Origin: a virus
Length of the DNA stretch: 64,000 nucleotides
IMG/VR virus record: IMGVR_UViG_3300005590_000001
Location: 1-64,000 of that record
Reading direction: 5' to 3' (one strand)
The position numbers and the translations under genes are program-made. Of this stretch, positions 1 through 64,000 are shown in pieces; the first letter of the stretch is position 1; each line of letters starts with the position of its first letter. Below the pieces are notes generated by a model that did not search any database, was not told where the DNA came from, and saw only the letters and a list, made by a program, of their open reading frames with translations.

Positions 1-120
1 TTTTGATATTCTTTCAGAAGAAAAAGATCAGGTTTCCGAAACAGAAAGAAAAGATTTTGATTTTGATATTCTTTCAGAAGAAAAAGATCAGGTTTCCGAA
101 ACAGAAAGAAAAGATTTTGA
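1..120 (+). repeat. 60-bp perfect tandem direct repeat
   Basis: Bases 1-60 and 61-120 are identical. The unit is a multiple of three and lies in an open frame, so it encodes a duplicated 20-residue acidic segment (DFDILSEEKDQVSETERK followed by DF). The array may continue upstream of the window. Confidence 0.95.
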
Positions 121-247
121 AGCAATCGTTTATCTTCGAAATCGTGCTATCCAATTAGACAATAGCGAGTTAGTTGAAAATGTTAAAGAGATACATACAA
201 AGTTTTTTAATGCTCATTGCGATAATGCTTCTCACGACGTCTTATAG
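2..247 (+). CDS. C-terminal end of an unidentified protein with a 20-aa repeat
   Basis: An open frame enters from the left edge and stops at TAG 245-247. The visible 81 residues hold two copies of a 20-residue acidic repeat, then a tail EAIVYLRNRAIQLDNSELVE. The first half is highly charged and likely helical. The end overlaps the start of the next gene by about 68 bases, a large overlap that favours either a real nested start or a later start for the downstream gene. No family is recognised. Confidence 0.6.
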   Translation, partial: FDILSEEKDQVSETERKDFDFDILSEEKDQVSETERKDFEAIVYLRNRAIQLDNSELVENVKEIHTKFFNAHCDNASHDVL

Positions 248-650
248 TCGCACACAAGATGAATTAGAATCTAATCCAATTGTAGAATACGTTGAAGAAC
301 TGGCTGTTAAAGAAGATATAAGCAATATGGACTTGGAAATCTATTATAGAATTTATCGAGGAGCATATTACTGGGGTAATGATCTAGATTATCAAGACTG
401 TAAAGATTTTGGTGAAGTTTTTGATCGTATGCGATTAGTAAAAACTGCACTAGAACCAGTTGGGACTAGAGACTTTTCCAACGGACTGAATCAAAAGATT
501 AAAGATTTTATTGATGAAGTTGATTCTAATGGGAATCCAACTGGACAAGATAAACCTTTTGAACCTATTTACAAAAATGAATATACAGACTTAATGTTTT
601 ATATTAGTGAAGGGTTAAAGGAAGCTTTGAATAATGATAGATCCGAATGA
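180..650 (+). CDS. Secreted protein, unknown function
   Basis: The 156-residue product begins with a clear Sec signal: MLKRY, a hydrophobic core FLMLIAIMLLTT, and a small-residue cleavage zone near SYS. The ATG at 180 is chosen; an in-frame TTG at 174 adds two residues. The mature part is acidic and mostly helical, with no cysteine, so it is not a lipoprotein. It overlaps the following peptidase gene by 17 bases, which suggests co-translation. No domain recognised; a periplasmic or envelope location is inferred from the signal peptide only. Confidence 0.75.
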   Translation: MLKRYIQSFLMLIAIMLLTTSYSRTQDELESNPIVEYVEELAVKEDISNMDLEIYYRIYRGAYYWGNDLDYQDCKDFGEVFDRMRLVKTALEPVGTRDFSNGLNQKIKDFIDEVDSNGNPTGQDKPFEPIYKNEYTDLMFYISEGLKEALNNDRSE

Positions 651-2586
651 TAGTGGTTGGATAGATCATAAAGAGGGTGTTGCAGAAATTGAGGCTTTGA
701 AACCTCAGATTATTTACGGCGGTACTCCAGATATGCGACAATCTGGTGCCGGAAAAGTGCAACTCTTATACTCTGTCTATGATTCTTTTCCTGTTATTCA
801 CCAAGGTTCTGCTCCCTCTTGTGTTGCTTGTGCAACTGCTGGCGCTCTTGATTGTCTTCGAAAAACTGAAATTGCAGATGGTGATCGAGAAGATTTTGTA
901 AATTTCTCAGTCGAAGAATTCATCTATTTTGTCAGTAGAGTTATTATCGGCAAAAATAGACTGCGTGGTAGTGGTGGATCTTTAGTTTCTTGGGCTGTTG
1001 CTGGCTTAGAACAAATAGGATTTATTGTTAAAGATAAGTATGGAAACTTAGATCTTACTTCTTATAGTGCAAAAAGAGCAGTTGATTGGGGTGACGGACG
1101 TAATATTCCGGGTTCAGAATTAGTACAAATTGCTGCTGGACAAAAAATACTTGATTTTGTGCGGATTAAGTCTTACGAAGAGGCTCGTGATGCAATCTAT
1201 AATAAATATCCAGTGATAGTTGGAAGTCAGTATGGATACTCACGACAAAGAGATGCTGAAGGATTTGCTCTACAAAATACTAGATGGGCGCATTGTTATT
1301 TACCAAACTCTTTTATTTGGGGGGATGAGTTTAAAAAAATACAAGATTTGTCTGTTGGTGACGGAATTTATTCTCATGATGGTGAACTTACAGAAGTAAC
1401 AGAAATTAAAAAACAAAAATATTGTGGAGATATTTACAATATTCGTGTTTCTAATGGATTTCATAAAGTTACTAGCGACCATCCATTTTTAGTAAAATAT
1501 CAGTATTTACGCAACAGAGAATGTATTCCTTATGATGGATCAGTTTTAGATAATGTAACTTCTAATGTTGTGACAAAATCTAAAACCAAATTAGCATGGA
1601 TCAAGGCAAAAGATTTGTGTCAAGATGATTATCTAATAATGCCAAAACCTAAATTACCATCGCAATCTTTCATACCAGATAATAAAGAATTAAAGATTAC
1701 TCCTAATAGTGATTTAGCTTGGTTTTTTGGTATGTATTTGGGTGATGGTTACTCTACTAAAAATCATAAAATTATTTTTACGCAAAATATTAATGAAACC
1801 AATAATATTAATCGGCTTTTAAGAGTAGCTAAAAAATATTTTAATCTTCTTGGAACTGTAAAAAATAGGAAAATAAAAGAAAATTGCAATGCAGTAAATA
1901 TTATTTTCTACAGCGCAAAACTTTCTAACTTTATGCATAAGTGGTTTAAAACTAAAAATCTAAAAGAAATACCCCAATGGTTATTATCAAAAGAATGGGA
2001 CTTAAGATCTTTATTAATGGGTTTTAATGATTCTGACGGATGTTATTTAGATAACAAATGGTATAGGTTTTGTATCACAAACAGCTCTTATAAGTTGATA
2101 CAGCAATTTAACTTTATTATCAATTATTTAGGTTTTAAGTGTTGGTATAGAGAAATTGCCGGCGGTATGACCATCTTTAATAATAAAAAATATCAAAGAA
2201 AAAGGCAATATGCTTTGAATGTAAATCTTAAAAAGTTTAATAATTCTGATTTTTGTTACAATAATATTAAAAAAATAGAAAAGGAATTTTATTCTGATGA
2301 AATCATCACTCTTGAGACGGCAAATCATACTTATGTGGTAAACGGATCTTTATCCCATAACTGTATGTGGTGGTCTGGAGTAGACGATTCTGGTCGTAGA
2401 CCGGGAATTTGTAATCAGAATAGCTGGGGACGATCTTATCATTACGGTCCTAAACGACATAATCAGCCAGATGGATCTTTTTGGATTGATGCAGATAATG
2501 CCGATAAAATGTGCAGAAATGGAGATGCATGGGCTATTTCAAACTTTAAAGGATTTCCACTTAGAGCTGACTGGAGAATAATATGA
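634..2586 (+). CDS. Papain-like (C1) cysteine peptidase interrupted by an intein
   Basis: The 650-residue precursor is a 294-residue C1-type peptidase with a 356-residue intein (residues 221-576). The nucleophile region HQGSAPSCVACATAG puts Cys63 in the position of the papain QGxCGSCWAF motif. The catalytic His is His220 (TRWAH), and the Asn lies in NQNSWG (Asn596), the classic NSWG element. The intein sits directly after the catalytic His, so the protease cannot be active before splicing. Neighbours are a secreted protein and a membrane-anchored thioredoxin fusion. No signal peptide is seen. A role in virion maturation or host-protein cleavage is possible but unproven. Confidence 0.88.
   Translation: MIDPNDSGWIDHKEGVAEIEALKPQIIYGGTPDMRQSGAGKVQLLYSVYDSFPVIHQGSAPSCVACATAGALDCLRKTEIADGDREDFVNFSVEEFIYFVSRVIIGKNRLRGSGGSLVSWAVAGLEQIGFIVKDKYGNLDLTSYSAKRAVDWGDGRNIPGSELVQIAAGQKILDFVRIKSYEEARDAIYNKYPVIVGSQYGYSRQRDAEGFALQNTRWAHCYLPNSFIWGDEFKKIQDLSVGDGIYSHDGELTEVTEIKKQKYCGDIYNIRVSNGFHKVTSDHPFLVKYQYLRNRECIPYDGSVLDNVTSNVVTKSKTKLAWIKAKDLCQDDYLIMPKPKLPSQSFIPDNKELKITPNSDLAWFFGMYLGDGYSTKNHKIIFTQNINETNNINRLLRVAKKYFNLLGTVKNRKIKENCNAVNIIFYSAKLSNFMHKWFKTKNLKEIPQWLLSKEWDLRSLLMGFNDSDGCYLDNKWYRFCITNSSYKLIQQFNFIINYLGFKCWYREIAGGMTIFNNKKYQRKRQYALNVNLKKFNNSDFCYNNIKKIEKEFYSDEIITLETANHTYVVNGSLSHNCMWWSGVDDSGRRPGICNQNSWGRSYHYGPKRHNQPDGSFWIDADNADKMCRNGDAWAISNFKGFPLRADWRII
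1294..2361 (+). mobile_element. Intein with LAGLIDADG endonuclease in the C1 peptidase
   Basis: The intein begins at Cys221 (CYLPNSFIW) and ends at Asn576 (SLSHN), followed by Cys577 as the +1 nucleophile. The splicing N-block (HKVTSDHPFLV) and the C-terminal block ending His-Asn are visible. Two degenerate LAGLIDADG helices, FFGMYLGDGYS and LLMGFNDSDGCY, mark the embedded homing endonuclease. Insertion lies between the catalytic His and the next extein residue. All splicing residues look intact, so splicing is expected. Confidence 0.9.
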
Positions 2587-3791
2587 ATAGGACTCAACTT
2601 ATTGTACTAATTTTAGGAGTACTTTTGCTGTTATGGCCTGAAGATTCTGTAAAAATTGAAAAACACTTTGACGAATTAGAAGCTAAAGCTATAAGTTCTC
2701 TTTTTGTTTATGTTCACACAGCAGATGAGGATGAAGAGGCTCCACCCGTTCCTAAACCAAACCCCGGAGAATTAGGAGGGGAACCTACATTTGTAGAAGA
2801 ACTTCCAGAAGTTGTGCGGGATGAACCACATAAAGTAGAACAAAATGTTCAACTTAATACATTGCCCGCTGATGTAAATGTCTATGTTTGGTCAGCAAAA
2901 TGGTGTCCGGCCTGTCAAACTTATGTTCCGCAAGTTGCTCGTTATTTCAATACGAAAGATGAAACTAGAGTTTATAAAGTAGATTATGATAAGTCTACGG
3001 CTGTAGCTGCTCAATATAACATTACAAAACTTCCAACTGTTCAAATAGTTAGTAGTGAATTAGATGAGAAGGGTCAGCCAGTAAAAGTATGGACTACTCT
3101 AAATAATCATCTATTGCCGAATAAAGAAACAATTGTTGCTTTGGCAAATCAATCTAGATATGCGGCTAATAATTTCTTAGAGAATAAGACAGTTGATGTT
3201 CCACGATATGTTTATAAAATGGAATGGGGCGGATGGATTGATCTGGACAATTATAGTAAAAATTGTAATTGTAATATGTGTCAAAACATTAGATATTTAC
3301 AAGAACGACGAAGTTTTCAAACTTATAATGATTCAGATTTACCCGATCATCAAGAACCTTCAACTGATAAGGTTATGATTTCTGGAATTCACGCCCTATA
3401 TTTGAATTCTGATGACATCTTGGGGTCTTTGGGATGTGGTGATGCTCGCGAATTGATTTTCGCCGTACAAGAATATGATTGTAAGGCAGTTGGAATCGAA
3501 ATTGATCCAATCAGATATCAAGAAGCTAAACGGCAAGTTGCTTTAGCTGGATTGTCTGACAAAATTACAATTTATCAGGGCGATGTTAGAGATTTTGATT
3601 TAAGTGCGTATGGCATAACCGCCGTATACGCATATCTCTACGAAAATTTACTGGAAGAATTATCAGAGGAAATCGGCAGTGTTAATAAGGCCGTTACTCC
3701 TTATCATAGAATTAAATCTTTACCGGCAACTCCAAAGGGTCAATTATGGCTTTATGGAAGCCTAGCAAAAAGAGAAGTGGTACAATTATAA
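2583..3791 (+). CDS. Membrane-anchored thioredoxin-fold and methyltransferase-like fusion protein
   Basis: The 402 residues start with a hydrophobic anchor (LIVLILGVLLLLW, residues 6-18) and an acidic Pro-rich linker. A thioredoxin-like domain follows (about 95-190), with the WCPAC redox site at 107-111 and a cis-Pro segment KLPTVQIV. A Cys-rich patch NCNCNMC comes next, then a Rossmann-like region (about 265-360) with LGSLGCGDAR and VGIEIDPIR, typical of SAM-dependent methyltransferase motif I and the acidic ribose-binding loop. It overlaps the peptidase gene by 4 bases (ATGA). The fold calls are fairly safe; activity and substrate are unknown. The fusion is unusual. Confidence 0.75.
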   Translation: MNRTQLIVLILGVLLLLWPEDSVKIEKHFDELEAKAISSLFVYVHTADEDEEAPPVPKPNPGELGGEPTFVEELPEVVRDEPHKVEQNVQLNTLPADVNVYVWSAKWCPACQTYVPQVARYFNTKDETRVYKVDYDKSTAVAAQYNITKLPTVQIVSSELDEKGQPVKVWTTLNNHLLPNKETIVALANQSRYAANNFLENKTVDVPRYVYKMEWGGWIDLDNYSKNCNCNMCQNIRYLQERRSFQTYNDSDLPDHQEPSTDKVMISGIHALYLNSDDILGSLGCGDARELIFAVQEYDCKAVGIEIDPIRYQEAKRQVALAGLSDKITIYQGDVRDFDLSAYGITAVYAYLYENLLEELSEEIGSVNKAVTPYHRIKSLPATPKGQLWLYGSLAKREVVQL

Positions 3792-4090
3792 TGATTAAAT
3801 TATTAGAAACTTTATTAAAAGACAAACGAGTTCAAATTAAAGATGGCACCTTTCTTGAATGTGCCGAACAGATAAATTTGAAACTTTATCACAAAAGTGG
3901 ATATTCCGTTGTTGAATTTGGTTCTCCGGGGGTATACCTAAAAATAGAAAATATAGGTCTTAAACTCCTTTCTGTAAATCGTCCAAGAGTAAATCGTTTG
4001 ATCTTAGGACCACAAACTGTGAAGTTGGTGTTAGATAAGTTTATGGATTTTGAGTTCAAAAGATCTGAACTAGAGGCGATGATGAAATGA
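3791..4090 (+). CDS. Small protein of unknown function
   Basis: The 99-residue product begins MIKLLETLLKDKRVQIKDG. The ATG at 3791 is chosen because it overlaps the preceding stop (TAATG); an upstream in-frame ATG at 3746 would lie deep inside the previous gene. Composition is ordinary for a small beta-rich protein (SGYSVVEFGSPGVYLKIENIG). It overlaps the next gene by 4 bases. Not recognised. Confidence 0.7.
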   Translation: MIKLLETLLKDKRVQIKDGTFLECAEQINLKLYHKSGYSVVEFGSPGVYLKIENIGLKLLSVNRPRVNRLILGPQTVKLVLDKFMDFEFKRSELEAMMK

Positions 4091-4446
4091 AAACTGGACT
4101 AGATTTTCAACAAGAGTATTTAGGTCTTGCGTTCGGCGATGCTCCGGGTGAAGAGAAATATAGTGGAGCACATGTTAAGCCGGGCCGCAGACGCTCTGTA
4201 AGGCGTTCTAGAGAGAAAAACGCTGTCAGGGTCGGACAAATTTCCGATAAGGCTATTAAGCGTCTAGGGCGCTCAGGATGGCAATTTGGTAGCGAAGAAG
4301 AAATGCACAAGTTCATTGCTTATGATATGTACAATAACCGTAGAGCTTACGGCATTGGATTCATTGAGGCGTTTCTGATTAAACACGTACTGCTTTGGAT
4401 AGTAACCAAGCTAGTAGAATACTTCTTTAGTGAGTACAAAGCTTAA
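4087..4446 (+). CDS. Basic small protein with a C-terminal membrane helix
   Basis: The 119 residues have a strongly basic middle (KPGRRRSVRRSREK, about 32-45) and a C-terminal hydrophobic stretch FIEAFLIKHVLLWIVTKLVEYFF that could be a membrane helix. It is the last gene of the left plus-strand operon and is followed by a terminator. No family recognised. Confidence 0.7.
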   Translation: MKTGLDFQQEYLGLAFGDAPGEEKYSGAHVKPGRRRSVRRSREKNAVRVGQISDKAIKRLGRSGWQFGSEEEMHKFIAYDMYNNRRAYGIGFIEAFLIKHVLLWIVTKLVEYFFSEYKA

Positions 4447-4457
4447 TATCTATTCAA

Positions 4458-4478
4458 ACGTGTAACTTAATATAACAT
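4458..4478 (+). repeat. 21-bp element shared with 58085-58105
   Basis: The sequence ACGTGTAACTTAATATAACA plus T matches 58085-58105 at 19 of 21 positions. Here it lies between the stop of the plus-strand operon and a hairpin terminator. It contains a TTAATATA core that could be a promoter -10 on either strand. The function is unknown. Confidence 0.55.
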
Positions 4479-4479
4479 C

Positions 4480-4517
4480 AAACCGCAAGAATCGTGAAGA
4501 TTTTTGCGGTTTTTTTA
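4480..4517 (+). terminator. Rho-independent terminator closing the left plus-strand operon
   Basis: The stem AAACCGCAA pairs with TTGCGGTTT across a loop of about 15-18 bases and runs into a T tract (4510-4516). It lies in the 80-base gap between convergent genes ending at 4446 and 4527. On the other strand the downstream sequence is only weakly T-rich, so it may work mainly in the plus direction. Confidence 0.8.
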
Positions 4518-4526
4518 GTTGGTTTC

Positions 4527-4976
4527 TCAATAATGAGAACCGAGCACCGACAAGACACCGGCGACGGCCTCTGGCGTAAGTTTTGTATGTTTGTATAAAG
4601 TCTTTTCTGAAATTTCTTCGCATGCAAATTTAATGATATAATCTAAATCTTTACTAGAAATTTTTCTCATTAATATATTATAATCAGAATAAAAAGAACT
4701 ATTTTTAATCATTCTTGTAAAATTAAAATTAGTTCTATGCTGAATACGAAATTTAATCTCTTTGTCACAAACACGTAACATATGATAATAAATTCTATAA
4801 TAAATAAATTTTAATTTATTGTTAGATTTTTTTGGATTAAATCTATCCCAAATCTTGTGACAAATAATAAACATTTCTGAGATAATTTCTTCTTTTTCAA
4901 AAGTATTTTTCATATATCTCGGTAAATGTAAATACATATCATCAGCAATATCTAAAAATTCCTTTTCAGAAATCAT
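4527..4976 (-). CDS. Sigma-70-like (region 2 type) transcription factor candidate
   Basis: The 149 residues resemble a short sigma factor. FEKEEIISEMFIICHKIWDRFNPKKSN followed by IYYRIYYHMLRVCDKE has the helix pattern of sigma region 2 (acidic recruitment helix, conserved aromatic-rich promoter-melting helix, basic end). The C-terminus (EEISEKTLYKHTKLTPEAVAG) could be a helix-turn-helix of region-4 type. Length is close to small ECF-like sigmas. It ends the minus-strand block and overlaps the upstream gene by 4 bases. Similarity is judged by eye only; it could be another helical DNA-binding protein. Confidence 0.45.
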   Translation of the reverse strand: MISEKEFLDIADDMYLHLPRYMKNTFEKEEIISEMFIICHKIWDRFNPKKSNNKLKFIYYRIYYHMLRVCDKEIKFRIQHRTNFNFTRMIKNSSFYSDYNILMRKISSKDLDYIIKFACEEISEKTLYKHTKLTPEAVAGVLSVLGSHY

Positions 4977-5593
4977 ACTTCCTGTCCATTTCTAATAATA
5001 ATTAAATCTTTAATCTTTTTCTTTAATTCTTGTAGTTCAAGATAGCTTTCTTCTACATTATCAAATATAGTTTCCGTATTGCCATTTGGGAAAATAGAAA
5101 TAACATGATCACGTTCTTCCGATTTACTATAATTTAATAATTCGCTGACCATATCACTCTGATTAATTTGTGATTCACCTAGAATAGAAATTTCTAAATT
5201 TCTTCTCACTTCACTTGGATCATAACCACGCGCAAATGCAAAGATTAACATATGTGGATCTTGTTGTCTCCAAACAGCCACACCCTTAGTAGAATCTAAT
5301 TTTGTAGCTAGAAGATTATCATCGTGAACATTAAACCCACAAAGGTTAGCAACCCAAATATTGTCGTATAAATTATATGGAGATAAAGGATCTTTTTTTA
5401 GAAAATTTCCAAATGGAGTAAAATCAAATTTATTTGATAAATCCAACATTTTTTCTTGAGTTGCGAATTCAGAATCAAAAAACCCCTTTTCATCTTCATC
5501 TAATAAATCATCAATATCATCAATTTCATTGTCTGGGATCAGATTGGTCTGAAAATGTTCCCATTTTATGTGTTTTTTCGGCATAAATCTCAC
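4973..5593 (-). CDS. Hypothetical acidic protein
   Basis: The 206-residue product has a very acidic N-terminal stretch (DNEIDDIDDLLDEDEKGF) and a mixed alpha/beta body, with a charged helical C-terminus (YLELQELKKKIKDLI). The start may be the first ATG or the one four codons later (MPKKH). It overlaps both neighbours, indicating an operon with the sigma-like gene downstream. Not recognised. Confidence 0.7.
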   Translation of the reverse strand: MRFMPKKHIKWEHFQTNLIPDNEIDDIDDLLDEDEKGFFDSEFATQEKMLDLSNKFDFTPFGNFLKKDPLSPYNLYDNIWVANLCGFNVHDDNLLATKLDSTKGVAVWRQQDPHMLIFAFARGYDPSEVRRNLEISILGESQINQSDMVSELLNYSKSEERDHVISIFPNGNTETIFDNVEESYLELQELKKKIKDLIIIRNGQEV

Positions 5594-5885
5594 TCGCTTT
5601 TCTAAATCTATTATTTCTACTCGGTTCTACGCTCATCATTTTGTGGATCTCGGTATTTAGCTCTTCAGCTCCATATACTCGTTCCATTAAAATCATGGGT
5701 ATAGAACCGTCAAATATTAATTTCGCAAATTCTACTTCAGTTTCTTTAGAATCGGCAGATATTTTTAACTTTTTATCAAGACCGTTATCAAATATGATGT
5801 AATGATAACGCTTCTCTAATTTGCATTTGGTCTTGAGTAGAAAATTTATTAAAATCGTAATAAATTTTACTAAGAGTTTCTTCAT
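5526..5885 (-). CDS. Hypothetical protein, uncertain start
   Basis: The convincing part is the C-terminal 80 or so residues (LKISADSKETEVEFAKLIFDG to the end), soluble and charged. The ATG at 5885 gives a hydrophobic N-terminus (MKKLLVKFITILINFLL) that overlaps the upstream gene by about 98 bases in another frame. A shorter product from a non-ATG start near 5790 is equally possible. No family recognised. Confidence 0.5.
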   Translation of the reverse strand: MKKLLVKFITILINFLLKTKCKLEKRYHYIIFDNGLDKKLKISADSKETEVEFAKLIFDGSIPMILMERVYGAEELNTEIHKMMSVEPSRNNRFRKASEIYAEKTHKMGTFSDQSDPRQ

Positions 5886-6144
5886 TGAGAAAGTCCTTTG
5901 GGACAAAAGATGTGTAGTTTACGAAGATTGTATTATCTTCTTTTGTAGTTTGCATTTGTGTCAATGACAACCAGCCAATTGGAATGTCGTAACGATTTAA
6001 AATATCCTTAATGTTATCAATAAAAGGAGTTTTATCTTTTATTTGTATTACGGGTAATAAAGCATTTTTTTTGTTATCAGAAATAATTCCAATTTGGTTT
6101 TGATTAATTACCTTAAGTGTCAACTTAATAAAACATTCAATCAT
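5788..6144 (-). CDS. Hypothetical protein
   Basis: The 118 residues begin MIECFIKLTLKVINQNQIGI and look like a compact alpha/beta protein. Its start overlaps the stop of the upstream gene by 4 bases (ATGA-type coupling), which supports the start. The 3' end overlaps the next gene substantially. Not recognised. Confidence 0.65.
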   Translation of the reverse strand: MIECFIKLTLKVINQNQIGIISDNKKNALLPVIQIKDKTPFIDNIKDILNRYDIPIGWLSLTQMQTTKEDNTIFVNYTSFVPKDFLNEETLSKIYYDFNKFSTQDQMQIREALSLHHI

Positions 6145-6377
6145 GGTGCAATGCCTCTATCCCAATGATATGTATTGGGGCCGTCTTCTCCATCGCAGAA
6201 TTTAGCAATAAATTCATTATAATCTTCACCAGTTAATAAAGTTTCTAAAATTTGATTTAGAAGCCATTGTTTATGGTGCGACCCATCAATTCCGCCGTAT
6301 TGAAAAATTAAATCTAAAATATTATCTATTTTTTCTTTTGAAGACACGATAATAAATCCTTTGCTGTATTTTCCCAC
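6141..6377 (-). CDS. Conserved small phage protein (GGIDG-HHKQW type)
   Basis: The 78-residue product carries YGGIDGSHHKQWLLNQIL near its centre and ends DGEDGPNTYHWDRGIAP. I recognise this pattern (GGIDGxHHKxW, then GEDGPxTYxWDxGIAP) as a widespread short protein of phages and bacteria with no assigned function. It overlaps the glycosyltransferase gene upstream by 52 bases in another frame. Confidence 0.8.
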   Translation of the reverse strand: MGKYSKGFIIVSSKEKIDNILDLIFQYGGIDGSHHKQWLLNQILETLLTGEDYNEFIAKFCDGEDGPNTYHWDRGIAP

Positions 6378-7375
6378 GTAAATCTTTTAACATCTTTTGC
6401 TGTCCCACTTATTACACCGTTTGACCATTTGTTATACATGGAACGCATTGCGTTAACTAAATCATCTAGGTTGTATGTAGCCCATTCTCCACAATTTTGA
6501 AATTTATTTCTGTTAAACCACATACCATCATTTGCTATTTGAGTTCCGGTAATTTGTATTTTGCAACAATTATCTGTAATAAATTCAGTATGACCAGAAT
6601 AATCAGTTGCAATCACTTCTTTATTACAAGCCATACTTTCTAAGAGGGGCATATTAAACCCTTCCGCAAGAGAAGGCGCAACATAACAATATGCTTGTTG
6701 CATTATTCTAGCAATTTGCTCATGTTCTGATACACGATCTAATATCACTAAGTTGGAACCTAATAAATCTTTATATTGTCTAGCTTTATTAGCATTGAAT
6801 TCTTTACCAATAAATTTATTTTCAAAAGACATCCATAGTGATACATCTTGTTTATTGCCAAATGCTTTATGAAAAGCTTCTACAATTTGATCTTGCTGTT
6901 TTCTTACTTCCCACTTTCCAATACTTAGAAAGATGCATTTTTGTGGAAAATAATCTACAGGTTTAAATATTTCAGGATCATATCCGGGCGGTACTACTTC
7001 AATATCTTTTTGATAACCAGATTTACGGCAAACTTCCGCAGCCCAGTTTGTTGGTAACACTAATTGATCTAAACAATTTAGACACGCCATTTCCCATTGT
7101 GTTAATCTATTCATTTCAAAAAATGTATAACCAACTTGAGGACCGCACGTTGCGGATTCATTCATCGCAAATTGATGCCAAATTTTTAAAGTTGGAAAAT
7201 CTAAGCTTTGAAGTTCCATTGTTTTCTGCATTTCAACAGATTGTAAAAAATCCGATGAATGCATTTTGCCGATAGGGAATACGGCAACGTCTGTTAAGTT
7301 CCTTAGTTGCGTAAGAATGTTATGAGAAACTATCCCATAACTAGTATCATTAAGTGGGCCATTAAAAAATATCAT
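6326..7375 (-). CDS. Glycosyltransferase, GT-B fold (GT4-like)
   Basis: The 349 residues have the layout of a GT-B retaining glycosyltransferase. The N-terminal domain carries NGPLNDTSYGIVSHNIL. A linker follows with VVPPGYDPEIFKP, then a C-terminal nucleotide-sugar domain with PSLAEGFNMPLLESMACN, the EGFxxxxxE signature. Donor and acceptor are unknown. It heads a run of sugar-modifying genes, which suggests glycan assembly on host surface, virion or DNA. Overlaps with neighbours point to one operon. Confidence 0.88.
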   Translation of the reverse strand: MIFFNGPLNDTSYGIVSHNILTQLRNLTDVAVFPIGKMHSSDFLQSVEMQKTMELQSLDFPTLKIWHQFAMNESATCGPQVGYTFFEMNRLTQWEMACLNCLDQLVLPTNWAAEVCRKSGYQKDIEVVPPGYDPEIFKPVDYFPQKCIFLSIGKWEVRKQQDQIVEAFHKAFGNKQDVSLWMSFENKFIGKEFNANKARQYKDLLGSNLVILDRVSEHEQIARIMQQAYCYVAPSLAEGFNMPLLESMACNKEVIATDYSGHTEFITDNCCKIQITGTQIANDGMWFNRNKFQNCGEWATYNLDDLVNAMRSMYNKWSNGVISGTAKDVKRFTWENTAKDLLSCLQKKK

Positions 7376-7748
7376 CTATAAATACTTTAAGGTCTTTAGT
7401 AATAATTGCTGCGTCAGCATATTCAACTTTAATACGTTTGTTGTTTTTTATTGCTGTAAAATAATCATAATTATATGGAAAAAAATTAACTTCTATCAAA
7501 TTACGATTTTTTGTATATTGATTAACATCTTTGCCATAAAACATTCTCAAGGAAGAAATTAAAAATGCACAAGGAGTTTTCTTTTTGTTTTTGCGTAAAG
7601 TTTTTAACGCTCCTTGCCAAACACGAAATTCTACATCTGTTAAAAGTAAACCACCTCTACAATGGAAAATCTTACCCGATGATCCAATCTTTGAAGACCA
7701 AATTTTTCGGGTAAGGTTTTTATATGTCCACATTCTCTTAGAAATCAT
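7362..7748 (-). CDS. Hypothetical protein
   Basis: The 128-residue product has basic stretches (LRKNKKKTPC) and a C-terminal segment VEYADAAIITKDLKVFIDDIF that could be an alpha/beta edge. It overlaps the glycosyltransferase downstream by 14 bases and the gene upstream by 11. No known domain; a partner in the glycan block is only suggested by position. Confidence 0.65.
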   Translation of the reverse strand: MISKRMWTYKNLTRKIWSSKIGSSGKIFHCRGGLLLTDVEFRVWQGALKTLRKNKKKTPCAFLISSLRMFYGKDVNQYTKNRNLIEVNFFPYNYDYFTAIKNNKRIKVEYADAAIITKDLKVFIDDIF

Positions 7749-8133
7749 ATTCTTCTAATGCCTCTGCCGTCTTTTTCTTAGAAATTCTAGACGAACGCGG
7801 TAATAATGCCTTAACTTCTTCAGCCTTCTGCTTTTCCTCATCAGAGGCTTCTCTCTTAAAAATCTTTTCTGCTTGTTCTTCACTCATTCCAAATTTTTTC
7901 TGTGCAATATGCACACGCAATGGATTTACAAATTGTGATCGAAAAACACCCTGTAACTTCAAACGCTTATCTTCTTCGTCATCCCAATATCCAGTTGCTT
8001 TTTGTACTGTTGCCATAGTGACTTCAGCATTATCCTTCTTTGCAATAGACATCAACTTGATGACCGCTCGTTCCTTTCCGATTTCCTCGATAAGCTCTGT
8101 AAATTTTTCAGTTAGCTCTTTTTCTGTAAACAT
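7738..8133 (-). CDS. Hypothetical helical protein
   Basis: The 131 residues are rich in Lys and Glu and largely helical (FGMSEEQAEKIFKREASDEE), with a basic tail SSRISKKKTAEALEEYDF. It overlaps the glycosyltransferase upstream by 22 bases. No conserved motif recognised. Confidence 0.7.
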   Translation of the reverse strand: MFTEKELTEKFTELIEEIGKERAVIKLMSIAKKDNAEVTMATVQKATGYWDDEEDKRLKLQGVFRSQFVNPLRVHIAQKKFGMSEEQAEKIFKREASDEEKQKAEEVKALLPRSSRISKKKTAEALEEYDF

Positions 8134-8843
8134 CGAACCACCTTTTCTTTAAATAAACCTTCGTCAAAATAACGAATAAATTTTGGTAGAACCGACATTG
8201 GATCTACGCGTTTTGCTTCTGGAGTTGTAATACTAATATTTTTGCCGTGCCAATGATATTTATTGACTGCTACATTACCAATATATCCAATTTTACCACC
8301 GGCTTTAGCAAGCTTAGTATAAAAGTAATAATCATCGGCATTAATAGCAAATATAGGATCTATATGATCCCACACACTTTTCATATAGAGTATTTGCCCA
8401 GTATCTATACCGGGCTGCATAATATTTTGGAGCATAGCAGCTGAACTAACTTGTTTTTCTACTCCATTTTTAACTTCTATTCTATCGCCGAACACCATAT
8501 CACATTGACTATTTAATAAGTTGGTGACACCGACAGTAAGTTTTGCTTGTATCATTTCGTGATCATCATCCATTGGGATGATAACGTCACCTTTGGCATA
8601 TGACAAAGCAATATTTCTTGGAATGCATACGGTGCCGGAATTAAATTCCGTTGGAATGAATCGTATAAAAAGACCTTTATCTCTAAAAGATTCAATTATT
8701 TTCCAATATTCATCTGCTAGATTCATACCATCTAACACTATAATAGTTTCAATTGGATATATATGACCAATATCTACAATAGATTGTAAAGCTCGTTGTA
8801 GCATTTCTGGTCTATTATGCGTTGGAATAATAATGCTAATCAT
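8112..8843 (-). CDS. Glycosyltransferase family 2 (GT-A fold)
   Basis: The 243-residue product begins MISIIIPTHNRPEMLQRALQ, the hallmark N-terminus of GT2 enzymes. The metal-binding acidic cluster is PMDDDHEM near residue 92. A later stretch INADDYYFYTKLAKAGGKIGY fits the acceptor-side region. It likely transfers a sugar from a nucleotide donor in the surface-decoration block. The specific sugar cannot be read from sequence. Confidence 0.9.
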   Translation of the reverse strand: MISIIIPTHNRPEMLQRALQSIVDIGHIYPIETIIVLDGMNLADEYWKIIESFRDKGLFIRFIPTEFNSGTVCIPRNIALSYAKGDVIIPMDDDHEMIQAKLTVGVTNLLNSQCDMVFGDRIEVKNGVEKQVSSAAMLQNIMQPGIDTGQILYMKSVWDHIDPIFAINADDYYFYTKLAKAGGKIGYIGNVAVNKYHWHGKNISITTPEAKRVDPMSVLPKFIRYFDEGLFKEKVVRCLQKKS

Positions 8844-9136
8844 AAGCAGAATTTACTTTCTTGAAAAGTAATTATATTTTTTGATTTTTGTGAAGTTTTA
8901 GTTTTCTGTATAAAAAGAATTTGATCTGCTTTGTCTTTAAGACATTCATCACAAACATAAATTTCCAATCTATGTCCTTCAAATTCGCCTCCATCATATA
9001 CAGAACTACCATAATTACCAACAGACGAAAAATATATTCCATCCATTGGTGGATTTTTTATGTCTTCTTCATTATCTACTCTATGTAATATTTTGTTACA
9101 TATGATACATTTACAAATCAATGACTTCCCTCCCAT
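8840..9136 (-). CDS. Zinc-ribbon-like small protein
   Basis: The 98 residues contain CKCIICNK near the N-terminus and VCDECLKDK further on, two CxxC pairs spaced about 46 residues apart that probably bind one zinc. The start may be the MGGKS methionine or a later codon. It overlaps both neighbours by a few bases. Function unknown. Confidence 0.7.
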   Translation of the reverse strand: MGGKSLICKCIICNKILHRVDNEEDIKNPPMDGIYFSSVGNYGSSVYDGGEFEGHRLEIYVCDECLKDKADQILFIQKTKTSQKSKNIITFQESKFCL

Positions 9137-9557
9137 AAGTTAACCATGTAATTTCATCTGTTTCTGGATTAAATTCATACCATTTATCATTCCAAGGCCC
9201 ACGAAATGTTAAAGCCCACGACGTTTCAGATGGACAAATTCGATGGCAAGATTCTTTTGGAGTCTGTTTTGGTATCAATGATGGTTTATAAACTTGTGAA
9301 AAGTATGTTCTTTCATATTTCCCATTCATAGCTAGAAAACCAAATTTGACAATTTCTTCTACAACTTGACCCTTAAGCCACCACGTAATAGCATTAAATG
9401 CATGACTGTGATAATTTCGGCGTGTTGTATTTTGGCCGAATCTAAGTAATGCAATACTAAAAATTGCTTTCCACTCAATGAGAAAAAAGGCCGTTACTCC
9501 TGAATTTTCCCCACCATCTGGTCTTTTAACGAAAAATTTTGGGATCCATTTACTCAT
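9111..9557 (-). CDS. Cupin-like hypothetical protein
   Basis: The 148-residue product has an N-terminal metal-ligand-like stretch RRNYHSHAFNAITWWLKGQ and a C-terminal FRGPWNDKWYEF followed by TWLTYGREV. This arrangement (HSHxFxxxxWxLKG, then FRGPW and TLTHGR-like) is one I associate with a small cupin-fold family seen in phages. The fold assignment is tentative and no activity can be given. Confidence 0.6.
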   Translation of the reverse strand: MSKWIPKFFVKRPDGGENSGVTAFFLIEWKAIFSIALLRFGQNTTRRNYHSHAFNAITWWLKGQVVEEIVKFGFLAMNGKYERTYFSQVYKPSLIPKQTPKESCHRICPSETSWALTFRGPWNDKWYEFNPETDEITWLTYGREVIDL

Positions 9558-9808
9558 TGTATTCTACACCACTTTTTACCAGCAATCACTTTATTGATAT
9601 CAAAGTCTAACTCCGCATTTGGATCTATTTTTGTAAATAGTTTTTCTAATGCTTGAATCCGTTCTTCAGCATCTTGTTTTTTACTAAAAATTTGTATGTT
9701 ATCATAATCCATATAAATACCACTATTGGTATTGAGATCGTCCCACTCATCATTTAGTAATAAAATTTGGTTAGTCACATTATCATAAATACAATATTGA
9801 TAATTCAT
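9554..9808 (-). CDS. Hypothetical protein
   Basis: The 84 residues are acidic and start MNYQYCIYDNVTNQILLL. Spacing is tight (4-base overlaps on both sides), so it belongs to the operon. No motif recognised. Confidence 0.65.
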   Translation of the reverse strand: MNYQYCIYDNVTNQILLLNDEWDDLNTNSGIYMDYDNIQIFSKKQDAEERIQALEKLFTKIDPNAELDFDINKVIAGKKWCRIQ

Positions 9809-10440
9809 ATTTGATCCACCTTAATAAACTCAAAAGGATGTTTTCGGAACGTCTCTGCCATTTTAGGTAGACTTTCAGGTACGCCGTTATTACATACATT
9901 ATGACTGTGCGTGTGTGCTACTACAATTTCGTCGGGTAGGAATTCTGGATAAGGATCGGCCAAGTTCCAATTGTAGTAGACTATCTTAATTTTATCAGCA
10001 AACTGATCATTAAGTTCCTTGTAGTCGGTGTGTGAATATACGTGTGTGTATCCTCGGTCAATAAGAACTTCAAATGTGTCGCCGTTAATCCCCCAATGCG
10101 GACCACGAAATACTTTTACGAAATCCAGTTCCGCCTCTTCAAAGTATTGTTCTGCCGCCGATAATCTTAAATCCACTTCTGCCTTATCAATTTTCTTAAA
10201 CTCTTCTGGCGAATGATATAAGCCATGAACAGCTAATGTTACTTTCCCTTTGTAAATTAGGTCACGAATCACGCTTGTCCAACGTATAGCGCTTCGTTCA
10301 CTAATTCTATAACCATTTAAGGCAGCAGGAACGAAGAAATTCATGTGAAAGTCTGGAAATACTTGCCAAAATTTTTCTAAATGTGATAAGCAAGACAGAG
10401 TTGGGTGTTCATCGTCGCATTCAAATATTATTTTTTTCAT
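9805..10440 (-). CDS. Polysaccharide deacetylase-like (NodB homology) protein
   Basis: The 211 residues show the NodB order. An N-terminal acidic motif FECDDEHPT stands in place of TFDDG. HGLYHSPEEF supplies the HxxxH metal ligands, FRGPHWGIN matches the RxPxG-type motif, and a late AHTHSHN provides the catalytic His region. The likely reaction is removal of N- or O-acetyl groups from a polysaccharide. Set among glycosyltransferases, it may trim a glycan during entry or virion decoration; it is not exported by any visible signal. Family call good, substrate unknown. Confidence 0.75.
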   Translation of the reverse strand: MKKIIFECDDEHPTLSCLSHLEKFWQVFPDFHMNFFVPAALNGYRISERSAIRWTSVIRDLIYKGKVTLAVHGLYHSPEEFKKIDKAEVDLRLSAAEQYFEEAELDFVKVFRGPHWGINGDTFEVLIDRGYTHVYSHTDYKELNDQFADKIKIVYYNWNLADPYPEFLPDEIVVAHTHSHNVCNNGVPESLPKMAETFRKHPFEFIKVDQI

Positions 10441-10646
10441 AAATGTTCTCGATCTACAAGTCTTACAAAAGCATGTTCTATTACATTCTGTTCTTTTTTA
10501 GTACAACAATGTTTCTTAAGTTGCTCTTTCCAATAGAAAGCTTCTAAATATTTTTTTTCATTTAGAATCTTATATTCTTCTTGTACACATTTTAAACACC
10601 ATCCATCTCCACTGTGTGGACAATTCATTAAGTGGGGCATGGTCAT
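10437..10646 (-). CDS. Small Cys/His protein, paralogue of 15653-15868
   Basis: The 69 residues start with a putative zinc site NCPHSGDGWCLKCV and end with a helix HCCTKKEQNVIEHAFVRL. The latter aligns with HCCTKEEQKIVSDCFIRM in the gene at 15653-15868. The CPHSGDGWCLxCV pattern recurs in phage hypotheticals. It overlaps the gene upstream by 4 bases. Function unknown. Confidence 0.7.
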   Translation of the reverse strand: MTMPHLMNCPHSGDGWCLKCVQEEYKILNEKKYLEAFYWKEQLKKHCCTKKEQNVIEHAFVRLVDREHL

Positions 10647-11029
10647 TTGATTAACTCTTCAGTTGTAACAATAAAATTATAGTAGGCAATATCATGATAT
10701 TCATCTACCAAGGCTAAACGATAACAATATGCATGTTTAATATTGGGATTACATTTTTTAAACCGTGCAATAGTTTGCATTCTACACTTTTCAGATTCTT
10801 CTTTAAAATTTTTCGCCGTACATTTAATAACAGGAATATCATCTCTATCTTTTAATACAAATTGAACCTGTTCTTTTTCAGGTCTACTACAATCAAAACT
10901 TAAACTTAAACTGAATTTAGTGATGATGCGGTCTTCAATAATACAACCATCGCTACCCTCAATACAGAAAAAGCCTTTTGGGGCTAAAACTGCCAAAGTT
11001 GATGATGATATAAAATCGCGTCTATTCAT
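10643..11029 (-). CDS. Exported protein with twin-arginine-like signal
   Basis: The 128 residues begin MNRRDFISSSTLAVLAPKG, which matches the RRxF core of a Tat signal followed by a short, mildly hydrophobic stretch. The body (FSLSLSFDCSRPEKEQVQFV) is beta-rich with five or six cysteines. Export through Tat is inferred; it could be a chance match because the hydrophobic part is short. No domain recognised. Confidence 0.6.
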   Translation of the reverse strand: MNRRDFISSSTLAVLAPKGFFCIEGSDGCIIEDRIITKFSLSLSFDCSRPEKEQVQFVLKDRDDIPVIKCTAKNFKEESEKCRMQTIARFKKCNPNIKHAYCYRLALVDEYHDIAYYNFIVTTEELIK

Positions 11030-11041
11030 AATTTTTACTTT

Positions 11042-11875
11042 CTATAAGTATTCTTTCATTAATCTTTCAGCTTCTTTGACAATTTTTTCAATATCACAAT
11101 TATATAGTCCAGCGGATGTAAATGATCCAGTTTCAATAATATAATTCTGTTTTGGATCTTCTCCGCGTCCTACATCCAATGTCCACAAAGGTGCAGGATG
11201 ATACTTTACTCTTTGAATGATAGAATTAACATAATCATATGTTTCTACAGGAACATTTTTTGATATTAATAATTCGCCATCCTCTTTGTATTGACTAGCA
11301 GTTACAATAGTATTCTTACATTCTATATCTGAACTAATTACAAATCTGTATTCATAAGGGATTTTTGCTGGAGGAGCAACAAAAATTAAATCTTCCGGGA
11401 AGATATGGAATTGTTCTTGTAAATTGTCAAGTTCTTTCCAATCATAATCAGATTTTTTTAAATCCCAAAAATCAATGATATGACCACTGAATAGTTTGTA
11501 TCCGGTGTTTGGTCTAATAAAAGCGCACTTATTATACATATCGCTCAAGTGTCTTTTTAGTATACCAAATGGTACTAAAGCTCCGTCTGAATTTAAACAA
11601 CTATTACCAAAGTATCCCATCCAATGATTTACATCAAAAACTTTATCATATAGCCAAACTTGCCAGAAAAAACCTTTTTTAATAAGTCTACGCCCCATAT
11701 TGATAGATCCATAAAACATCACATCGTGACGATGTTTATGTGGAAACTCTCCGCTAATTACCTCATATGGATTTGTATTGTCAAATGGACGATATTTAAT
11801 TTTAACTACATCTGCAAATTCTTCAAACTTGTAATCAGTTTCTTTAAATGGACCATCCTCAATAACCCAAATCAT
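11042..11875 (-). CDS. ATP-grasp enzyme (R2K-like family)
   Basis: The 277-residue protein has the C-terminal hallmarks of ATP-grasp folds: EYRFVISSDIECKNTIVTAS, a central basic/charged strand pair, and LWTLDVGRGEDPKQNYIIE with acidic metal ligands, then SFTSAGLYNCDIE. The N-terminal half has no strong motif. Such enzymes (ATPgrasp_R2K type) form an amide or ester bond using ATP, often tailoring a small molecule or peptide. Here it sits in the decoration block, so sugar or lipid tailoring is a reasonable guess. Confidence 0.7.
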   Translation of the reverse strand: MIWVIEDGPFKETDYKFEEFADVVKIKYRPFDNTNPYEVISGEFPHKHRHDVMFYGSINMGRRLIKKGFFWQVWLYDKVFDVNHWMGYFGNSCLNSDGALVPFGILKRHLSDMYNKCAFIRPNTGYKLFSGHIIDFWDLKKSDYDWKELDNLQEQFHIFPEDLIFVAPPAKIPYEYRFVISSDIECKNTIVTASQYKEDGELLISKNVPVETYDYVNSIIQRVKYHPAPLWTLDVGRGEDPKQNYIIETGSFTSAGLYNCDIEKIVKEAERLMKEYL

Positions 11876-11925
11876 AAGCTCTGTCCTAGATCATCACCGC
11901 ATAATGAATAAGTAATTTTTTTCAT
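11872..11925 (-). CDS. Possible 17-aa coupling peptide
   Basis: A short frame MKKITYSLCGDDLGQSL starts in ATGA overlap with the stop of the glycosyltransferase upstream and ends in ATGA overlap with the start of the ATP-grasp gene. It may serve only to couple translation across the 47-base gap. Coding is unproven. Confidence 0.3.
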   Translation of the reverse strand: MKKITYSLCGDDLGQSL

Positions 11926-12683
11926 ATTCGGAATCTTTTTCTGAAAATTCTTATTTTCGCCTGAACAATATCTTTGTCATATTGCATTACAGCACAATCT
12001 TCTAAACAACTACCTCTATCACGCTCACATGTAAATGAACATGAGGTATGCATGGAAATTGTTTCAGTGTTAAAGAAATGTGAGAACTTATGTTCTGGCA
12101 TATAACCACAGCAAAGCAAACTCGGGACTCGCAGACAACTTGCCAAATGGTAGCAAAAACTTACTGGTCCAACGAAAAACGAGCACCTTAAAAGTTTTTC
12201 TATCATTTTAGGAATATCTTGACAAGATTCCCATTGACTTCTTCCAATATGTTCGATTCGGTGCTCGGGGAAATTTTCTTTCACTAACTGTAGAACATCT
12301 CTAGGTACATATCTACGTTTATGTTCGGCGGATAGATCATTAATAAGAATAGTATCTTCATCTCTTTGATGAATTTTTTGTTTGCCATATGCATCATATA
12401 TTTTTAAGACTTCTGTTGGGTCAGGATAAATTCCAATTTGATGCCCAAATCTATGCATTGTGTGCATACTGTAAACATCTTTGTTGCGCATTTGAGATAC
12501 CCAACCAAATTGGAATACAGGGTTTAAATTTTCCTGCGTTGCATGAATTGTGGGATGGTGTGCAAAAATAGGATTTAATAACTCATTCGTTTGAAATTTA
12601 AGTGGTGCATTAAGTTTTTGCAATGTTGCAGCTACAACTAAACAATCTCCTAAACCACCCATTAGTTTAAATCGTTTATACAT
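11922..12683 (-). CDS. Glycosyltransferase family 9-like protein (GT-B)
   Basis: The 253 residues start KLMGGLGDCLVVAATLQKL, like the GxGDxL N-terminus of heptosyltransferase-type (GT9) enzymes. The C-terminal half holds FFVGPVSFCYHLASCLRVPSL, equivalent to the nucleotide-sugar site of that family. At 253 residues it is shorter than typical GT9 members (about 330), so one subdomain may be reduced. The Cys-rich tail CSFTCERDRGSCLEDC is unusual and may bind metal. Confidence 0.7.
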   Translation of the reverse strand: MYKRFKLMGGLGDCLVVAATLQKLNAPLKFQTNELLNPIFAHHPTIHATQENLNPVFQFGWVSQMRNKDVYSMHTMHRFGHQIGIYPDPTEVLKIYDAYGKQKIHQRDEDTILINDLSAEHKRRYVPRDVLQLVKENFPEHRIEHIGRSQWESCQDIPKMIEKLLRCSFFVGPVSFCYHLASCLRVPSLLCCGYMPEHKFSHFFNTETISMHTSCSFTCERDRGSCLEDCAVMQYDKDIVQAKIRIFRKRFRI

Positions 12684-12876
12684 CAGTGTTTTCTGATCTC
12701 CCTAATCTTAAACCGAGATCAAAAGATATTGCCATATTTTTTTGAATCATTTCAACAATGATTTCTACAGCTTCTTCTGGCTCAATTTCATATGCATAAT
12801 CACCTCTGTGATAAACGAAATCTCTTATTTCAAGAATATTTGTAGTAGTAAATCGAATTGGATATTTATTAATCAT
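12676..12876 (-). CDS. Hypothetical acidic protein
   Basis: The 66-residue product starts MINKYPIRFTTTNILEIRDF. The ATG at 12876 is chosen because it overlaps the preceding stop (TAATG). The centre EIEPEEAVEIIVEMIQKN is an acidic helix. No motif recognised. Confidence 0.65.
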   Translation of the reverse strand: MINKYPIRFTTTNILEIRDFVYHRGDYAYEIEPEEAVEIIVEMIQKNMAISFDLGLRLGRSENTDV

Positions 12877-13502
12877 TAAATTTCTTCTAAAATAGAAAAG
12901 CCAACCCAAGAATTTTCAAACTTGTAACACTTATATGGAAGTGCTTTTAATACATTAACAACGCCGGGATTTGTTTTATATTCTTGGCAATTTTCAGGAT
13001 ACACATCGTGCCAAACTACTATTCCGGCATTCTTTTCCACTAATTTACAAGCTGAGATACTATCCTTCATTACTTGAGCTTCGGAATGATCTCCGTCAAT
13101 GAATACGCCACCAAATCCTGTACTGTTAGCGGCGAAAAAATCATCTGACTCAATCTTGAACTGTTGTACATTCGGCGCCGTAATAAAACTTCCGCTATCT
13201 TCATTAGATAAAATTTCATGTGTTTGAAACGGCAGCGTTTGTACTATGTCTTTTGTTACATCTATTGTTACTACACTCGCGTTGGGTATAGCCGTAGCTA
13301 TGTTTTGGGTCGTATGTCCGAGATACGTTCCTACCTCTAAAATAGATCGTTCTTGTGCCAATAAAGTAACGATAAGTGCGGTGTCTCGGTTTGTTGTCCA
13401 TTTCAATTGGTACTTTCTACCCATAAATTCTTTGTAATCATGTTCGCTGATATAATCATTATCTATTGCCCACTTATCTGAAACTTCAATTAACACGGCC
13501 AA
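12876..13502 (-). CDS. Class I SAM-dependent methyltransferase (Methyltransf_24-like)
   Basis: The 208 residues show motif I SILEVGTYLGHTTQNIA (residues about 56-72), the acidic loop VVTIDVTKD, and VFIDGDHSEAQVMKD, where the aspartates bind metal as in cephalosporin-hydroxylase-like or caffeoyl-CoA O-methyltransferase-like enzymes. VVWHDVYPE supports that family. The substrate is probably a sugar or small metabolite, since it lies between glycosyltransferases. Confidence 0.85.
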   Translation of the reverse strand: MAVLIEVSDKWAIDNDYISEHDYKEFMGRKYQLKWTTNRDTALIVTLLAQERSILEVGTYLGHTTQNIATAIPNASVVTIDVTKDIVQTLPFQTHEILSNEDSGSFITAPNVQQFKIESDDFFAANSTGFGGVFIDGDHSEAQVMKDSISACKLVEKNAGIVVWHDVYPENCQEYKTNPGVVNVLKALPYKCYKFENSWVGFSILEEI

Positions 13503-14356
13503 TCCTTTTCAATGTATTCTTCATTTGGTCCAAAATATGAATATTTAACAGGTTTCTTTTCTTGTAAATGTTTATACATGTTAACAATGCCATATTCAAT
13601 TCCACGTCCTGTCTTATTTAATTCATTAGTTGTAACGACTTCTGGTAACTCTCCCCACATCTTATGACTATGAAAAGCGTAAACTGGTATTTGAATCTCA
13701 GCATTCTTAAGATTAAGTTCTTTGAGCCGTCTATTCATAAAAGCTTCACATCCACCCGTGTTTCCTGACAAAGGGAAAAACTTTTTATATGTTGAAAACA
13801 ACATTATATGGTGGGCGTTTCCGAGCGCATCATAAATCCTATGCGGACAAATGCTATTTGCATAACCTCTAGGCCCCCACGCACCACGGAAACCCGGGTC
13901 GGTTTGTTCCCAAGGAAGACCACTTCTCAAGGTTACAACACCGATATGTTGATTCTGCTTTAAAAACTCGTAACATACACTTAACCAATCTATACCTTCA
14001 GGGTTGAAATAGACATGATCGTCTTCAAAGTGACAAATCATATCTATATCCTCGTCTAATTTCAACATATAATTGTTGATGGCAGACGAGCTACCATTGT
14101 GTGAAAAAGAATGCACATTCTTTTCACTATTTAACCATTTTACAGCGTCACATAAATTACTCCCATCGTTAATAATATTAACAGGATATGGATTGCAAAA
14201 CTCTTTTAAAGATTGAAAAGATAGTTTTGCAATTTCCAATTTTTCTTCAGGTTTCCAAGCCGTAATATTAAAGCCTTCAATTCCGGGATTAGATCGCGGC
14301 CTACATTTTACATCATCTCTGATGCAAGTTGTCATGTGGATATCTACTTTTATCAT
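13490..14356 (-). CDS. Glycosyltransferase-like protein (GT-A)
   Basis: The 288-residue product has an acidic metal-binding cluster CHFEDDHVYF (about 108-117) preceded by PVNIINDGS, and a later GNTGGCEAFMNRRL that could bind acceptor. The pattern fits a GT-A glycosyltransferase, though motifs are divergent from GT2. It overlaps the methyltransferase gene downstream by 13 bases and the HNH gene upstream by 4. Confidence 0.7.
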   Translation of the reverse strand: MIKVDIHMTTCIRDDVKCRPRSNPGIEGFNITAWKPEEKLEIAKLSFQSLKEFCNPYPVNIINDGSNLCDAVKWLNSEKNVHSFSHNGSSSAINNYMLKLDEDIDMICHFEDDHVYFNPEGIDWLSVCYEFLKQNQHIGVVTLRSGLPWEQTDPGFRGAWGPRGYANSICPHRIYDALGNAHHIMLFSTYKKFFPLSGNTGGCEAFMNRRLKELNLKNAEIQIPVYAFHSHKMWGELPEVVTTNELNKTGRGIEYGIVNMYKHLQEKKPVKYSYFGPNEEYIEKDWPC

Positions 14357-14925
14357 ACTGGTTTAGATAATTCTTTTATAGTTCTTTTGCCTCGATGATA
14401 TCTAGAAGAAACGGTTTTATATTTTATACCATTTTGTTCTGCAATATCTCTTAGAGTTCTACCTTCTACTTTGATAGTATCTCTTTTGTTGTTACTTTGT
14501 TGTTTAAAAGACGCCCACCTACAATTAGTTGGACTGTAATCTCCATTATTATCTATACGATCTAAGGTATGATTATGAGGCTTAACACCCATATCTGTAA
14601 TAAAATTTTTAAATTCTAACCATCTTTTACAAACCTTAATACCTCTAGCACCATATAAATTATAATTTGCATTTGTTTTTCTATAACACCTAGCTAACAT
14701 GTTTTCCCATGTTAAATATAATGGATGTTTAGTTTTGATAAATTTAAGTGTACAATTTCTACCACACGACTGAACATGTTTATTTTGTAAATTATTTAAT
14801 GTTACTCTTTTAGTGTTACCACATTCACATTTACATAACCACGCTGTGTGTGAACCAATTTTACCATCATGTTTGATTGCAGTTAATAATCCAAATTTTT
14901 TATTAGTTAAATCTTTAATTTTCAC
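14353..14925 (-). CDS. HNH homing endonuclease with DNA-binding tail
   Basis: The 190-residue protein carries a Cys-rich N-terminal module (CKCECGNTKRV, then CGRNC). The HNH core is NHTLDRIDNNGDYSPTNCRWA, and the C-terminal helix-turn-helix is TLRDIAEQNGIKYKTVSSRY, like NUMOD modules. This layout is typical of free-standing HNH homing enzymes of phages. Unlike the other free-standing endonucleases in the window it is co-oriented with the operon and overlaps both neighbours. Confidence 0.9.
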   Translation of the reverse strand: MKIKDLTNKKFGLLTAIKHDGKIGSHTAWLCKCECGNTKRVTLNNLQNKHVQSCGRNCTLKFIKTKHPLYLTWENMLARCYRKTNANYNLYGARGIKVCKRWLEFKNFITDMGVKPHNHTLDRIDNNGDYSPTNCRWASFKQQSNNKRDTIKVEGRTLRDIAEQNGIKYKTVSSRYHRGKRTIKELSKPV

Positions 14926-15133
14926 TTAAGAATCCACCAATTAAACTATCTATTATAAAAGTTGGTCCAATTGACTGTTTTATCATTCGTTCTATTTTTT
15001 TATATGTTTGATTACTGCATCTAGTACATACAACTAATTTACCAAAACTTCTATCCATTGTAGAAAATTTAGCAAATGCTCCACATTTTTTACATCTAGG
15101 TTGTGAGTTTATTTTCACCAAAAGGTTGTCCAT
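14915..15133 (-). CDS. Zinc-ribbon small protein
   Basis: The 72 residues contain CKKCGAFAKFS and VCTRCSNQ, a CxxC-(about 18)-CxxC zinc ribbon, followed by a helix KKIERMIKQS. Overlaps the endonuclease gene downstream by 11 bases. Function unknown. Confidence 0.7.
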   Translation of the reverse strand: MDNLLVKINSQPRCKKCGAFAKFSTMDRSFGKLVVCTRCSNQTYKKIERMIKQSIGPTFIIDSLIGGFLSEN

Positions 15134-15693
15134 ATTTCCTTACCCAGTCTATCTTTAGTAAGATGTTGAGCATATTTAGTATTAACTTTATTAAAAAGGT
15201 TAAACCACTCTTCTTTACTCGCAAAATTATGCGTATGAGGAGATTCACCAAACGGTGGTTGTTTGGACGGATCGATAGGAACTATGATCAGTCCAGCCTT
15301 AGACACACGTTGTACTTCCTGAATTACAAGAGAAGGATCCAGAGTGTGTTCTACGGCATGACTGAAAAAACAGTAATCAAAGAAGTCATCGGCAAATTCC
15401 AATAACATCTCATGCATATCACCCTGTAATACCTGCGGCAATCCTGCATTGTTAGCGGCGGCAACTTTTTCTGGAGAAAGGTCTATACCGTATAAAAGTT
15501 CCGGTAAAAAATCTCTTTCTAGCAACGCCTTGAGGCCGCGACCTTCACCGCAACCCAAATCCAAAACACGACTATCTTTAGGTTTATCACTAAGATATTC
15601 TAGGATAGCGGCCTCCATCTGATCTCCCCAACGAGAATTGTAGGACCAGTCGCTACCTTCTATTTGTAGTTTTTGATATTCTTCTTTGTTCAC
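15115..15693 (-). CDS. Class I SAM-dependent methyltransferase (Methyltransf_11-like)
   Basis: The 192 residues show motif I VLDLGCGEGRGLKALL (about 43-58), the acidic loop LLYGIDLSPEKVA, then QGDMHEML and FFDYCFFSHAVEHT, the classic order of small-molecule methyltransferases. Likely part of the sugar-tailoring block. It overlaps the upstream gene by about 41 bases in another frame. Confidence 0.88.
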   Translation of the reverse strand: MNKEEYQKLQIEGSDWSYNSRWGDQMEAAILEYLSDKPKDSRVLDLGCGEGRGLKALLERDFLPELLYGIDLSPEKVAAANNAGLPQVLQGDMHEMLLEFADDFFDYCFFSHAVEHTLDPSLVIQEVQRVSKAGLIIVPIDPSKQPPFGESPHTHNFASKEEWFNLFNKVNTKYAQHLTKDRLGKEIWTTFW

Positions 15694-15868
15694 TCAAATC
15701 TTCCTCATATAGAGATATTATATTTTGATAACGATCTTTCATTCTAATAAAACAGTCCGATACAATTTTTTGTTCTTCTTTGGTACAACAATGAGATTTA
15801 ATTATTTCCTCCCATTTATTGCAGTCTTGATAAAATTTTACAATATTTTCCCAATCATTCATCTTCAA
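15653..15868 (-). CDS. Small protein, paralogue of 10437-10646
   Basis: The 71 residues carry SHCCTKEEQKIVSDCFIRM, nearly matching the helix of the gene at 10437-10646. It lacks that gene's N-terminal Cys cluster. Duplication inside the window is the simplest reading. Function unknown. Confidence 0.6.
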   Translation of the reverse strand: MKMNDWENIVKFYQDCNKWEEIIKSHCCTKEEQKIVSDCFIRMKDRYQNIISLYEEDLSEQRRISKTTNRR

Positions 15869-16292
15869 AAATATTTCCTATAATTTTATTATAGGCGATA
15901 CCGCCTATTAAATTATGATCTTGGAAAAGTCCAACCTGTGGCTCTTCTTTATTTTTTGTTTCTAGGTAAAATCCCATACTGCTGTGTTGTGGAGACTCGC
16001 TTGTGTAAGAAAGGCAGCAGTCTCCAAATTTAACTTGTCCATTATAACTTGTTTCAATTCGTCCATCACGTTCATATGTCACCTTGACAATGTCACCTTC
16101 ATAAATCTCTTGATTATTACGGTCTTTGAGTCCTGTATACTGTTGAACAATAATATCATCCATATTTAATTCGGGTCTATTGAAAGTTTCTGTAGAATAC
16201 CAATCTACTTTCCCAGTATGATCTATAAACACTTCATCAGAAATCCAACAAGCTTTTCTTTTGTGCCAAACTCTAAATTTAATTTCTCTCAT
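15855..16292 (-). CDS. YopX-family phage protein
   Basis: The 145 residues start MREIKFRVWHKRKACWI and contain VQQYTGLKDRNNQEIYEGDIVK, the signature of the YopX family (beta-rich phage proteins of unknown role). A second member lies at 25833-26207. It ends in IIGNIFED, also typical. Confidence 0.88.
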   Translation of the reverse strand: MREIKFRVWHKRKACWISDEVFIDHTGKVDWYSTETFNRPELNMDDIIVQQYTGLKDRNNQEIYEGDIVKVTYERDGRIETSYNGQVKFGDCCLSYTSESPQHSSMGFYLETKNKEEPQVGLFQDHNLIGGIAYNKIIGNIFEDE

Positions 16293-16471
16293 CTATATAA
16301 TTTTTCTCGCCAAAGATTTTTTCTTTTATCTTTCATATACCAATAATAACTTCTTACACAGTTGGTTACGGCATGAAAAACTATAGCGGCAGATAAAACA
16401 TATATTGCTGTTGTCATTAAAATGGGTCCGTATAATCCATGTAAACTTCTCCCGAAGACCGGGGAGGCCAT
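16289..16471 (-). CDS. Small membrane protein
   Basis: About 60 residues from MASPVFGRSLHGLYGP, with one hydrophobic helix ILMTTAIYVLSAAIVFHAV and a basic tail WYMKDKRKNLWREK. The ATG at 16471 is preferred over an upstream in-frame ATG at 16576, which would lie inside the next gene. Inner-membrane location inferred. Confidence 0.55.
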   Translation of the reverse strand: MASPVFGRSLHGLYGPILMTTAIYVLSAAIVFHAVTNCVRSYYWYMKDKRKNLWREKLYR

Positions 16472-16629
16472 CGCAAACGTATCTTGCCAAAATTCTTGAA
16501 AGAAAGAAGGATTATTGCAAGTAAAGCATATATGTATGATTCTGGTGTATTGAATGTTATGGCCAATATAACACAAATGAGATATAAAATATAATTCTTA
16601 CTGATCCACGGTGTATATTTTATATTCAT
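16417..16629 (-). CDS. Small membrane protein
   Basis: The 70 residues include hydrophobic stretches YILYLICVILAITF and YIYALLAIILLSF that could form one or two membrane helices. It shares 55 bases with the gene downstream in another frame. Function unknown. Confidence 0.55.
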   Translation of the reverse strand: MNIKYTPWISKNYILYLICVILAITFNTPESYIYALLAIILLSFKNFGKIRLRWPPRSSGEVYMDYTDPF

Positions 16630-16889
16630 TAGAATGTCCTCGCTTCTGTCAAACTATCTCCAGCACCCAACCTCGCAAAGAGGTTGTTGATCTCTGCCTT
16701 AAGAGCTGCTCTACATTCGTTTGCTGCTCGCGATGCCTTATCCATTTTTGCAATTTTCTCTGCATCAGGATTTTTTTTCTTATGTTCCGCCGCTTTCTCT
16801 TTTTCAAGATGAGCAACTTTCTCCACTTCGATTACCAGCCGATCAAATAGATCAGCTGGACAACTTAAATTTGGAATACCTTCTCTCAT
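16629..16889 (-). CDS. Small helical coiled-coil protein
   Basis: The 86 residues start with LSCPADLFDRLVIEVEKVAHLEKEKA and are helical and charged throughout. The pattern (DRLxIE.xK, long Lys/Glu helix) recurs among short phage proteins of unknown function. The stop abuts the start of the gene downstream. Confidence 0.7.
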   Translation of the reverse strand: MREGIPNLSCPADLFDRLVIEVEKVAHLEKEKAAEHKKKNPDAEKIAKMDKASRAANECRAALKAEINNLFARLGAGDSLTEARTF

Positions 16890-17155
16890 TTATCTTCTTT
16901 CAGTAAATCTATAAGCACATCGCCGTGACACGCATTCGGTGCACACCAACACGCGAGTACTTTATCTTTTAATTCGTGTAAATCTTTTAATAAATCTGGT
17001 TGTTGTAGAATCCATTCCCTATATTTTTCTACAACTTCTTCTCTTGTACCATCCTTACCAATTACAAATGGATTGCCCCATTTAGAAGGACGGCCAATAT
17101 AAACATCAAACGGTTCACGTTTGCAATGTACTACTTTACTCACGATGTTATCCAT
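16886..17155 (-). CDS. DUF4326 family protein
   Basis: About 89 residues from MDNIVSKVVHCKREPFDVYIG, with IGRPSKWGNPFVIGKDGTRE and the C-terminal LACWCAPNACHGDVL, the diagnostic CxCxP..CHGDVL end of DUF4326. The ATG at 17155 has a GGGGAAG Shine-Dalgarno. The frame stays open to 17248 and would add a hydrophobic N-terminus (LWNLAIFGFGIIHSILAIWL), so a membrane-anchored version cannot be excluded. Function unknown; a nucleotide-related role has been suggested for the family. Confidence 0.82.
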   Translation of the reverse strand: MDNIVSKVVHCKREPFDVYIGRPSKWGNPFVIGKDGTREEVVEKYREWILQQPDLLKDLHELKDKVLACWCAPNACHGDVLIDLLKEDK

Positions 17156-17240
17156 AAAGTTAACTTCCCCACTTTTAACTAGCCATATAGCAAGTATACT
17201 ATGGATTATACCAAATCCAAATATTGCTAAATTCCACAAA

Positions 17241-19724
17241 CTAAACATAAAGTTCCTTAATAGTATTTAAATTATTTTTAGCCCAATCTAAAATCTGATC
17301 AATACCAGTAGTAATATCTACTTTCGGCGACCACTCAAAAATACGCTGAACTTTATCTAGATCCGATATGTATATACGTTGATCAGCACGACGTTGTTCG
17401 CCGTTTTTATCCACAGATACAAACTTTTCGCCGGTTTTCTCTTCTACCATATTGATTAGTTCAAGTACTGACAATGTATTATTTTTACCACCGCCGACAT
17501 TAACTACAGTTGAAGGTCCGCCGTTATGTAAATACTGAATCTGCTTCAAAACTAAATCTTGAATATCATCCATAAATAGGCAGTCACGCACCTGTTTACC
17601 ACCCCAGCCGTAAATTGTTACTGGTAACTTAAGTAGATTAGCAATGACGAACCACGCGACCCATCCCTGCTCGGATTTTCCCCACTGATAAGGTCCAGCC
17701 AAACAATTGTGTACATGAAAATTATTTGCAATAAAATTATGACTATTTTCTACAGTCATATCATATACGTCATGAATTCCTATAGATTTTTTGTCTACAA
17801 TTTGATCCCAAACCATTCCTTCACCGCTGGTATCTTTGGTGTGAAGCTGTAACCAATCCTTAAATTTTGAGATTGCTAAATCTTCTTTCAAAAATTCTGA
17901 CAAATACATTAAATTATTTTGCCGATGATCATTATAGCTATATCCAATCTTATTAAATTTAGCATATGTATCTTTAGCAGATCCCAATCGTAGTTCAACA
18001 CCAATGGAAGTAGATCCGTCACTATTTTCATATTTAAGTGTTTGATGTAGTGAACTACCAATTCCGAACTCTAATAGCAGATCTCTTAATTCATACATAA
18101 ATGCATACAAATTATCTTGATAATCTTCAAGTTTACACTGAGTCATATTAAGATTTTGTAATTCTAATTTTTCTTGTCCCTTTCTGTTTCTATTTACCAC
18201 ATTGGGACAAGATCCTTCAGCGCCAAACAAACCACCCAAGAATTCTGCTTTGATATCTGTATCGGCAGATTTGATCCAATCCGGAACCAAATATTGATTG
18301 GTTACTTTTCTGTTGGTTGGCAACCCAAGTAAATACATATAGAATGAGAATGAAATACTACTAACACATATCTTTTTTGACTCTCCATCAATAATTTTAC
18401 CATTAGTTAATTCAGATTTAGAATTACTTTTAAAGATATCAGAACAATGAAATCCTAATTCCTTAATTTCATCTCTAATTTTTAATAAAGTTGCATCATG
18501 TTCATCATAAATTTGCATATTAATGGCAAAGTAATCTTTACCATTATCACTCCTTTGGCGTTTTTTAAATGACAAATGTCCGTCGCCGAAACACCACCCT
18601 AACAAACGAGCAATTTTATAAATGTTAGAATTGTTACATTTGAGCGGTAATAAACCTTTATTTTCTAAATCCGCAATAGACTTATCAATAAATTTTTGTG
18701 AGAATAACAAATCTGGATTAGAGATTGCCTCTCTATATTGATTTGAAGATAAAATTACTTTGTCTGATAATGCAGAAATATGTTTGCGTGTTCTTAAATC
18801 TGGATTAATTTCCACAAAAGAACCATGAGATATGTTTTCTAATTTTTGATATCCAGCAGGTGTGTAATACTGATGACAGTCTGTCGATTGAAGTTTAAAA
18901 CCCCTGCGAGTTGTCACTTCAAACAATTCTTTTTGACCGTTATGAAAGACACCGGTAGGTGTAGAATTATACCCTTGGTTGTCTTTAACGTCAATATCTT
19001 TGTCAATATTGATTAATTGTAGATCGCCGGATTTTGTCTTAATAAGAGTATCAGCAGCTAAACAACTAAACCGATTGATAACTGCCGGAATACTATAGGC
19101 GTCAGACCATTCCTGAATAAGTAAGTCGGCCATTGCTTTAGAAACGCCGTAAATACTACGGTCTCCGCCGTTGAGATTAAATCTCGTTGTTATTCCTCTT
19201 TCTGTAAATCCGTCACGTTCGTGTAATGCGACCATTACCGCTTGTTCTGGAGTAAGTTGAGGCTTAATAATATTATTTTTCTGCCGTGGAATAATATCTA
19301 CCCATTCATAACGAGTAGGTTTTTCTACATATGCAAAGTGATTGCAAGGTTCTCCCGGATATACCTTATTGGTAGACCAAAATACAATTGGAATTTTCGT
19401 TTTTCTAGAATACTCTAGAGTATTAAGCACACCAATTGTATTATTCTGAATATCGAATGCGGGATTCTTATAATTCACGGCTGATGGCTGAGCTGCCGTC
19501 AAAAGAATCGCATGATAATCGTCTCCAAGATTCTTGAAATCCTCCGGATTTCTAATGTCGCCGTGAATAAAATTTACTCCATGTTCTTTCAAACGCGGTA
19601 GATTAAATTCACTACCTCGGCGGACTAGGTTGTCTACCACATCCACCATCCATCCGTCTTTGGCAAAGTTACATGCTAAGTTTGCACCGATGAATCCGGC
19701 GCCGCCCAAAATTAAAAGTTTCAT
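17241..19724 (-). CDS. NAD-dependent sugar epimerase/dehydratase (SDR) interrupted by an intein
   Basis: The 827-residue precursor holds a 374-residue extended SDR enzyme and a 453-residue intein. ILGGAGFIGANLA is the GxxGxxG NAD site at the N-terminus. STNKVY and YGVSKAMADLL give the Ser/Tyr/Lys catalytic group. After the intein the frame continues CLAGPYQWGKSEQGWV, then IYGWGGKQVRDCLFMDD, typical of CDP-paratose 2-epimerase or UDP-hexose epimerase relatives. It probably supplies an activated sugar to the glycosyltransferases around it. The substrate is not determined. Confidence 0.88.
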   Translation of the reverse strand: MKLLILGGAGFIGANLACNFAKDGWMVDVVDNLVRRGSEFNLPRLKEHGVNFIHGDIRNPEDFKNLGDDYHAILLTAAQPSAVNYKNPAFDIQNNTIGVLNTLEYSRKTKIPIVFWSTNKVYPGEPCNHFAYVEKPTRYEWVDIIPRQKNNIIKPQLTPEQAVMVALHERDGFTERGITTRFNLNGGDRSIYGVSKAMADLLIQEWSDAYSIPAVINRFSCLAADTLIKTKSGDLQLINIDKDIDVKDNQGYNSTPTGVFHNGQKELFEVTTRRGFKLQSTDCHQYYTPAGYQKLENISHGSFVEINPDLRTRKHISALSDKVILSSNQYREAISNPDLLFSQKFIDKSIADLENKGLLPLKCNNSNIYKIARLLGWCFGDGHLSFKKRQRSDNGKDYFAINMQIYDEHDATLLKIRDEIKELGFHCSDIFKSNSKSELTNGKIIDGESKKICVSSISFSFYMYLLGLPTNRKVTNQYLVPDWIKSADTDIKAEFLGGLFGAEGSCPNVVNRNRKGQEKLELQNLNMTQCKLEDYQDNLYAFMYELRDLLLEFGIGSSLHQTLKYENSDGSTSIGVELRLGSAKDTYAKFNKIGYSYNDHRQNNLMYLSEFLKEDLAISKFKDWLQLHTKDTSGEGMVWDQIVDKKSIGIHDVYDMTVENSHNFIANNFHVHNCLAGPYQWGKSEQGWVAWFVIANLLKLPVTIYGWGGKQVRDCLFMDDIQDLVLKQIQYLHNGGPSTVVNVGGGKNNTLSVLELINMVEEKTGEKFVSVDKNGEQRRADQRIYISDLDKVQRIFEWSPKVDITTGIDQILDWAKNNLNTIKELYV
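17706..19064 (-). mobile_element. Intein with LAGLIDADG endonuclease in the SDR epimerase
   Basis: Starts at Cys221 (CLAADTLIKTKSGD) and ends at Asn673 (NNFHVHN), with Cys as +1 residue. Endonuclease motifs are LLGWCFGDGHL and FLGGLFGAEGS. The terminal His-Asn and the intein block VYDMTVENSHNFIA are intact. The host site NRFS/CLAGPYQWG is the conserved substrate-side loop of the SDR fold, so the enzyme needs splicing to function. Confidence 0.9.
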
Positions 19725-20227
19725 TTCTCAAATTCTTTCTTTAGTTCTTCATATTTCTGTTTACGGGCTTTCTTTTCGAACGCCTTTCGCTCTTCCGCTT
19801 CTCTTTTTTTCTTCTCTTCTAATTTATGTTTTTCAATTTTAGCAAATTCTGCCATACGCTCTTTTCCCAACTTATCATACAGTTCAGCAACATCGTCTGG
19901 GTAAGAATTAGATTCTAAATAGTGGGAAATATAATGTTCGGAATCGTTAATATCATCCCACTCATCATCATCTTCATTAATAAAACTGTTTGTAGTAAGA
20001 ACATGGTGGTATGAAGGGTCTGTATTAACATTATCAGAGTTGCCACGATAAGGAGCATACTCAGCTGTTTCCATATCGAAATCAACCATTGCTTCTACAA
20101 GCGACTCGATTGTTTCATGTCTAGACCATCTATCTCTACCTTGAGTAGTGCTCTGTAAACAATTACAACCTCGACCGCAATAATGATCTTCGTATGGTGT
20201 GTATGACAACAAAATATACTTATACAT
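19721..20227 (-). CDS. Hypothetical protein with C-terminal coiled coil
   Basis: The 168 residues have an N-terminal Cys-containing part (HYCGRGCNCLQ), an acidic middle (NEDDDEWDDINDSEHY) and a long Lys/Glu coiled coil from about residue 125 to the end. Overlaps neighbours by 4 and 1 bases. Not recognised. Confidence 0.65.
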   Translation of the reverse strand: MYKYILLSYTPYEDHYCGRGCNCLQSTTQGRDRWSRHETIESLVEAMVDFDMETAEYAPYRGNSDNVNTDPSYHHVLTTNSFINEDDDEWDDINDSEHYISHYLESNSYPDDVAELYDKLGKERMAEFAKIEKHKLEEKKKREAEERKAFEKKARKQKYEELKKEFEK

Positions 20228-20931
20228 TAAAATCTCCCATTTTTAAAGTATGCAGGATATCTTTTATGTTGTCCAAGCGTACTTTCTTGATGTTCAACAA
20301 TAAATTCATTTTCACAATAAAACATAGGTAATCCAACACGCTGGGCATGTTGACTTACCTGAGAATCCTCTGTACCAGAACTCCCACGGATAAGATCATT
20401 TTTCCAAGGTACTGATTTTAAAAATTCTGTAGGAGTAAATCTACAAAAACCACCGACATGCTTTACAGGACGTCTCGTAATAAATCTATTAAATCCAACT
20501 CCCCATTTGATTTCTTGTACATCATGGTCTGCACATTTGGGTACACCCCCCGGATTGTTAATAAGACCTACGGGATATGGCGACCACACCGCATGTGGAT
20601 TTGCTTCAAGCATAGCCAATACTTTTCTTGCCCGCGAATCAATTAGCTTAGCATCGTCATCTAACTTAAGAGTAAATTGTGTATCTTCAATTTCATTTAA
20701 GATTTTTTGTATACCTAAAGCAATGCCGATATTTTCAGACCATTTGTGAATTGTAATACCGTGTCTATCAACAGCACATTCAACTCCCTCATCAACATTA
20801 CATCCTTGACAAATAATGTGGTGGTTTGCTAATTCATACCATTCGAAATCATTATATATCGCTTTAATAGAATCATATAAATAATCATCACGACCACCGA
20901 TTGTGAATTGAATAATATTAAGTTTTTTCAT
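20227..20931 (-). CDS. Glycosyltransferase-like protein (GT-A)
   Basis: About 234 residues from MKKLNIIQFTIGGRDDYLYD. TIHKWSENIGIALGIQKIL and FTLKLDDDAKLID reproduce the GT2 layout, with the DxD-type metal site at LDDD. An alternative start at 20958 adds nine residues. It overlaps the dCMP deaminase gene. Donor and acceptor unknown. Confidence 0.78.
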   Translation of the reverse strand: MKKLNIIQFTIGGRDDYLYDSIKAIYNDFEWYELANHHIICQGCNVDEGVECAVDRHGITIHKWSENIGIALGIQKILNEIEDTQFTLKLDDDAKLIDSRARKVLAMLEANPHAVWSPYPVGLINNPGGVPKCADHDVQEIKWGVGFNRFITRRPVKHVGGFCRFTPTEFLKSVPWKNDLIRGSSGTEDSQVSQHAQRVGLPMFYCENEFIVEHQESTLGQHKRYPAYFKNGRF

Positions 20932-21409
20932 ATTCGACACATTCAATTCCAACTTCATCCATTAATTCACGAGACTGTCGCAAATTCTCTTCCCACCTTG
21001 ATGGTGCCGATTTAAATGGATAAGTTACTATTCTATTAAGATTAGTTTGCATAATATGGACCAAACATCGTACACACGGCGCACCACCCCAAACTTGACC
21101 TGTTGAATCTCTAGCAACCATATACATTGTTGCATCTGATAAATCTTCACCTTTAGTATCAAGAATAGCATTTACTTCTGCATGAATTACCAATTGATAT
21201 TTGAGTTCTCGATTCATTAAGCGTTCAATTGTATCTTCTAATCGTTTTGGTAAACCGTTATATCCTATACCAATAATTTTTTTATCTCTTATGATTACGG
21301 CACCAACTTGTGTACTAGGATCTTTAGACCAATTTGCTACTTCTTCAGTAAATTTTAAAAATCTTTTATCCCATTTTTCATAATTTACGTAAGTCATACT
21401 TTTGCCCAA
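20918..21409 (-). CDS. Deoxycytidylate (dCMP) deaminase
   Basis: The 163-residue enzyme has the zinc motif VIHAEVNAIL (HAE with the catalytic Glu) and APCVRC (PCxxC), plus DPSTQVGAVIIRDKKIIG and GYNGLP, which are specific to dCMP deaminases of the T4 cd type. It converts dCMP to dUMP, the substrate for thymidylate synthesis by the ThyX encoded at 26575. An ATG at 21397 is an alternative start. Confidence 0.93.
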   Translation of the reverse strand: MGKSMTYVNYEKWDKRFLKFTEEVANWSKDPSTQVGAVIIRDKKIIGIGYNGLPKRLEDTIERLMNRELKYQLVIHAEVNAILDTKGEDLSDATMYMVARDSTGQVWGGAPCVRCLVHIMQTNLNRIVTYPFKSAPSRWEENLRQSRELMDEVGIECVEYEKT

Positions 21410-22107
21410 TCTATAAGCGGTGACATAAACGGTTCATGACAGTGTGTACTATAGCCCGGTATTGGAGTATACAATCTATATCCACACTCATAAAGGTCTC
21501 GAAACAAAGCTCTATCATTAAGATTATATTTTAATGCTTTGCCGAAAATAAGCCCTCTATCAATTTTCGCCGGATTAAGCATCCATGTACAAGTAGTACT
21601 TTCTGCACTTCTCCAATGTGTACTCTCCGTTAAAGTAATTTCTTCAGCTTTATAGCTCCAATCATCATCACGGGTATAACGATCTTTATGATCGTAAAGG
21701 GTCATTAAACCAAATTTTTCCAACCCTTCAAGAATGACCAAGTCTGCATCTTCACGATGCAAATAGTCATCTTCTAAGAAGTAAATTGGAGATTCCAGTT
21801 CTTTTAATTCGCCAACTGATATAGCATATAACAAAGATGATTTATTATTCGCCCAACCATAATCAAAAATTGATACTTCATTGAAATATGCAGCACTTAA
21901 TTGTTTGTTCATATAATCCAATAAGACTCTGGAATTGTTTTTCCCAGTATCAAAAACAATACTTAGAAAGCATTCGCCACGTAATGGAAGCAATACATGT
22001 TTGACGAAGTTATCAAAGCATGCTTTTTTACAAAAATATGCCGGACGTTGTGGTTTTTTTGGTGTAACCACTTCATTGTCACACGCACGATAAATAATTT
22101 CAATCAT
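21394..22107 (-). CDS. Glycosyltransferase-like protein
   Basis: The 237 residues contain IYFLEDDYLHREDADLVILE, an acidic DxD-like site typical of GT-A enzymes, and STTCTWMLNPAKIDRG and YSTHCHEPFMSPLIDW downstream. The fold call rests on these motifs. It overlaps the dCMP deaminase start by 16 bases. Confidence 0.65.
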   Translation of the reverse strand: MIEIIYRACDNEVVTPKKPQRPAYFCKKACFDNFVKHVLLPLRGECFLSIVFDTGKNNSRVLLDYMNKQLSAAYFNEVSIFDYGWANNKSSLLYAISVGELKELESPIYFLEDDYLHREDADLVILEGLEKFGLMTLYDHKDRYTRDDDWSYKAEEITLTESTHWRSAESTTCTWMLNPAKIDRGLIFGKALKYNLNDRALFRDLYECGYRLYTPIPGYSTHCHEPFMSPLIDWAKV

Positions 22108-22647
22108 CTAAATCCTCTCTTCCTTCCAAACGCTCATATAATAATTTATTTCTGATTTTTTATTGTCCTGTAAAAAATTATCTATTAATATTTTGATTCT
22201 TTTTTTATGTTTGGGAGTGCAATTATTGATATCAATCAATATAACTTGATTGTAATAATCTAAAAAATTATCTCGATAATAAGTATTATATCTTAATAAT
22301 CTAGAATCACAATAACTATATATTTCAGTTCTAAGTTTTTTTAGATGATGACTATCTTCATATTCTAAAGCAATACTTAACATTCCAGTTTTAGAAGATT
22401 TTTCTGGAATAAAATATGAATACGATAATCTTGCTCTTTTATCTTTTTTTAAATCTTGAATCTTATTCTTTAATATTAATCCACGAGTATCTCCACGAAT
22501 CAAATAATATTGATAAAATGAAGGTATTGTGTTTAAAGTATATATTTTAAACTGTTCACTATAAACAAAACAATTCTTGAAAAATCTATAATTATATAGA
22601 TAATTTAAATTATATTTTAAAATAACACGGTCAAGTTTATCAACCAT
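22108..22647 (-). CDS. Hypothetical protein
   Basis: About 179 residues from MVDKLDRVILKYNLNYLY. The start at 22647 overlaps the preceding stop by 8 bases. It is unusually rich in Tyr, Asn, Lys and Ile and is more AT-rich than its neighbours. No motif recognised. Confidence 0.6.
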   Translation of the reverse strand: MVDKLDRVILKYNLNYLYNYRFFKNCFVYSEQFKIYTLNTIPSFYQYYLIRGDTRGLILKNKIQDLKKDKRARLSYSYFIPEKSSKTGMLSIALEYEDSHHLKKLRTEIYSYCDSRLLRYNTYYRDNFLDYYNQVILIDINNCTPKHKKRIKILIDNFLQDNKKSEINYYMSVWKEERI

Positions 22648-23290
22648 ACAACAATTCCATAGCAGCAGTATTATTTTTTCCATGAAATCCAAATGACTTG
22701 TAAGACTCTAAATCATGAGGATTGTGTCTATATTCCGTAACATTTTCAACAGAAAATCTCCGCGCTAATTCCATCGGGGCAAATTTAATTTTCTCAATCG
22801 ATGTCATAAAATGATATTCTTTGACACAAGCGGTCCAATCTTCTCCATGTTTTTCCGCTATCACAGAGAAACAATTATGCATTGCTTTTAGAAATTTTTG
22901 ACTACGTAATGAGAAACCACCATTGCCCACCCTATTACATTGGCCGACATTCGGCCATAATGCTCCAATATAATCATACTGTAAAAATGTGTCTGTCCAT
23001 TGTGTTGGATCAATAATGTATCCATCATACTGGATGGTTAGGCAGAATTCTGTGTCAATATACTTGTATAAATTTGATAGTATCCACGGCGAAAATTCTT
23101 TCCACGTAATACTTGTGGGTACATATTCAATCGAATATTCTGATAAGGTGTCGAGTATATTCAGATCTGGTCCAATTAATTTACATAAGAAAGGAATATG
23201 CGGCGGCATTGATCGCCGACAATGTTCTAAGGCTTTAACCGTACGGCCTATAAAATCCTCTGATGTTATCAATGCAACAATAGTAATCAT
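22640..23290 (-). CDS. DUF5672 family (glycosyltransferase-like) protein
   Basis: The 216 residues contain FCLTIQYDGYIIDPTQWTD, YDYIGALWP and VGNGGFSLRSQKFLKAM, the three signature blocks of DUF5672, a GT-A-like family found near polysaccharide genes. The acidic QYDGY corresponds to the usual metal-binding site. Confidence 0.85.
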   Translation of the reverse strand: MITIVALITSEDFIGRTVKALEHCRRSMPPHIPFLCKLIGPDLNILDTLSEYSIEYVPTSITWKEFSPWILSNLYKYIDTEFCLTIQYDGYIIDPTQWTDTFLQYDYIGALWPNVGQCNRVGNGGFSLRSQKFLKAMHNCFSVIAEKHGEDWTACVKEYHFMTSIEKIKFAPMELARRFSVENVTEYRHNPHDLESYKSFGFHGKNNTAAMELLYG

Positions 23291-23922
23291 ATTTCTCTAC
23301 ACTCCAATTCGGAAAGACCAATGTAACGTACGCCGTGTACAACTTGATCAAAACTCTTATGATGATGGCCGAACACACAAATTTTTGGTTTTCGTTTACG
23401 CACCATTTCCTCTAGTAATATACTTGTATTATCACAAAATAGTGCCGAAAATCCAAAAGATTCTAAGATTTTTTGATCTTTATGTAATCGCGGTATTACA
23501 GAACGTGGCGGACAATGAGCAATAAGAATTTCGGCCGATGACCAAGTCCACCTATCTTCACAATCCTTCATTTCTCCATATGTAAGTTCTTCTTCAGGCC
23601 ACCACGTTCTAATGTGAGTTTGTATACGTTGAGCTTCTCGATATACTCGATCTATGGATAATCCACCTCTTACAAAAAAGAATTCTTTGTCAAGAGTAAA
23701 CGTACCATAATCACCCAAACAATAAGAACTGTCCAAACATATATCATAATCATCATGATTTCCCGGAATTACCCAGTGTTCGCCTTTGCCAAGACCGGAA
23801 TATTCTAACTTATTCCATGCAGAAGCAAAGCCAAAGTCTCCGACCTGAACTGTGTTTTTCTTATTTTCCACGATCTGAAAGTATTCGTTCACTTTGCCGT
23901 GAACATCGCCAATTACGTACAT
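23287..23922 (-). CDS. Calcineurin-like metallophosphoesterase
   Basis: About 211 residues from MYVIGDVHGKVNEY. The two-metal site reads GDVHG, VGDFGF, PGNHDD, AHCPPRS and FGHHHKS in order, complete for an active phosphoesterase. The ATG at 23922 is preferred to 23955 because it places the first strand at the N-terminus. Substrate unknown: small nucleotides, RNA ends or phosphoproteins are all possible. Confidence 0.88.
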   Translation of the reverse strand: MYVIGDVHGKVNEYFQIVENKKNTVQVGDFGFASAWNKLEYSGLGKGEHWVIPGNHDDYDICLDSSYCLGDYGTFTLDKEFFFVRGGLSIDRVYREAQRIQTHIRTWWPEEELTYGEMKDCEDRWTWSSAEILIAHCPPRSVIPRLHKDQKILESFGFSALFCDNTSILLEEMVRKRKPKICVFGHHHKSFDQVVHGVRYIGLSELECREI

Positions 23923-23934
23923 CTTATCCTCAAA

Positions 23935-24007
23935 TAGACCCGGAAGGATTCGCACCTTCGACCTGCGGTTTAGAAGACCGCCGCTCTATCTCCTGAGCTA
24001 CGAGTCC
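23935..24007 (-). tRNA. tRNA-Arg (anticodon TCT)
   Basis: The acceptor GGACTCG pairs with CGGGTCT (two G-U pairs). The D-arm is GCTC with GAGC, the anticodon arm is GCGGT-CTTCTAA-ACCGC with anticodon TCT, and the T-arm is GAAGG-TGCGAAT-CCTTC. The discriminator is A and no CCA is encoded. The stop codon of the upstream gene at 23998 lies inside the tRNA 5' end. Confidence 0.93.
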
Positions 24008-24195
24008 CACTTATATATAAAAATAGTAGTATGACATCCCGGAAAAGGACACTGAAAAGACCACGCTGGTCCATCTCTTTGGGAACTTCTATCTACACAT
24101 TCACGTTGTTCGACTTCAGTAATAGTATTGCAATTAGAACATTTAGCTTGGGTTGTACGTGATTCTGGTAGATATCCTTGTTTAATTATCTTCAT
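23998..24195 (-). CDS. Zinc-ribbon small protein
   Basis: About 65 residues from MKIIKQGYLPESRTTQ, with CSNCNTITE and CPFPGCHTTIFIY, two Cys pairs of a zinc ribbon. The TAG stop is bases 8-10 of the downstream tRNA-Arg. An in-frame ATG four codons earlier is possible. Function unknown. Confidence 0.7.
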   Translation of the reverse strand: MKIIKQGYLPESRTTQAKCSNCNTITEVEQRECVDRSSQRDGPAWSFQCPFPGCHTTIFIYKWDS

Positions 24196-24520
24196 GTTCT
24201 TCCTCACTAAGAAAATTCAAAATTTTTGTTCGTAATTTCCTTTTGATTGTTCCAATGTGATTCTTGATAGGATTAATAAAGAAAAATGGTACAAGCATAA
24301 TTATCCACAGATTTGCGATAAGCAGAAGTATTGTGCAAAACAAACCAACCGTAATATTTGTAATAAATAAAAAACAATGACGAGGCTCGTCATATAACAG
24401 TTCATTATCATACCATACTTGGTAAGTGGCAATTGGAGAAAACCAATGTAATCTGACCAATATGTTGCAGATTGCTAACACTAAAAGCACAAAGGCTGAA
24501 ATAAATTCTAACACTATCAC
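24182..24520 (-). CDS. Membrane protein
   Basis: The 112 residues have hydrophobic segments FISAFVLLVLAICNILV, FLFITNITVGLFCTILLL and NLWIIMLVPFFFI, giving about three membrane helices, and a charged C-terminus LSEEEHEDN. Overlaps both neighbours. Unknown role. Confidence 0.65.
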   Translation of the reverse strand: MIVLEFISAFVLLVLAICNILVRLHWFSPIATYQVWYDNELLYDEPRHCFLFITNITVGLFCTILLLIANLWIIMLVPFFFINPIKNHIGTIKRKLRTKILNFLSEEEHEDN

Positions 24521-24708
24521 ATCTTTCTCTTACAAAGTTTATAGAGATATATTACCAATTTACATAATCCATATATAGGCCAAAAAATAATGTTAATAAA
24601 CAGATGAGGCCACAGGATTGGCATCATTATAGATGCTATAATCATCACTAGTATTATAAAAACTGTGCATAAAATTGTAGTGAAATTTACTTTATCTTCA
24701 TCTTTCAT
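24517..24708 (-). CDS. Small membrane protein
   Basis: The 63 residues contain TILCTVFIILVMIIASIMMPI and INIIFWPIYGLCKLVIYLY, two probable membrane helices, and a basic tail. It overlaps the upstream secreted protein by 11 bases. Unknown. Confidence 0.6.
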   Translation of the reverse strand: MKDEDKVNFTTILCTVFIILVMIIASIMMPILWPHLFINIIFWPIYGLCKLVIYLYKLCKRKM

Positions 24709-25318
24709 TGAAATACTTAAATACTTTAGTCATAGGAATAATAGTTCCGTAATTTTTCTTATTTCTATAAAAATTGTTACATATTACACCATACAATTTG
24801 TCTTTATGATAAACAGGGCATCCATACCAACTTTTAGAAATTGCACCGCGTATTACCGTATACTTCCAACCATCTTCTGAGTATGTTTCACTATATACTG
24901 AGAGACTTGAAATATGATCCAATCCACTATAAGACCATCTTTTTACTTTTAAAGATTGTTGGTATTCTATACCTTCTTTTATTTGATCTATCTGTATATC
25001 AAACCAATCAAGATTAGGAAAACGATAGAAGAATATGGGTGCTGTTGGAATTGAAGCGACGTGTTCAACTTGAATAATAGCTTGAAAGACAATATTGTCA
25101 GGATGGGAGAGCTTGATTCCTTTTCTGCCGCCACTAAAATCAACTTCTTCAGTAGTTACTGCGTAGTAGTAGTCTTTCGTCTTATGAAAAACGGTAGATT
25201 CATATTCTACGAATTTAGTGCTAAGACCGTCGCGAATACTAACTATAGGGGCGTACGGTAAAAAATCTTCTGCCGAACAAATAGGTATGGTTACTAGTAA
25301 TATGAGTAGTATTCTCAT
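24698..25318 (-). CDS. Secreted protein, possible degenerate trypsin-like fold
   Basis: About 206 residues from MRILLILLVTIPICSAEDF, a clean Sec signal. The C-terminal part ISKSWYGCPVYHKDKLYGVICN recalls the active-site strand of trypsin-like proteases (GDSGGPV...GVV), but the serine position appears to be Tyr, so it would be inactive. This likeness is weak. The ATG at 25318 is chosen because it begins the signal peptide. Confidence 0.55.
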   Translation of the reverse strand: MRILLILLVTIPICSAEDFLPYAPIVSIRDGLSTKFVEYESTVFHKTKDYYYAVTTEEVDFSGGRKGIKLSHPDNIVFQAIIQVEHVASIPTAPIFFYRFPNLDWFDIQIDQIKEGIEYQQSLKVKRWSYSGLDHISSLSVYSETYSEDGWKYTVIRGAISKSWYGCPVYHKDKLYGVICNNFYRNKKNYGTIIPMTKVFKYFNER

Positions 25319-25322
25319 AATA

Positions 25323-25793
25323 TTAAACCTCGAAAAGCAGATCTGCCGTATTTTCGAAAATTTTAACAAGCTGCGGTGACATATTAAAACGTTTCGCATT
25401 TACTTCAATGCTCTTGCGAATGTTTCCATCGTTATGCCTTTCGCTTGCAGCTTTCCAATCGCACAACATTTCTACCAAGTCCATCAGGTTCATATCGTCA
25501 ACACCATTCTTGTGATGTTCAGGATGATGCCTATTATGTGCGTAATGATGTTCTAGAGCGACACCTAACTCTTTCCTAAAACCTTCATATTCAGGGCTAC
25601 CATATGTTGCCCCTGCCAATTTAGGAGTGTACTCTGTGAATAATTCAACCTCTGGAGACCCCAATTTTGTTTGGTCGTGTTCTTCTCCACGTTTCAAGAG
25701 ATTGGCTATGCACCTGTTTAGAAGATTACGCACCCTTTCAATATGTCGAAATGTATGATAATTACACGCTTCTTGTGATTTTGTTAAACTCAT
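25323..25793 (-). CDS. DUF5662 family protein
   Basis: The 156 residues show EEHDQTKLGSPEV, YGSPEYEGFRKELG, HHYAHNRHHPEHHKNG and MNLMDLVEMLCDWKAA, the full DUF5662 pattern. The conserved His and Asp residues resemble an HD-type metal site, so a phosphohydrolase is possible, though no activity is known to me. Confidence 0.88.
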   Translation of the reverse strand: MSLTKSQEACNYHTFRHIERVRNLLNRCIANLLKRGEEHDQTKLGSPEVELFTEYTPKLAGATYGSPEYEGFRKELGVALEHHYAHNRHHPEHHKNGVDDMNLMDLVEMLCDWKAASERHNDGNIRKSIEVNAKRFNMSPQLVKIFENTADLLFEV

Positions 25794-25864
25794 TATTCTT
25801 CCTCATTAATTTGCAATAATTCCATTACGATTTCACCCACAGTAACTGCTGCTATTAGTCTCAT
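25793..25864 (-). CDS. Possible 23-aa peptide
   Basis: MRLIAAVTVGEIVMELLQIN plus EEE. Its stop overlaps the next start (TAATG) and its start lies in the end of the YopX-like gene. Likely only translational coupling; coding is unproven. Confidence 0.3.
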   Translation of the reverse strand: MRLIAAVTVGEIVMELLQINEEE

Positions 25865-26207
25865 AAATATTCCTCTTAACCTCTAACTTACTAGCGAGTT
25901 CTGCATCAATTCTGGCACCGCCCCAAGTGTGGTTTAAACACTCTAGACAAAATGCACCTTCGTAAAAAACAACTTGCATTTCAAATAGGTTGTCATCTTT
26001 AGAACCGTAACCCGGCCCAAGAACAATGTCGCCCTCATAAATTTCTGTTCCGTTACGGTCTTTTAAATTGGTATACTGCTGTGCAATAAAATTGGCCCGC
26101 CATATACTTACGAACATATTATTAATATCTACATCAGATCGAAAACCCCACTGTGGGTCGAATTTCTTTTCTTCGTTGTTCCAGAATCTAAACTTAATTT
26201 CTCTCAT
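25833..26207 (-). CDS. YopX-family phage protein (second copy)
   Basis: The 124 residues begin MREIKFRFWNNEEKKF and contain AQQYTNLKDRNGTEIYEGDIVL, paralogous to the gene at 15855-16292. The C-terminus YETNSSSYCG is shorter than usual and lacks the typical GN(I/V)xxNP end. Confidence 0.85.
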   Translation of the reverse strand: MREIKFRFWNNEEKKFDPQWGFRSDVDINNMFVSIWRANFIAQQYTNLKDRNGTEIYEGDIVLGPGYGSKDDNLFEMQVVFYEGAFCLECLNHTWGGARIDAELASKLEVKRNIYETNSSSYCG

Positions 26208-26575
26208 TATTTATCCTCAACAACAGTGTACTCATATCGCTCAGGATAATACGCAAAACCACGCCATTCAACTACAGTTTCTCTTTTTACAGTGGCAGGC
26301 TCCTCGAAATTTCTAGACATTTCCTTGTTTAGATTAACAGGCTCATCAAAAATTCCTACAGCTACATTTTCATGGGTGTAAACATCAGAAAATTGTGTGT
26401 CTATAATCTCTTTTCTGTCCTCGGCGAACATGAAGAATGCGGCGACAAGTATTGGTGGTATCAGGCACGTCGTACCGAGAAGTTTCTTGCCGTCTTCAGT
26501 GGAATAAAAGATAAAACCGCATATTGAAAATATACAAATGAAAAAACTTAATATTGAAAAAAGTTCTATTGACAT
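26207..26575 (-). CDS. Membrane protein
   Basis: The 122 residues have two hydrophobic helices (FSILSFFICIFSICGFIFY and GTTCLIPPILVAAFFMF) and a soluble charged C-terminal half. Starts one base past the ThyX stop. Unknown. Confidence 0.65.
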   Translation of the reverse strand: MSIELFSILSFFICIFSICGFIFYSTEDGKKLLGTTCLIPPILVAAFFMFAEDRKEIIDTQFSDVYTHENVAVGIFDEPVNLNKEMSRNFEEPATVKRETVVEWRGFAYYPERYEYTVVEDK

Positions 26576-27321
26576 TATGGTCCGACCCTTCCGTTTTCAC
26601 AAAAAGCTTTATAAGTCAACGGCCATCCTTTGGCAAAAAATTCTTCTGCTGCTCTAGCGGCGAATTCAATTTCTTTTAGTGGATAGCTAACAAATTGAGC
26701 ACGATCTGGCTCATATGTTCTTAATGATAAGAACGCCATCAAGGAACGGGGATTACAAGTAACCCAACACCTTGAATAGATTCCAACAGGTAAACAAGAA
26801 CGTGCAACTCCGGGATCAATTCCAAGATCTAAATTAGCCTCATACATTTGATAGGATAATTCGTATGATTTCTTAAGGTTTTCTACCACCTGTAGATTTA
26901 CATCAGTAGGAGTTTCTGCAAATTTTGGTCGTCCAGCACGCCACTTTTCAACTTTAGACATTGCTCTTTCTAAGGATGGAATATAAAAAGTAGGTTCCAG
27001 CTTAGTATATCTCCCACTTTCCTCATTATATCCAAAGCCAATCCTATGACGATGCCACTCTCGCCAAACAAAAATTGGTGCCCTAACATAGAATGTCATA
27101 GCGGCATGTTCAAATGGCGTGCCGTGTCTATGCTTCATCAAGTAATTAATTAGTCCAAAATTTTCATCATTACATTCTGGTTCTACATATTTAAGGCATT
27201 CATCACCGCTAGTTGAGACACGAGCAGCAGCTACAACCATATGATCGCCACCCATTTTTTGTACTAATTCTAAATCTATATCACTCTTGTAATTCAAAAC
27301 GATGCTCCTTCTTGTTTGCAT
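26575..27321 (-). CDS. thyX: Flavin-dependent thymidylate synthase
   Basis: About 248 residues from MQTRRSIVLNYKSD. The ThyX motif region is WREWHRHRIGFGYNEESGRY, matching RHRxxSxNExSxRY with Gly in place of the first Ser. FEHAAMTFYVRAPIFV and DPGVARSCLPVG supply the FAD and dUMP regions. It makes dTMP from dUMP using folate and FAD, and pairs with the dCMP deaminase at 20918. A GTG at 27333 is an alternative start. Confidence 0.95.
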   Translation of the reverse strand: MQTRRSIVLNYKSDIDLELVQKMGGDHMVVAAARVSTSGDECLKYVEPECNDENFGLINYLMKHRHGTPFEHAAMTFYVRAPIFVWREWHRHRIGFGYNEESGRYTKLEPTFYIPSLERAMSKVEKWRAGRPKFAETPTDVNLQVVENLKKSYELSYQMYEANLDLGIDPGVARSCLPVGIYSRCWVTCNPRSLMAFLSLRTYEPDRAQFVSYPLKEIEFAARAAEEFFAKGWPLTYKAFCENGRVGP

Positions 27322-27354
27322 CTCACCGAACACTTAATTTCTTCGAAGGTCATA

Positions 27355-27558
27355 CTAATTTTCCTTTGTAATTTTTGATAAGCATAGTATATTTTTAAAA
27401 CCAATATAATTTAACAGAGTTGGATTAATATCTTCTTCACAATAAATAATCCACATTGTGAATTTATAACGAAAATCAATTTTTGAACTGATTGATTTCA
27501 ATATATTGATGACTGTATCAGTGTTATGATTAGGAGTGTCAAATCTTATAATTTTCAT
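27355..27558 (-). CDS. Hypothetical protein
   Basis: About 67 residues starting MKIIRFDTPNHNTDTVINIL, a small alpha/beta protein (YKFTMWIIYCEEDINPTLL). The start overlaps the stop of the gene upstream. No motif. Confidence 0.6.
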   Translation of the reverse strand: MKIIRFDTPNHNTDTVINILKSISSKIDFRYKFTMWIIYCEEDINPTLLNYIGFKNILCLSKITKEN

Positions 27559-27911
27559 CAATCATTACTCTTATTACTTAAAGTAGCATTTTCATTTTCT
27601 AAAAATTCAACATATTTTTTCAATGTCTCCAATTCTTTATTTTGTGCGTCCATTGCAGATTGATTCATTTCAATTTGATTTTTAGCAATACAAAAACACG
27701 CTATAAATCCAGCTGTGTATTGTATTTGTAAATTTGTGGCATGTTTGGGTAATGTACCAAGTTTAATTTCTGCACTGAGCCAATCTATTTGATTCATTAA
27801 GAAATCTTTAATATATTGCTCATCGCATATATTGGACAAAATATCATCCATTGAAATTGATTTATTTTTTCTTTGCTCTAAGAATAAATCAATCGCTTCT
27901 TGACTAAACAT
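27558..27911 (-). CDS. Hypothetical protein with C-terminal coiled coil
   Basis: About 117 residues from MFSQEAIDLFLEQRKNKSIS. The ATG at 27911 follows the thioesterase-like stop by two bases. The C-terminus (QNKELETLKKYVEFLENENA) is a coiled coil. Unknown. Confidence 0.65.
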   Translation of the reverse strand: MFSQEAIDLFLEQRKNKSISMDDILSNICDEQYIKDFLMNQIDWLSAEIKLGTLPKHATNLQIQYTAGFIACFCIAKNQIEMNQSAMDAQNKELETLKKYVEFLENENATLSNKSND

Positions 27912-27913
27912 TA

Positions 27914-28351
27914 TTACTCCAATCTTAATCCGTGTGAATGACTTTGACCTGTTGCGGAAGACATGGCGCAAAAATGAAATAGGCCGCTTGCCATCAAGCG
28001 AGACCCATTTTCCCTAATGCGTAGGACATTAACCATAATACTGATTCGTCTATTACCCAATCTATCTACTACCGCATTTAATCTTAGGAGATCACCTTGA
28101 GATGCCCCAAAATTAAATCTTATATTTTCGATTCCTACAGTCACGGCATAATCAGCTCTATATTTCAATTGTTTTTGACCGACTGGCATATAAACAGAAC
28201 TAAATAATGCAAGTCGTGCCAAATCTGCCGCACAACGATCCATTTGCATAGTCAAATAACCGCCATGAATCATTGGTTTATTTTCTTCTGTGTGGAAGTG
28301 ATTACACATTTCTGGATATACAGTGAAATGTGTCACGTGTTCAGTGATCAT
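27914..28351 (-). CDS. Hotdog-fold (acyl thioesterase-like) protein
   Basis: The 145 residues read VYPEMCNHFHTEENKPMIHGGYLTMQMDRCAADLARLALF, which matches the hotdog pattern of an N-terminal strand, the loop before the long central helix with GG, and an acidic residue (Asp) in the helix. The C-terminal strand RRISIMVNVLRI fits too. It would hydrolyse or bind acyl thioesters. Neighbouring genes do not define the substrate. Confidence 0.65.
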   Translation of the reverse strand: MITEHVTHFTVYPEMCNHFHTEENKPMIHGGYLTMQMDRCAADLARLALFSSVYMPVGQKQLKYRADYAVTVGIENIRFNFGASQGDLLRLNAVVDRLGNRRISIMVNVLRIRENGSRLMASGLFHFCAMSSATGQSHSHGLRLE

Positions 28352-29316
28352 TACATTTCTTTCCCATTTATAAAAACTTTACCACTAATATTTATTCCGC
28401 CGTCTTTTAAAGGTTCAATTTTAGCTTTAGGCCAAACCATCTTCCCAGTATTATAAATAATACATTTGTGACCAGATTCACCCTTAAAGCCTAAATAAAC
28501 AGCGGGAGATTCTTTATCATATGATTTATGTTCGATCCAAGAGTTAGACAGTTGGTTAATGTGAAATTTGTCTGCCCAGTTTCCAAACTCTTCTTGTGAG
28601 GGGAAATTTTGTCCTGCGACTAAATAAAAGTCACCAGTTGCACCAACTCCGGGTCCCACAATTTTCAGTTTACTATTTAAGGCAGTGCCAAGAATTTTAG
28701 TACTAGTGCTTTGATTTAAAAGCACATCCCCTTTGGTATTATCTTCTGCATAACCACCTGTTAAAGTGGTGTCTTTACATTGTACAATGTAAAATCCTTT
28801 GTTATTTGCTTCTGATTCACAACCAATTAATGTATTGCCGACACCATTTAATAGAGTAAAACCCATCTGGCAAAATCTAGCTGTACAATTTATAAAAGTA
28901 TTACTATTAAATCTACGCGGTGTCTCATTGTGTGATGCTAAATGGAAACCAGTAGAAAATCCATTTTTATTTTGACCGACATGAATATTTTCAAATTTAT
29001 TAAAATAAACTCCGTATCCACGTACTGCTATAATATTAACTGCAGCATTAGTAGATTGTTCAGATGTTTCTATTCTAATATTTGAAAAATGTGATTTGCG
29101 TAAACCTAATGCAACTATACCAGAAGAATCTTTGGGTTGTATGATTAAATCACGTATGGTAATATTTTCACCCTGATCAATATCAGTAATAATGATAGAA
29201 CCTTTTAACGTAGCTCCATTACCATTTAAGGTTTGGTTATTCCTTAAATAAATATCACCTTCATATTCTTGATTCTGAAGATTAATTACTGGTTGATCTA
29301 TATTAACATTTTTCAT
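28351..29316 (-). CDS. Right-handed beta-helix protein (tail-spike or glycan-binding type)
   Basis: The 321 residues show regular short turns (GNGATLKGSIIITDI, NITIRDLIIQPKDSSGI, NSNTFINCTARFCQMGF, NTLIGCESEANNKGFYI) typical of pectate-lyase-like parallel beta helices (about 30-215). A C-terminal region (KCIIYNTGKMVWPKAKI) may form the trimer tip. It could be a receptor-binding or glycan-degrading virion protein; no catalytic residues are identified. Confidence 0.75.
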   Translation of the reverse strand: MKNVNIDQPVINLQNQEYEGDIYLRNNQTLNGNGATLKGSIIITDIDQGENITIRDLIIQPKDSSGIVALGLRKSHFSNIRIETSEQSTNAAVNIIAVRGYGVYFNKFENIHVGQNKNGFSTGFHLASHNETPRRFNSNTFINCTARFCQMGFTLLNGVGNTLIGCESEANNKGFYIVQCKDTTLTGGYAEDNTKGDVLLNQSTSTKILGTALNSKLKIVGPGVGATGDFYLVAGQNFPSQEEFGNWADKFHINQLSNSWIEHKSYDKESPAVYLGFKGESGHKCIIYNTGKMVWPKAKIEPLKDGGINISGKVFINGKEM

Positions 29317-29534
29317 TGACGGTCAACCTGTCTATTAGGATCTGCTAAGCCGTTATCAAGTCTATCTTTAGTTGTAATATAAATATGAGTATCATCTCTA
29401 CAACAAACTTCATTTTCGGCAAGTTTATAAATATCCGGTGCAGGAATTATCATACTTTTATGAGACCCATACGCCGAAGGTGTGGTGATGGTCGTAAAAT
29501 TCTCACGTTTAATTTTTACTTGTTTCTTTGCCAT
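29313..29534 (-). CDS. Hypothetical protein
   Basis: The 73 residues begin MAKKQVKIKRENFTTITTPS and are beta-rich with a YITTKDRLDNG segment. It abuts the beta-helix gene, so it may be an accessory to that protein. Not recognised. Confidence 0.6.
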   Translation of the reverse strand: MAKKQVKIKRENFTTITTPSAYGSHKSMIIPAPDIYKLAENEVCCRDDTHIYITTKDRLDNGLADPNRQVDRQ

Positions 29535-29902
29535 GATTTACTTTCTAAATGTCGTTCTATATTATTAAAAAACTTTTTTCTAAATCCATGATCGTCAGAC
29601 TGTAGGTTTGATAACTTAGCTTTAGTACTTGCTAATTTTGCTAATTTGGTACCAATACCACGTCGGCGATATGATCTCATAACATAAACACCAATATTAA
29701 ATATATCATATATTGACAATTTTGGACATATACACGCACCTATTGGATAATGATTATCAAATGCTATTGATAAACTAATTATTTCTTCAGGATCCTCCCA
29801 CCAAAATTTCATTAATCCATTTGCGTGTAATTTTCTAATATTCTTATCATCACAAAATTCTTTTATTCTATATGAATCTGCAGTATAAACATAATGTATC
29901 AT
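29516..29902 (-). CDS. GNAT N-acetyltransferase
   Basis: The 128 residues carry NIGVYVMRSYRRRGIGTKLAKL, the acetyl-CoA pyrophosphate loop (RRxGIG) preceded by the V-x-V strand. The N-terminal half is divergent. It transfers acetyl from acetyl-CoA to an unknown amine; amino-sugar or protein acetylation are both possible. Confidence 0.85.
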   Translation of the reverse strand: MIHYVYTADSYRIKEFCDDKNIRKLHANGLMKFWWEDPEEIISLSIAFDNHYPIGACICPKLSIYDIFNIGVYVMRSYRRRGIGTKLAKLASTKAKLSNLQSDDHGFRKKFFNNIERHLESKSWQRNK

Positions 29903-30183
29903 AATGTTAAATCTTTAATAGATTTTGTTGATGGACAAATTTCTAAATAATAACTATTTGTTATAGAGCAGGTTGGAGTTAATCTTCCTTCTTGGTGTTC
30001 TTGTTTGAAGATGTTTACTCGGTACCGATCGTCTTTTAAATATCTTATGGAGATTTTGTGGGGCTTGAATGAGACTTTTGTTTTCACCCATTCTCTTATA
30101 ACCATCTCTGATTGAGTGTGATTGTCGGATTTCTTTGCGGACATCTGTTGTTTGTGTGCCTGTTTTACGGTTGACATAACCAT
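29899..30183 (-). CDS. Small beta-rich protein nested in the sulfotransferase 3' end
   Basis: The 94 residues have a well-behaved C-terminal part (KISIRYLKDDRYRVNIFKQE). An AGAGAGG Shine-Dalgarno precedes the ATGGTTATG start. It overlaps the end of the sulfotransferase gene by about 230 bases in another frame. Its composition looks more protein-like than the sulfotransferase tail in the same stretch. Unknown function. Confidence 0.6.
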   Translation of the reverse strand: MVMSTVKQAHKQQMSAKKSDNHTQSEMVIREWVKTKVSFKPHKISIRYLKDDRYRVNIFKQEHQEGRLTPTCSITNSYYLEICPSTKSIKDLTL

Positions 30184-30808
30184 CTACCTCTCTGAGTTTT
30201 AGATTTAGAACTTTATTAATTTTATTACAATGATGTTCTAAACCAAGAAACTTTAAAACCGATAAGCATTGATCATACGATGTTTTTTCGTAAGGAACAA
30301 CTAAACATCTATCTCCTAATAATTGAACGGCTTCATCTCGGTTAATACACATTTGATAATATTGAAAAAACTTTTCTTTGGAAACATAATCATATATTTG
30401 TTTGTATGACTGATACGAAATTTCAGGATCTCTAGTGCAAAATATATATTTTGTATCAGTAAATAAATGATTCCATGCAGACACTGCTTGATATGTAGGA
30501 CTTAAAATTTTAAATCCATCATATTCTCCAAATCCAATATAGGATTGGATCATAGTTTTAAATAATTCAAAAGTTTTTTGTGGACTAGGGCTTAAATTAG
30601 CCGAGAATGTATTGCGATCCTTCTTAAACGCTTCCCATTGTTCTATAGATCTTTGAACATTTTGTGGATGTAGAGTTTGTAAAAAACTTCTAGCGGATTC
30701 CATAAGTCCATTCTGTTCGCCGTATACGATTCCTTCATTGCAAACATTAATTAATCTTTGAATAAATGTACTGCCGGTACGATAAGTTTGTCCTATTATA
30801 ACAATCAT
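29954..30808 (-). CDS. Sulfotransferase-like protein
   Basis: The 284 residues start with a P-loop-like PAPS site MIVIIGQTYRTGSTFIQRL, then FCTRDPEISYQSYKQIYDYV (the 3'-phosphate-binding RxxxxSxxS region) and LVVPYEKTSYDQC, in the order of the sulfotransferase superfamily. It would move sulfate from PAPS to a glycan or lipid. The last 70 or so residues are highly charged and overlap another gene, suggesting either an extended tail or a lost stop. Confidence 0.75.
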   Translation of the reverse strand: MIVIIGQTYRTGSTFIQRLINVCNEGIVYGEQNGLMESARSFLQTLHPQNVQRSIEQWEAFKKDRNTFSANLSPSPQKTFELFKTMIQSYIGFGEYDGFKILSPTYQAVSAWNHLFTDTKYIFCTRDPEISYQSYKQIYDYVSKEKFFQYYQMCINRDEAVQLLGDRCLVVPYEKTSYDQCLSVLKFLGLEHHCNKINKVLNLKLREVDGYVNRKTGTQTTDVRKEIRQSHSIRDGYKRMGENKSLIQAPQNLHKIFKRRSVPSKHLQTRTPRRKINSNLLYNK

Positions 30809-31011
30809 CTATCATTTTCCCATAATGAAATCATCTTAAAACAATCTATACAATATTCTGCATAACCACCACATTCAAGTATTAAAATTCTAGTACTGTT
30901 GTGTATACACAGACTGTCTCTTATTCTTTGTTTAATCTGAGCATTCTTTCTTGCAGTATTGGGCTCTCTATCTCTCACGTTTGGGTTTAATAACTCCACT
31001 TTTCTTTTCAT
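30805..31011 (-). CDS. Small Cys-containing protein
   Basis: About 68 residues from MKRKVELLNPNVRDREPNTA, with ILECGGYAEYCIDCFKMISL, a possible CxxC zinc half-site. The start at 31011 lies in the end of the metallophosphoesterase gene (44-base overlap). Unknown. Confidence 0.55.
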   Translation of the reverse strand: MKRKVELLNPNVRDREPNTARKNAQIKQRIRDSLCIHNSTRILILECGGYAEYCIDCFKMISLWENDR

Positions 31012-32512
31012 AAAACTCCACATCATCATGACCCTTGCGTTTACTGAGAAGATCAAAAATTTCTATTTCAGATACTGGCCGAATTTCTTTCCAGATTCTA
31101 TAAATAGTTTCCGGAGATACTTCTGTTGAACGACGCTCAGGCCAAATCGCATCTAAGGTTTCTTCGCGTTGATCGTGGCAATTGCCAGTGAGTACAACCT
31201 TACCATTTCTACGCATCAAAAAGTTTCCATTATTACACTTAATGCACCAAAATTTTTGGTTATCTACACGTCGAGAATTAAATCTATTTTTTAGATTTGT
31301 AATATCTACTCTGGTTTTATCTTTGGAAACAGATAATTGATATTGAATATTTTTTGTAAATCCAGTACCTTCTCTGCTATATTTAGTTGCTCCGCAACCA
31401 TTAGTTACCGCTGCATGTTGCAGAATATCAATCTCTTCTTCTTTAGCTGAATAAATTATAACACCACCCGAGTCGGTAAAACAACCGTCTGAGTGCCCAT
31501 ATGCTTCTAATATCGCTTCAAATTGAGATCTTTTTACAAAAGCTAATTTAGGATCTAAACCTTTGATTTTATATTGCAAGATGTTTTCCGGAATATAAAA
31601 GTTAAAACTTGTATAATTCTTTTTGTTTTTAGTTTTAAAAATTATTCCATTATTTTTAAGTACATATTCAATATAATCTTTTTTATACTGCTTCGAAACT
31701 CTAATACGACATAGGTTTGTTTCTGTTTTAATAGAACCATCTGCTGCAATTAAAATCAGTAACTTTAATTCGGCGTCAGTTAAATCTACAGAAGATGTCC
31801 AATCGTGACCACAACGCGCCACAGTGGGTCTAGACTGTTGAAAAAAGTCTTTAGCTTCTGTAAACACCATCCGATCATCATTATTAAATGAAACACATCG
31901 ATGTTTATCAGTAAAGCACATACTCATGGATGGAGAATCAAATTGATATACATCTCCAGAGTATAAAATTTCTATAATATCATTAACAGTATCATCTACA
32001 AGATTACCATGTTCATCCATAGAGTAAATTTCTTCACCGATGAATAGTTCATATCTCGTTTTCCATCCGCGTTTCGTAAGAATTTCAGTTTGCATATCCA
32101 TGCAATGACCGTATAAATGGTAAGATTCACGATGAGAAGCTGGCCAATAAGCATGTGGATAATGACTTAAGAAACAACGAGCATCACATATCTGAATATC
32201 CATTGTATCCTTAACCATGCCCTGTCCCCATACTTCTTCGCAAGCTTTCCAACTTGGATCATGATTACCTTTGATCAGGAAGTATTGTACACCAGACTTA
32301 AGTTGACTTCTAAACTTGCCAGCGTGTCTGAAAGAGAAATCGCCGAGCAAATATAGAATATCACCTCTATTAATAGTAGAATTAATTTGACCAATTATAA
32401 AAGTTTGCCAAGCATTAATATCTTTAAAGAAGGGATGATCCCCCATAACACCACGTCGTACAGGTAGAAGCACATCGTGGTCAATATGAACATCACTTAA
32501 GAACCATTTCAT
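30968..32512 (-). CDS. Metallophosphoesterase interrupted by an intein
   Basis: The 514-residue precursor contains a 206-residue calcineurin-like phosphoesterase and a 308-residue intein (137-444). The metal motifs are MKWFLSDVHID, YLLGDFSFR, LIKGNHD, CFLSHYPHAY and, after splicing, YGHCHD. The intein lies between the two histidines of the last GHxH motif, so the unspliced protein cannot assemble its metal site. Downstream genes include a polynucleotide kinase, so the substrate may be an RNA or DNA end. Confidence 0.9.
   Translation of the reverse strand: MKWFLSDVHIDHDVLLPVRRGVMGDHPFFKDINAWQTFIIGQINSTINRGDILYLLGDFSFRHAGKFRSQLKSGVQYFLIKGNHDPSWKACEEVWGQGMVKDTMDIQICDARCFLSHYPHAYWPASHRESYHLYGHCMDMQTEILTKRGWKTRYELFIGEEIYSMDEHGNLVDDTVNDIIEILYSGDVYQFDSPSMSMCFTDKHRCVSFNNDDRMVFTEAKDFFQQSRPTVARCGHDWTSSVDLTDAELKLLILIAADGSIKTETNLCRIRVSKQYKKDYIEYVLKNNGIIFKTKNKKNYTSFNFYIPENILQYKIKGLDPKLAFVKRSQFEAILEAYGHSDGCFTDSGGVIIYSAKEEEIDILQHAAVTNGCGATKYSREGTGFTKNIQYQLSVSKDKTRVDITNLKNRFNSRRVDNQKFWCIKCNNGNFLMRRNGKVVLTGNCHDQREETLDAIWPERRSTEVSPETIYRIWKEIRPVSEIEIFDLLSKRKGHDDVEFYEKKSGVIKPKRER
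31181..32104 (-). mobile_element. Intein with LAGLIDADG endonuclease in the metallophosphoesterase
   Basis: Begins at Cys137 (CMDMQTEILTKRGWKT) and ends at Asn444 (GKVVLTGN) before Cys445. Degenerate endonuclease helices are LILIAADGSI and LEAYGHSDGCF. The penultimate residue is Gly rather than His (TGN), a known but less common intein end, so splicing chemistry may be slower. Confidence 0.87.
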
Positions 32513-32514
32513 TA

Positions 32515-33402
32515 TTAAAATTCCACATAAGGATTAGCAACGGAAATTATATTCGGCATTTTTAGATCATGCCAACAACGAATCATTTGCGGCCGATCAT
32601 CAACCACTGCACACACATTGTACTTAGGACTTACAGAAGAAAAGAGCAATTCGGTTTTTATAATCGAGTCTCGGCGATTATCTCCGGCAGCTCTCATGAA
32701 TAGATCGCTATACTCAATGTAATTATCTTTTAACCACCGTTCTGTCTCTGATCTTGCGGCCGAATCTCTACCGCTGAGTAATACCACCTGATAATTTCTA
32801 GTTATGGCTAATGATGCAACCATATCAATAATAGTATCTCGTGGCTTATCATTGTAAACCTTATCCCACTCAAACGGCTTTCTATTATGCATCTCCGCAA
32901 TAGTGCCGTCAATATCACAGATAATACATGATGGCAAATCTTTGTTAGGTTTGTAAAATTTATATCGGCCATCTTCAGACAGATATTTAAGCCACTGTCC
33001 CCATTGCCTATACAAAACTTGAGGACCAACGCCATTTGTCCGCGCCGTATCCCTTTTCTGTGCTTCCTCTAATTTAATGGGAAATTCTTTAATGGATACT
33101 TCGTATCCAAGAGATTGTAGTTTTGAAATCAACGATTTGCGGGAACCACTATGTAAATTAGTATCTGATATGACAATATCTTTTTGTATAACAGAACAAT
33201 GCTCAACTATCTTAAGATTAACGGCTGTAACAAAATTTTCCACAGAAGATTTAAATTTGTAAGTTGACCAATCTTTATGGCCAAACAAAGTAAATCTCAT
33301 ATTATCACGATTAATATTTATCGCACCTGTCTTACGACAATGCTCATCAGCCCATGTGCTTTTTCCAGAAGCACTAATTCCTACTGTCAGTATTGCTTTC
33401 AT
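32515..33402 (-). CDS. pseT: Polynucleotide 5'-kinase/3'-phosphatase
   Basis: The 295 residues join a P-loop kinase (VGISASGKSTWADEH, residues about 7-21, with NINRDNMR) to a HAD phosphatase (ICDIDGTIAEMHNRKPF, about 161-177, then VLLSGRDSAARSETERWL). This is the domain order and length of T4 Pnkp. It heals broken RNA or DNA ends by phosphorylating 5'-OH and removing 3'-phosphates, feeding an RNA ligase. The fractured ligase at 46114-48651 is a natural partner. Confidence 0.92.
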   Translation of the reverse strand: MKAILTVGISASGKSTWADEHCRKTGAININRDNMRFTLFGHKDWSTYKFKSSVENFVTAVNLKIVEHCSVIQKDIVISDTNLHSGSRKSLISKLQSLGYEVSIKEFPIKLEEAQKRDTARTNGVGPQVLYRQWGQWLKYLSEDGRYKFYKPNKDLPSCIICDIDGTIAEMHNRKPFEWDKVYNDKPRDTIIDMVASLAITRNYQVVLLSGRDSAARSETERWLKDNYIEYSDLFMRAAGDNRRDSIIKTELLFSSVSPKYNVCAVVDDRPQMIRCWHDLKMPNIISVANPYVEF

Positions 33403-33814
33403 TTCGTTTACGTTCTTCCATCTTTCTTTTTACACATGTACGAATATCGGCGTTAACCGCTCGTAAATTATTATTTGCTAATTGCATTTTAATAAACGTC
33501 ATATTCTGACGCATATCTCCATACATTTTTTCTGTGGGTACTAACTTCATTAGATTATCAAGAGTTAGCCGTGGAGTAACAAATTCTTGAATCAAGTTAG
33601 ATTGACGCCTTTTCTTGTTATCATTGCCACGTTCAGCATCAATCATTAATTTCTGTGAAAGAATTTTAGCTTGAGTTCTAATATTAACTGTAGTAATCTG
33701 TGATAATGTATTAATATTATCTAAAAGAGATTGATATGCTTGCATAGCTTCAATATTACGAGTGTGTTTTGCTTTATTTAAATTTGAAAATATTTCTTGA
33801 ATTAAAACATTCAT
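33374..33814 (-). CDS. Helical protein, YqeY-like in part
   Basis: The 146 residues are helical and contain RRQSNLIQEFVTPRLTLDNLMKLV, which resembles the middle of YqeY/GatB-like helical domains (EFxPxxLTxDxL). The gene at 50178-50567 is a clearer member. Overlaps the upstream and downstream genes. Assignment is tentative. Confidence 0.55.
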   Translation of the reverse strand: MNVLIQEIFSNLNKAKHTRNIEAMQAYQSLLDNINTLSQITTVNIRTQAKILSQKLMIDAERGNDNKKRRQSNLIQEFVTPRLTLDNLMKLVPTEKMYGDMRQNMTFIKMQLANNNLRAVNADIRTCVKRKMEERKRNESNTDSRN

Positions 33815-34353
33815 TTTATATAACCCTTATTTTTTCGACATCGATCACAGTATGTAAATCTTCGTGCTTTAAGAATATCATCACAATCTTTGCATCTTTT
33901 AATCATTAAATGCATTGTTACACCAGTTGCATCATACATATCACAATTAACCATAAATTGGTGTAACGCATCAGATATCATAGTCGGCGGAATTTCATTC
34001 GCTTCAAATCTATTATTAATAATACCTTTATATTGACCCCAACAGACAATATCAAAACGATCGCTGCCAGCCCTAAATTCAATATGAGGATGATAATATT
34101 TAGACGTGGGTAAAGTTTTAATCTTTCCTAAAAAGATATGCTTACCCCTATAAGTTTGTGACGGAACAATAAATAGATTTACAGTTGTAGGAAAAGTTCT
34201 ACCCTGTATTTCAAATTTGAATGTTTTTCTTTTTGAGAGATTGAAAGAATTTCTACCATCATTAAAAGACCAGCCCTCGTTTAAGAGGGCCTCTATGTCT
34301 TTTTCCCATTTTTTAATTAATTCTTTATGTTCTTTTCGCATTTTTCTTTCCAC
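33811..34353 (-). CDS. E2-like protein with C-terminal zinc module (copy 1)
   Basis: The 180 residues have a basic helical N-terminus, a beta-rich centre, and YYHPHIEFRAGSDRFDIVCW (about 86-105). In this stretch HPH and a later Cys104 fall where E2 enzymes have HPN and the catalytic Cys. It ends in a zinc site CKDCDDILKARRFTYCDRC (Cys154, 157, 169, 172). It shares this HPx...CxG plus zinc layout with the genes at 36395 and 38018. Assigned as an E2-like candidate from motifs and from the adjacent E1, JAMM and beta-grasp genes. Confidence 0.55.
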   Translation of the reverse strand: MERKMRKEHKELIKKWEKDIEALLNEGWSFNDGRNSFNLSKRKTFKFEIQGRTFPTTVNLFIVPSQTYRGKHIFLGKIKTLPTSKYYHPHIEFRAGSDRFDIVCWGQYKGIINNRFEANEIPPTMISDALHQFMVNCDMYDATGVTMHLMIKRCKDCDDILKARRFTYCDRCRKNKGYIK

Positions 34354-34603
34354 GAAATCTACGTTGGTAATAGGGTCTATCTACCATTACAGAAAATCCT
34401 GCAAAGTTTTGCAACTCAGGCTTCCCATCCCATTTTTCTTTATAAACAGGAGGCCAGTGTAGATTAAAAACTACTTGTAAAGTTCGAACATCATCCAGAT
34501 TTGCTTTCCCCATTTCTAAATGGTTAAGAAAATCAACAAGCCAATCATCATAATCGGCAATAATAGTTGAGTTCTTATCAAATCTAATCTTAATTTTCTT
34601 CAT
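34325..34603 (-). CDS. Hypothetical protein in the ubiquitin-like cassette
   Basis: The 92 residues begin MKKIKIRFDKNSTIIADYDD and end with a basic tail YQRRFRGKKNAKRT. The middle (VVFNLHWPPVYKEKWDG) is Trp- and Pro-rich. It directly follows the E1 gene (1-base overlap). No family recognised, but its position suggests a role in the pathway. Confidence 0.65.
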   Translation of the reverse strand: MKKIKIRFDKNSTIIADYDDWLVDFLNHLEMGKANLDDVRTLQVVFNLHWPPVYKEKWDGKPELQNFAGFSVMVDRPYYQRRFRGKKNAKRT

Positions 34604-35286
34604 TACTTCTTACCTTTGTTATCGTCTTCAAATTTAAGTTCTTCAAACAAACCAATCGGCAGATGAATTAGGAAATTCTTAAGAACATAACGGCCCATTA
34701 CGGCAGAAGTAAATTGTGAAACAAGCATAGATGCGGCAATATTTGCTCCATGTTTGATCATGGGGTTATGACAACCACCAGTATTTTGTACAGCTTTATC
34801 ACTATAGAAAGTATTGGCGTAACCTTCTTTTGATTCGTCGTCTACCAAAGCGAAAGTACGAATCTGTTCGCCAGCTACACGACTATCAAAGATAAATTTA
34901 GCCTTGTCTTTATAGAACTTGTAAAGCTTTTCTCTCATACTGAAAGTATCAACACACATGAAGAGAACATCATAAGAATCTTTATGGGGTCGCCACCTAT
35001 CATTGATATGTTTAATTTCAATATTTGGATTAATAGAATGCATTTCTTCCGCAGTACATTCAACTTTAGGTCTACCAATATCGGCAGTTTTATAACCCTG
35101 CGAAGTACAGTTGTGTTCCTCAACTGTATCAAAGTCATAAATTGTAATACTACCAACACCGTTGGCGGCAATTGTGCGTGCGATTTCTCGACCAACAGCC
35201 CCGACACCAACAATTAAAGCTTTAGTTTTGCTAACAATATCTTGATCAATAATTTCAGATTGACGAGAGTAACGATCATCAGACAT
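34603..35286 (-). CDS. E1/ThiF-like adenylating enzyme
   Basis: The 227 residues show RYSRQSEI at the N-terminus, the ATP loop ALIVGVGAVGREIA (GxGxxG, residues 27-32), IYDFDTVEEHNCTSQGY with the conserved Asp and Asn, and DVLFMCVDTF. GGCHNP (Cys172) is the best candidate for the thioester cysteine. It would adenylate the C-terminus of the beta-grasp protein at 37356. Length fits minimal bacterial E1 enzymes. Next to a JAMM protease and E2-like genes, it is not a MoeB or ThiF for cofactors. Confidence 0.9.
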   Translation of the reverse strand: MSDDRYSRQSEIIDQDIVSKTKALIVGVGAVGREIARTIAANGVGSITIYDFDTVEEHNCTSQGYKTADIGRPKVECTAEEMHSINPNIEIKHINDRWRPHKDSYDVLFMCVDTFSMREKLYKFYKDKAKFIFDSRVAGEQIRTFALVDDESKEGYANTFYSDKAVQNTGGCHNPMIKHGANIAASMLVSQFTSAVMGRYVLKNFLIHLPIGLFEELKFEDDNKGKK

Positions 35287-36392
35287 TATACAACTCCTTC
35301 ATAACCAAGTTCTTGAACTTCTTTAATATATTGCTCAAGAGCTTTTTGTAAAAAGTTAGGACGAACTTTATATTTACCACAGATATATGACTGCTTTAAC
35401 GGTGTTAATTCGTTAAAGACACATTTCAAACCACGGTAAACCTCTGGATGATCATCCATAATTATAGAACAATCATGATCATCAAACTTAGATTCAATGT
35501 TTGTCATATTTCTAAACATTCTGACCACTTCATTTTTTGGATGACTATAAAGTGTATCAAAATATTTATAATCAGCTTTATTTAATTGACACTTCTTTTC
35601 GGTAAGAAGACGTAAAGCAATTCGCCGACTGATAATTTCTTTTTTATCCTCAGCTTCTGGAATTGTTGCCCCGTTACTTATTGGGTAATAACCAGCATTA
35701 TGACTGTTAGGTTGATAATGTCCTACAACCCTACCAGTACCAATATTGTGATTGTATTGCTTTTTTCTGACACACTCTTTTAACTCTTTTAACCAATTGT
35801 CATGAAAAGCTTTATATTGTGAGAGAAATGACTCTTCAATATAAGAAATATTATATTGTTGAGCAGCTTCTTCAAGATCAAAAATGTATGAAGTTGGAAC
35901 AATCCAATTACCAACTATTACTTTTGCAGATTCAAGAGTTTGCTTTTGTCCAAGACGAGAGTCATACATAGTACGACAATAGTCTTTATTCTTTTTTGCC
36001 ACAATATACATGCAAGCGAAATCAGCATCCTCTTTAATTTTCTTAAAGTTATCCTCATCTACATTTGAAGGATTGGGAGATTCTCCGGGATGAGTATGAA
36101 TCCAAATACGTGAGAATGTAATAGGGTCCATTTTGTCATCGAACATACGAGCTTCTCGCCAATCAGTATATTCTTTCTCAAGAAATTCTGTATTGCCGCC
36201 GGTACATTCTTGGGGTACACACAAAACATCTACAACTCGGTGTATATCATCCTCACTATTTTTAGAAATTCCCATAAGAGATACTTCTAAAAATGATTCT
36301 GATTTTTCTCCACCACCCTGAACATTTTTTTCAATACAATTATCACGAAAGAATAAAACTTTCGCGAAAGCTTTTTCATCAAAAATAATCAC
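35286..36392 (-). CDS. JAB/JAMM metalloprotease (deubiquitinase-like)
   Basis: The 368 residues carry a complete JAMM motif: IWIHTHPGESPNPSNVD, i.e. His99-x-His101-x7-Ser109-x2-Asp112, with Glu36 as the upstream acid. A long C-terminal part (about 160-368), with no recognised domain, may bind partners. The likely role is to process the beta-grasp precursor or remove it from targets. It abuts the E1 gene (1-base overlap) and lies three bases below the E2-like gene. Confidence 0.9.
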   Translation of the reverse strand: MIIFDEKAFAKVLFFRDNCIEKNVQGGGEKSESFLEVSLMGISKNSEDDIHRVVDVLCVPQECTGGNTEFLEKEYTDWREARMFDDKMDPITFSRIWIHTHPGESPNPSNVDEDNFKKIKEDADFACMYIVAKKNKDYCRTMYDSRLGQKQTLESAKVIVGNWIVPTSYIFDLEEAAQQYNISYIEESFLSQYKAFHDNWLKELKECVRKKQYNHNIGTGRVVGHYQPNSHNAGYYPISNGATIPEAEDKKEIISRRIALRLLTEKKCQLNKADYKYFDTLYSHPKNEVVRMFRNMTNIESKFDDHDCSIIMDDHPEVYRGLKCVFNELTPLKQSYICGKYKVRPNFLQKALEQYIKEVQELGYEGVV

Positions 36393-36394
36393 TA

Positions 36395-37288
36395 TTAGTT
36401 ACCTTTTCGACAACTAGTACAGATGCTTTTCTCCGCACCTTTAGGAGTACGCACACCAACTGTACGTTTTTCACAAGTCTCACACACACTTAAGAAATGA
36501 GACAGATGAGGATATCCTGTGTGCTCATCTATATTCATTCCACTATTCACACATTTTTCACACAACCTAACATTAGATGTTGCACATGCAACAAATTCAT
36601 CTACTGGCCTAAGATCACCACATTCTTGACACTCATAACCAACCCATTTTGCAATTGGAGAATGAGCACCTTCTCGCCGACCAAGATTTTCATCCCCGCC
36701 GTATTTAGTAAGAACTTTTAATACTATATCAAAAGCATCTCCTAAGCGACAATTGGATGCAAATTTTTCGTACATTTTTCTGAAATCACCAAGACATAAA
36801 TTGTATGCTCCATTTACATAGGGATGAAACATACCATCCTTTTCAGTATTGTTTTCAGCTGGAACAACCTTGACGTGATTTTCACCTAAAGTACTGTAAC
36901 CAAAAATCATACTAATATCAAACTTACCGAAGTCAAAACTTTCTCCGGATACTACATCTTCCATAATGATATGTTTAGAACGTACTTTGAACAAGTTAGT
37001 ACGCACGCTTCTAATTCTTGTACAGTTTTCTCTAATGTAATTTAACTGATTTTCAATTTCATCATCAGTTAAAAACATTGATCGGCTTAATACATTTTGG
37101 AGATGATACATAGCATCTCTATTCGGAAGAGATTCTGCTAATATAGATAATGCCCCAATAAGCTCATCCATATTATTAACATCTGGTTTACGAATAGTTG
37201 CGAGTCTATCAAAATCAATTGTTTTAAAATGACGAAATTCGTTTCTATATACAGCTATGTGATCTTTTAAAATATCTTCTACTGCCAT
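36395..37288 (-). CDS. E2-like protein with two zinc modules (copy 2)
   Basis: The 297 residues have a helical N-terminus, a beta-rich centre and GMFHPYVNGAYNLCLGDF (residues 152-169), where HP and Cys165 match the HPN...Cys pattern of E2 conjugating enzymes. Two CxxC pairs follow (Cys220/223 with 243/246, Cys269/272 with 290/293), making two zinc ribbons or a treble-clef pair. It is the best E2 candidate of the three. Zinc modules might substitute for an E3. Confidence 0.62.
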   Translation of the reverse strand: MAVEDILKDHIAVYRNEFRHFKTIDFDRLATIRKPDVNNMDELIGALSILAESLPNRDAMYHLQNVLSRSMFLTDDEIENQLNYIRENCTRIRSVRTNLFKVRSKHIIMEDVVSGESFDFGKFDISMIFGYSTLGENHVKVVPAENNTEKDGMFHPYVNGAYNLCLGDFRKMYEKFASNCRLGDAFDIVLKVLTKYGGDENLGRREGAHSPIAKWVGYECQECGDLRPVDEFVACATSNVRLCEKCVNSGMNIDEHTGYPHLSHFLSVCETCEKRTVGVRTPKGAEKSICTSCRKGN

Positions 37289-37295
37289 TAGTGAA

Positions 37296-37338
37296 TCCTA
37301 AAAAGAAAACAAAGACGGGTATTTGCATACCCGTCTTT
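37296..37338 (-). terminator. Strong hairpin terminator after the beta-grasp gene
   Basis: A perfect 12-bp stem (AAAGACGGGTAT with its complement, 37311-37322 and 37327-37338) has a 4-base loop. On the minus strand it is followed by GTTTTCTTTTTAG. It lies between the beta-grasp gene and the E2-like gene, so it would lower expression of the downstream enzymes relative to the modifier. Confidence 0.88.
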
Positions 37339-37355
37339 GAGATACGACAGAAAGA

Positions 37356-37970
37356 CTACTCTGCAGAAGTCTTCCACACATCAGATTTTGCGTCAGGAAC
37401 GCTACAGCCCATTCGAGCACAATAGTGTGATGCATCGCCCTTGAGACCAAGATAAGCGATTGCAGAAAACACATTGTAAACGTCAGGCTTAAGAAGCTGA
37501 GACAGAGCATAATTAGCCTCTGCACGCTGCTTATTCAGATCAGCAAGACGCTTCTCGGTAGCTTCAATCTCTCGGTTGAGAGAGCCAGAATCAGCCCGCA
37601 TCATACCAAGAACCTCAGCAACAACAGTCTTCTGAGCCTTACAAGCGGTTTCAAACTCTTCTTTCAAAACCTCACCGATAACACCGTCATTGATGGCAAG
37701 CTTACCTGCACCAAAATTGACAATGCTTTCGTAAGTCTTCGTTTGAAGAGCATCAACCTCATCAGCACCCTTCATATCACGCTGGGTAACAGTGATGATA
37801 TCACCATTGCCAAGAACCTGATCTTCAGCGGCATCCTGACGATTAACCCGAACAATAGAATTGCTGAAGTTAATACCCTGACCACTAACAAGCTTGCCAA
37901 CAGTCGTACCATCTTCAACATTCAGACCAACAGACGCACCAGTGGCCTTAACCAAGTTTACCCGAATCAT
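37356..37970 (-). CDS. Ubiquitin-like beta-grasp protein with helical C-terminal extension
   Basis: The 204 residues begin MIRVNLVKATGASVGLNVED and continue to LGNGDIITVTQRDMKGA (about 55-71), a compact beta-grasp fold of the ThiS/ubiquitin-like type ending near a Gly. Residues 75-204 are helical with a coiled coil (NREIEATEKRLADLNKQRAE). Cleavage after the MKG glycine by the JAMM protease is a reasonable idea. The gene is richer in G+C than its neighbours, has an ideal GGAGGT Shine-Dalgarno and its own terminator: signs of high expression. Confidence 0.8.
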   Translation of the reverse strand: MIRVNLVKATGASVGLNVEDGTTVGKLVSGQGINFSNSIVRVNRQDAAEDQVLGNGDIITVTQRDMKGADEVDALQTKTYESIVNFGAGKLAINDGVIGEVLKEEFETACKAQKTVVAEVLGMMRADSGSLNREIEATEKRLADLNKQRAEANYALSQLLKPDVYNVFSAIAYLGLKGDASHYCARMGCSVPDAKSDVWKTSAE

Positions 37971-38017
37971 TTTAAACCTCCAATTGGAAAAAGGGGAAAA
38001 CTTAGAACTTACTCAAC

Positions 38018-38626
38018 TCAAGCAAGTTCTTTGCACACATTACAGACTTTGTCTTTTAAAATTACATCGTCGCACATTTCACAACGATTAACTTTAAAAA
38101 ATCTACCAAGTCCGTCTTTGATAGTTGCTTTTTGCAACATATCAATAATAATTTCTACACATAATCCTATATCATGTTTTTTTACAAGAGCATCTCTAAC
38201 ATGATGAGCAACACTACCCAAACACAAAAGAAGTTCTTTGCGGTGTGGATTTTCATGCGACATTTTATAAATGTTATAATGAGAACATCTTTCTTTATTG
38301 TTCGCATAATTAAAATCTATATTACCACCGGTTACAAACATTCCATGACGATGTGCTTGTAAAACTTTTTCAATATCAAAAAAGATTTTAAATTCACCAA
38401 AATTTAATTGTGTTACAGAACAGGTAATATTGCCAGTGTTAAATACAAAACCATAGACATCCTTTTTATATTCATGTCTAAAATAATAATCAATACCTCG
38501 TAATTCATTAATCCGTGTTAAGTGTCTAGCAAGATCATTAATTCTATAACCCGGTATCTTATCAGTTGGAAATCTATATAAGAAATCTTTTTTTGTTACT
38601 TTAATGCTTTCTGTATTAGTTTCCAC
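38018..38626 (-). CDS. E2-like protein with C-terminal zinc module (copy 3)
   Basis: The 202 residues match the genes at 33811 and 36395 in layout: AHRHGMFVTGGNIDF, then ELLLCLGSVAHHV with Cys135, followed by a helical segment and the zinc site CEMCDDVILKDKVCNVC (Cys182, 185, 195, 198). The catalytic-type Cys falls in LCLG as in copy 2. It lies directly upstream of the beta-grasp gene. The E2 relation is inferred from pattern and context. Confidence 0.55.
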   Translation of the reverse strand: METNTESIKVTKKDFLYRFPTDKIPGYRINDLARHLTRINELRGIDYYFRHEYKKDVYGFVFNTGNITCSVTQLNFGEFKIFFDIEKVLQAHRHGMFVTGGNIDFNYANNKERCSHYNIYKMSHENPHRKELLLCLGSVAHHVRDALVKKHDIGLCVEIIIDMLQKATIKDGLGRFFKVNRCEMCDDVILKDKVCNVCKELA

Positions 38627-38826
38627 TTGCGAGGCTGACCTTTCTTTTTACCATGTTCATACATCAAACCAGAAAATTTATTACGCATAGAAATAATTGG
38701 CGAAACTCGCGTAGATCCATTATCTACAAAAGGTCTATTAGATTTAGTTTCAGCACACCTTAAATCTCTTTCATCTTTCTGAGTCTTCCACCAAGGAACT
38801 TCAAGAACTTCAATTTCATTACTCAT
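38596..38826 (-). CDS. Hypothetical basic protein
   Basis: About 76 residues from MSNEIEVLEVPWWKTQKDER. The ATG at 38826 overlaps the upstream stop by 8 bases. The C-terminus YEHGKKKGQPRKWKLIQKAL is strongly basic. Unknown. Confidence 0.65.
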   Translation of the reverse strand: MSNEIEVLEVPWWKTQKDERDLRCAETKSNRPFVDNGSTRVSPIISMRNKFSGLMYEHGKKKGQPRKWKLIQKALK

Positions 38827-39103
38827 TATCTTCACCACAATTTGCAAGGAAAAATGCACGACCAAGAGCATGTTTCACGCCCTCTTTTTTAATGAACAAT
38901 TCATTAGGTCTACAAAAAGCTTCACCAACAAACTCTTTATCTCCTTTGCGTAAAATTACAGATGTAGAACCACCCTTATTGCTAAGAATTGGTTCTGTTA
39001 AATTATGTGTCTTACCCTTTTGATCAGTAATTCTTTCAATATAATTACGATAATGCCGTACGTATACTGACCATCCAAGTGCACGAACTTCTTCGACTGT
39101 CAT
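38819..39103 (-). CDS. Hypothetical protein
   Basis: The 94 residues start MTVEEVRALGWSVYVRHYRN and contain TSVILRKGDKEFVGEAFCRPNE. Small alpha/beta protein, part of the same operon (4-base overlap upstream). No domain recognised. Confidence 0.65.
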   Translation of the reverse strand: MTVEEVRALGWSVYVRHYRNYIERITDQKGKTHNLTEPILSNKGGSTSVILRKGDKEFVGEAFCRPNELFIKKEGVKHALGRAFFLANCGEDNE

Positions 39104-39426
39104 TTTTTACACCTTTCTTTGGAAAGATTAGTAATCTCTTCTTCAAATTGACCAGATTCTTTTTCTGCAAGTTCTCTTTCTGCGGAAGTCATCTGTGTAA
39201 ATTTAACCATTTCTCTACAAGAATTCATTACATCTGTCATATCAAATAATTCGCCAGTCATAATTGCTATTTTATAGCAATCAAATGTTGGAGAAACAGC
39301 ACCAACACCGTCAATCTTTAATAGCATTCTAGCGTCATCTTCTCTAAATTTACGATTAGATATAATATAAAATGAATTAGGGGCTCTCATCCTCCGTACT
39401 TTTACTTGAAGTTTTAACATAATCAC
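39100..39426 (-). CDS. Hypothetical protein
   Basis: The 108 residues start with a basic stretch (MLKLQVKVRRMRAPNSFY) and hold DGVGAVSPTFDCYKIAIMTG. The C-terminus is acidic and helical. Overlaps the membrane protein upstream. Not recognised. Confidence 0.6.
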   Translation of the reverse strand: MIMLKLQVKVRRMRAPNSFYIISNRKFREDDARMLLKIDGVGAVSPTFDCYKIAIMTGELFDMTDVMNSCREMVKFTQMTSAERELAEKESGQFEEEITNLSKERCKK

Positions 39427-39598
39427 CTAACCTTTCACCCAACCAAAATAGAAATATAAACAGGGCGCAATATGATGCCGTGATAGATCCAGAGTTTATA
39501 CCGGCCGGTTCACCAAGTCGTATTGTTATATCACACCCTACAGGAATTAAACACATTGTAAAAAATAACAATGTTTGACATACGTTTTTTACCAACAT
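39377..39598 (-). CDS. Small membrane protein
   Basis: The 73 residues have two hydrophobic helices (VCQTLLFFTMCLIPVG and SYCALFIFLFWLGERLG) and a charged C-terminus. Overlaps the NAMPT-like gene by 10 bases. Function unknown. Confidence 0.6.
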   Translation of the reverse strand: MLVKNVCQTLLFFTMCLIPVGCDITIRLGEPAGINSGSITASYCALFIFLFWLGERLGDYVKTSSKSTEDESP

Positions 39599-41226
39599 CC
39601 TATCCTTTCTCTAATTTCGGCGAGAGTAGTTTCATTCTGAATCTCACCATTACGAAAGACAGTTTGTAATTCATTACCAAGAGCTTCTTCTTCTTGGGTT
39701 ACATCCTCCACCAAATAGTATTTACCGTTAGTATCTTTTCTGACACACAGTAAACCTTTGGCCGACTTTTTAAATCCAGAATGTCCATCGGCACGTTTAT
39801 TTTTATTAGTCTTAGGATCTTTAAAGATGGATATAACTTGATCATTGATCACACAAGATGTGGCCTTACATGCAATGCCGAATGTATCTCGCGTAACATA
39901 CTGATATGTAAAACTGCCGAAGCCAAACACTACATTAGTACTAGCGAACTTTTGTTCAACCAGTCTCGTAATAATATTCTTAGCCTTATCATAATTAATC
40001 GAATCGCCGTAGATAAGTCCAATCTTAGGATTCAATTCTTTGTAACCCTTAGAATTAACGGTACTGCCAAAAATTTCATCAAGCACAGCAACACTACCTA
40101 TTGCTTCTTCTCTTGTAATTTCGCCATTTGCCGTCAGAAATCTACCATCGTCGGTTTGGGCACATTCTATTTGCTCGGAATATGTCATCTCATTCATTTT
40201 ACCAAATTGATAATTTGAATTATGATGTACCCTCGTAATTCTGTAACCGGCAACAATATGTCTAGGATCTCCACTGTCTGGTCTGATTACTAGCTTACCA
40301 TCCCGAGCAAGAATTTCATCTTTGAGCGCAGGTAAAAGTTTAGTTAAAACTCTCCAGTAATCATAGGTATCGCTAACTACTGACAGGATGCCTTTAGGAA
40401 ACCTCTTGAAGAGTTCTTTAAACCATTTTAGTTCGGCATCGTAACGTTCTTCTTCAGAAGTCAAGTTGTTAAAACTTGCCATTCCAATCTGCATAATAGA
40501 ATGTTCAGTTGCCGGAACGCTACCACCGACGAGTTCTTTTTCAATATCGGCACTATAAAATTCTTCTAGGAATTCAATACCGGGAATCGTATCAGTACCA
40601 TAAAAACTTAGAAGATGTGCGGCACCACTAGCACCGGCAGCTTCCATACCAAACAAACCACGCATAGAAAAATCATGACCTTGCCAAGGTACAAAGTTTG
40701 GATCGCCAGTTGCTTCGGCAAATTCATTTAACATTTGTCGAATATGATTAGCAGTAGTAGCTGAAGTCATAGGACCCCAAACAACATTTTGTTCAATGGT
40801 TTCTAAGTATCCCGGCAACCACGGAAAATCTTTATGAGTACTAACCATAGTGGTGAATGGAACTTTAGTCGGACACTTAGATCCTTCTGGCAGTGCTTTA
40901 ATATGGATCGGTAGATAACCAAGTTTGTGTAATTGCCGCAAATTATCAATAGGGTAATCGATTTCTTCTACACCAAGACAATGCTTAAGGATTCTACTAA
41001 ATCTATTGACGGCGTCGTTTTCATCAAGATCGAAGAAGTATTTGTTCCAATAATCTATTAAGTAGTGTTTAATGAAATATTGTAGGCCGAAAACTACAAC
41101 CTCATCTACATTTTCAACTCGCGAATTACGTGCTGTTGTGTTATTGTATACTTTGGTAACTCCATCAGCTACCATTTTAGGATGGAGACACTTATAAAAG
41201 TCTGCCGCACTAAGAGCGCTTTTCAT
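39589..41226 (-). CDS. nadV: Nicotinamide phosphoribosyltransferase-like enzyme (NAMPT/NadV family)
   Basis: The 545 residues contain the family blocks VFGLQYFIKHYLIDYW, GHDFSMRG (about 183-190), SVPATEHS with the catalytic His, SVVSDTYDYW, LVIRPDSGDP and GLIYGDSINYD, then FGFGSFTYQYVTRDTFG. Canonical NAMPT joins nicotinamide to PRPP to make NMN. In phage NAD-reconstitution pathway NARP1, homologues instead use ADP-ribose pyrophosphate to make NAD directly. A PRPP-synthetase-like partner two genes upstream fits either route. Which donor is used cannot be told from sequence by eye. Confidence 0.95.
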   Translation of the reverse strand: MKSALSAADFYKCLHPKMVADGVTKVYNNTTARNSRVENVDEVVVFGLQYFIKHYLIDYWNKYFFDLDENDAVNRFSRILKHCLGVEEIDYPIDNLRQLHKLGYLPIHIKALPEGSKCPTKVPFTTMVSTHKDFPWLPGYLETIEQNVVWGPMTSATTANHIRQMLNEFAEATGDPNFVPWQGHDFSMRGLFGMEAAGASGAAHLLSFYGTDTIPGIEFLEEFYSADIEKELVGGSVPATEHSIMQIGMASFNNLTSEEERYDAELKWFKELFKRFPKGILSVVSDTYDYWRVLTKLLPALKDEILARDGKLVIRPDSGDPRHIVAGYRITRVHHNSNYQFGKMNEMTYSEQIECAQTDDGRFLTANGEITREEAIGSVAVLDEIFGSTVNSKGYKELNPKIGLIYGDSINYDKAKNIITRLVEQKFASTNVVFGFGSFTYQYVTRDTFGIACKATSCVINDQVISIFKDPKTNKNKRADGHSGFKKSAKGLLCVRKDTNGKYYLVEDVTQEEEALGNELQTVFRNGEIQNETTLAEIRERIGCW

Positions 41227-41485
41227 TCTTTGACCTCTCTTCTAAATCAAGTTGACCAAGAGTGTGACCTAAAGCTGTAACGGTCATAAAAATTGTAAAT
41301 AGTAAAAATAGATTTGTTAAAGATGCATAAATAACATATGACCAAAAAGTTAAATCAGAAAATGCTAATTTACATAATAGTGCAATGTTTGCAAAGACAC
41401 CAACCAAAGAAAGAATAAACGATAAAATGCCAACTAAAACCATTACTATGTTAAATGTATCACTATACTTTTTAATTTCTACCAT
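41210..41485 (-). CDS. Small membrane protein
   Basis: The 91 residues contain FNIVMVLVGILSFILSLVGV and LTNLFLLFTIFMTVTALG, three probable helices. Inserted between the NAMPT-like and kinase genes; overlaps both. Unknown. Confidence 0.65.
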   Translation of the reverse strand: MVEIKKYSDTFNIVMVLVGILSFILSLVGVFANIALLCKLAFSDLTFWSYVIYASLTNLFLLFTIFMTVTALGHTLGQLDLEERSKNEKRS

Positions 41486-42378
41486 GTTAAAAACTCACTT
41501 ATGTGGATTGCATTAACTCCAACTTGATTTAATGATGTCAAAACTTGATGATCATCATCTACTACGGTTACGTCTCGTTTGTCCAACTTCCTCGAACGAA
41601 TGATAGAAAGCGCTTCCACATATTTATAACGTTTATTACCAACGAAGAAACGATTTTCTTTAGGAATAAAAGGGGCGTGCTTATCAAGCCACTCCTCTTT
41701 TTCTCGTAAACTTTGGCTATTAGGCATGGCAGAAAGAATGTAAACGTTATCACGATTAAGAATGCGGTCCAAAACTGGTTGAACGGGTCTAGCATACTTA
41801 AAATATTCCCCATCTGTAAAATTAATGTTGCCGTTTTCATCTAACGGCATGTGTTGATATGCCGCAAGCGTACCATCCATATCAAAGAAGATATGTTTGT
41901 TGGTATAGTATGGAACGTCAACGACATCATCACAGTATTCAAGTAATCTGTGGTAGCAACGATTTTTAATAATTGCTTTCTTAATAATCGCCGATTCAGG
42001 TACTGTTCTTTCTCGCTGCTTATTTCGTTCTAAGCAAACTGCAAGTGGCGTGTCAATATTAACAAGTACAATTTGATACTCACCGATCTGATCAACTTCA
42101 CTCATCAATCTCGCATTATACTTATTATTGATACCACCACCGTCAAAGAATATTGTACTATATTTTAATGATTTAGCGGCGTTTATAAGCTGTTGTTCTG
42201 CTCTTTCTACACTTAATTGATGTAGAGCTTCGGGAAATGCTGGATTATATAAAGGGTTTTGTTTTTTGATTTCATCAGCGGATATAATAATTGGGTCGAA
42301 AAAATTATCTAACCTATTTTGTATCCAAGTTGTTTTACCGGCACCCGGCAAACCGAACATAAAGTAAACGGTTCTCAT
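41479..42378 (-). CDS. P-loop kinase / HAD phosphatase fusion (Pnkp-like)
   Basis: The 299 residues pair a kinase domain (FMFGLPGAGKTTWIQ, residues 7-21) with a HAD phosphatase (IFFDMDGTLAAYQH, about 163-176, then YILSAMPNSQSLREKEEWL). The order matches Pnkp, but the phosphatase part more resembles 5'-nucleotidase type HADs. Located between NAMPT-like and PRPP-synthetase-like genes, it may act in nucleotide or NAD salvage rather than nucleic-acid repair. Confidence 0.8.
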   Translation of the reverse strand: MRTVYFMFGLPGAGKTTWIQNRLDNFFDPIIISADEIKKQNPLYNPAFPEALHQLSVERAEQQLINAAKSLKYSTIFFDGGGINNKYNARLMSEVDQIGEYQIVLVNIDTPLAVCLERNKQRERTVPESAIIKKAIIKNRCYHRLLEYCDDVVDVPYYTNKHIFFDMDGTLAAYQHMPLDENGNINFTDGEYFKYARPVQPVLDRILNRDNVYILSAMPNSQSLREKEEWLDKHAPFIPKENRFFVGNKRYKYVEALSIIRSRKLDKRDVTVVDDDHQVLTSLNQVGVNAIHISEFLTW

Positions 42379-43151
42379 TTTGAGTACTCCAAACCTTTTC
42401 TACTATAAATATTTGTAATACCAGATTCGTATAGAGTATCTACACCCTTAGAAAGTATCAAGTGTGAGCAATATAAATCTACACATTTGGGTTTGGTATT
42501 CTTATGTATTGCTTCGGCCGCGAGCTTAAATGTCATACCGCCGTCGCAAATATCATCTACTATTAGACATCTTTGCCCTTGTAAGTCTTTAAATTTACTT
42601 CTTGCTAAGGGTTCAGACATGGTAATATAGCCAGTTTCAGGATCTCGTTGTTTAAGTAAAACAAAATCCTTGTTTGTTCGTAAAATATATCTTTTTGCGG
42701 CAGATTCGTCTGGATAAATTGTGTAATCATATTTATATTGTTTAATAATTCTACGAATAATATGATCGGGTGATTGAACAGTAATGAAACCCTCAAGTAC
42801 ATCATGCCAACAGTGTAAATCAAAGCATATAATTTTATTTACATAATTACGCATTAAACCTACAAAAGTAAATAATGCAAATGTATTATTGTTATTTATT
42901 GATTTGTCTTGTCTGGCATAAGGTAAGTATGGAGCATGTAATGTAATTACTAAATCTGGACAATATGATCTGAGCAAGTCGCAAAGCTGACAAATATGAA
43001 AGATTTCTGATTCATTTTCAAATTGCCAATCAATTTTTACATGTTTATCGGCAACAATTTGTAAACACATTTCTGCAGAAAGATGCCAAACTTGACTAGT
43101 TTTGTCGGGAAAAACGGTGGGTTGAATGACATGACTGTCAATACTAATCAT
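42375..43151 (-). CDS. prs: PRPP-synthetase-like enzyme
   Basis: About 258 residues from MISIDSHVIQPTVF. The motifs HAPYLPYARQDK (ATP site), FDLHCWHDVLEGF and LIVDDICDGGMTF (PRPP/ribose-phosphate loop) are all present. It transfers pyrophosphate from ATP to ribose-5-phosphate, or in the NARP1 pathway to ADP-ribose (then called Adps). At under 260 residues it is shorter than bacterial Prs (about 315). Adjacent to the NAMPT-like enzyme. The ATG at 43151 follows a purine-rich Shine-Dalgarno. Confidence 0.93.
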   Translation of the reverse strand: MISIDSHVIQPTVFPDKTSQVWHLSAEMCLQIVADKHVKIDWQFENESEIFHICQLCDLLRSYCPDLVITLHAPYLPYARQDKSINNNNTFALFTFVGLMRNYVNKIICFDLHCWHDVLEGFITVQSPDHIIRRIIKQYKYDYTIYPDESAAKRYILRTNKDFVLLKQRDPETGYITMSEPLARSKFKDLQGQRCLIVDDICDGGMTFKLAAEAIHKNTKPKCVDLYCSHLILSKGVDTLYESGITNIYSRKGLEYSK

Positions 43152-43365
43152 CTTTTTTATCCTGTTGAACAAGTATAGAACTTACAAAAAGCATACCAAC
43201 TAACAATGTTATATTAATCGCAATCAAAGCTGGGATAACAATATCTTTTTCCATACCCATATCTTGAATTAGATAGTGTTGACCAACAACGCTTCCAGCC
43301 ATAGCTAAAATTGATGATCCAAAACAAAACAATACGATTAAAGCTTTCATTATTTTATGCATCAT
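43144..43365 (-). CDS. Small membrane protein
   Basis: The 73 residues have two helices (ALIVLFCFGSSILAMAG and VIPALIAINITLLVGMLFV). Ends at the start of the PRPP-synthetase-like gene. Unknown. Confidence 0.6.
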   Translation of the reverse strand: MMHKIMKALIVLFCFGSSILAMAGSVVGQHYLIQDMGMEKDIVIPALIAINITLLVGMLFVSSILVQQDKKDD

Positions 43366-43609
43366 ATATCCTTTTAAGGCTAAAAATTATTAAACACAAT
43401 ATTAAAATACAATCTATTATCGGCCAAGCTAGTAAGTGTACTGAAGTAGCCATAAAACAAAACGGTCCATCATCCTCATTATTTCTATTACATTCAAGCC
43501 AATGCCACATTGGAACACATTTATATAACCGCCAGTAACCAAAAATGTAAATTAGATGTAATATAACACCGGTTAGATGTATAAAGGCGATATACTGATA
43601 ATAATTCAT
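43355..43609 (-). CDS. Small membrane protein
   Basis: The 84 residues contain YIAFIHLTGVILHLIYIFGY and LAWPIIDCILILCLIIFSL, two or three helices, with a Cys/Trp-rich soluble loop between. Unknown. Confidence 0.6.
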   Translation of the reverse strand: MNYYQYIAFIHLTGVILHLIYIFGYWRLYKCVPMWHWLECNRNNEDDGPFCFMATSVHLLAWPIIDCILILCLIIFSLKRIYDA

Positions 43610-43621
43610 TAAGTTATATCC

Positions 43622-43765
43622 TTAAATTGCATTACGACACTCTTGCATACAAAAGACACAACAATCGCATAATGATAGATGATCATCTTCTATTTCTTCG
43701 CGATAAGGACATGTATGCAATTCTAGATTTTCATTTTGACATGATTCATTGTCTTCACAAGACAT
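43622..43765 (-). CDS. Cys-rich conserved small phage protein
   Basis: The 47 residues read MSCEDNESCQNENLELHTC, then PYREEIEDDHLSLCDCCVFC and MQECRNAI. The pattern HTCPYxEEIxDD....CxCCxxCxxEC recurs in many phage genomes and probably binds zinc. The start has a GGGGGAG Shine-Dalgarno. Function unknown. Confidence 0.82.
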   Translation of the reverse strand: MSCEDNESCQNENLELHTCPYREEIEDDHLSLCDCCVFCMQECRNAI

Positions 43766-43798
43766 TTAGATTCTCCCCCTTAAATTAACTACTCATAA

Positions 43799-43829
43799 TA
43801 GCCGAGGTCGGATTCGAACCGACAAGGAT
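43799..43829 (-). pseudogene. 3' fragment of a tRNA (T-arm and acceptor strand)
   Basis: Directly after tRNA-Leu(TAG), the minus strand carries a second T-arm GTCGG-TTCGAAT-CCGAC followed by CTCGGCTA, with no matching 5' half. It looks like the end of a deleted tRNA gene. Confidence 0.75.
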
Positions 43830-43904
43830 TGACACTGGAGAGATTCGAACTCTCAACTCACTGCTTCTAAGGCAGCGTCCTCTTGCCTATTGGGATACAG
43901 TGCC
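43830..43904 (-). tRNA. tRNA-Leu (anticodon TAG, short variable arm)
   Basis: Acceptor GGCACTG/CAGTGTC; anticodon arm GCTGC-CTTAGAA-GCAGT with anticodon TAG (reads CUA); T-arm GAGAG-TTCGAAT-CTCTC; discriminator A, no CCA. The variable loop is only five bases and the D-stem begins TATCCC, a form I associate with some phage tRNAs. Leu is inferred from the anticodon. Confidence 0.85.
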
Positions 43905-43939
43905 GTTTATAAACTTTTTTTAATTAATTATGGTATACA

Positions 43940-43950
43940 TGCGTAATATA
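43940..43950 (+). promoter_or_regulatory. TGYGTAATA dyad upstream of an HNH gene
   Basis: TGCGTAATATA lies 31 bases before the HNH start, in a palindromic stretch TAATATATTA. The same element precedes the other plus-strand endonuclease genes (46959, 51418, 63405). Promoter or operator role is inferred. Confidence 0.5.
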
Positions 43951-43981
43951 TTATATACACATTTACCATAAGGAATTAATT

Positions 43982-44647
43982 ATGAAATATACAAAAGAAT
44001 TATTAGAACCAATTGTTCGAGAATGCACATCTATAAGACAAGTTTTACAGAGACTAGGACTCAAAGAAACTGGCGGAAATTATTCAAATATTGGAAAAAG
44101 AATAGATAAACATGGTATTGATCGATCTCATTTTACTGGACAGGGACATATGAAGGGTAAAAAAGCATTAAATAGAAAATCAACTAAATATTACTTAGAT
44201 AATAAAGCTCATATACACTCCAATGCATTACGTTTACGATTACTTAACGAAGGATATTTCGAACACCAATGCCAAGGATGTGGTGCAAAAGAGTGGAGGG
44301 GTGATTCTATACCTCTAGAATTACACCATATTGATTGTAACCATCACAATAATAGCTTAGATAACTTAATGATTTTATGCCCAAATTGTCACAAATATGA
44401 ACATGATCAATTAAAAAAGAAATCTAAAAACCCTAAACATAAAAAAAAATGTAAAGACTGCACTGAGCAAATAAGAAAAGAGTCGTTGAGATGTAGATCA
44501 TGTGCGTCAAAATTACGACCGACTAAAATTAATTGGCCAGATACCAAATCTTTAAAGAAAATGGTATCTGAAACCAATTATTCTGTAGTTGCAAGATCTT
44601 TAAAAGTTTCTGATAACGCAATTAGAAAACGATTGAGAAATCATTAA
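43982..44647 (+). CDS. HNH homing endonuclease (free-standing)
   Basis: The 221 residues have an N-terminal helix-turn-helix region (TSIRQVLQRLGLKETGGNYS with a later IDRSHF). The HNH/zinc core is HQCQGCGAKEW, LELHHIDCNHHNNSLDNL and ILCPNCHKYEH. A C-terminal zinc pair (CKDC, CRSC) and a final helix LKVSDNAIRKRL follow. Paralogue of the gene at 51444. It is opposite to the surrounding operon and sits next to tRNA-Leu, consistent with homing into a tRNA region. Confidence 0.9.
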   Translation: MKYTKELLEPIVRECTSIRQVLQRLGLKETGGNYSNIGKRIDKHGIDRSHFTGQGHMKGKKALNRKSTKYYLDNKAHIHSNALRLRLLNEGYFEHQCQGCGAKEWRGDSIPLELHHIDCNHHNNSLDNLMILCPNCHKYEHDQLKKKSKNPKHKKKCKDCTEQIRKESLRCRSCASKLRPTKINWPDTKSLKKMVSETNYSVVARSLKVSDNAIRKRLRNH

Positions 44648-45921
44648 TGGTAAAGACTTTGCATACTACGATATGCAATATTTGTTGAACGATGACGTGC
44701 AAATCGGATTTCTACATCCTTAATAAGCTTTTTACCTTCAAAGGTAATATGCTTACGGGATTTTTCAAAATCCTTTTTCAATTCTTCAAGTTGTGAATTG
44801 TTTTTCACAAGTTCATCTTGTTGTTCTTTATAATTATCCTTTATAGACTTGATAGGATCTTTATCTTCATTTTCAGACCACATATCTACAGATGCCGCTT
44901 TATTATAACGGCCGAAATAACAATCACAGATATATTTGTAAAATTGCGGTGTTAGGATCCATTCAACTTTCGCCGTATTCTTACTAGTATATTCCTTGAT
45001 CTTACAAATTTGAAAACCAAAGTTATCAATGATGTATGGCTCATCTAATGTATCGTCATCAGGATCGAACGCTGAATTCAGATAAACATTTTTCTTCCAT
45101 ACCAACTTCTTATCGCCATCAAGTACCCAAATATCCACACAGTTATTACCGTAGTAACTTGAATTTGTACTTGATCCACAATTAAAGTAACTAATAAAGT
45201 CACTTGCACGCTGTTCATGCATATTAACTTCGCGAATTACTTCCATGACAATATCGATTGATATATTGTAAAGCTCTACAAGACTTTCTACAAGATCATC
45301 TTTAAAATCTTTATTCTCCAAAAGATCATCAATGATTTGTTCAATAACAGCTTTGGAAAGCGAATCATATTTTTTCAAATATCTGATCCGTGTTGGTCTT
45401 TCTAAAAGATTTGGGTTTACGCTAAGTTTATTAGCGGTTAGAATAAAGAAAATTTTTGCCTTAGGATCTTGCACGCCATCCATACATGAAAGCAAAGCAC
45501 CACGCTCATCTTCTGGAAAAACTTTCTCATATTCGTCAACTAAAACCACACAATCAAAATCAATGTTTGAAATAAACTGTGCAATATTTGGAATTTGATT
45601 CTGTACAAGAATTACCGGCAAGCCCAACTGATTACATAAAAGTTTTGCCGTAAACGTTTTACCAGTTCCTTTAAGGCCGCTTAACAGAATACCAAGATTC
45701 TTTTCTTTTTGAAAATGAAATTGTTTGATACATCTTTCAATGAAGGGTTGGTCAATATCATAAACCTTATCAGGCATTTCAAACTTCTCAAAAGTATGAG
45801 ATAGGTACGGCCCAACCAAAGGATTAAAATTTAACGTATAGACATGATTTTTAATTTCGGCACGGCGATATTCAGGAACATTTTTAATACCAACATCAGT
45901 TTCAATCCAAACTCTACTCAT
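44644..45921 (-). CDS. AAA+ ATPase
   Basis: The 425 residues contain Walker A LLSGLKGTGKTFTAK (about 80-92), Walker B CVVLVDEYEKVF and sensor-like IFFILTANKL, with RPTRIRYLK as an arginine-finger region. The C-terminal part is specific to this protein and ends in a coiled coil (KEQQDELVKNNSQLEELKKD). Likely remodels a protein or nucleic-acid complex; no partner is identified. Confidence 0.88.
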   Translation of the reverse strand: MSRVWIETDVGIKNVPEYRRAEIKNHVYTLNFNPLVGPYLSHTFEKFEMPDKVYDIDQPFIERCIKQFHFQKEKNLGILLSGLKGTGKTFTAKLLCNQLGLPVILVQNQIPNIAQFISNIDFDCVVLVDEYEKVFPEDERGALLSCMDGVQDPKAKIFFILTANKLSVNPNLLERPTRIRYLKKYDSLSKAVIEQIIDDLLENKDFKDDLVESLVELYNISIDIVMEVIREVNMHEQRASDFISYFNCGSSTNSSYYGNNCVDIWVLDGDKKLVWKKNVYLNSAFDPDDDTLDEPYIIDNFGFQICKIKEYTSKNTAKVEWILTPQFYKYICDCYFGRYNKAASVDMWSENEDKDPIKSIKDNYKEQQDELVKNNSQLEELKKDFEKSRKHITFEGKKLIKDVEIRFARHRSTNIAYRSMQSLYH

Positions 45922-46117
45922 TTTTATTAACCTTTAAAGATTTTGTAACAGAAAACAAACGGGCTGACCAAAAATCAGGTGACTGATTATACTCTTGACA
46001 ATATGAAGCAACTACTTTCTTTTCTATCTGCTCTTTAGTAAATTGCTCAGGTAAACCTCCATTAATAGTTATACATTCAACGGGTTTTTGTTTATAAGAC
46101 AAAACTACAATATTCAT
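45914..46117 (-). CDS. Hypothetical protein
   Basis: The 67 residues begin MNIVVLSYKQKPVECITING and contain SYCQEYNQSPDFWSARLFSV. It lies between the ligase C-half and the ATPase gene, overlapping both by a few bases. Unknown. Confidence 0.6.
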   Translation of the reverse strand: MNIVVLSYKQKPVECITINGGLPEQFTKEQIEKKVVASYCQEYNQSPDFWSARLFSVTKSLKVNKNE

Positions 46118-46950
46118 GATTCTTCTTCCATATCCATATAATTGTCATCATCTTTAACAATTTGTTCAAGAACTTTAAAGTCCCAGCTTTTATGTTTGAA
46201 AGTATGCCAGCCGGGTTTGTTAATACGAACACATACTCCCTCTTTTGGGTGACGTGAATCTATTGGGTCTTCACCTTCTGTGAGTTTATCAATATAATCG
46301 ATTGCCATATCACGAACAGTTCTTATATCATCACCTTCAGGATGTAATCGTGTAAGTTCTGGAACATGTTTGATATTATGATGATTACACCATGATACAA
46401 CTTCGTCCCATGTCCAATCTACAGTTTTACCGTCAGCTAATACCCAAACAATTCTATATACATAGACATCGAATTCACCATCAGCACAACCATAAGTGTA
46501 GGTTATAGTATCACCATACTTTTTACGTAATTGTTTATTATTGCTACGTTTAGTTGGTTGACGTGGCATAATTGGCTGATTTGGACCTTCGAATCCAACC
46601 ACTTCATAGTAGACGATCATATGGTCTTCTAGAAATGGAATTATTTTCGCCGCCGCTTTAGCTCTCATATCTGGGCAATGATATCCCTCTTTCCCTTTGT
46701 CATTTAAGACAACTCTACGAGTACCATTCAGTACTTTTACCTCATTCTCAGATATGGGAATACCCAAACGACGAAGAAATCTCTCAAACCAATTAAGTTC
46801 TCGATTTGCGAGTACTCGACCAGTTCTTTGAGAAGTGTTATGTATTAAAATGTTGTTTGCATAAAAATTATTTGTTGCTGACACCGTTAGATCGTATCGA
46901 TCATTTTTCTTTCTTAGTTTGGTAATCTTGGTGATTTTCTTGTATTTCAT
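46114..46950 (-). CDS. RNA ligase, C-terminal half preceded by a split-intein C-part
   Basis: The product starts with a 38-residue intein C-fragment (MKYKKITKITKLRKKNDRYD, ending NNILIHN) and continues TSQRTGRVLANREL, the segment right after the ligase active-site KVHG. Downstream MIVYYEVVGFEGPNQ and GVCVRINKPGWHTFKHKS match ligase motifs III-IV and V. Joined by trans-splicing to the product at 47797 it would give a complete ligase. The start at 46950 gives a normal-length intein C-part; 46983 is also open. Confidence 0.88.
   Translation of the reverse strand: MKYKKITKITKLRKKNDRYDLTVSATNNFYANNILIHNTSQRTGRVLANRELNWFERFLRRLGIPISENEVKVLNGTRRVVLNDKGKEGYHCPDMRAKAAAKIIPFLEDHMIVYYEVVGFEGPNQPIMPRQPTKRSNNKQLRKKYGDTITYTYGCADGEFDVYVYRIVWVLADGKTVDWTWDEVVSWCNHHNIKHVPELTRLHPEGDDIRTVRDMAIDYIDKLTEGEDPIDSRHPKEGVCVRINKPGWHTFKHKSWDFKVLEQIVKDDDNYMDMEEES
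46837..46950 (-). mobile_element. Split intein, C-terminal fragment
   Basis: Residues 1-38 of the C-half, ending ILIHN with Asn as last residue and Thr as +1. Contains the DRYDLTVSATNNFYANN block typical of intein F/G regions. Length (38 aa) matches known split-intein C parts. Confidence 0.87.
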
Positions 46951-46958
46951 TGGTTTTC

Positions 46959-46969
46959 TGTGTAATAAA
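46959..46969 (+). promoter_or_regulatory. TGYGTAATA dyad upstream of the Vsr-like endonuclease
   Basis: TGTGTAATAAA lies 30 bases before the start codon and is half of an inverted repeat GTGTAAT-AA-ATTACAC. It matches the elements at 43940, 51418 and 63405. Confidence 0.5.
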
Positions 46970-46999
46970 TTACACGACTCCATGTACTTGAGGTGTAAG

Positions 47000-47851
47000 A
47001 TGAATTGTGAAAAATGTAACTTTAAAGCTCAAAAAAGAGGTCAATTAGGTATCCATAAGAAGACGTGTAAAAAATGGAAAAAGTTTTGTAGGAAAATGAC
47101 ATTACAAAAATTTGATTTTTTATATAATCACTTAAAAATGTCTGCGATAGATATTCAAAAAGCATACAAACTCAACTCATACGCAATTGTGTACACATTA
47201 ATGAAGAAGGTTGGATTCAAATGTAGGACTTTGTCTGAATCTGCGAAAATTTGTAGAAAGAAAGTCAAACATCACAACTTTAGTAAAAATCACCCGTCTA
47301 GAAAGAGATGGGAGAAGAGGCTGTTAAAAGAAGAAGGTATCACTAATGTTTTCCAACGTGAATCAGTTAAAAGAAAATCTGTTCAAACTCTACTAAAAAA
47401 ATATGGTGTAGAATCACCATACAAAATTACAACTTCACGAGGGAAAAATATATATTCATCAATTCATAGAAAAGTTGTAACTATATGTCAAGAACTTGAC
47501 ATTGAGATTGCTATTGAGTTTAAGCTTCCTAAAAAATCTGGTCGATATTTTGCTTATGATATATTTATATCTAACACTAAAAAGATTATAGAAGTTTATG
47601 GAGATTATTGGCATGGAAATCCATTAATCTACAAACCGAATGATTTAATCCTTAAGGGGTCAAGCGGTGAAAAAATAGTGAAAGAAAAATGGGAATTTGA
47701 TGAACTTAAAAATCGACATGCTGTTTTAGCAGGTTATCAGGTGTTGATTATATGGGAATCAGATTTAGTTAAAGATATCAATAAATTGATATTAGACTAC
47801 TCATCTGATAAGCATAGATCTCCGATACTTAATTCATCAACTCTTCTATAA
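47000..47851 (+). CDS. Vsr-like (EDxHD-type) free-standing homing endonuclease
   Basis: About 283 residues from MNCEKCNFKAQKRGQLGIHK, with a zinc-finger-like N-terminus. The C-terminal domain reads KKIIEVYGDYWHGNPLIY, then KEKWEFDELKNRHAVLAGYQ and VLIIWESDLV, the Vsr/PD-(D/E)XK pattern of the endonucleases found in fractured genes with split inteins. The ATG at 47000 has a GAGGTG Shine-Dalgarno. It is antisense to the two ligase halves and overlaps the end of the N-half by 55 bases. Confidence 0.88.
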   Translation: MNCEKCNFKAQKRGQLGIHKKTCKKWKKFCRKMTLQKFDFLYNHLKMSAIDIQKAYKLNSYAIVYTLMKKVGFKCRTLSESAKICRKKVKHHNFSKNHPSRKRWEKRLLKEEGITNVFQRESVKRKSVQTLLKKYGVESPYKITTSRGKNIYSSIHRKVVTICQELDIEIAIEFKLPKKSGRYFAYDIFISNTKKIIEVYGDYWHGNPLIYKPNDLILKGSSGEKIVKEKWEFDELKNRHAVLAGYQVLIIWESDLVKDINKLILDYSSDKHRSPILNSSTLL

Positions 47852-48651
47852 ACTGAAAATTCTGGAAGCCAGACAGGATTATTTCCTGTAATGGTCAATT
47901 TAGAGCCATCATCGAACTCCAACTCGAACCATTCACCATCATTGGGAACATAATAAAATTCATCAATTGGGACATAGATATCCTGATGTGTGTTTAAATC
48001 ACGTGCTTTAATATGCACAGTAAGTTTAAGATCAACAATATCTCCGATTTTTTGTGTGCCCAATTCTAATGTTTGAACTTTGGTATTACGCTCTACACAA
48101 CCATGAACTTTATTTGTAATGATTAACTCATCACCAATATTTATCTTTTCAATATTATACCTAAGCTGTTCTGTATCACGATGCTCAGGAAAACATAGTT
48201 CTTTTTTCTTAGTTGGTTTTTGTGAAGAGTTTCGATGAGGGTTTCTGCGTGAAATATATTTGCAACAGATTGGTATTCCTGCAAACTCATCTATTTGATC
48301 GCCCTCTTTTAATGCAGACGTATCTCCGAAGTGATTTAGATAAGAAAGAGGACACCAGAATCCATGAGATCGGACGCCTCGAAATTTTTGTACGCGGACG
48401 CGGCGATTTGGATCGAACATACCGCCTTCATTTGCACCAGTTTCTGGATTCTTACGGCGGATCAAATCGTTCTTCGCCGCAAACTCTGCGGACAACTGCA
48501 ACTCACACGGGAAGTATAAACCCAATGCTTGGTCCGGAGTATCTTTGCCGACAATAATAGTTTCACCCATTACTGTGCCAACGGCTAAACTATGTACTTC
48601 TGGATCTGGGTGTGGAGTAACTGTAACTTTACACACTATTGCTTTGTGCAT
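47797..48651 (-). CDS. RNA ligase, N-terminal half followed by a split-intein N-part
   Basis: The first 184 residues form an N-terminal ligase region ending DELIITNKVHG. Lys181-x-x-Gly184 is the adenylated lysine motif I (KxxG). From Cys185 (CVERNTKVQTLELGTQKIGD) a 100-residue intein N-fragment follows, with the block LEFDDGSKLTITGNNPVW. The long domain before KxxG resembles ligases with an N-terminal OB-like module. It would seal RNA nicks or breaks after healing by the kinase-phosphatase at 32515. Confidence 0.88.
   Translation of the reverse strand: MHKAIVCKVTVTPHPDPEVHSLAVGTVMGETIIVGKDTPDQALGLYFPCELQLSAEFAAKNDLIRRKNPETGANEGGMFDPNRRVRVQKFRGVRSHGFWCPLSYLNHFGDTSALKEGDQIDEFAGIPICCKYISRRNPHRNSSQKPTKKKELCFPEHRDTEQLRYNIEKINIGDELIITNKVHGCVERNTKVQTLELGTQKIGDIVDLKLTVHIKARDLNTHQDIYVPIDEFYYVPNDGEWFELEFDDGSKLTITGNNPVWLPEFSVYRRVDELSIGDLCLSDE
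47800..48099 (-). mobile_element. Split intein, N-terminal fragment
   Basis: Residues 185-284 of the N-half, starting with Cys185 after KVHG and ending at the stop codon. About 100 residues with the A and B splicing blocks. It has no endonuclease; that function is encoded by the separate gene between the halves. Confidence 0.87.
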
Positions 48652-48938
48652 TTTAAATCCTCAAAATATTGTTGACGTTCATTATCCAACTTTTCAAACT
48701 CTTTCATAATTTTTTTAGAATTTTTTACCCAATCGTTATACATAATATGATTAGGTCTTTCTTCAATCATTAATTGATAATCATAATGTATTTCCAACAT
48801 ATCTACCATTTTTTTTTCTAAGTTACGCAAATGAATATTTGTTTGTGAAAACTTAGGTTTTGAGAAACTAAAATGAAAATATACATCAACCCAAACAAAA
48901 ATCATTATAATGATAAGTATTGTTTTGAGCAATTTCAT
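48636..48938 (-). CDS. Membrane-anchored small protein
   Basis: The 100 residues start MKLLKTILIIIMIFVWVDVY, one N-terminal membrane helix, then a charged helical domain (NLEKKMVDMLEIHYDYQLMI). Overlaps the ligase N-half start by 16 bases. Unknown. Confidence 0.65.
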   Translation of the reverse strand: MKLLKTILIIIMIFVWVDVYFHFSFSKPKFSQTNIHLRNLEKKMVDMLEIHYDYQLMIEERPNHIMYNDWVKNSKKIMKEFEKLDNERQQYFEDLKCTKQ

Positions 48939-48941
48939 TTA

Positions 48942-49937
48942 TCACTTCCCATACTTTCTAAAGATAGAAGAAATTTCATCAACAATAATAGAATCTAAAT
49001 CTTTATGCGCCCGCTCTATGTTGCCGTAATGAGATTCTAAACAATTCATTAGTAATGCCCGAATAAAATTTTCATTCGGTCGATCTGGTAATTTAGAAGT
49101 TTCTTTTAATCTTTCAAGTCTATGTTCAGCCTCTTGAAACCATCGAATTATTTCTTTTTCCGGCACCTCAGCATTACGGATAGCTTTCATCTTTGCTACT
49201 CGACCAGATTCTTGAAGATCTAAATCGCCGTGAGTAAGCATATATTCAGCTTGAGATACTAGACGATATACATGATATGCAAACTTAAGATCAAATCCAT
49301 GAATCTTTTGTGATTCAAATCTCTTACTTTTATTTACACCATCGACGTAAATCTCTAAGTATTTAGAATTACCAAGAGTTTGAGCTTCTGCAAATGTAGT
49401 ACTGTGTGGTATTCCAGCACTTTCTTCAAAGCTCCATATTAAAGCACAGCTTTTCTTTGCTTTCTTTAAATCAGTAAGTTGACCGTAAGCATATCCCTTA
49501 AACGTATTGAATAAACCTTTATGTAAAAAGCCGCGTCTATTTTCTCTAATGATTTCAAATGCTTGAGTGATATGTTTGATACATTCACGAGGAACAAATA
49601 GAGAGTCAATAATATTTGGATTATTTTTTCTTAGAAGCTGAAAATATTTAGCTATATTAAAGATTTGAAAGTCATAATGTTTCTTAGAAGATTTATCTTG
49701 CACATCATGTTGAAGCCAGTTATTAAAAACCTTAGTGTCAATATCAAAACCGTGTATTACATTTGGTTTGAAAAGATATTCTTTCGGCGGAATTGCAACG
49801 CCGTACATATCAAGGTCAGACCATTCCGTAGCAACACCATACGCTTGACTACCCATCACAGTTAGATAATGAGTATTACTTGGTAACCAAGTAGGTGGTT
49901 CAATTAGTTTCTTTTCTACTAAGTCTTGAAGTAACAT
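48942..49937 (-). CDS. RlaP-like nucleotidyltransferase
   Basis: The 331 residues carry LTVMGSQAYGVATEWSDLDMYGV (about 26-48), the GS...D-x-D active site of polymerase-beta-type nucleotidyltransferases, in the form seen in the RlaP family associated with RNA repair. IHGFDIDTKVFNN and FQIFNIAKYFQLLRKNNPNI continue the family pattern. Close to the fractured RNA ligase, it may add nucleotides to damaged RNA ends. Confidence 0.82.
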   Translation of the reverse strand: MLLQDLVEKKLIEPPTWLPSNTHYLTVMGSQAYGVATEWSDLDMYGVAIPPKEYLFKPNVIHGFDIDTKVFNNWLQHDVQDKSSKKHYDFQIFNIAKYFQLLRKNNPNIIDSLFVPRECIKHITQAFEIIRENRRGFLHKGLFNTFKGYAYGQLTDLKKAKKSCALIWSFEESAGIPHSTTFAEAQTLGNSKYLEIYVDGVNKSKRFESQKIHGFDLKFAYHVYRLVSQAEYMLTHGDLDLQESGRVAKMKAIRNAEVPEKEIIRWFQEAEHRLERLKETSKLPDRPNENFIRALLMNCLESHYGNIERAHKDLDSIIVDEISSIFRKYGK

Positions 49938-50185
49938 TAATGACCATTCTTTTTTCTATAACTTTGCAACCGCATAAATGGAATAGCAATTATAAAACCA
50001 GCACATATTAATATAAGCATTAAAAGTGTTAAGTACCAGAATACCAAAAATGGTATTGGACAATCCCAATCCTCTGATGGAACTTTTGCATATTTTGATG
50101 GATATAATATAAAAAAACAAAGTCGGAATGTCCAAAACAATAAGAGTGGTCCCATCAGTATAAAAAATACTAATGTATCAGACAT
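49937..50185 (-). CDS. Small membrane protein
   Basis: The 82 residues have helices VFFILMGPLLLFWTFRLCF and FLVFWYLTLLMLILICAGF. Starts in overlap with the YqeY-like stop. Unknown. Confidence 0.62.
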   Translation of the reverse strand: MSDTLVFFILMGPLLLFWTFRLCFFILYPSKYAKVPSEDWDCPIPFLVFWYLTLLMLILICAGFIIAIPFMRLQSYRKKNGH

Positions 50186-50567
50186 TATTTAGGAATTCCT
50201 TAACCAAATTAATATCCGGCACATAACCGGCCGACTTCAAAGCATTACAAACAACACCGATTTTCTTACCGTCATTCTTAGGTAAAGCTTTCCCATCCAT
50301 CACTTTTTCAATATCGCCGATAGTCAATTTAGGAATAAATTCCTTCAGTAGTTCATTTTCCCTTTGTAATTTATTGTCAGGTTTGTGTGCAAGAGATTCT
50401 TCATTAGACTTAATGAGTTTATTGATTCGACTAAGTACAAACGAGTCAGTTGTATCATTTGCAGAATCGCACTCATAAAGGATTACACAATAGACATCAA
50501 TCGCTAATTGATTCTTAAGTTTACGTGCTTGTAATCTGTTTGCTTTAATAGTATCATATAGTGACAT
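50178..50567 (-). CDS. YqeY/GatB-like helical protein
   Basis: The 129 residues follow the YqeY layout: SLYDTIKANRLQARKLKNQLAIDVYCVIL, KSNEESLAHKPDNKLQREN, LLKEFIPKLTIGDIEKVM, then a C-terminal helical hairpin. YqeY domains relate to the tail of the GatB amidotransferase that contacts tRNA. A tRNA-linked role would fit the setting, but is inference. Confidence 0.72.
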   Translation of the reverse strand: MSLYDTIKANRLQARKLKNQLAIDVYCVILYECDSANDTTDSFVLSRINKLIKSNEESLAHKPDNKLQRENELLKEFIPKLTIGDIEKVMDGKALPKNDGKKIGVVCNALKSAGYVPDINLVKEFLNNV

Positions 50568-51204
50568 TGTTTAACCTTTTAACTTCCTTACTATTGGCTT
50601 GCTCTTTGTGGGATAGAGTAATGTATTTGCCGTACTTACCATGATAAAAGAAACCACAACAATCATTATAAGATCCAGTAAATGGATAAAATACATCACA
50701 TGCGGTCGGTCTGAATATTTGATAGTGATATGTTAATTTGCTACTTGGAGAAGATTTTTTGCTTATCTGTTTTAGAGGTGAAGCTTTTACTCTATACCAA
50801 ATATTGTTATATTTATAAAATAATTGGTTATCAAGCTCAATCAAATTATACTGTTTCTTTTCACGGCGATATGGTTTGCGTTTAAATTTTTGTAAAGTTT
50901 GAGTCCTAGGGCAAACATAAAAACATAATCTCATGTAAGATTTTAGAAGTTCATCCTTAGAATCATACAACTTACCATCTTTAATGATAGTATCTTGATC
51001 TACGTACAACTCTATACAATAATCAGCACGTGATCTTTTCCAGCCTTTGTATTTAGTACAAATTTTAGAATAAACATTATCCCATTTTTGACCAATACTA
51101 CCTTTGAGAAGCTTTAGTACTTCATCAAATACAGTGTCACGTTTACCTTTATCTGGATAATAGTGAGGCTTACGCCATTGTTTACGCATGCTTTCTTTGG
51201 TCAT
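50554..51204 (-). CDS. Basic hypothetical protein
   Basis: About 216 residues from MTKESMRKQWRKPHYYPDKG. The ATG at 51204 overlaps the preceding stop (ATGA). Strongly basic and Tyr-rich (KFKRKPYRREKKQYN), possibly nucleic-acid-binding. No motif recognised. Confidence 0.65.
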   Translation of the reverse strand: MTKESMRKQWRKPHYYPDKGKRDTVFDEVLKLLKGSIGQKWDNVYSKICTKYKGWKRSRADYCIELYVDQDTIIKDGKLYDSKDELLKSYMRLCFYVCPRTQTLQKFKRKPYRREKKQYNLIELDNQLFYKYNNIWYRVKASPLKQISKKSSPSSKLTYHYQIFRPTACDVFYPFTGSYNDCCGFFYHGKYGKYITLSHKEQANSKEVKRLNNVTI

Positions 51205-51353
51205 GATAGTAAAATTAAAAATGCAAAGAATAAAAGCCAGCCAGAAATTGATTCCTGACCTAAGAATGAAGATATAACAGCAAGTACAGACAGACTGATA
51301 CAAAGTAAAGCTTTGGCCCATAGTCTATATAATGTAAATTTATTTTCGTCCAT
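51201..51353 (-). CDS. Small membrane protein (50 aa)
   Basis: Reads MDENKFTLYRLWAKALLCIS, then LSVLAVISSFLGQESISGWL and LFFAFLILLS, two short hydrophobic helices. Good AAAGGAAA Shine-Dalgarno. Its stop overlaps the next start. Unknown. Confidence 0.65.
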   Translation of the reverse strand: MDENKFTLYRLWAKALLCISLSVLAVISSFLGQESISGWLLFFAFLILLS

Positions 51354-51369
51354 TGTATTTTCCTTTAAA

Positions 51370-51391
51370 TAACCCCGGGTGGACTTGAACC
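51370..51391 (-). pseudogene. 3' tRNA fragment next to an HNH gene
   Basis: The minus strand carries GGTTCAAGTCCACC and CGGGGTTA, a T-loop, 3' T-stem and acceptor strand with no 5' half. The sequence before it has been replaced by a hairpin (GAACCTTT with AAAGGTTC, 51387-51407). Confidence 0.65.
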
Positions 51392-51417
51392 TTTATTTTA
51401 AAGGTTCGACTGTAAAT

Positions 51418-51428
51418 TGCGTAATATA
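51418..51428 (+). promoter_or_regulatory. TGYGTAATA dyad upstream of an HNH gene
   Basis: TGCGTAATATA, 15 bases before the start codon, with inverted repeat GCGTA-ATA-TACGC. It is followed by an AGGAGG Shine-Dalgarno. Same element as at 43940, 46959 and 63405. Confidence 0.5.
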
Positions 51429-51443
51429 CGCTAGGAGGTTATA

Positions 51444-52073
51444 ATGACATATAAAGTATCTGATGATGATTTTAAATCATCAATTGAAAAATCAAACAAT
51501 ATAGGTGAAGCACTTAAAAATATGGGGTACACAACAGCATCACAAAATTATAGGATGTTCAATAAAAGAGTAAAACAATTAAATATTGATATTAGTCATT
51601 TTAATGCAAAACGCTGGGAGCGTAATAAGTTTATAAAAAAACCTATTGAAGAATTTCTTCAAAAGAATCGGTGTGTGAATAGTAGTAATCTAAAGAAAAG
51701 GTTGATTAATGAAGGCTTCTTAGAAAACAAATGTTATGAATGTAACATAACAGACTGGCAAAATAAAAAACTTGTAATGCATTTAGAACACAAAGATGGT
51801 GATCCTCTTAATAATGAATTAAGCAATTTAACTTTATTATGTCCTAATTGTCATTCACAAACAAGTACATATTGTCGTGGACAAAAAAGAAAAAAACACA
51901 CAAAAAACAAAAGAAATAAACCTAGATTTCATTTAAGAAAAGTTGAGCGTCCACCTCTTGAAGTTTTAGAACAAGATGTGAAAATTTTAGGTTATTTAGG
52001 TACTGGAAGAAAATATAAAGTTAGTGATAACGCTATTAGAAAATGGATCAAATATTATAAAAATAGCCCTTGA
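51444..52073 (+). CDS. HNH homing endonuclease (free-standing)
   Basis: The 209 residues parallel the gene at 43982. NNIGEALKNMGYTTASQNYR and IDISHFNAKRW form the DNA-binding N-terminus. CYECNITDW, MHLEHKDGDPLNNELSNL and LLCPNCHSQT form the HNH/zinc core, and YKVSDNAIRKWI the C-terminal helix. Its stop codon lies inside tRNA-Gln on the other strand and its 5' side abuts a tRNA fragment. Confidence 0.9.
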   Translation: MTYKVSDDDFKSSIEKSNNIGEALKNMGYTTASQNYRMFNKRVKQLNIDISHFNAKRWERNKFIKKPIEEFLQKNRCVNSSNLKKRLINEGFLENKCYECNITDWQNKKLVMHLEHKDGDPLNNELSNLTLLCPNCHSQTSTYCRGQKRKKHTKNKRNKPRFHLRKVERPPLEVLEQDVKILGYLGTGRKYKVSDNAIRKWIKYYKNSP

Positions 52074-52134
52074 CGGGATCGAACCGCCGTATGCAACTCC
52101 AAAAGTTGCCGTCTTACCATTAGACGAAAGGGCA
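52064..52134 (-). tRNA. tRNA-Gln (anticodon TTG)
   Basis: Anticodon arm GCAAC-TTTTGGA-GTTGC with anticodon TTG; D-arm GTCT/AGAC; T-arm GGCGG-TTCGATC-CCGTC. Acceptor TGCCCTT/AAGGGCT has a terminal U-U mismatch. The 3' end overlaps the HNH stop on the opposite strand. No CCA. Confidence 0.9.
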
Positions 52135-52142
52135 TCATTTTA

Positions 52143-52502
52143 TTAAATCGGCGGAATTGCAACTGCCAAACAACCAGCTTGGATAATATCATTCATGAGT
52201 TGCTGCCGTGCATCAAACAAACTATTCAGTAGAGTTTGAATGTCGTCCAATGCTTGTTGATCATCTTCAGACAATCCACCCTCATCCAGCCATTTTTGAA
52301 GAAGATCGTTTTGTTGCTGAATAAGAAGCAACATAAAATCGTTTAAGGCAATGAGTTGATCCAACTTATTCCAACAATACAAATAAGTACCCATTGGTGG
52401 ATCAATATTTGTTTCAATATACGGATCTGGAACTGGAGTAAGTTCTGCTTGTGGTTGAGAGAAAGCACAAAGTAGAGAAAGGAGAATAGCCGGTGTGTTC
52501 AT
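52143..52502 (-). CDS. Secreted helical protein
   Basis: The 119 residues start with a signal peptide (MNTPAILLSLLCAFSQPQA) followed by a Pro-rich segment and a long amphipathic helix (LLIQQQNDLLQKWLDEGG). It could be an envelope or lysis-related protein, but no spanin motif is visible. Starts in ATGA overlap with the 30-aa gene. Confidence 0.65.
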   Translation of the reverse strand: MNTPAILLSLLCAFSQPQAELTPVPDPYIETNIDPPMGTYLYCWNKLDQLIALNDFMLLLIQQQNDLLQKWLDEGGLSEDDQQALDDIQTLLNSLFDARQQLMNDIIQAGCLAVAIPPI

Positions 52503-52591
52503 TTAGTTTTTCCTGCATCAATAAAAGTAACAGTTAAGTATACGCCGACAACTAACATAGTACCGGCAACTAAAATTTGAGATAAGTTCAT
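52499..52591 (-). CDS. 30-aa membrane peptide
   Basis: MNLSQILVAGTMLVVGVYLT, then VTFIDAGKTK: a single hydrophobic helix with a short soluble tail. It starts with a GGAG Shine-Dalgarno and overlaps the next start (ATGA). Small but well positioned for translation. Confidence 0.5.
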   Translation of the reverse strand: MNLSQILVAGTMLVVGVYLTVTFIDAGKTK

Positions 52592-52605
52592 ACTGAACTC
52601 CACAA

Positions 52606-52678
52606 TACTACCGGAAGGATTCGAACCCTCGACCATTTGGGTAGAAACCAAACGCTCTATCCACTGAGCTACGGTAGC
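52606..52678 (-). tRNA. tRNA-Arg (anticodon TCT), second copy
   Basis: Acceptor GCTACCG/CGGTAGT; D-arm GCTC/GAGC; anticodon arm TTTGG-TTTCTAC-CCAAA with anticodon TCT; T-arm GAGGG-TTCGAAT-CCTTC. Same anticodon as the tRNA at 23935 but clearly different in sequence. No CCA. The upstream gene ends inside it. Confidence 0.9.
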
Positions 52679-52875
52679 TTATTTTTAAAAAGTTTTCTAT
52701 CCACCCTTCTCTCCAAAGCCTCATACTTTTTTTCTATTTGAAATATAATGCTGAGAATTTGTGCCAACATCAGAAAGATTATACCCGGCCACATATGGTA
52801 TGGATATTTATCTGTGGATATTATTAGACTAATTCCACCAATAATTAGTAGAAGGATCCAAATATTTTTCATCAT
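52669..52875 (-). CDS. Membrane protein
   Basis: About 68 residues from MMKNIWILLLIIGGISLIIS, with a second helix GIIFLMLAQILSIIFQI. The TAG stop is supplied by bases of the tRNA-Arg 5' end. Unknown. Confidence 0.6.
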   Translation of the reverse strand: MMKNIWILLLIIGGISLIISTDKYPYHMWPGIIFLMLAQILSIIFQIEKKYEALERRVDRKLFKNKLP

Positions 52876-52963
52876 TGATATACAATCCACGCCATATACG
52901 GCGGACTTGCCAAATTACATAGAGGATGAAGATAGATACAAAGATATAAGTATCAATTTCCAT
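52829..52963 (-). CDS. Small membrane protein (44 aa)
   Basis: MEIDTYIFVSIFILYVIWQV, then a basic/aromatic segment and a Trp-rich end NYWWN. The start overlaps the gene upstream by 11 bases. Overlaps the next gene by 47 bases, so one of the two starts may differ. Confidence 0.5.
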   Translation of the reverse strand: MEIDTYIFVSIFILYVIWQVRRIWRGLYINDEKYLDPSTNYWWN

Positions 52964-53138
52964 CCTCGTGAAATTTGTGAACATTAAGAATTTCATACTG
53001 TTGCTGTTTCAAAGATTGAATGATGGCCTGTACTTGCGGCCCTCTGCAAATTTTAGCTCCGTAAGAATAATCTTCGAAGTCTTCATAGTAAATGTGTTCT
53101 CGATATGAGATTACGTAGAGAATCTTTTCATCGTCCAT
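52953..53138 (-). CDS. Hypothetical protein
   Basis: The 61 residues MDDEKILYVISYREHIYYED onward form a small alpha/beta protein. Overlaps the upstream gene by 11 bases. Unknown. Confidence 0.55.
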   Translation of the reverse strand: MDDEKILYVISYREHIYYEDFEDYSYGAKICRGPQVQAIIQSLKQQQYEILNVHKFHEDGN

Positions 53139-53337
53139 TTTCTTCAGACTCAGTTATTGTTTCTTCATCAAGTTGGATCCATTCAAAATGACTGGTAGTG
53201 GGATTATATCGGCCGACTCCAGCTTCTACAGCGTCTATTTCCCAAAGATCATTATTGATCGATAATGAAATATTACATACTATAAACCAGAATAAACTAG
53301 ATAAAAGTACTCCAAGTTCGAAATCTTGATCACGCAT
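53128..53337 (-). CDS. Small protein with one membrane helix
   Basis: About 69 residues from MRDQDFELGVLLSSLFWFIV, one N-terminal hydrophobic helix and an acidic C-terminus (DEETITESEENG). The ATG at 53337 overlaps the preceding stop. Unknown. Confidence 0.55.
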   Translation of the reverse strand: MRDQDFELGVLLSSLFWFIVCNISLSINNDLWEIDAVEAGVGRYNPTTSHFEWIQLDEETITESEENGR

Positions 53338-53494
53338 CTTCAGAATCTTCCTCAAAAAGAAAGTAACGAATCTTGTAAGCACCGAGATGAATATTTTCGG
53401 CTAAATATTTATCGGCGACTTCTTCGCAGTTAAAGGTTAGGAATTCATTTTTGTGTTCCAGAGGAATAACGACGGCGAATTGCTCTTCGTTCAT
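53330..53494 (-). CDS. Small acidic protein
   Basis: About 54 residues from MNEEQFAVVIPLEHKNEFLT. The ATG at 53494 follows an AAAGGA Shine-Dalgarno. Acidic end EEDSEDA. Unknown. Confidence 0.55.
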   Translation of the reverse strand: MNEEQFAVVIPLEHKNEFLTFNCEEVADKYLAENIHLGAYKIRYFLFEEDSEDA

Positions 53495-53550
53495 AATAGA
53501 ATCCTTTTGGTTTGATAATATACGCATACTAGTCTACCACATTATAGTTT

Positions 53551-53811
53551 TCAAACATAAATATTATTCCAATTGCATCTATGAGAATATCCTAACATTC
53601 TCAAGTACCAAGGAATTTCAGGTAAATCTTCTGGTGTCAATCCCGGTTCCCAAAAATGGCAGTTATAAACACCCGGTATTCTAGTACCTCTATAATCACG
53701 GGCCTCTTCATTAAGACACCAAAGTGTTACTGCACCACGCAAAAAGAAACAGTCTGAACATGACTTCTTTTCAGCATCTGGTTTTTTAGATTCATGAATA
53801 AATCTTTGCAT
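53551..53811 (-). CDS. Cys-containing small protein
   Basis: The 86 residues hold KKSCSDCFFLRGAVTLWC and a later YNCHFWEPG, a possible CxxC...C...C zinc site common in short phage proteins. Unknown. Confidence 0.65.
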   Translation of the reverse strand: MQRFIHESKKPDAEKKSCSDCFFLRGAVTLWCLNEEARDYRGTRIPGVYNCHFWEPGLTPEDLPEIPWYLRMLGYSHRCNWNNIYV

Positions 53812-53825
53812 TGTTTACTCCAAAG

Positions 53826-54291
53826 TAGCACCGGTGGGAGTCGAACCCACATGGGGTATTCACCCCCTCAGATTTTAAGTCTGCATACCACTACAGTTTT
53901 CACTGCCTAAGTTTTTTACCCCTTTAATTCCTGCTGAACTTATCCGAGTTTCTATGAACTGAATCATATTCAGGGGTACAGGGTTTAGTTTGTGGTCTGG
54001 ACTATCCCTTTAGCTTTGCCTAAGCTTTAGCTAGGTGATTATAGTCTCTGCACCTTCTGTGTTGTCTGGCTTTATTTATCCCACTTGAATAAGTACCAGC
54101 TTAGGGTGTATCTAGAATTCCAACACAGCTTGGCTCAGGGTTCCCATACGAGTTAGCATAAAGCTAAGTCATCCTATTTGCTCACGCTCAAGGTTTTCTT
54201 CACGCTTAGGGTTCTCTGAATTTACACCATTTAGACATGGCTTTCACCATGAATGCACCTTATGATGCGTATGCCGTTCCGCCACGATGCC
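53826..54291 (-). tRNA. tRNA-Leu (anticodon TAA) interrupted by a group I intron
   Basis: The 5' exon (54265-54291, 27 bases) and the 3' exon (53826-53883, 58 bases) join to an 85-base class II tRNA: acceptor GGCATCG/CGGTGCT, anticodon stem TCAGA/TCTGA, loop CTTAAAA with anticodon TAA, variable arm GGGGTGAATACCCC, T-arm GTGGG-TTCGACT-CCCAC. Unspliced, the anticodon stem cannot form. No CCA. Confidence 0.9.
53884..54264 (-). mobile_element. 381-nt ORF-less group I intron in tRNA-Leu
   Basis: Conserved core elements are visible on the minus strand: GTGCAGAGACTATAATC (R/P7 5' side, 54037-54053) and GGGATAGTCC (S/P7 3' side, 53999-54008). The 5' exon ends GCAT with the last U able to pair with G in GGTGC (P1 wobble). 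The intron ends in G before the 3' exon CAGACTT. No open frame is present. Confidence 0.88.
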
Positions 54292-54296
54292 ATTAA

Positions 54297-54527
54297 TTAC
54301 TTATTTTCATTCTTTTTAATATCAACCATAGTATCTCCAAGCAATATCAATACTGCTACAGTAGTTGCACCACACAATAATCCAGATACAATACAGCCTG
54401 TTCCCGCAACTTCAGGATCTATTGCTAAGGTTTTTACTAAATATTCATGTAAGAAGGTTAAACCTAAAACAACAAATGGAAGGACCATAATAGATCCAAT
54501 CATTAACATTCGAATAAATATTTTCAT
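54297..54527 (-). CDS. Membrane protein
   Basis: The 76 residues MKIFIRMLMIGSIMVLPFVV with a second helix CIVSGLLCGATTVAVLILLG. Starts in ATGA overlap with the 57-aa gene and ends just before the tRNA. Unknown. Confidence 0.65.
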   Translation of the reverse strand: MKIFIRMLMIGSIMVLPFVVLGLTFLHEYLVKTLAIDPEVAGTGCIVSGLLCGATTVAVLILLGDTMVDIKKNENK

Positions 54528-54697
54528 ACAGACTCCCCAAAAAGTTTCTCACAATCTTCAAAAGTAACTCTGATAGGATTTTTCTTGACCAGAGAAATCT
54601 CTACAAAAGTTCGATGAATTTTCTTAATCTTGATTTTACCGTACTCACTATGCTGTGCAATGGTACCAACTTTAAGTACTGGTGTTTGTGTTTTCAT
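54524..54697 (-). CDS. Small basic beta protein (57 aa)
   Basis: MKTQTPVLKVGTIAQHSEYG, then KIKIKKIHRTFVEISLVKKN and PIRVTFEDCEKLFGESV. ATGA overlaps at both ends support coding. Resembles a short beta-barrel; no family. Confidence 0.65.
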   Translation of the reverse strand: MKTQTPVLKVGTIAQHSEYGKIKIKKIHRTFVEISLVKKNPIRVTFEDCEKLFGESV

Positions 54698-55137
54698 GAT
54701 AATGATATCAATCCCAATTCTAAAACCTCGAAACCTAAATCTGTCAACAGTTTTGATTGTTTTTCTAAATTGTCACACGGCCAATCTGGTTGATATGAAT
54801 ATACAGCTTCCATATCTTCGCTAAAATCTGGTATATCTAATCCTTCACCAGATTCATCTAAGTATCCATGTTTATCCCAAAATTCTTTTTTGGTTATACA
54901 CCAAGACAAAGTTTTCTTATCGCTTTTCATAATACCACCGCCGGGTTTCATTTCCCAGTGAGCGTCATCAATGAAAGGTAGGGCAACGAATCCTTCAAAG
55001 GGTAGCTTTTTTTCTCTTGCAGATTCAAATGCGGCTTTGACCCAACTTACAGCCTCTTTTGGAATACGTTCGGCACGAAGAGAGAATCCTTCCAACTCTT
55101 CGTACCAATCTTCAAACGTATCGTACTTATAGCTCAT
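54694..55137 (-). CDS. Hypothetical protein
   Basis: About 147 residues from MSYKYDTFEDWYEELEGFSL. The ATG at 55137 overlaps the preceding gene by 11 bases. An acidic, aromatic protein (FDIPDF-like EGLDIPDFSEDMEAVYSYQP). Not recognised. Confidence 0.65.
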   Translation of the reverse strand: MSYKYDTFEDWYEELEGFSLRAERIPKEAVSWVKAAFESAREKKLPFEGFVALPFIDDAHWEMKPGGGIMKSDKKTLSWCITKKEFWDKHGYLDESGEGLDIPDFSEDMEAVYSYQPDWPCDNLEKQSKLLTDLGFEVLELGLISLS

Positions 55138-55501
55138 TGATCTTAGCCAAAAGATCTGCTTCTGAAAGATTCTCAAGTGCAGCATCTTGCTTCCTTGAAA
55201 GAACTTCCAAATACTTATCTTTGAGTTCCTTACGAGCTTTAGCAGATCTAGCCTCTTCACTTTCCTGCTTTTTAACACTTAGTACATGAAGAACAAGATC
55301 AAATTGCAACTTGGTCAATTGATCTTCTTTAGTAGTCTCAGCAAGAAAATCTTCTTCTTCATTCTGTTTACGCTTACGGTTCAAAGCTTTGGCCATACGG
55401 TTAAGTTCAGCCATGCTGATATCCCACAAATCTTCTGTAGAAACCAAACCATGTTTGTCACTTTGAAATCGCAGCTTCAGACGTGTTGCTTTATCGAACA
55501 T
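55127..55501 (-). CDS. Conserved helical phage protein (coiled coil)
   Basis: The 124 residues MFDKATRLKLRFQSDKHGLV, then EDLWDISMAELNRMAKALN and a long helix. I have seen this form (KATRLKLRF..KG...EDLWDLSL) in other phages without a function. It ends 14 bases above the large gene below. Confidence 0.7.
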   Translation of the reverse strand: MFDKATRLKLRFQSDKHGLVSTEDLWDISMAELNRMAKALNRKRKQNEEEDFLAETTKEDQLTKLQFDLVLHVLSVKKQESEEARSAKARKELKDKYLEVLSRKQDAALENLSEADLLAKINEL

Positions 55502-55513
55502 TTTAATTACCTT

Positions 55514-57589
55514 TCAAAATTTAACTTTAAGAGTACGTTGAAACTTACCGTCAACTTTAACGATAAGATGATTCCTTTGAGTGGATGAAAATCCTACTCC
55601 ACAAAGTTGCTCATCACTGTAATCAACTTTCATATTTGAAGCAAGTGCCTCAAAAACTTTTCTATGCGGATTCAAATCCTCCTGCAAAAATTCATTAAAG
55701 AAACCACGAGGACTATCCTCGTTTTTGCATCCTTCAAGAATGAAACAGTAATGCTTATTTCCAACTTGTTTTTCATGCCAGAAATTGGGACTAAACATCA
55801 TACATTTAACACGTGTAAACTGATTAGTATCTACTCCCCAAATACTACGTGTAGATTGATTAGATTGTAGAATGGGATTGATTGTAAATCCACCTTGTTT
55901 TTTATTGAACTCTACCTTGCATACATGAATAGATTGATGACCATCTAACGGCTTATCATATTCAAATTCATGAATCTCGCCATCACACTCAATTTGAGCT
56001 TTAAATCCAGCTTTAGAACGACCACTAAAATAATTATGCACATAGAATGTATAAGATCCACCTCTCATCTTTTCAGTATTGGGCCAATAAATATTTTCTA
56101 CCGCGACTCCTCTGGGTGTGATAATATCTACATCTAAAGTACCGCCGGTTTTATGCCATTTTGGATACTTGCATGTGTGGAATGCAATTTCTGAATTGTC
56201 TGGACAAATACAGTGAGCATCAAAATCTATGACATTATCATTATTTTCATTCCACTGAATAGAGAATCTCATTATACCATTTACATTACCACCAGCATTC
56301 TTAACATTTTCTTTAATTTGGCTATCGGCGATGTTACCATTGTATGACCATGAAAAATTATTACCCCATTTAAACATACTTGGAGCATCTTTATTAACTG
56401 GTGCAACAATATTCATAAGATTCCTTTCATGCCTACCCTCAAGCATGACTTGAATCTCACGAGCTTTTGGCACTACATTTTTGATAAAGTCTTCAATAGA
56501 GATCTCCTCAACCTTATCAAACTTTTTCACATCGGCGGATTTCTTCACTGCTCCACCCATCAATTCATCAAAGACGTCACCTTCTTTCATATGTTCTCTG
56601 ACGTCACGATTTACAAAGATGATATCATTGACGGATATATCGGAAATAGTAGCATGTCTACGTTGCAATGATTTCGCGAATCCCATTTCGGCGATTTTAT
56701 TACGGGCAGCTTCAATCATCGCCTTGGTATAAATAGGTTGCGGCCGTTTATAATTCGCCGGAGCTACAACTCTTTCAAACTGTCGTACAGCCTTATCAAT
56801 ATCTACACCTTCTGATAAGTTAATCAACAACGTACCAATTGCCGTATTCCTAATACGCTGTGCAGAGTTATCGAACATATTGTTCCAACAGTAAATCAAA
56901 CGATTTTCGCCGTCTACTTTTTCAAATTGTTTCTTTGCCTTAACAAAGTCCGAAACTGATTTTTTAAATTCATCTCCGCGGTATAAAGATCCTTGATCAA
57001 TAAGTTCCAGCACTGTTTCGCCAGCATCCAAAGAAAGTTCTTCCATAGAACGTTTGAATACTTGCAATGTAGCTTCCATATTAGAAAGCTTACGGTTACG
57101 TGCAGTTTTATCTGGCAGGGCCATACTGCGAGGAACTTCGGCAAAGAAGTGATACCATGTTTTAACAGTACCATCTTCCATCATTTGTTTGTTACTTGAA
57201 CACTGACCAAGAATACGTTCTGGTGAAATGAAAACATTCTTGATTGTACATGTGTCTACATATGCTTTCATTGCGTTAATGACTTCTTGATAAGGATATT
57301 GAGAAGTTTCAAAATCCCACAATGAAACCATTTTACCATTTTCAATGTAGACAATCCCGCCGTAGTTCTTCAAAAATGCTCGGCAACAAGAACAATCATG
57401 CTCTCTTCTTTCCTTGTAAATCTCATTAGTACCTGCTGGAAAAGAATCAAGGTAAATCTGCCAAAGTTTATCAGGATCAATATCGGCAATAAAAAGTTGA
57501 GTATTCGAAGCAGTCAATGTGTTGAAATGTGCATCGAAATCTTTTCGAAACGCTTTGAATGGGTCCATATCGTGTTCCTTTGCGGACAA
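55514..57589 (-). CDS. Large phage protein with a DUF2135-like domain
   Basis: The 691 residues begin with a Cys-rich region (REHDCSCCRAFLKN), then a helical middle. The C-terminal part reads GGTLDVDIITPRGVAVENIYWPN, GGSYTFYVHNYFSGRS and GFKAQIECDGEIHEFEY, which resembles DUF2135/YfaP-like beta domains. Residues 380-560 may form a separate MoxR-associated style module. I cannot assign an activity. It is one of the longest genes here and highly conserved in style, suggesting an important role. Confidence 0.7.
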   Translation of the reverse strand: MSAKEHDMDPFKAFRKDFDAHFNTLTASNTQLFIADIDPDKLWQIYLDSFPAGTNEIYKERREHDCSCCRAFLKNYGGIVYIENGKMVSLWDFETSQYPYQEVINAMKAYVDTCTIKNVFISPERILGQCSSNKQMMEDGTVKTWYHFFAEVPRSMALPDKTARNRKLSNMEATLQVFKRSMEELSLDAGETVLELIDQGSLYRGDEFKKSVSDFVKAKKQFEKVDGENRLIYCWNNMFDNSAQRIRNTAIGTLLINLSEGVDIDKAVRQFERVVAPANYKRPQPIYTKAMIEAARNKIAEMGFAKSLQRRHATISDISVNDIIFVNRDVREHMKEGDVFDELMGGAVKKSADVKKFDKVEEISIEDFIKNVVPKAREIQVMLEGRHERNLMNIVAPVNKDAPSMFKWGNNFSWSYNGNIADSQIKENVKNAGGNVNGIMRFSIQWNENNDNVIDFDAHCICPDNSEIAFHTCKYPKWHKTGGTLDVDIITPRGVAVENIYWPNTEKMRGGSYTFYVHNYFSGRSKAGFKAQIECDGEIHEFEYDKPLDGHQSIHVCKVEFNKKQGGFTINPILQSNQSTRSIWGVDTNQFTRVKCMMFSPNFWHEKQVGNKHYCFILEGCKNEDSPRGFFNEFLQEDLNPHRKVFEALASNMKVDYSDEQLCGVGFSSTQRNHLIVKVDGKFQRTLKVKF

Positions 57590-57601
57590 ATGAAAGTTCT
57601 G

Positions 57602-58006
57602 TTATTTGTAAAGTTGTGTTTTTAGATACACACAAGTATCGTGTGGCTTTTTCTTTAGAGATTCAAAAATTTCTTTTATACAAGATTCTTGTTCTGGAGG
57701 AATTTGGTTATCGTTAATAAAATAAGAGAGTTTTGATTCAATCACGATAAATGGTTTGGGACGCATCCAAGCACCATAGTCTTCATAAAGCCTTCTCTCT
57801 ACTTTTCGCTCTATTGTTTTTTGCGCAATAGTAATTTCAGCAGCATTTTTAGAGCATCTATAAAGACCTAGAAGCGACGGGCCGGTCTCATAATCCAAGT
57901 ATGAAGCTATATCTATAGAAAGATCATAATCTATTTTATTAATAAAATTCAACAGGATATAATTCTTAGCAACTGGATCCCAAACCAGTAATAAATCATC
58001 ATTCAT
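57602..58006 (-). CDS. Hypothetical protein
   Basis: The 134 residues start MNDDLLLVWDPVAKNYILLN. A GGAGTG Shine-Dalgarno precedes the start and a terminator lies just upstream. Helical, with a charged C-terminus (FESLKKKPHDTCVYLKTQLY). Unknown. Confidence 0.65.
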   Translation of the reverse strand: MNDDLLLVWDPVAKNYILLNFINKIDYDLSIDIASYLDYETGPSLLGLYRCSKNAAEITIAQKTIERKVERRLYEDYGAWMRPKPFIVIESKLSYFINDNQIPPEQESCIKEIFESLKKKPHDTCVYLKTQLYK

Positions 58007-58017
58007 TATTACACTCC

Positions 58018-58055
58018 AAAAAAATAGACCCTCCTGCTTGTCAGCAGTCAGGTCT
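58018..58055 (-). terminator. Rho-independent terminator
   Basis: On the minus strand GACCTGACTGC pairs with GCAGGAGGGTC (two mismatches) across a 6-base loop, followed by TATTTTTTT. It ends transcription entering from 58300 or attenuates it before the gene at 57602. Confidence 0.8.
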
Positions 58056-58084
58056 AGTGATAAGTAACCTATATCTTTATTTCA

Positions 58085-58105
58085 ACGTGTACCTTAATAT
58101 AGCAT
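58085..58105 (+). repeat. 21-bp element shared with 4458-4478
   Basis: ACGTGTACCTTAATATAGCA plus T, 19 of 21 matches to the copy at 4458. Here it lies 30 bases from a minus-strand terminator. Possible promoter or regulatory site; orientation relative to the terminator differs between the two copies. Confidence 0.55.
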
Positions 58106-58149
58106 GAAATCAGAAAAGTAGGTCAAATTTTGTCGGAATATCCGGCCGT

Positions 58150-58310
58150 TCTCAAAAATAGGAATGGCGGGGTCTGGGTCGTATCAGCGAAACCAGCAGA
58201 CCCCGCCTGAGAGGCCCGGAGCGCGTCGCATAGGCGTTATGAGTGCCGGGTGGTGCGTCACCACCTTAGCACCACCCGTCGCCTTAGCGGGCTTCTACGG
58301 AGCCTTGACT
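58150..58310 (-). ncRNA. GC-rich structured RNA candidate
   Basis: This stretch is far richer in G+C than its surroundings. It has a perfect 11-bp stem (GGCGGGGTCTG, 58166-58176, with 58197-58207) and a 10-bp stem (CGGGTGGTGC, 58247-58256, with 58269-58278), plus smaller hairpins. On the minus strand the first stem is followed by ATTCCTATTTTT, terminator-like. Bases 58284-58306 also code for the end of the neighbouring gene. It could be a small RNA, an attenuator or a replication element. Confidence 0.5.
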
Positions 58311-58604
58311 TCTCTCAAGAATTTCTTTTACTTTTTGTTTACGTTCTTTATGTTCTTTTTCTTTCTTATCATAAAGCTCATATATTGGTGTAATGTCATC
58401 AAAAACTTGTTCACACTTCAAACAGACCCTAATGGAATAAAATTTACTTGAAGTAAAAAAATCTGGTCTTAGTGATTTTTGACCCCTTTTTTCAAAACAA
58501 TCACACTCTATTTCGTAGAGAGACATAGTTTTGATAAGATAAAAATCATGTTGACACTCATCTGATTTGAAGAAACTTTTTATCCATGTAAAAAACTTAT
58601 TCAT
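58284..58604 (-). CDS. Cys-containing hypothetical protein
   Basis: The 106 residues carry SDECQHDFYLI, IECDCFEKRG and IRVCLKCEQVFDD, a likely zinc-binding set, and a basic helical C-terminus. The last codons fall in the GC-rich island. Overlaps the CCA/NADAR gene by 4 bases. Unknown. Confidence 0.65.
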   Translation of the reverse strand: MNKFFTWIKSFFKSDECQHDFYLIKTMSLYEIECDCFEKRGQKSLRPDFFTSSKFYSIRVCLKCEQVFDDITPIYELYDKKEKEHKERKQKVKEILERSQGSVEAR

Positions 58605-60619
58605 GATATCTCCTGAATTTCTTTTTCAAACAGAATTCTATCTCTAACCTTCATCAGACAAAGCCCAAGCAAATTTTTACCCAACCACTTATCTGGGTCA
58701 CCTATCCTAGGATCATCGGCAGATAAACCAACACCCCAAATCTTATCATAAGGACTAGCTTCAATCAATACTGTATCATTAGTTGCTAGCAATCTTTCTT
58801 TAAGATCCTCATTCTGATTAAATTTCAACATATTAATGGAATTAACTATTTTTTTGTTAGATACACTCCACATATATTCATTGAAATTTTTTACCTGTCT
58901 TCCTAATTTTTTAACTTCATTTGGATCGTGTGTCTTTAAAATTCTTTCTTTAATTTGATGATCATCAAACAAATTTGCTTTCATAAACATCATAGCTTGT
59001 TCAGCAGATGTAAATTTACATTCCTCTCCACCAAGCATCATTTTAAAATTACATCTAAACCATTGACTTAAAAATCCATATTCTTCATTTACTCTGAAAA
59101 ATGTAATAAATTTTTTACCATTCCTCAAAGCAGATTTCATTCTTTTTTCTGTTTTCTTAAAGGTGTTATTTTTATTATACTTATCTCTTATATTTCCAAT
59201 TTCTACCTTAAGTATTTTTTCTTCCGGAGTCATTGTAAGAGATTTATAAAGACCCATACCATCTTTTATCAATATATCCTTATTGATATCATATTTGCTC
59301 AATTGAACACGATATACATGATCTAAAGCTTTACCCATTTCTGGTCCCGGCTTAGCACCAGCTTTAATCAAATCATAACCACTGACTTTTCGAGGCTCTT
59401 TGTCAAACAACACATTAAATTTAGACGCAGTCTCTTCTAAATTATGAATGAAGGCAACATGCTGATCATCTGGCAATTTATCACCGCGACCAAACATATC
59501 AGAGCGTACAAGCATCAACAATTCTGAAATATTTGTGCCAAACTCACTAAGTTTGAACGCTAATTTCTTAATATTTTTTGATGATAGTTTCATATTACTA
59601 TCAAGCATATGATACTTAGTTAAACCCTTAACTGGTCTAACATACATATTTGGAACACCAATCTGTTCAAAGAAATCATCAATAATATCATCGGCGATTC
59701 TTTCGTGATTGTGTGAAGCAATATGGCCTTTATGCAATTTGGTAGTTTTATACTTACCAATATCATGACACAATGCTGCAAAAAACATTTGAATACTATA
59801 ATCTGTATTAAAAATATTTCTTTGTGCAAGAATCGCATACATCATATCAACAACATGACATGTATGTGTGAAGACATCACCTTCTGGGTGATATTCTGAA
59901 TCTTGCGGCGTAAAAATCATTTGCTGAAGAGCAGGCGTATACGATAGCCAACCAGTATTATTCAAAAATTGCAATGCTCGACTCGGTTGAATAGAAGTTG
60001 CAATCTTTTTCCACTCTCCCCAGATTCTCTCTTTTGAGATTGTATAATAATCTCTATGCAGAATTTTAGAATATGTTATCAAATCTGCAGATGGTTCAAA
60101 TTGAAATCGTGCAAGAAATTGTGCCGCACGAAGAACACGCAATGGGTCTTCACAAAATTTTGCCGAAGTTGGATGCAAGATACCATCTTTAAGATTTTTT
60201 TGACCGCCGTAATGATCAATAATAGTGCCATCAAAACTCATCAACATAGAATTTATAGTAAAATCTCTACGAAGACAGGCTTCTTTTGTACTAGTATCTT
60301 TATCGGCGATTATTTTAAAATCTTTATGCGATGGTCCAGTGCTCTTTTCTCTTCTCGGCAAACTAAAATCAAATTCGCCGTCATCATTCGTCAACTTATG
60401 TACAAAAAAAGATTCGCCGTGAGAACTTACTTTACCATATTTTGACAAGGTCTCAACCAAATCTGCCGAATGAACATCATAGACCTCAACGTCCCAATCC
60501 TTTGGTTCATAACCAAGCAAAATATCTCTTACACAACCACCAGCCATAAACAATCTCGCCGAATAACCAGATTGTTTTAGCTCATTCTCAATTTTGAGAA
60601 GGGTCAAAGGAATATCCAT
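58601..60619 (-). CDS. cca: CCA-adding tRNA nucleotidyltransferase fused to HD and NADAR domains
   Basis: The 672 residues contain a class II nucleotidyltransferase head (FMAGGCVRDILLGYEPKDWDVEV, 24-46, with the DxD site), an RNA-binding neck, an HD phosphohydrolase domain (THTCHVVDMMYAI; FFAALCHDIGKYKTT, 251-293), and a C-terminal NADAR/YbiA-like domain (503-662: FFRVNEEYGFLSQWF, FTSAEQAMMFMKANLF, DKIWGVGLS). The front half repairs tRNA 3' CCA ends. NADAR domains cleave ADP-ribose linkages to guanine or related N-glycosidic bonds. The fusion suggests repair of ADP-ribosylated or damaged RNA. Confidence 0.9.
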   Translation of the reverse strand: MDIPLTLLKIENELKQSGYSARLFMAGGCVRDILLGYEPKDWDVEVYDVHSADLVETLSKYGKVSSHGESFFVHKLTNDDGEFDFSLPRREKSTGPSHKDFKIIADKDTSTKEACLRRDFTINSMLMSFDGTIIDHYGGQKNLKDGILHPTSAKFCEDPLRVLRAAQFLARFQFEPSADLITYSKILHRDYYTISKERIWGEWKKIATSIQPSRALQFLNNTGWLSYTPALQQMIFTPQDSEYHPEGDVFTHTCHVVDMMYAILAQRNIFNTDYSIQMFFAALCHDIGKYKTTKLHKGHIASHNHERIADDIIDDFFEQIGVPNMYVRPVKGLTKYHMLDSNMKLSSKNIKKLAFKLSEFGTNISELLMLVRSDMFGRGDKLPDDQHVAFIHNLEETASKFNVLFDKEPRKVSGYDLIKAGAKPGPEMGKALDHVYRVQLSKYDINKDILIKDGMGLYKSLTMTPEEKILKVEIGNIRDKYNKNNTFKKTEKRMKSALRNGKKFITFFRVNEEYGFLSQWFRCNFKMMLGGEECKFTSAEQAMMFMKANLFDDHQIKERILKTHDPNEVKKLGRQVKNFNEYMWSVSNKKIVNSINMLKFNQNEDLKERLLATNDTVLIEASPYDKIWGVGLSADDPRIGDPDKWLGKNLLGLCLMKVRDRILFEKEIQEIS

Positions 60620-60846
60620 TATACTTCTTCTTGTGTAAATTTGTAGTTATGCGTACGCAAAAAGGTCAACAAATTAGGCAAGGTAACCAAACGAATCAAT
60701 GTCCCGTGCCTTCTAGAACCCTTCATTCGCTTTGCATCAATCCATTTTGCAACTGTTCTGGGTGCAACACCCATTATAGCTGCAATATCAGCACTTGTAA
60801 AGACAAATTTATTTACCGGAATTACCAAGAGATCTGATGAAAGCAT
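60619..60846 (-). CDS. Small helix-turn-helix DNA-binding protein (excisionase/MerR type)
   Basis: The 75 residues contain FTSADIAAIMGVAPRTVAKW and a following basic wing AKRMKGSRRHGTL, the HTH_17-like pattern of excisionase and Xis proteins. Ends one base into the CCA/NADAR gene. May regulate the operon. Confidence 0.82.
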   Translation of the reverse strand: MLSSDLLVIPVNKFVFTSADIAAIMGVAPRTVAKWIDAKRMKGSRRHGTLIRLVTLPNLLTFLRTHNYKFTQEEV

Positions 60847-61216
60847 TATAAATCCTTTGTGCGCGACCCCGTTCTAGATTACTTGTAGCACACATAAAAG
60901 CTTCAAACCGTCTTTGTGTTTTATTGCAAACGACCTCTAGAAAACTTTCCCACGATTCAGATTCTGGGATATGAAACTTCGAATTACCCACGATAAACAA
61001 ATCTGGTAAAACATTCCACTCTTCAAGACCCGCATTCAAATCATTTAGAAATGCCATTGCTGGATCATATGATTTAAACCAAAAGGTATCTTTTACTCCT
61101 GAATTCACAATGATTTCACGTTCTTTTACCGTAAATGGTCGAAGATTAAGACGTTTATGCATATCTTCATTGAGAACCCTTGTCAGTCCACGAAAATCAT
61201 CTAATAGTAAAATCAT
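60809..61216 (-). CDS. Hypothetical protein, receiver-like N-terminus
   Basis: About 135 residues from MILLLDDFRGLTRVLNEDMH. The LLLDDF start and SYDPAMAFLNDLNAG recall receiver-like folds used in phages for cyclic-phosphate handling, but the match is weak. The ATG at 61216 overlaps the preceding stop (TAATG). Confidence 0.5.
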   Translation of the reverse strand: MILLLDDFRGLTRVLNEDMHKRLNLRPFTVKEREIIVNSGVKDTFWFKSYDPAMAFLNDLNAGLEEWNVLPDLFIVGNSKFHIPESESWESFLEVVCNKTQRRFEAFMCATSNLERGRAQRIYNAFIRSLGNSGK

Positions 61217-61356
61217 TACCAATCCTCATCTTCATCTTCGTAATAATCATCCTCATCATCATAAAAATCTTCGTCTTCTTCGTCCCAATAATTATCTTCT
61301 TCATCCCAATCTTCTTCACCCTCAACCCAATCGTCTTCTTCATCAGTCATTGGCAT
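61216..61356 (-). CDS. Extremely acidic 46-aa protein
   Basis: MPMTDEEDDWVEGEEDWDEE, then DNYWDEEDEDFYDDEDDYYE and DEDEDW. Nearly half of the residues are Asp or Glu, with regularly placed Trp and Tyr. A GGGAGAT Shine-Dalgarno and TAATG overlap with the next gene support coding. Could be a DNA mimic or an inhibitor of a nucleic-acid-binding protein. Confidence 0.7.
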   Translation of the reverse strand: MPMTDEEDDWVEGEEDWDEEDNYWDEEDEDFYDDEDDYYEDEDEDW

Positions 61357-61501
61357 TGTTCATCTCCCGAAATTTAACAGTAAACTGAGAACCCCTTGGT
61401 CCACAACGTTTAATTTTAGTCTGAAATTTATCAGACAATTCTGCAGTTTTCATTTGTGCATCAACATAATTATTCAGAGGTTTTGTTTTGTTCCACTTCA
61501 T
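61343..61501 (-). CDS. Small basic protein (52 aa)
   Basis: MKWNKTKPLNNYVDAQMKTA, then ELSDKFQTKIKRCGPRGSQF and TVKFREMNNAND. It overlaps the acidic protein by 14 bases and the upstream gene by 32. The strongly opposite charge to its neighbour is notable. Unknown. Confidence 0.6.
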   Translation of the reverse strand: MKWNKTKPLNNYVDAQMKTAELSDKFQTKIKRCGPRGSQFTVKFREMNNAND

Positions 61502-61631
61502 TTATATTAAATCCTTTGCTGAAAAAAGCATCAATGTCTTCTAAAGAAGACATATCAATTGCATTACCAAGCCGACGCAATTCATCCCAAATCAACTGTA
61601 TTTCAATTTCAAGTTCTGCTGAAGTTCTCAT
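61470..61631 (-). CDS. Small helical protein
   Basis: About 53 residues from MRTSAELEIEIQLIWDELRR, acidic and helical. The ATG at 61631 lies four bases past the tRNA-like element, which is why the longer open frame to 61703 is not used. Unknown. Confidence 0.55.
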   Translation of the reverse strand: MRTSAELEIEIQLIWDELRRLGNAIDMSSLEDIDAFFSKGFNINEVEQNKTSE

Positions 61632-61634
61632 AAT

Positions 61635-61768
61635 TGGACCTGTTCGGAATCGAACCGAAGTCTTACCCGCTACTAGAATACCCGTAGTCTTTTGCTTGAG
61701 CATTTATCTACGTTACAGTCCCACCTGTAGATATCTATTTACACGAATAATCAAAACCAGTCAGGCCC
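61635..61768 (-). ncRNA. tRNA-like or tmRNA-like element
   Basis: The 3' end has a T-arm TTCGG-TTCGATT-CCGAA and acceptor CAGGTCC plus A. A matching 5' strand GGGCCTG lies 127 bases upstream, followed by ACTGGTTTTGATT, which recalls the tmRNA start (TGGxTTCGAC). In between are a hairpin ATCTAC/GTAGAT and a short frame GCA AAA GAC TAC ending in TAA. It is too short for a normal tmRNA, so a reduced or decayed form, or a tRNA with an insertion, is possible. Confidence 0.4.
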
Positions 61769-61783
61769 CAGTTCGGACAAACG

Positions 61784-61996
61784 TTATTCGCACGTTACAT
61801 GCTTAGAAAGAAATTCGAAAAATAAACCAAGATTTTCATCCTTGTAAAAAGGATCACACTTCATATTTGTAACATCAGGCATATTCTTATACCTTGCACG
61901 GTACAGATTATACGCCCATTGTCCACGCCGTAAATGATTTGGTGGATCTTGCGTATAAATCTCTATAACAAATTGACCAAGTTGTTCAGGAGTCAT
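61784..61996 (-). CDS. Hypothetical protein
   Basis: The 70 residues MTPEQLGQFVIEIYTQDPPN, with HLRRGQWAYNLYRARYKNMP and LGLFFEFLSKHV. Resembles short helical proteins seen in phages. Starts in overlap with the 39-aa gene. Confidence 0.65.
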   Translation of the reverse strand: MTPEQLGQFVIEIYTQDPPNHLRRGQWAYNLYRARYKNMPDVTNMKCDPFYKDENLGLFFEFLSKHVTCE

Positions 61997-62105
61997 TCTG
62001 ATCCTTTATGTCTTCAAGAGTTTCTTGAGCCTTAGATGCCTTGCGTTGAAAATCTAACGCAATGATCATCAGTATAACAAACCAAAACAAAGGAGATTCA
62101 AACAT
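61986..62105 (-). CDS. Small membrane protein (39 aa)
   Basis: MFESPLFWFVILMIIALDFQ, then a charged helix (RKASKAQETLEDIKDQNDS). Single N-terminal membrane helix. Overlaps the next start by 11 bases. Confidence 0.55.
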   Translation of the reverse strand: MFESPLFWFVILMIIALDFQRKASKAQETLEDIKDQNDS

Positions 62106-62106
62106 A

Positions 62107-62802
62107 TTATCTGTATCCTAAATTTTGCAGGTGCTTAAATCTGTCGGCAAGATTATACGACGACTTACCGTTAAATGAAACAATCATAGGATGTGCCAAT
62201 CCTTTTTCTTTATAAGACAATAACAGCTGAGTCTGCTTTTTTGTCATTATATGCAAACATGTAGCAAAAGCATTTGCGTTTGGATTCTTTGCAAATGCGG
62301 CAACATAATATGGCAATATATTATATTTCTGCACATCTTTTACATTACGCGCAGCAACAAAATTAGTTAGAATAACAGCATCTTTGTCGGTAGATCTACT
62401 AAAATTTTCGATCCATTCTTGCATACATTGTGACAGATAACTACATGTATCCAAATATGCAAGATCTACCGTTGTTTGTCGTAAATGTGTTAGAGCTACA
62501 TTCAAATCAAAAGTGTTGACATCAGTTAACTTTTTGCCGAAAACAAAAACTTTTGTAAAACCCATTGATTCAAGAGTCTTACGTACTTCATCCACCTTAT
62601 TCTTATTGTATTCTACAGCAATGATCGCCGTGTCTAAATCTATCAACCCAAATTCAAGTGCTGATTTGATACAAACACATGTGGTGGATGGCAAACAAAA
62701 AAAACATTTGAAAACTCTTTGACGATATTGCGTCTTAACCGCCGCAAACAGACCCTGAGTAATTTTTTTCTTAATAGGTCTATCTTTAGTTGTGTCAAAC
62801 AT
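62107..62802 (-). CDS. Rossmann-like protein, possible methyltransferase
   Basis: About 231 residues from MFDTTKDRPIKKKITQGLFA. CFFCLPSTTCVCIKSALEFG, AIIAVEYNKNKVDEVRKTLE and DLAYLDTCSYLSQCMQEWIE resemble a class I methyltransferase layout (glycine-poor motif I, acidic strand ends), but the motifs are degenerate, and a catalytically dead or different enzyme is possible. Confidence 0.5.
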   Translation of the reverse strand: MFDTTKDRPIKKKITQGLFAAVKTQYRQRVFKCFFCLPSTTCVCIKSALEFGLIDLDTAIIAVEYNKNKVDEVRKTLESMGFTKVFVFGKKLTDVNTFDLNVALTHLRQTTVDLAYLDTCSYLSQCMQEWIENFSRSTDKDAVILTNFVAARNVKDVQKYNILPYYVAAFAKNPNANAFATCLHIMTKKQTQLLLSYKEKGLAHPMIVSFNGKSSYNLADRFKHLQNLGYR

Positions 62803-62803
62803 T

Positions 62804-63058
62804 CTACCACCTATTAACAGGAACAACCGTGCAAGTACCATCCGCCGTATTCAATTGAAGCTTAATGGTTTCACCATATTTAATGAAATTTTCAGCTACT
62901 TTCTTTACAAGTTCTTTCTCATCTTCTGTAAGATGATCAATCGCAGGATCAAGACAATTAGGTGTTTTTACTATAAACTGAATTGAGATTGGTTCTGGAC
63001 ACTCTTGACTTCCCGGTTTACCCGGTGACGGAAATTCTCCAGCTGCATTAAACATCAA
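62804..63058 (-). CDS. Hypothetical protein
   Basis: The 84 residues start MMFNAAGEFPSPGKPGSQEC and hold a helical middle (LTEDEKELVKKVAENFIKYG) and a beta end (TCTVVPVNRW). Overlaps the upstream gene by 4 bases. Unknown. Confidence 0.6.
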   Translation of the reverse strand: MMFNAAGEFPSPGKPGSQECPEPISIQFIVKTPNCLDPAIDHLTEDEKELVKKVAENFIKYGETIKLQLNTADGTCTVVPVNRW

Positions 63059-63297
63059 CAGACTTCCTTGATAATGACATAATCAGTTTCTGTTACGCCA
63101 AAATATTTCTTGTTCACCTCAAACTCAATATCATCGTAACGACCAACAAATTTGAAAGCATATTCACCAGCTTCTTGCAAAGTATCAAAGACATGATTAT
63201 GATAATCACTAAAAGCTTCATCTTCTAAAAATAAGACAGCTGGTTCTTCTGTTGATTCAGAATAATTGTCACCGGAGAAAACTGCATATTGCATCAT
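63055..63297 (-). CDS. Hypothetical protein
   Basis: About 80 residues from MMQYAVFSGDNYSESTEEPA. The ATG at 63297 has a GAGAG Shine-Dalgarno and lies just past the tRNA fragment; the frame upstream is open by chance. FDTLQEAGEYAFKFVGRY is a helical segment. Unknown. Confidence 0.65.
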   Translation of the reverse strand: MMQYAVFSGDNYSESTEEPAVLFLEDEAFSDYHNHVFDTLQEAGEYAFKFVGRYDDIEFEVNKKYFGVTETDYVIIKEVC

Positions 63298-63312
63298 TAC
63301 TCTCACACAAAA

Positions 63313-63354
63313 CTGGCCCAGCAGGATTCGAACCTGCAACCTAGCGATTTTAAT
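63313..63354 (-). pseudogene. 3' tRNA fragment next to an HNH gene
   Basis: The minus strand reads TTAAAATCGCTAGGTTGCAG, then GTTCGAATCCTGCTGGGCCA: part of an anticodon loop (TAA-AA), 3' anticodon stem, T-arm GCAGG-TTCGAAT-CCTGC and acceptor strand. The 5' half is missing and the break lies in the anticodon loop. Confidence 0.72.
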
Positions 63355-63404
63355 CCCTTTATAAATCGAAATAATGGTAAAATTTTTTATGTTATACCAA
63401 AATT

Positions 63405-63415
63405 TGTGTAATACA
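63405..63415 (+). promoter_or_regulatory. TGYGTAATA element upstream of an HNH gene
   Basis: TGTGTAATACA, 14 bases before the start codon, followed by an AGGAGGA Shine-Dalgarno. Matches the elements at 43940, 46959 and 51418. Confidence 0.5.
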
Positions 63416-63429
63416 TTTAGGAGGAATCT

Positions 63430-63768
63430 ATGAAAAAAAATATCAAAAAACAATGTAAAACACACGGATTAACTGATTTTATTTTAGAAGGACGTGGCTA
63501 TTATCGTTGTAAAAAATGTAGAAGTGCGTCTGTAACAAAATATCGCACAAAAATGAAAATTAAAGCTGTTCAATATAAAGGCGGTAAGTGTGAACGCTGT
63601 GGATATGATCGTAGCATTGCTGCATTAGAATTTCACCATAAAGATCCAACACAAAAAGATTTTGAAATTTCAACAACTGGTTGTACTAGATCATGGGAAA
63701 AAATAAAAGCGGAAGTCAATAAATGTGAATTATTGTGTGCTAACTGCCATCGCGAAATTCATAATTGA
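63430..63768 (+). CDS. Small HNH endonuclease (free-standing)
   Basis: The 112 residues have a Cys-containing N-terminus (YYRCKKCRSASVTKYR) and the HNH/zinc core GKCERCGYDRSIAALEFHHK, then CELLCANCHREIHN. Shorter than the other two plus-strand HNH genes and lacking their terminal helices. Opposite in direction to the genes around it and placed by a tRNA fragment. Confidence 0.9.
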   Translation: MKKNIKKQCKTHGLTDFILEGRGYYRCKKCRSASVTKYRTKMKIKAVQYKGGKCERCGYDRSIAALEFHHKDPTQKDFEISTTGCTRSWEKIKAEVNKCELLCANCHREIHN

Positions 63769-63785
63769 GCTACGCCATTGATGAA

Positions 63786-64000
63786 TTATAATTCATTATC
63801 AACTGTCAAGATTATTCTATAAGTAACACCATCCACTTCAAACAAAAGTTCTGGCATGCATAAAGTACCTCTACCAACCAAACCAACATTAGCCCCACTT
63901 TTTTCAAGTAAAGGCTTAATAGATGTTTTAAGCAGATTCATAGCCAGCTTATTTCTCTGCTCTCTTTGCTCAGCATGTTTTCTATCACGTTCCCGCTCTG
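63786..64000 (-). CDS. Partial gene, C-terminal 70 residues
   Basis: An open frame enters from the right edge and stops at TAA (63786-63788). Visible: ERERDRKHAEQREQRNKLAM, NLLKTSIKPLLEKSGANVGL, VGRGTLCMPELLFEVDGVTY. A charged helix precedes a beta-rich end. The start is outside the window; not recognised. Confidence 0.65.
   Translation of the reverse strand, partial: ERERDRKHAEQREQRNKLAMNLLKTSIKPLLEKSGANVGLVGRGTLCMPELLFEVDGVTYRIILTVDNEL

Follow-up and report, generated by a model that had tools for sequence, protein, structure and literature searches.

How a group I ribozyme functions when the helix that it forms with its 5' exon (P1) competes with the D-stem of the tRNA that carries it is a question posed by a locus in the first 64 kb (hereafter the window) of a 171,987-base IMG/VR virus record, that of a bacteriophage. 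An earlier note, made from the letters of the window, read a tRNA-Leu(UAA) gene as split, between its bases 27 and 28, by a group I intron; sites are given here by the two tRNA bases that flank the cut, so that this one is 27/28. The analysis confirms the intron call in the window, and the sequence evidence supports its reading as a group I intron in tRNA-Leu(UAA) at 27/28.

A tRNA-Leu(UAA) gene divided at 27/28

Re-reading of the sequence returned the coordinates and strand first given for the exons and the intron (53826-54291), as follows:

54265..54291, minus: 5' exon of tRNA-Leu(UAA), 27 nt, with the acceptor 5' strand, the D-arm and bases 26 and 27; GGCATCGTGGCGGAACGGCATACGCAT
53884..54264, minus: group I intron, 381 nt, with no open frame over 49 codons; identified by RF00028, model R1 and covariation
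53826..53883, minus: 3' exon, 58 nt; CAGACTTAAAATCTGAGGGGGTGAATACCCCATGTGGGTTCGACTCCCACCGGTGCTA

The 3' exon holds the anticodon hairpin from base 28 onward (anticodon UAA), a long variable arm, the T-arm, the acceptor 3' strand and A73, with no encoded CCA. The unspliced gene receives no ARAGORN call in the window, and a tRNA-Cys call made at the locus by the lenient intron search of the same program was set aside. Once joined, the exons are called tRNA-Leu(taa) by ARAGORN, and their minimum free energy fold is a cloverleaf with a long variable arm in which every arm is paired, which bears out the identity proposed for the gene. The host gene is the one that carries trnL-type introns, but the anticodon-loop insertion that also marks those introns is replaced here by insertion at 27/28.

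Because CA is repeated at the ends of the intron, the junction is ambiguous by two bases, and one of the three choices gives a 5' exon ending in U together with an intron ending in G. Among 1118 candidate junctions in the locus with U before the cut and G at the intron end, 27/28 has the top ARAGORN score (118.4; next 113.8), and the spliced 34/35 tRNAs of other phages score 118.3 on average (n=51). Furthermore, bases 28-43 are unbroken in the 3' exon, and the insert must therefore lie 5' of the anticodon hairpin.

The ribozyme core

Against RF00028 the window intron scores 36.2 bits (E 1.5e-7, 701 bases searched), which is under the curated cut-off of 50, a database threshold and not a definition of group I introns; two other 27/28 introns, described below, score 35.2 and 44.5 bits. 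A covariance model, R1, built from an alignment (A3) of 19 introns of other viral contigs, all of the anticodon-loop type, gave one match in the 64-kb window, at 53884-54101 (71.1 bits, E 2.9e-12), which ends on the predicted terminal G, and a single match at the same place in the whole 172-kb record. Large insertions of the window intron, in the P5, P6 and P9 regions, leave the P4-P5 half of this match poorly aligned. A second RF00028 match, at 4486-4667 on the plus strand (21.2 bits), has no aligned P3-P7 and starts in a terminator-like hairpin, and was rejected.

An alignment of 31 introns (A2) was folded with RNAalifold, and P2, P3, P4, P5, P6, P8 and P9 emerged unprompted. Once P7 is included as a pseudoknot, pairing extends to 92.1% of cells, against 68.3% in shuffled alignments (0 of 500 shuffles as high), and changes on both sides are found in 34 of 43 pairs, with a covariation score of 0.639 against 0.195, figures that are inflated by relatedness and by a structure partly derived from the alignment itself. 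The fairer control for relatedness, in which the partner is slid by 1-3 columns, leaves 32.1-41.4% of cells paired, and the gap is large. A P3-P8 core, for which the earlier note had proposed a search by covariance fold, was found in the window intron together with P4-P6 and P7 by covariation and by R1. The elements of the ribozyme are these:

54265..54268, minus: P1 5' strand, exon GCAU, tRNA bases 24-27; 4 of 4 pairs in the four distinct 27/28 introns
54255..54258, minus: internal guide sequence GUGC, in which 54258 is the G of the splice-site U-G pair
54236..54251, minus: P2 hairpin CAUGGU GAAA GCCAUG; pairs preserved through compensating changes
54224..54229, minus: P3 5' strand; 6 of 6 pairs changed on both sides in 31 introns
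54034..54039, minus: P3 3' strand; covariation in 31 introns
54041..54046, minus: P7 5' strand GACUAU; pairing and covariation
54000..54005, minus: P7 3' strand AUAGUC; pairing and covariation
54011..54033, minus: P8 hairpin; 100% of cells paired in 31 introns
53893..53906, minus: P9 hairpin GCAGU GAAA ACUGU; 99.4% of cells paired in 31 introns
53884..53884, minus: terminal G of the intron; G in the four distinct 27/28 introns and the end of the R1 match

The P7 elements pointed out in the earlier note are present (GACTAT, 54046-54041, with ATAGTC, 54005-54000) and form six pairs, with 90.3% of cells paired across the 31 introns; the window intron likewise has its U-G pair at the 5' cut and ends in G. 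P10, the pairing of the guide region with the 3' exon, is helpful in group I introns and is not universal; as read by eye in the window intron, it amounts to one pair, between the G before the guide sequence and C28.

The 27/28 site and group I introns across phage tRNA genes

Two sequence patterns located the 27/28 site in other viruses. The first (a P9-like end, G, 1-9 bases and GACTTAAAATC) matched two viral stretches, L149 and L150, in both of which a tRNA-Leu(UAA) gene is split at 27/28. The second, drawn from the 5' junction, gave four viral matches, all four true, and added L151 and L152. Since L151 and L152 are identical over 7,625 nt, there are four distinct 27/28 sequences including that of the window, and the other carriers amount to three distinct phages on four contigs. 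The anticodon stem of L149 is CGGA/TCCG, with CAGA/TCTG in the tRNAs of the other 27/28 introns, and its P7 carries a compensated change of two pairs. Viral stretches with the joined site uninterrupted number 85, two of them on a single contig, and ARAGORN calls tRNA-Leu(taa) in 83 of these stretches. The 5'-junction pattern also matched 14 contigs of bacterial and archaeal genomes, none with a T-arm within 900 bases, and these matches were dismissed as chance. A strict pattern for introns 3' of the anticodon loop returned none, a result that proves little.

Neither the 691-aa protein encoded next to the window locus nor, in a search made without a positive control, the terminase-like protein of the window has a match in the four other 27/28 contigs, and so the carriers seem not to be closely related to the window phage. 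No relatives of the window locus were found by blastn among 50,697 phage records, an exact 21-base core pattern had no matches in viral contigs, and a neighbouring 86-aa protein returned no relatives. The 691-aa protein is matched at 40-46% identity in 15 contigs, three of which have RF00028 matches at E 0.01; the tRNA-Leu(UAA) pattern is found in two of the 15 (G004 and G012), both uninterrupted by ARAGORN, and in another of these contigs, G002, the gene is split at 34/35.

Other introns lie on some of these contigs. L004 and L026 both lie on G002, a 202-kb relative of the window phage with nine RF00028 matches, of which five exceed the cut-off. The L151 tRNA-Leu gene is followed, about 450 bases further downstream, by a second group I intron (79.4 bits), at G018:53310-53545 on the minus strand, with a copy in G019. 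The contig of L150 carries, about 1.2 kb upstream of its tRNA-Leu intron, a CAU tRNA that a group I intron splits at 36/37 (L256:1475-1742).

A scan with a core motif, P7 plus the strand after it, matched at least 120 viral stretches (contigs L029-L148). Among the matches listed, 59 of 120 are distinct, classified split tRNAs, both Leu(UAA) and others such as CAU ones; all are interrupted in the anticodon loop (50 at 34/35, six at 33/34 and three at 35/36), and 27/28 introns account for none of the 59. A looser flank test is passed by 85 of the 120 matches listed, and 35 are without tRNA flanks. With identical introns counted once, the split tRNAs classified by script number 67, or 65 after two spurious cases that span other tRNA genes (L089_27 and L062_26) were dropped: 51 at 34/35, seven at 33/34, three at 35/36 and four, the window included, at 27/28, in a set that may include proviral or misassigned IMG/VR contigs. 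Judged by these sequences, group I introns are common in phage tRNA genes, and the stem site 27/28 is a rare variant.

The near-universal loop position of the related phage introns would favor an ordinary anticodon-loop intron whose ends have been misplaced. However, the contiguity of bases 28-43 in the 3' exon, the identical junction in three other distinct phages, the uninterrupted joined sequence in 85 stretches and an R1 match that stops at 53884 all argue against misplacement, which is extremely improbable. The 27/28 site itself, as the earlier note had it, stands. It is also very unlikely that the locus is an assembly artefact or a dead gene, that is, a tRNA pseudogene whose intron no longer splices. 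The large core insertions, the low Rfam score, the one-pair P10 and a core that is only 66% identical to that of L151, with L149 and L150 outside its eight nearest, are what decay might leave behind, but all tRNA arms pair, the ARAGORN score equals those of other phage tRNAs, the core pairs are kept through compensating changes, and the 27/28 site recurs in contigs from other samples.

Introns of this kind also occur in an isolate, since Agrobacterium phage Atu_ph07 (MF403008.1) has an unannotated 34/35 tRNA-Leu intron that R1 scores at 123.5 bits. Microcoleus phage My-WqHQDG has an annotated tRNA-Arg of 286 nt, and single cases are thus already in the records. A passage of a 2014 review states that the phage introns observed to date were all in protein-coding genes, despite the many phage tRNA genes (PMC3984707), and an excerpt of the tRNAscan-SE 2.0 paper describes the program as not designed for group I introns in tRNA genes (PMC8450103). 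The portions retrieved from the open-access literature searched neither described a tRNA anticodon stem interrupted by a group I intron nor surveyed phage tRNAs for group I introns. For large phage genomes that have no tRNA-Leu(UAA) call, the implication is that the gene may be split.

Bacterial tRNA-Leu normally has a long variable arm. Among the matches listed, 12 of 51 split tRNAs with the loop CTTAAAA (UAA, Leu) have a variable loop of 5 bases (L047, L049, L052, L060, L068, L081, L106, L116, L125, L128, L133 and L138).

On neither strand of the intron is any stop-to-stop frame longer than 49 codons; the intron is therefore ORF-less, as first read, with no endonuclease ORF inside it. The homing endonuclease genes that had been mentioned nearby are two HNH ORFs, each adjoining a tRNA gene other than tRNA-Leu(UAA), and they are listed with other genes of the window:

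51444..52073, plus: HNH ORF, with a ten-base overlap with tRNA-Gln (52064-52134)
43982..44647, plus: HNH ORF, 77 bases from tRNA-Leu(tag) (43830-43904)
41479..42378, minus: polynucleotide kinase
47797..48651, minus: RNA ligase
58601..60619, minus: fused CCA-adding enzyme/HD/NADAR protein
634..2586, plus: intein in a terminase-like protein
17241..19724, minus: intein in an NAD-dependent epimerase-like protein

The two HNH genes, whose products are 28% identical, may encode endonucleases that target tRNA genes. No relatives of them were detected in the examined parts of L149-L152, and no link between the HNH genes and the 27/28 intron was found in the window or in those parts; the intron may have spread through an endonuclease acting in trans or through reverse splicing. 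The polynucleotide kinase, RNA ligase and CCA-adding enzyme/HD/NADAR protein likely form a tRNA repair set.

Proposed splicing, origin and relation to known introns

In all four distinct 27/28 introns the exon GCAU pairs with the guide GUGC, with U-G at the cut. The guides at the loop sites differ in keeping with the site: at 33/34 the guide is GGUC-like (4 of 4 pairs in 6 of 7 introns), at 35/36 it is GCAG (3 of 3 introns), and at 34/35 it is GAGU-like, with 4 of 4 pairs in 30 of 51 introns, 3 of 4 in 17 and 2 of 4 in four, some of these guides having been missed because long P1 inserts exceed the guide search range. At 27/28, tRNA bases 24 and 25 belong both to the P1 5' strand and to the D-stem; the three-pair D-stem draws on the GC of GCAU for its 3' strand, and P1 and the D-stem are therefore mutually exclusive. 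The predicted stabilities of P1 and the D-arm are close: P1 is put at -5.8 kcal/mol in the window, -3.8 in L149, -3.5 in L150 and -3.5 in L151, and the D-arm at -3.5, -3.4, -2.1 and -3.4 kcal/mol, respectively, with a non-canonical D-arm fold predicted for L150.

These values bear on the possibility that the insert splices but is mainly regulatory, with GTP, a helper protein or the stage of infection timing the supply of tRNA-Leu(UAA). The mutual exclusion of P1 (-3.5 to -5.8 kcal/mol, as predicted) and the D-arm (-2.1 to -3.5) could serve such a switch, but apart from the ribozyme the insert showed no additional conserved domain, and a chiefly regulatory role is improbable.

Much the most probable reading is that of an ORF-less group I ribozyme at 27/28 of a phage tRNA-Leu(UAA) gene, which uses a strand of the D-stem for its P1, would splice, and descends from a loop intron. 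From its anatomy and the established chemistry of group I introns, the guide GUGC in the precursor would form P1 by capturing exon GCAU (bases 24-27), so that the U-G pair lies at the cut. Guanosine held in P7 would attack after U27, and the freed U27 would in turn attack after the terminal G at 53884, joining the exons into a normal tRNA-Leu. The D-arm would be unable to fold while P1 is formed, and in the joined exons the D-stem would re-form, releasing the product and disfavoring reversal. The 3' exon in 27/28 genes contains an anticodon hairpin that is complete but for pair 27-43. Whereas the exons of loop introns pair with each other across the intron, the 27/28 intron leaves the anticodon hairpin within the 3' exon. 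Exon pairing of this kind is a requirement in the Anabaena pre-tRNA, according to a title cited in PMC3984707.

As to origin, the first third of the four 27/28 introns, from the guide sequence to P3, is 82-91% identical among them and at most 53% identical to that of any other intron compared; the window intron is 82-86% identical to L149-L151 over this part and at most 48% to any other, and L149-L151 share 89-91% identity among themselves and no more than 53% with introns outside the 27/28 set. Trees were built from 45 of the 65 introns, namely those under 300 nt plus all those at 27/28. In the core-only tree L149-L151 group with L089, a CAU tRNA split at 33/34 (support 97.3/98), and with L081 (34/35), and the window intron falls apart from them, with L131, L085, L072 and L036; when P1-P2 are included, the window intron and L149-L151 occupy neighboring clades. 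The placement in the core-only tree could mean two independent insertions at 27/28, one in the window lineage and one in that of L149-L151, a matter of origin only and compatible with the splicing explanation. The shared first third speaks against this, however, and the AU test does not reject a single origin (p 0.139); two insertions are a less likely but still serious account. On these comparisons the best reading is a single retargeting event from a loop intron, after which the window lineage diverged or exchanged its core. The window intron would belong to a compact family widespread in phage tRNA genes, the other members found lying in the anticodon loop with guide sequences matched to their own sites; one lineage was most likely retargeted from the loop to the junction of the D-stem and the anticodon stem, and the 27/28 form would then have spread among unrelated phages.

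A broader proposal can be advanced tentatively: group I introns may have in phage tRNA genes a major home that has gone largely unrecorded, and one lineage there would have been retargeted to use a D-stem strand for P1, so coupling tRNA folding to splicing. The combination of a shared first third and differing cores suggests that the guide and P2 move as a module from one ribozyme core to another. Changes of group I target are usually argued from rRNA genes. The sites 33/34, 34/35, 35/36, 36/37 and 27/28, with matched guides and empty sites, make a ready set for tests of group I retargeting.

The nearest known system by description is the cyanobacterial tRNA-Leu(UAA) intron, which shares the gene, the ribozyme class and the rules of a U-G pair and a terminal G. 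It lies in the anticodon region, whereas the window intron lies at 27/28 and pairs GUGC with GCAU in place of a loop-matching guide. The Atu_ph07 intron shares the gene and comes from an isolated phage, but its site, 34/35, differs, and the L089 core, from a CAU tRNA split at 33/34, is close to those of L149-L151. Group I introns occupy the anticodon loops of Azoarcus Ile and Agrobacterium Arg tRNAs. The same is reported for bacterial fMet and Ile2(CAU) tRNAs in an excerpt of PMC8450103; these bacterial introns and the window intron are alike compact ribozymes in tRNA genes, and site and guide differ. The group I introns of phage td, nrdB and DNA polymerase genes, as described in passages of PMC3706429 and PMC3984707, lie in protein-coding hosts, unlike the window intron. 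A match in position comes from the Chlorokybus mitochondrial trnS(gcu) gene: according to an excerpt of PMC1894977, its anticodon arm is interrupted by an intron, counted among the group II tRNA introns of that genome, that lies six bases before the anticodon. This is apparently the position of 27/28, but in an organelle and with other chemistry.
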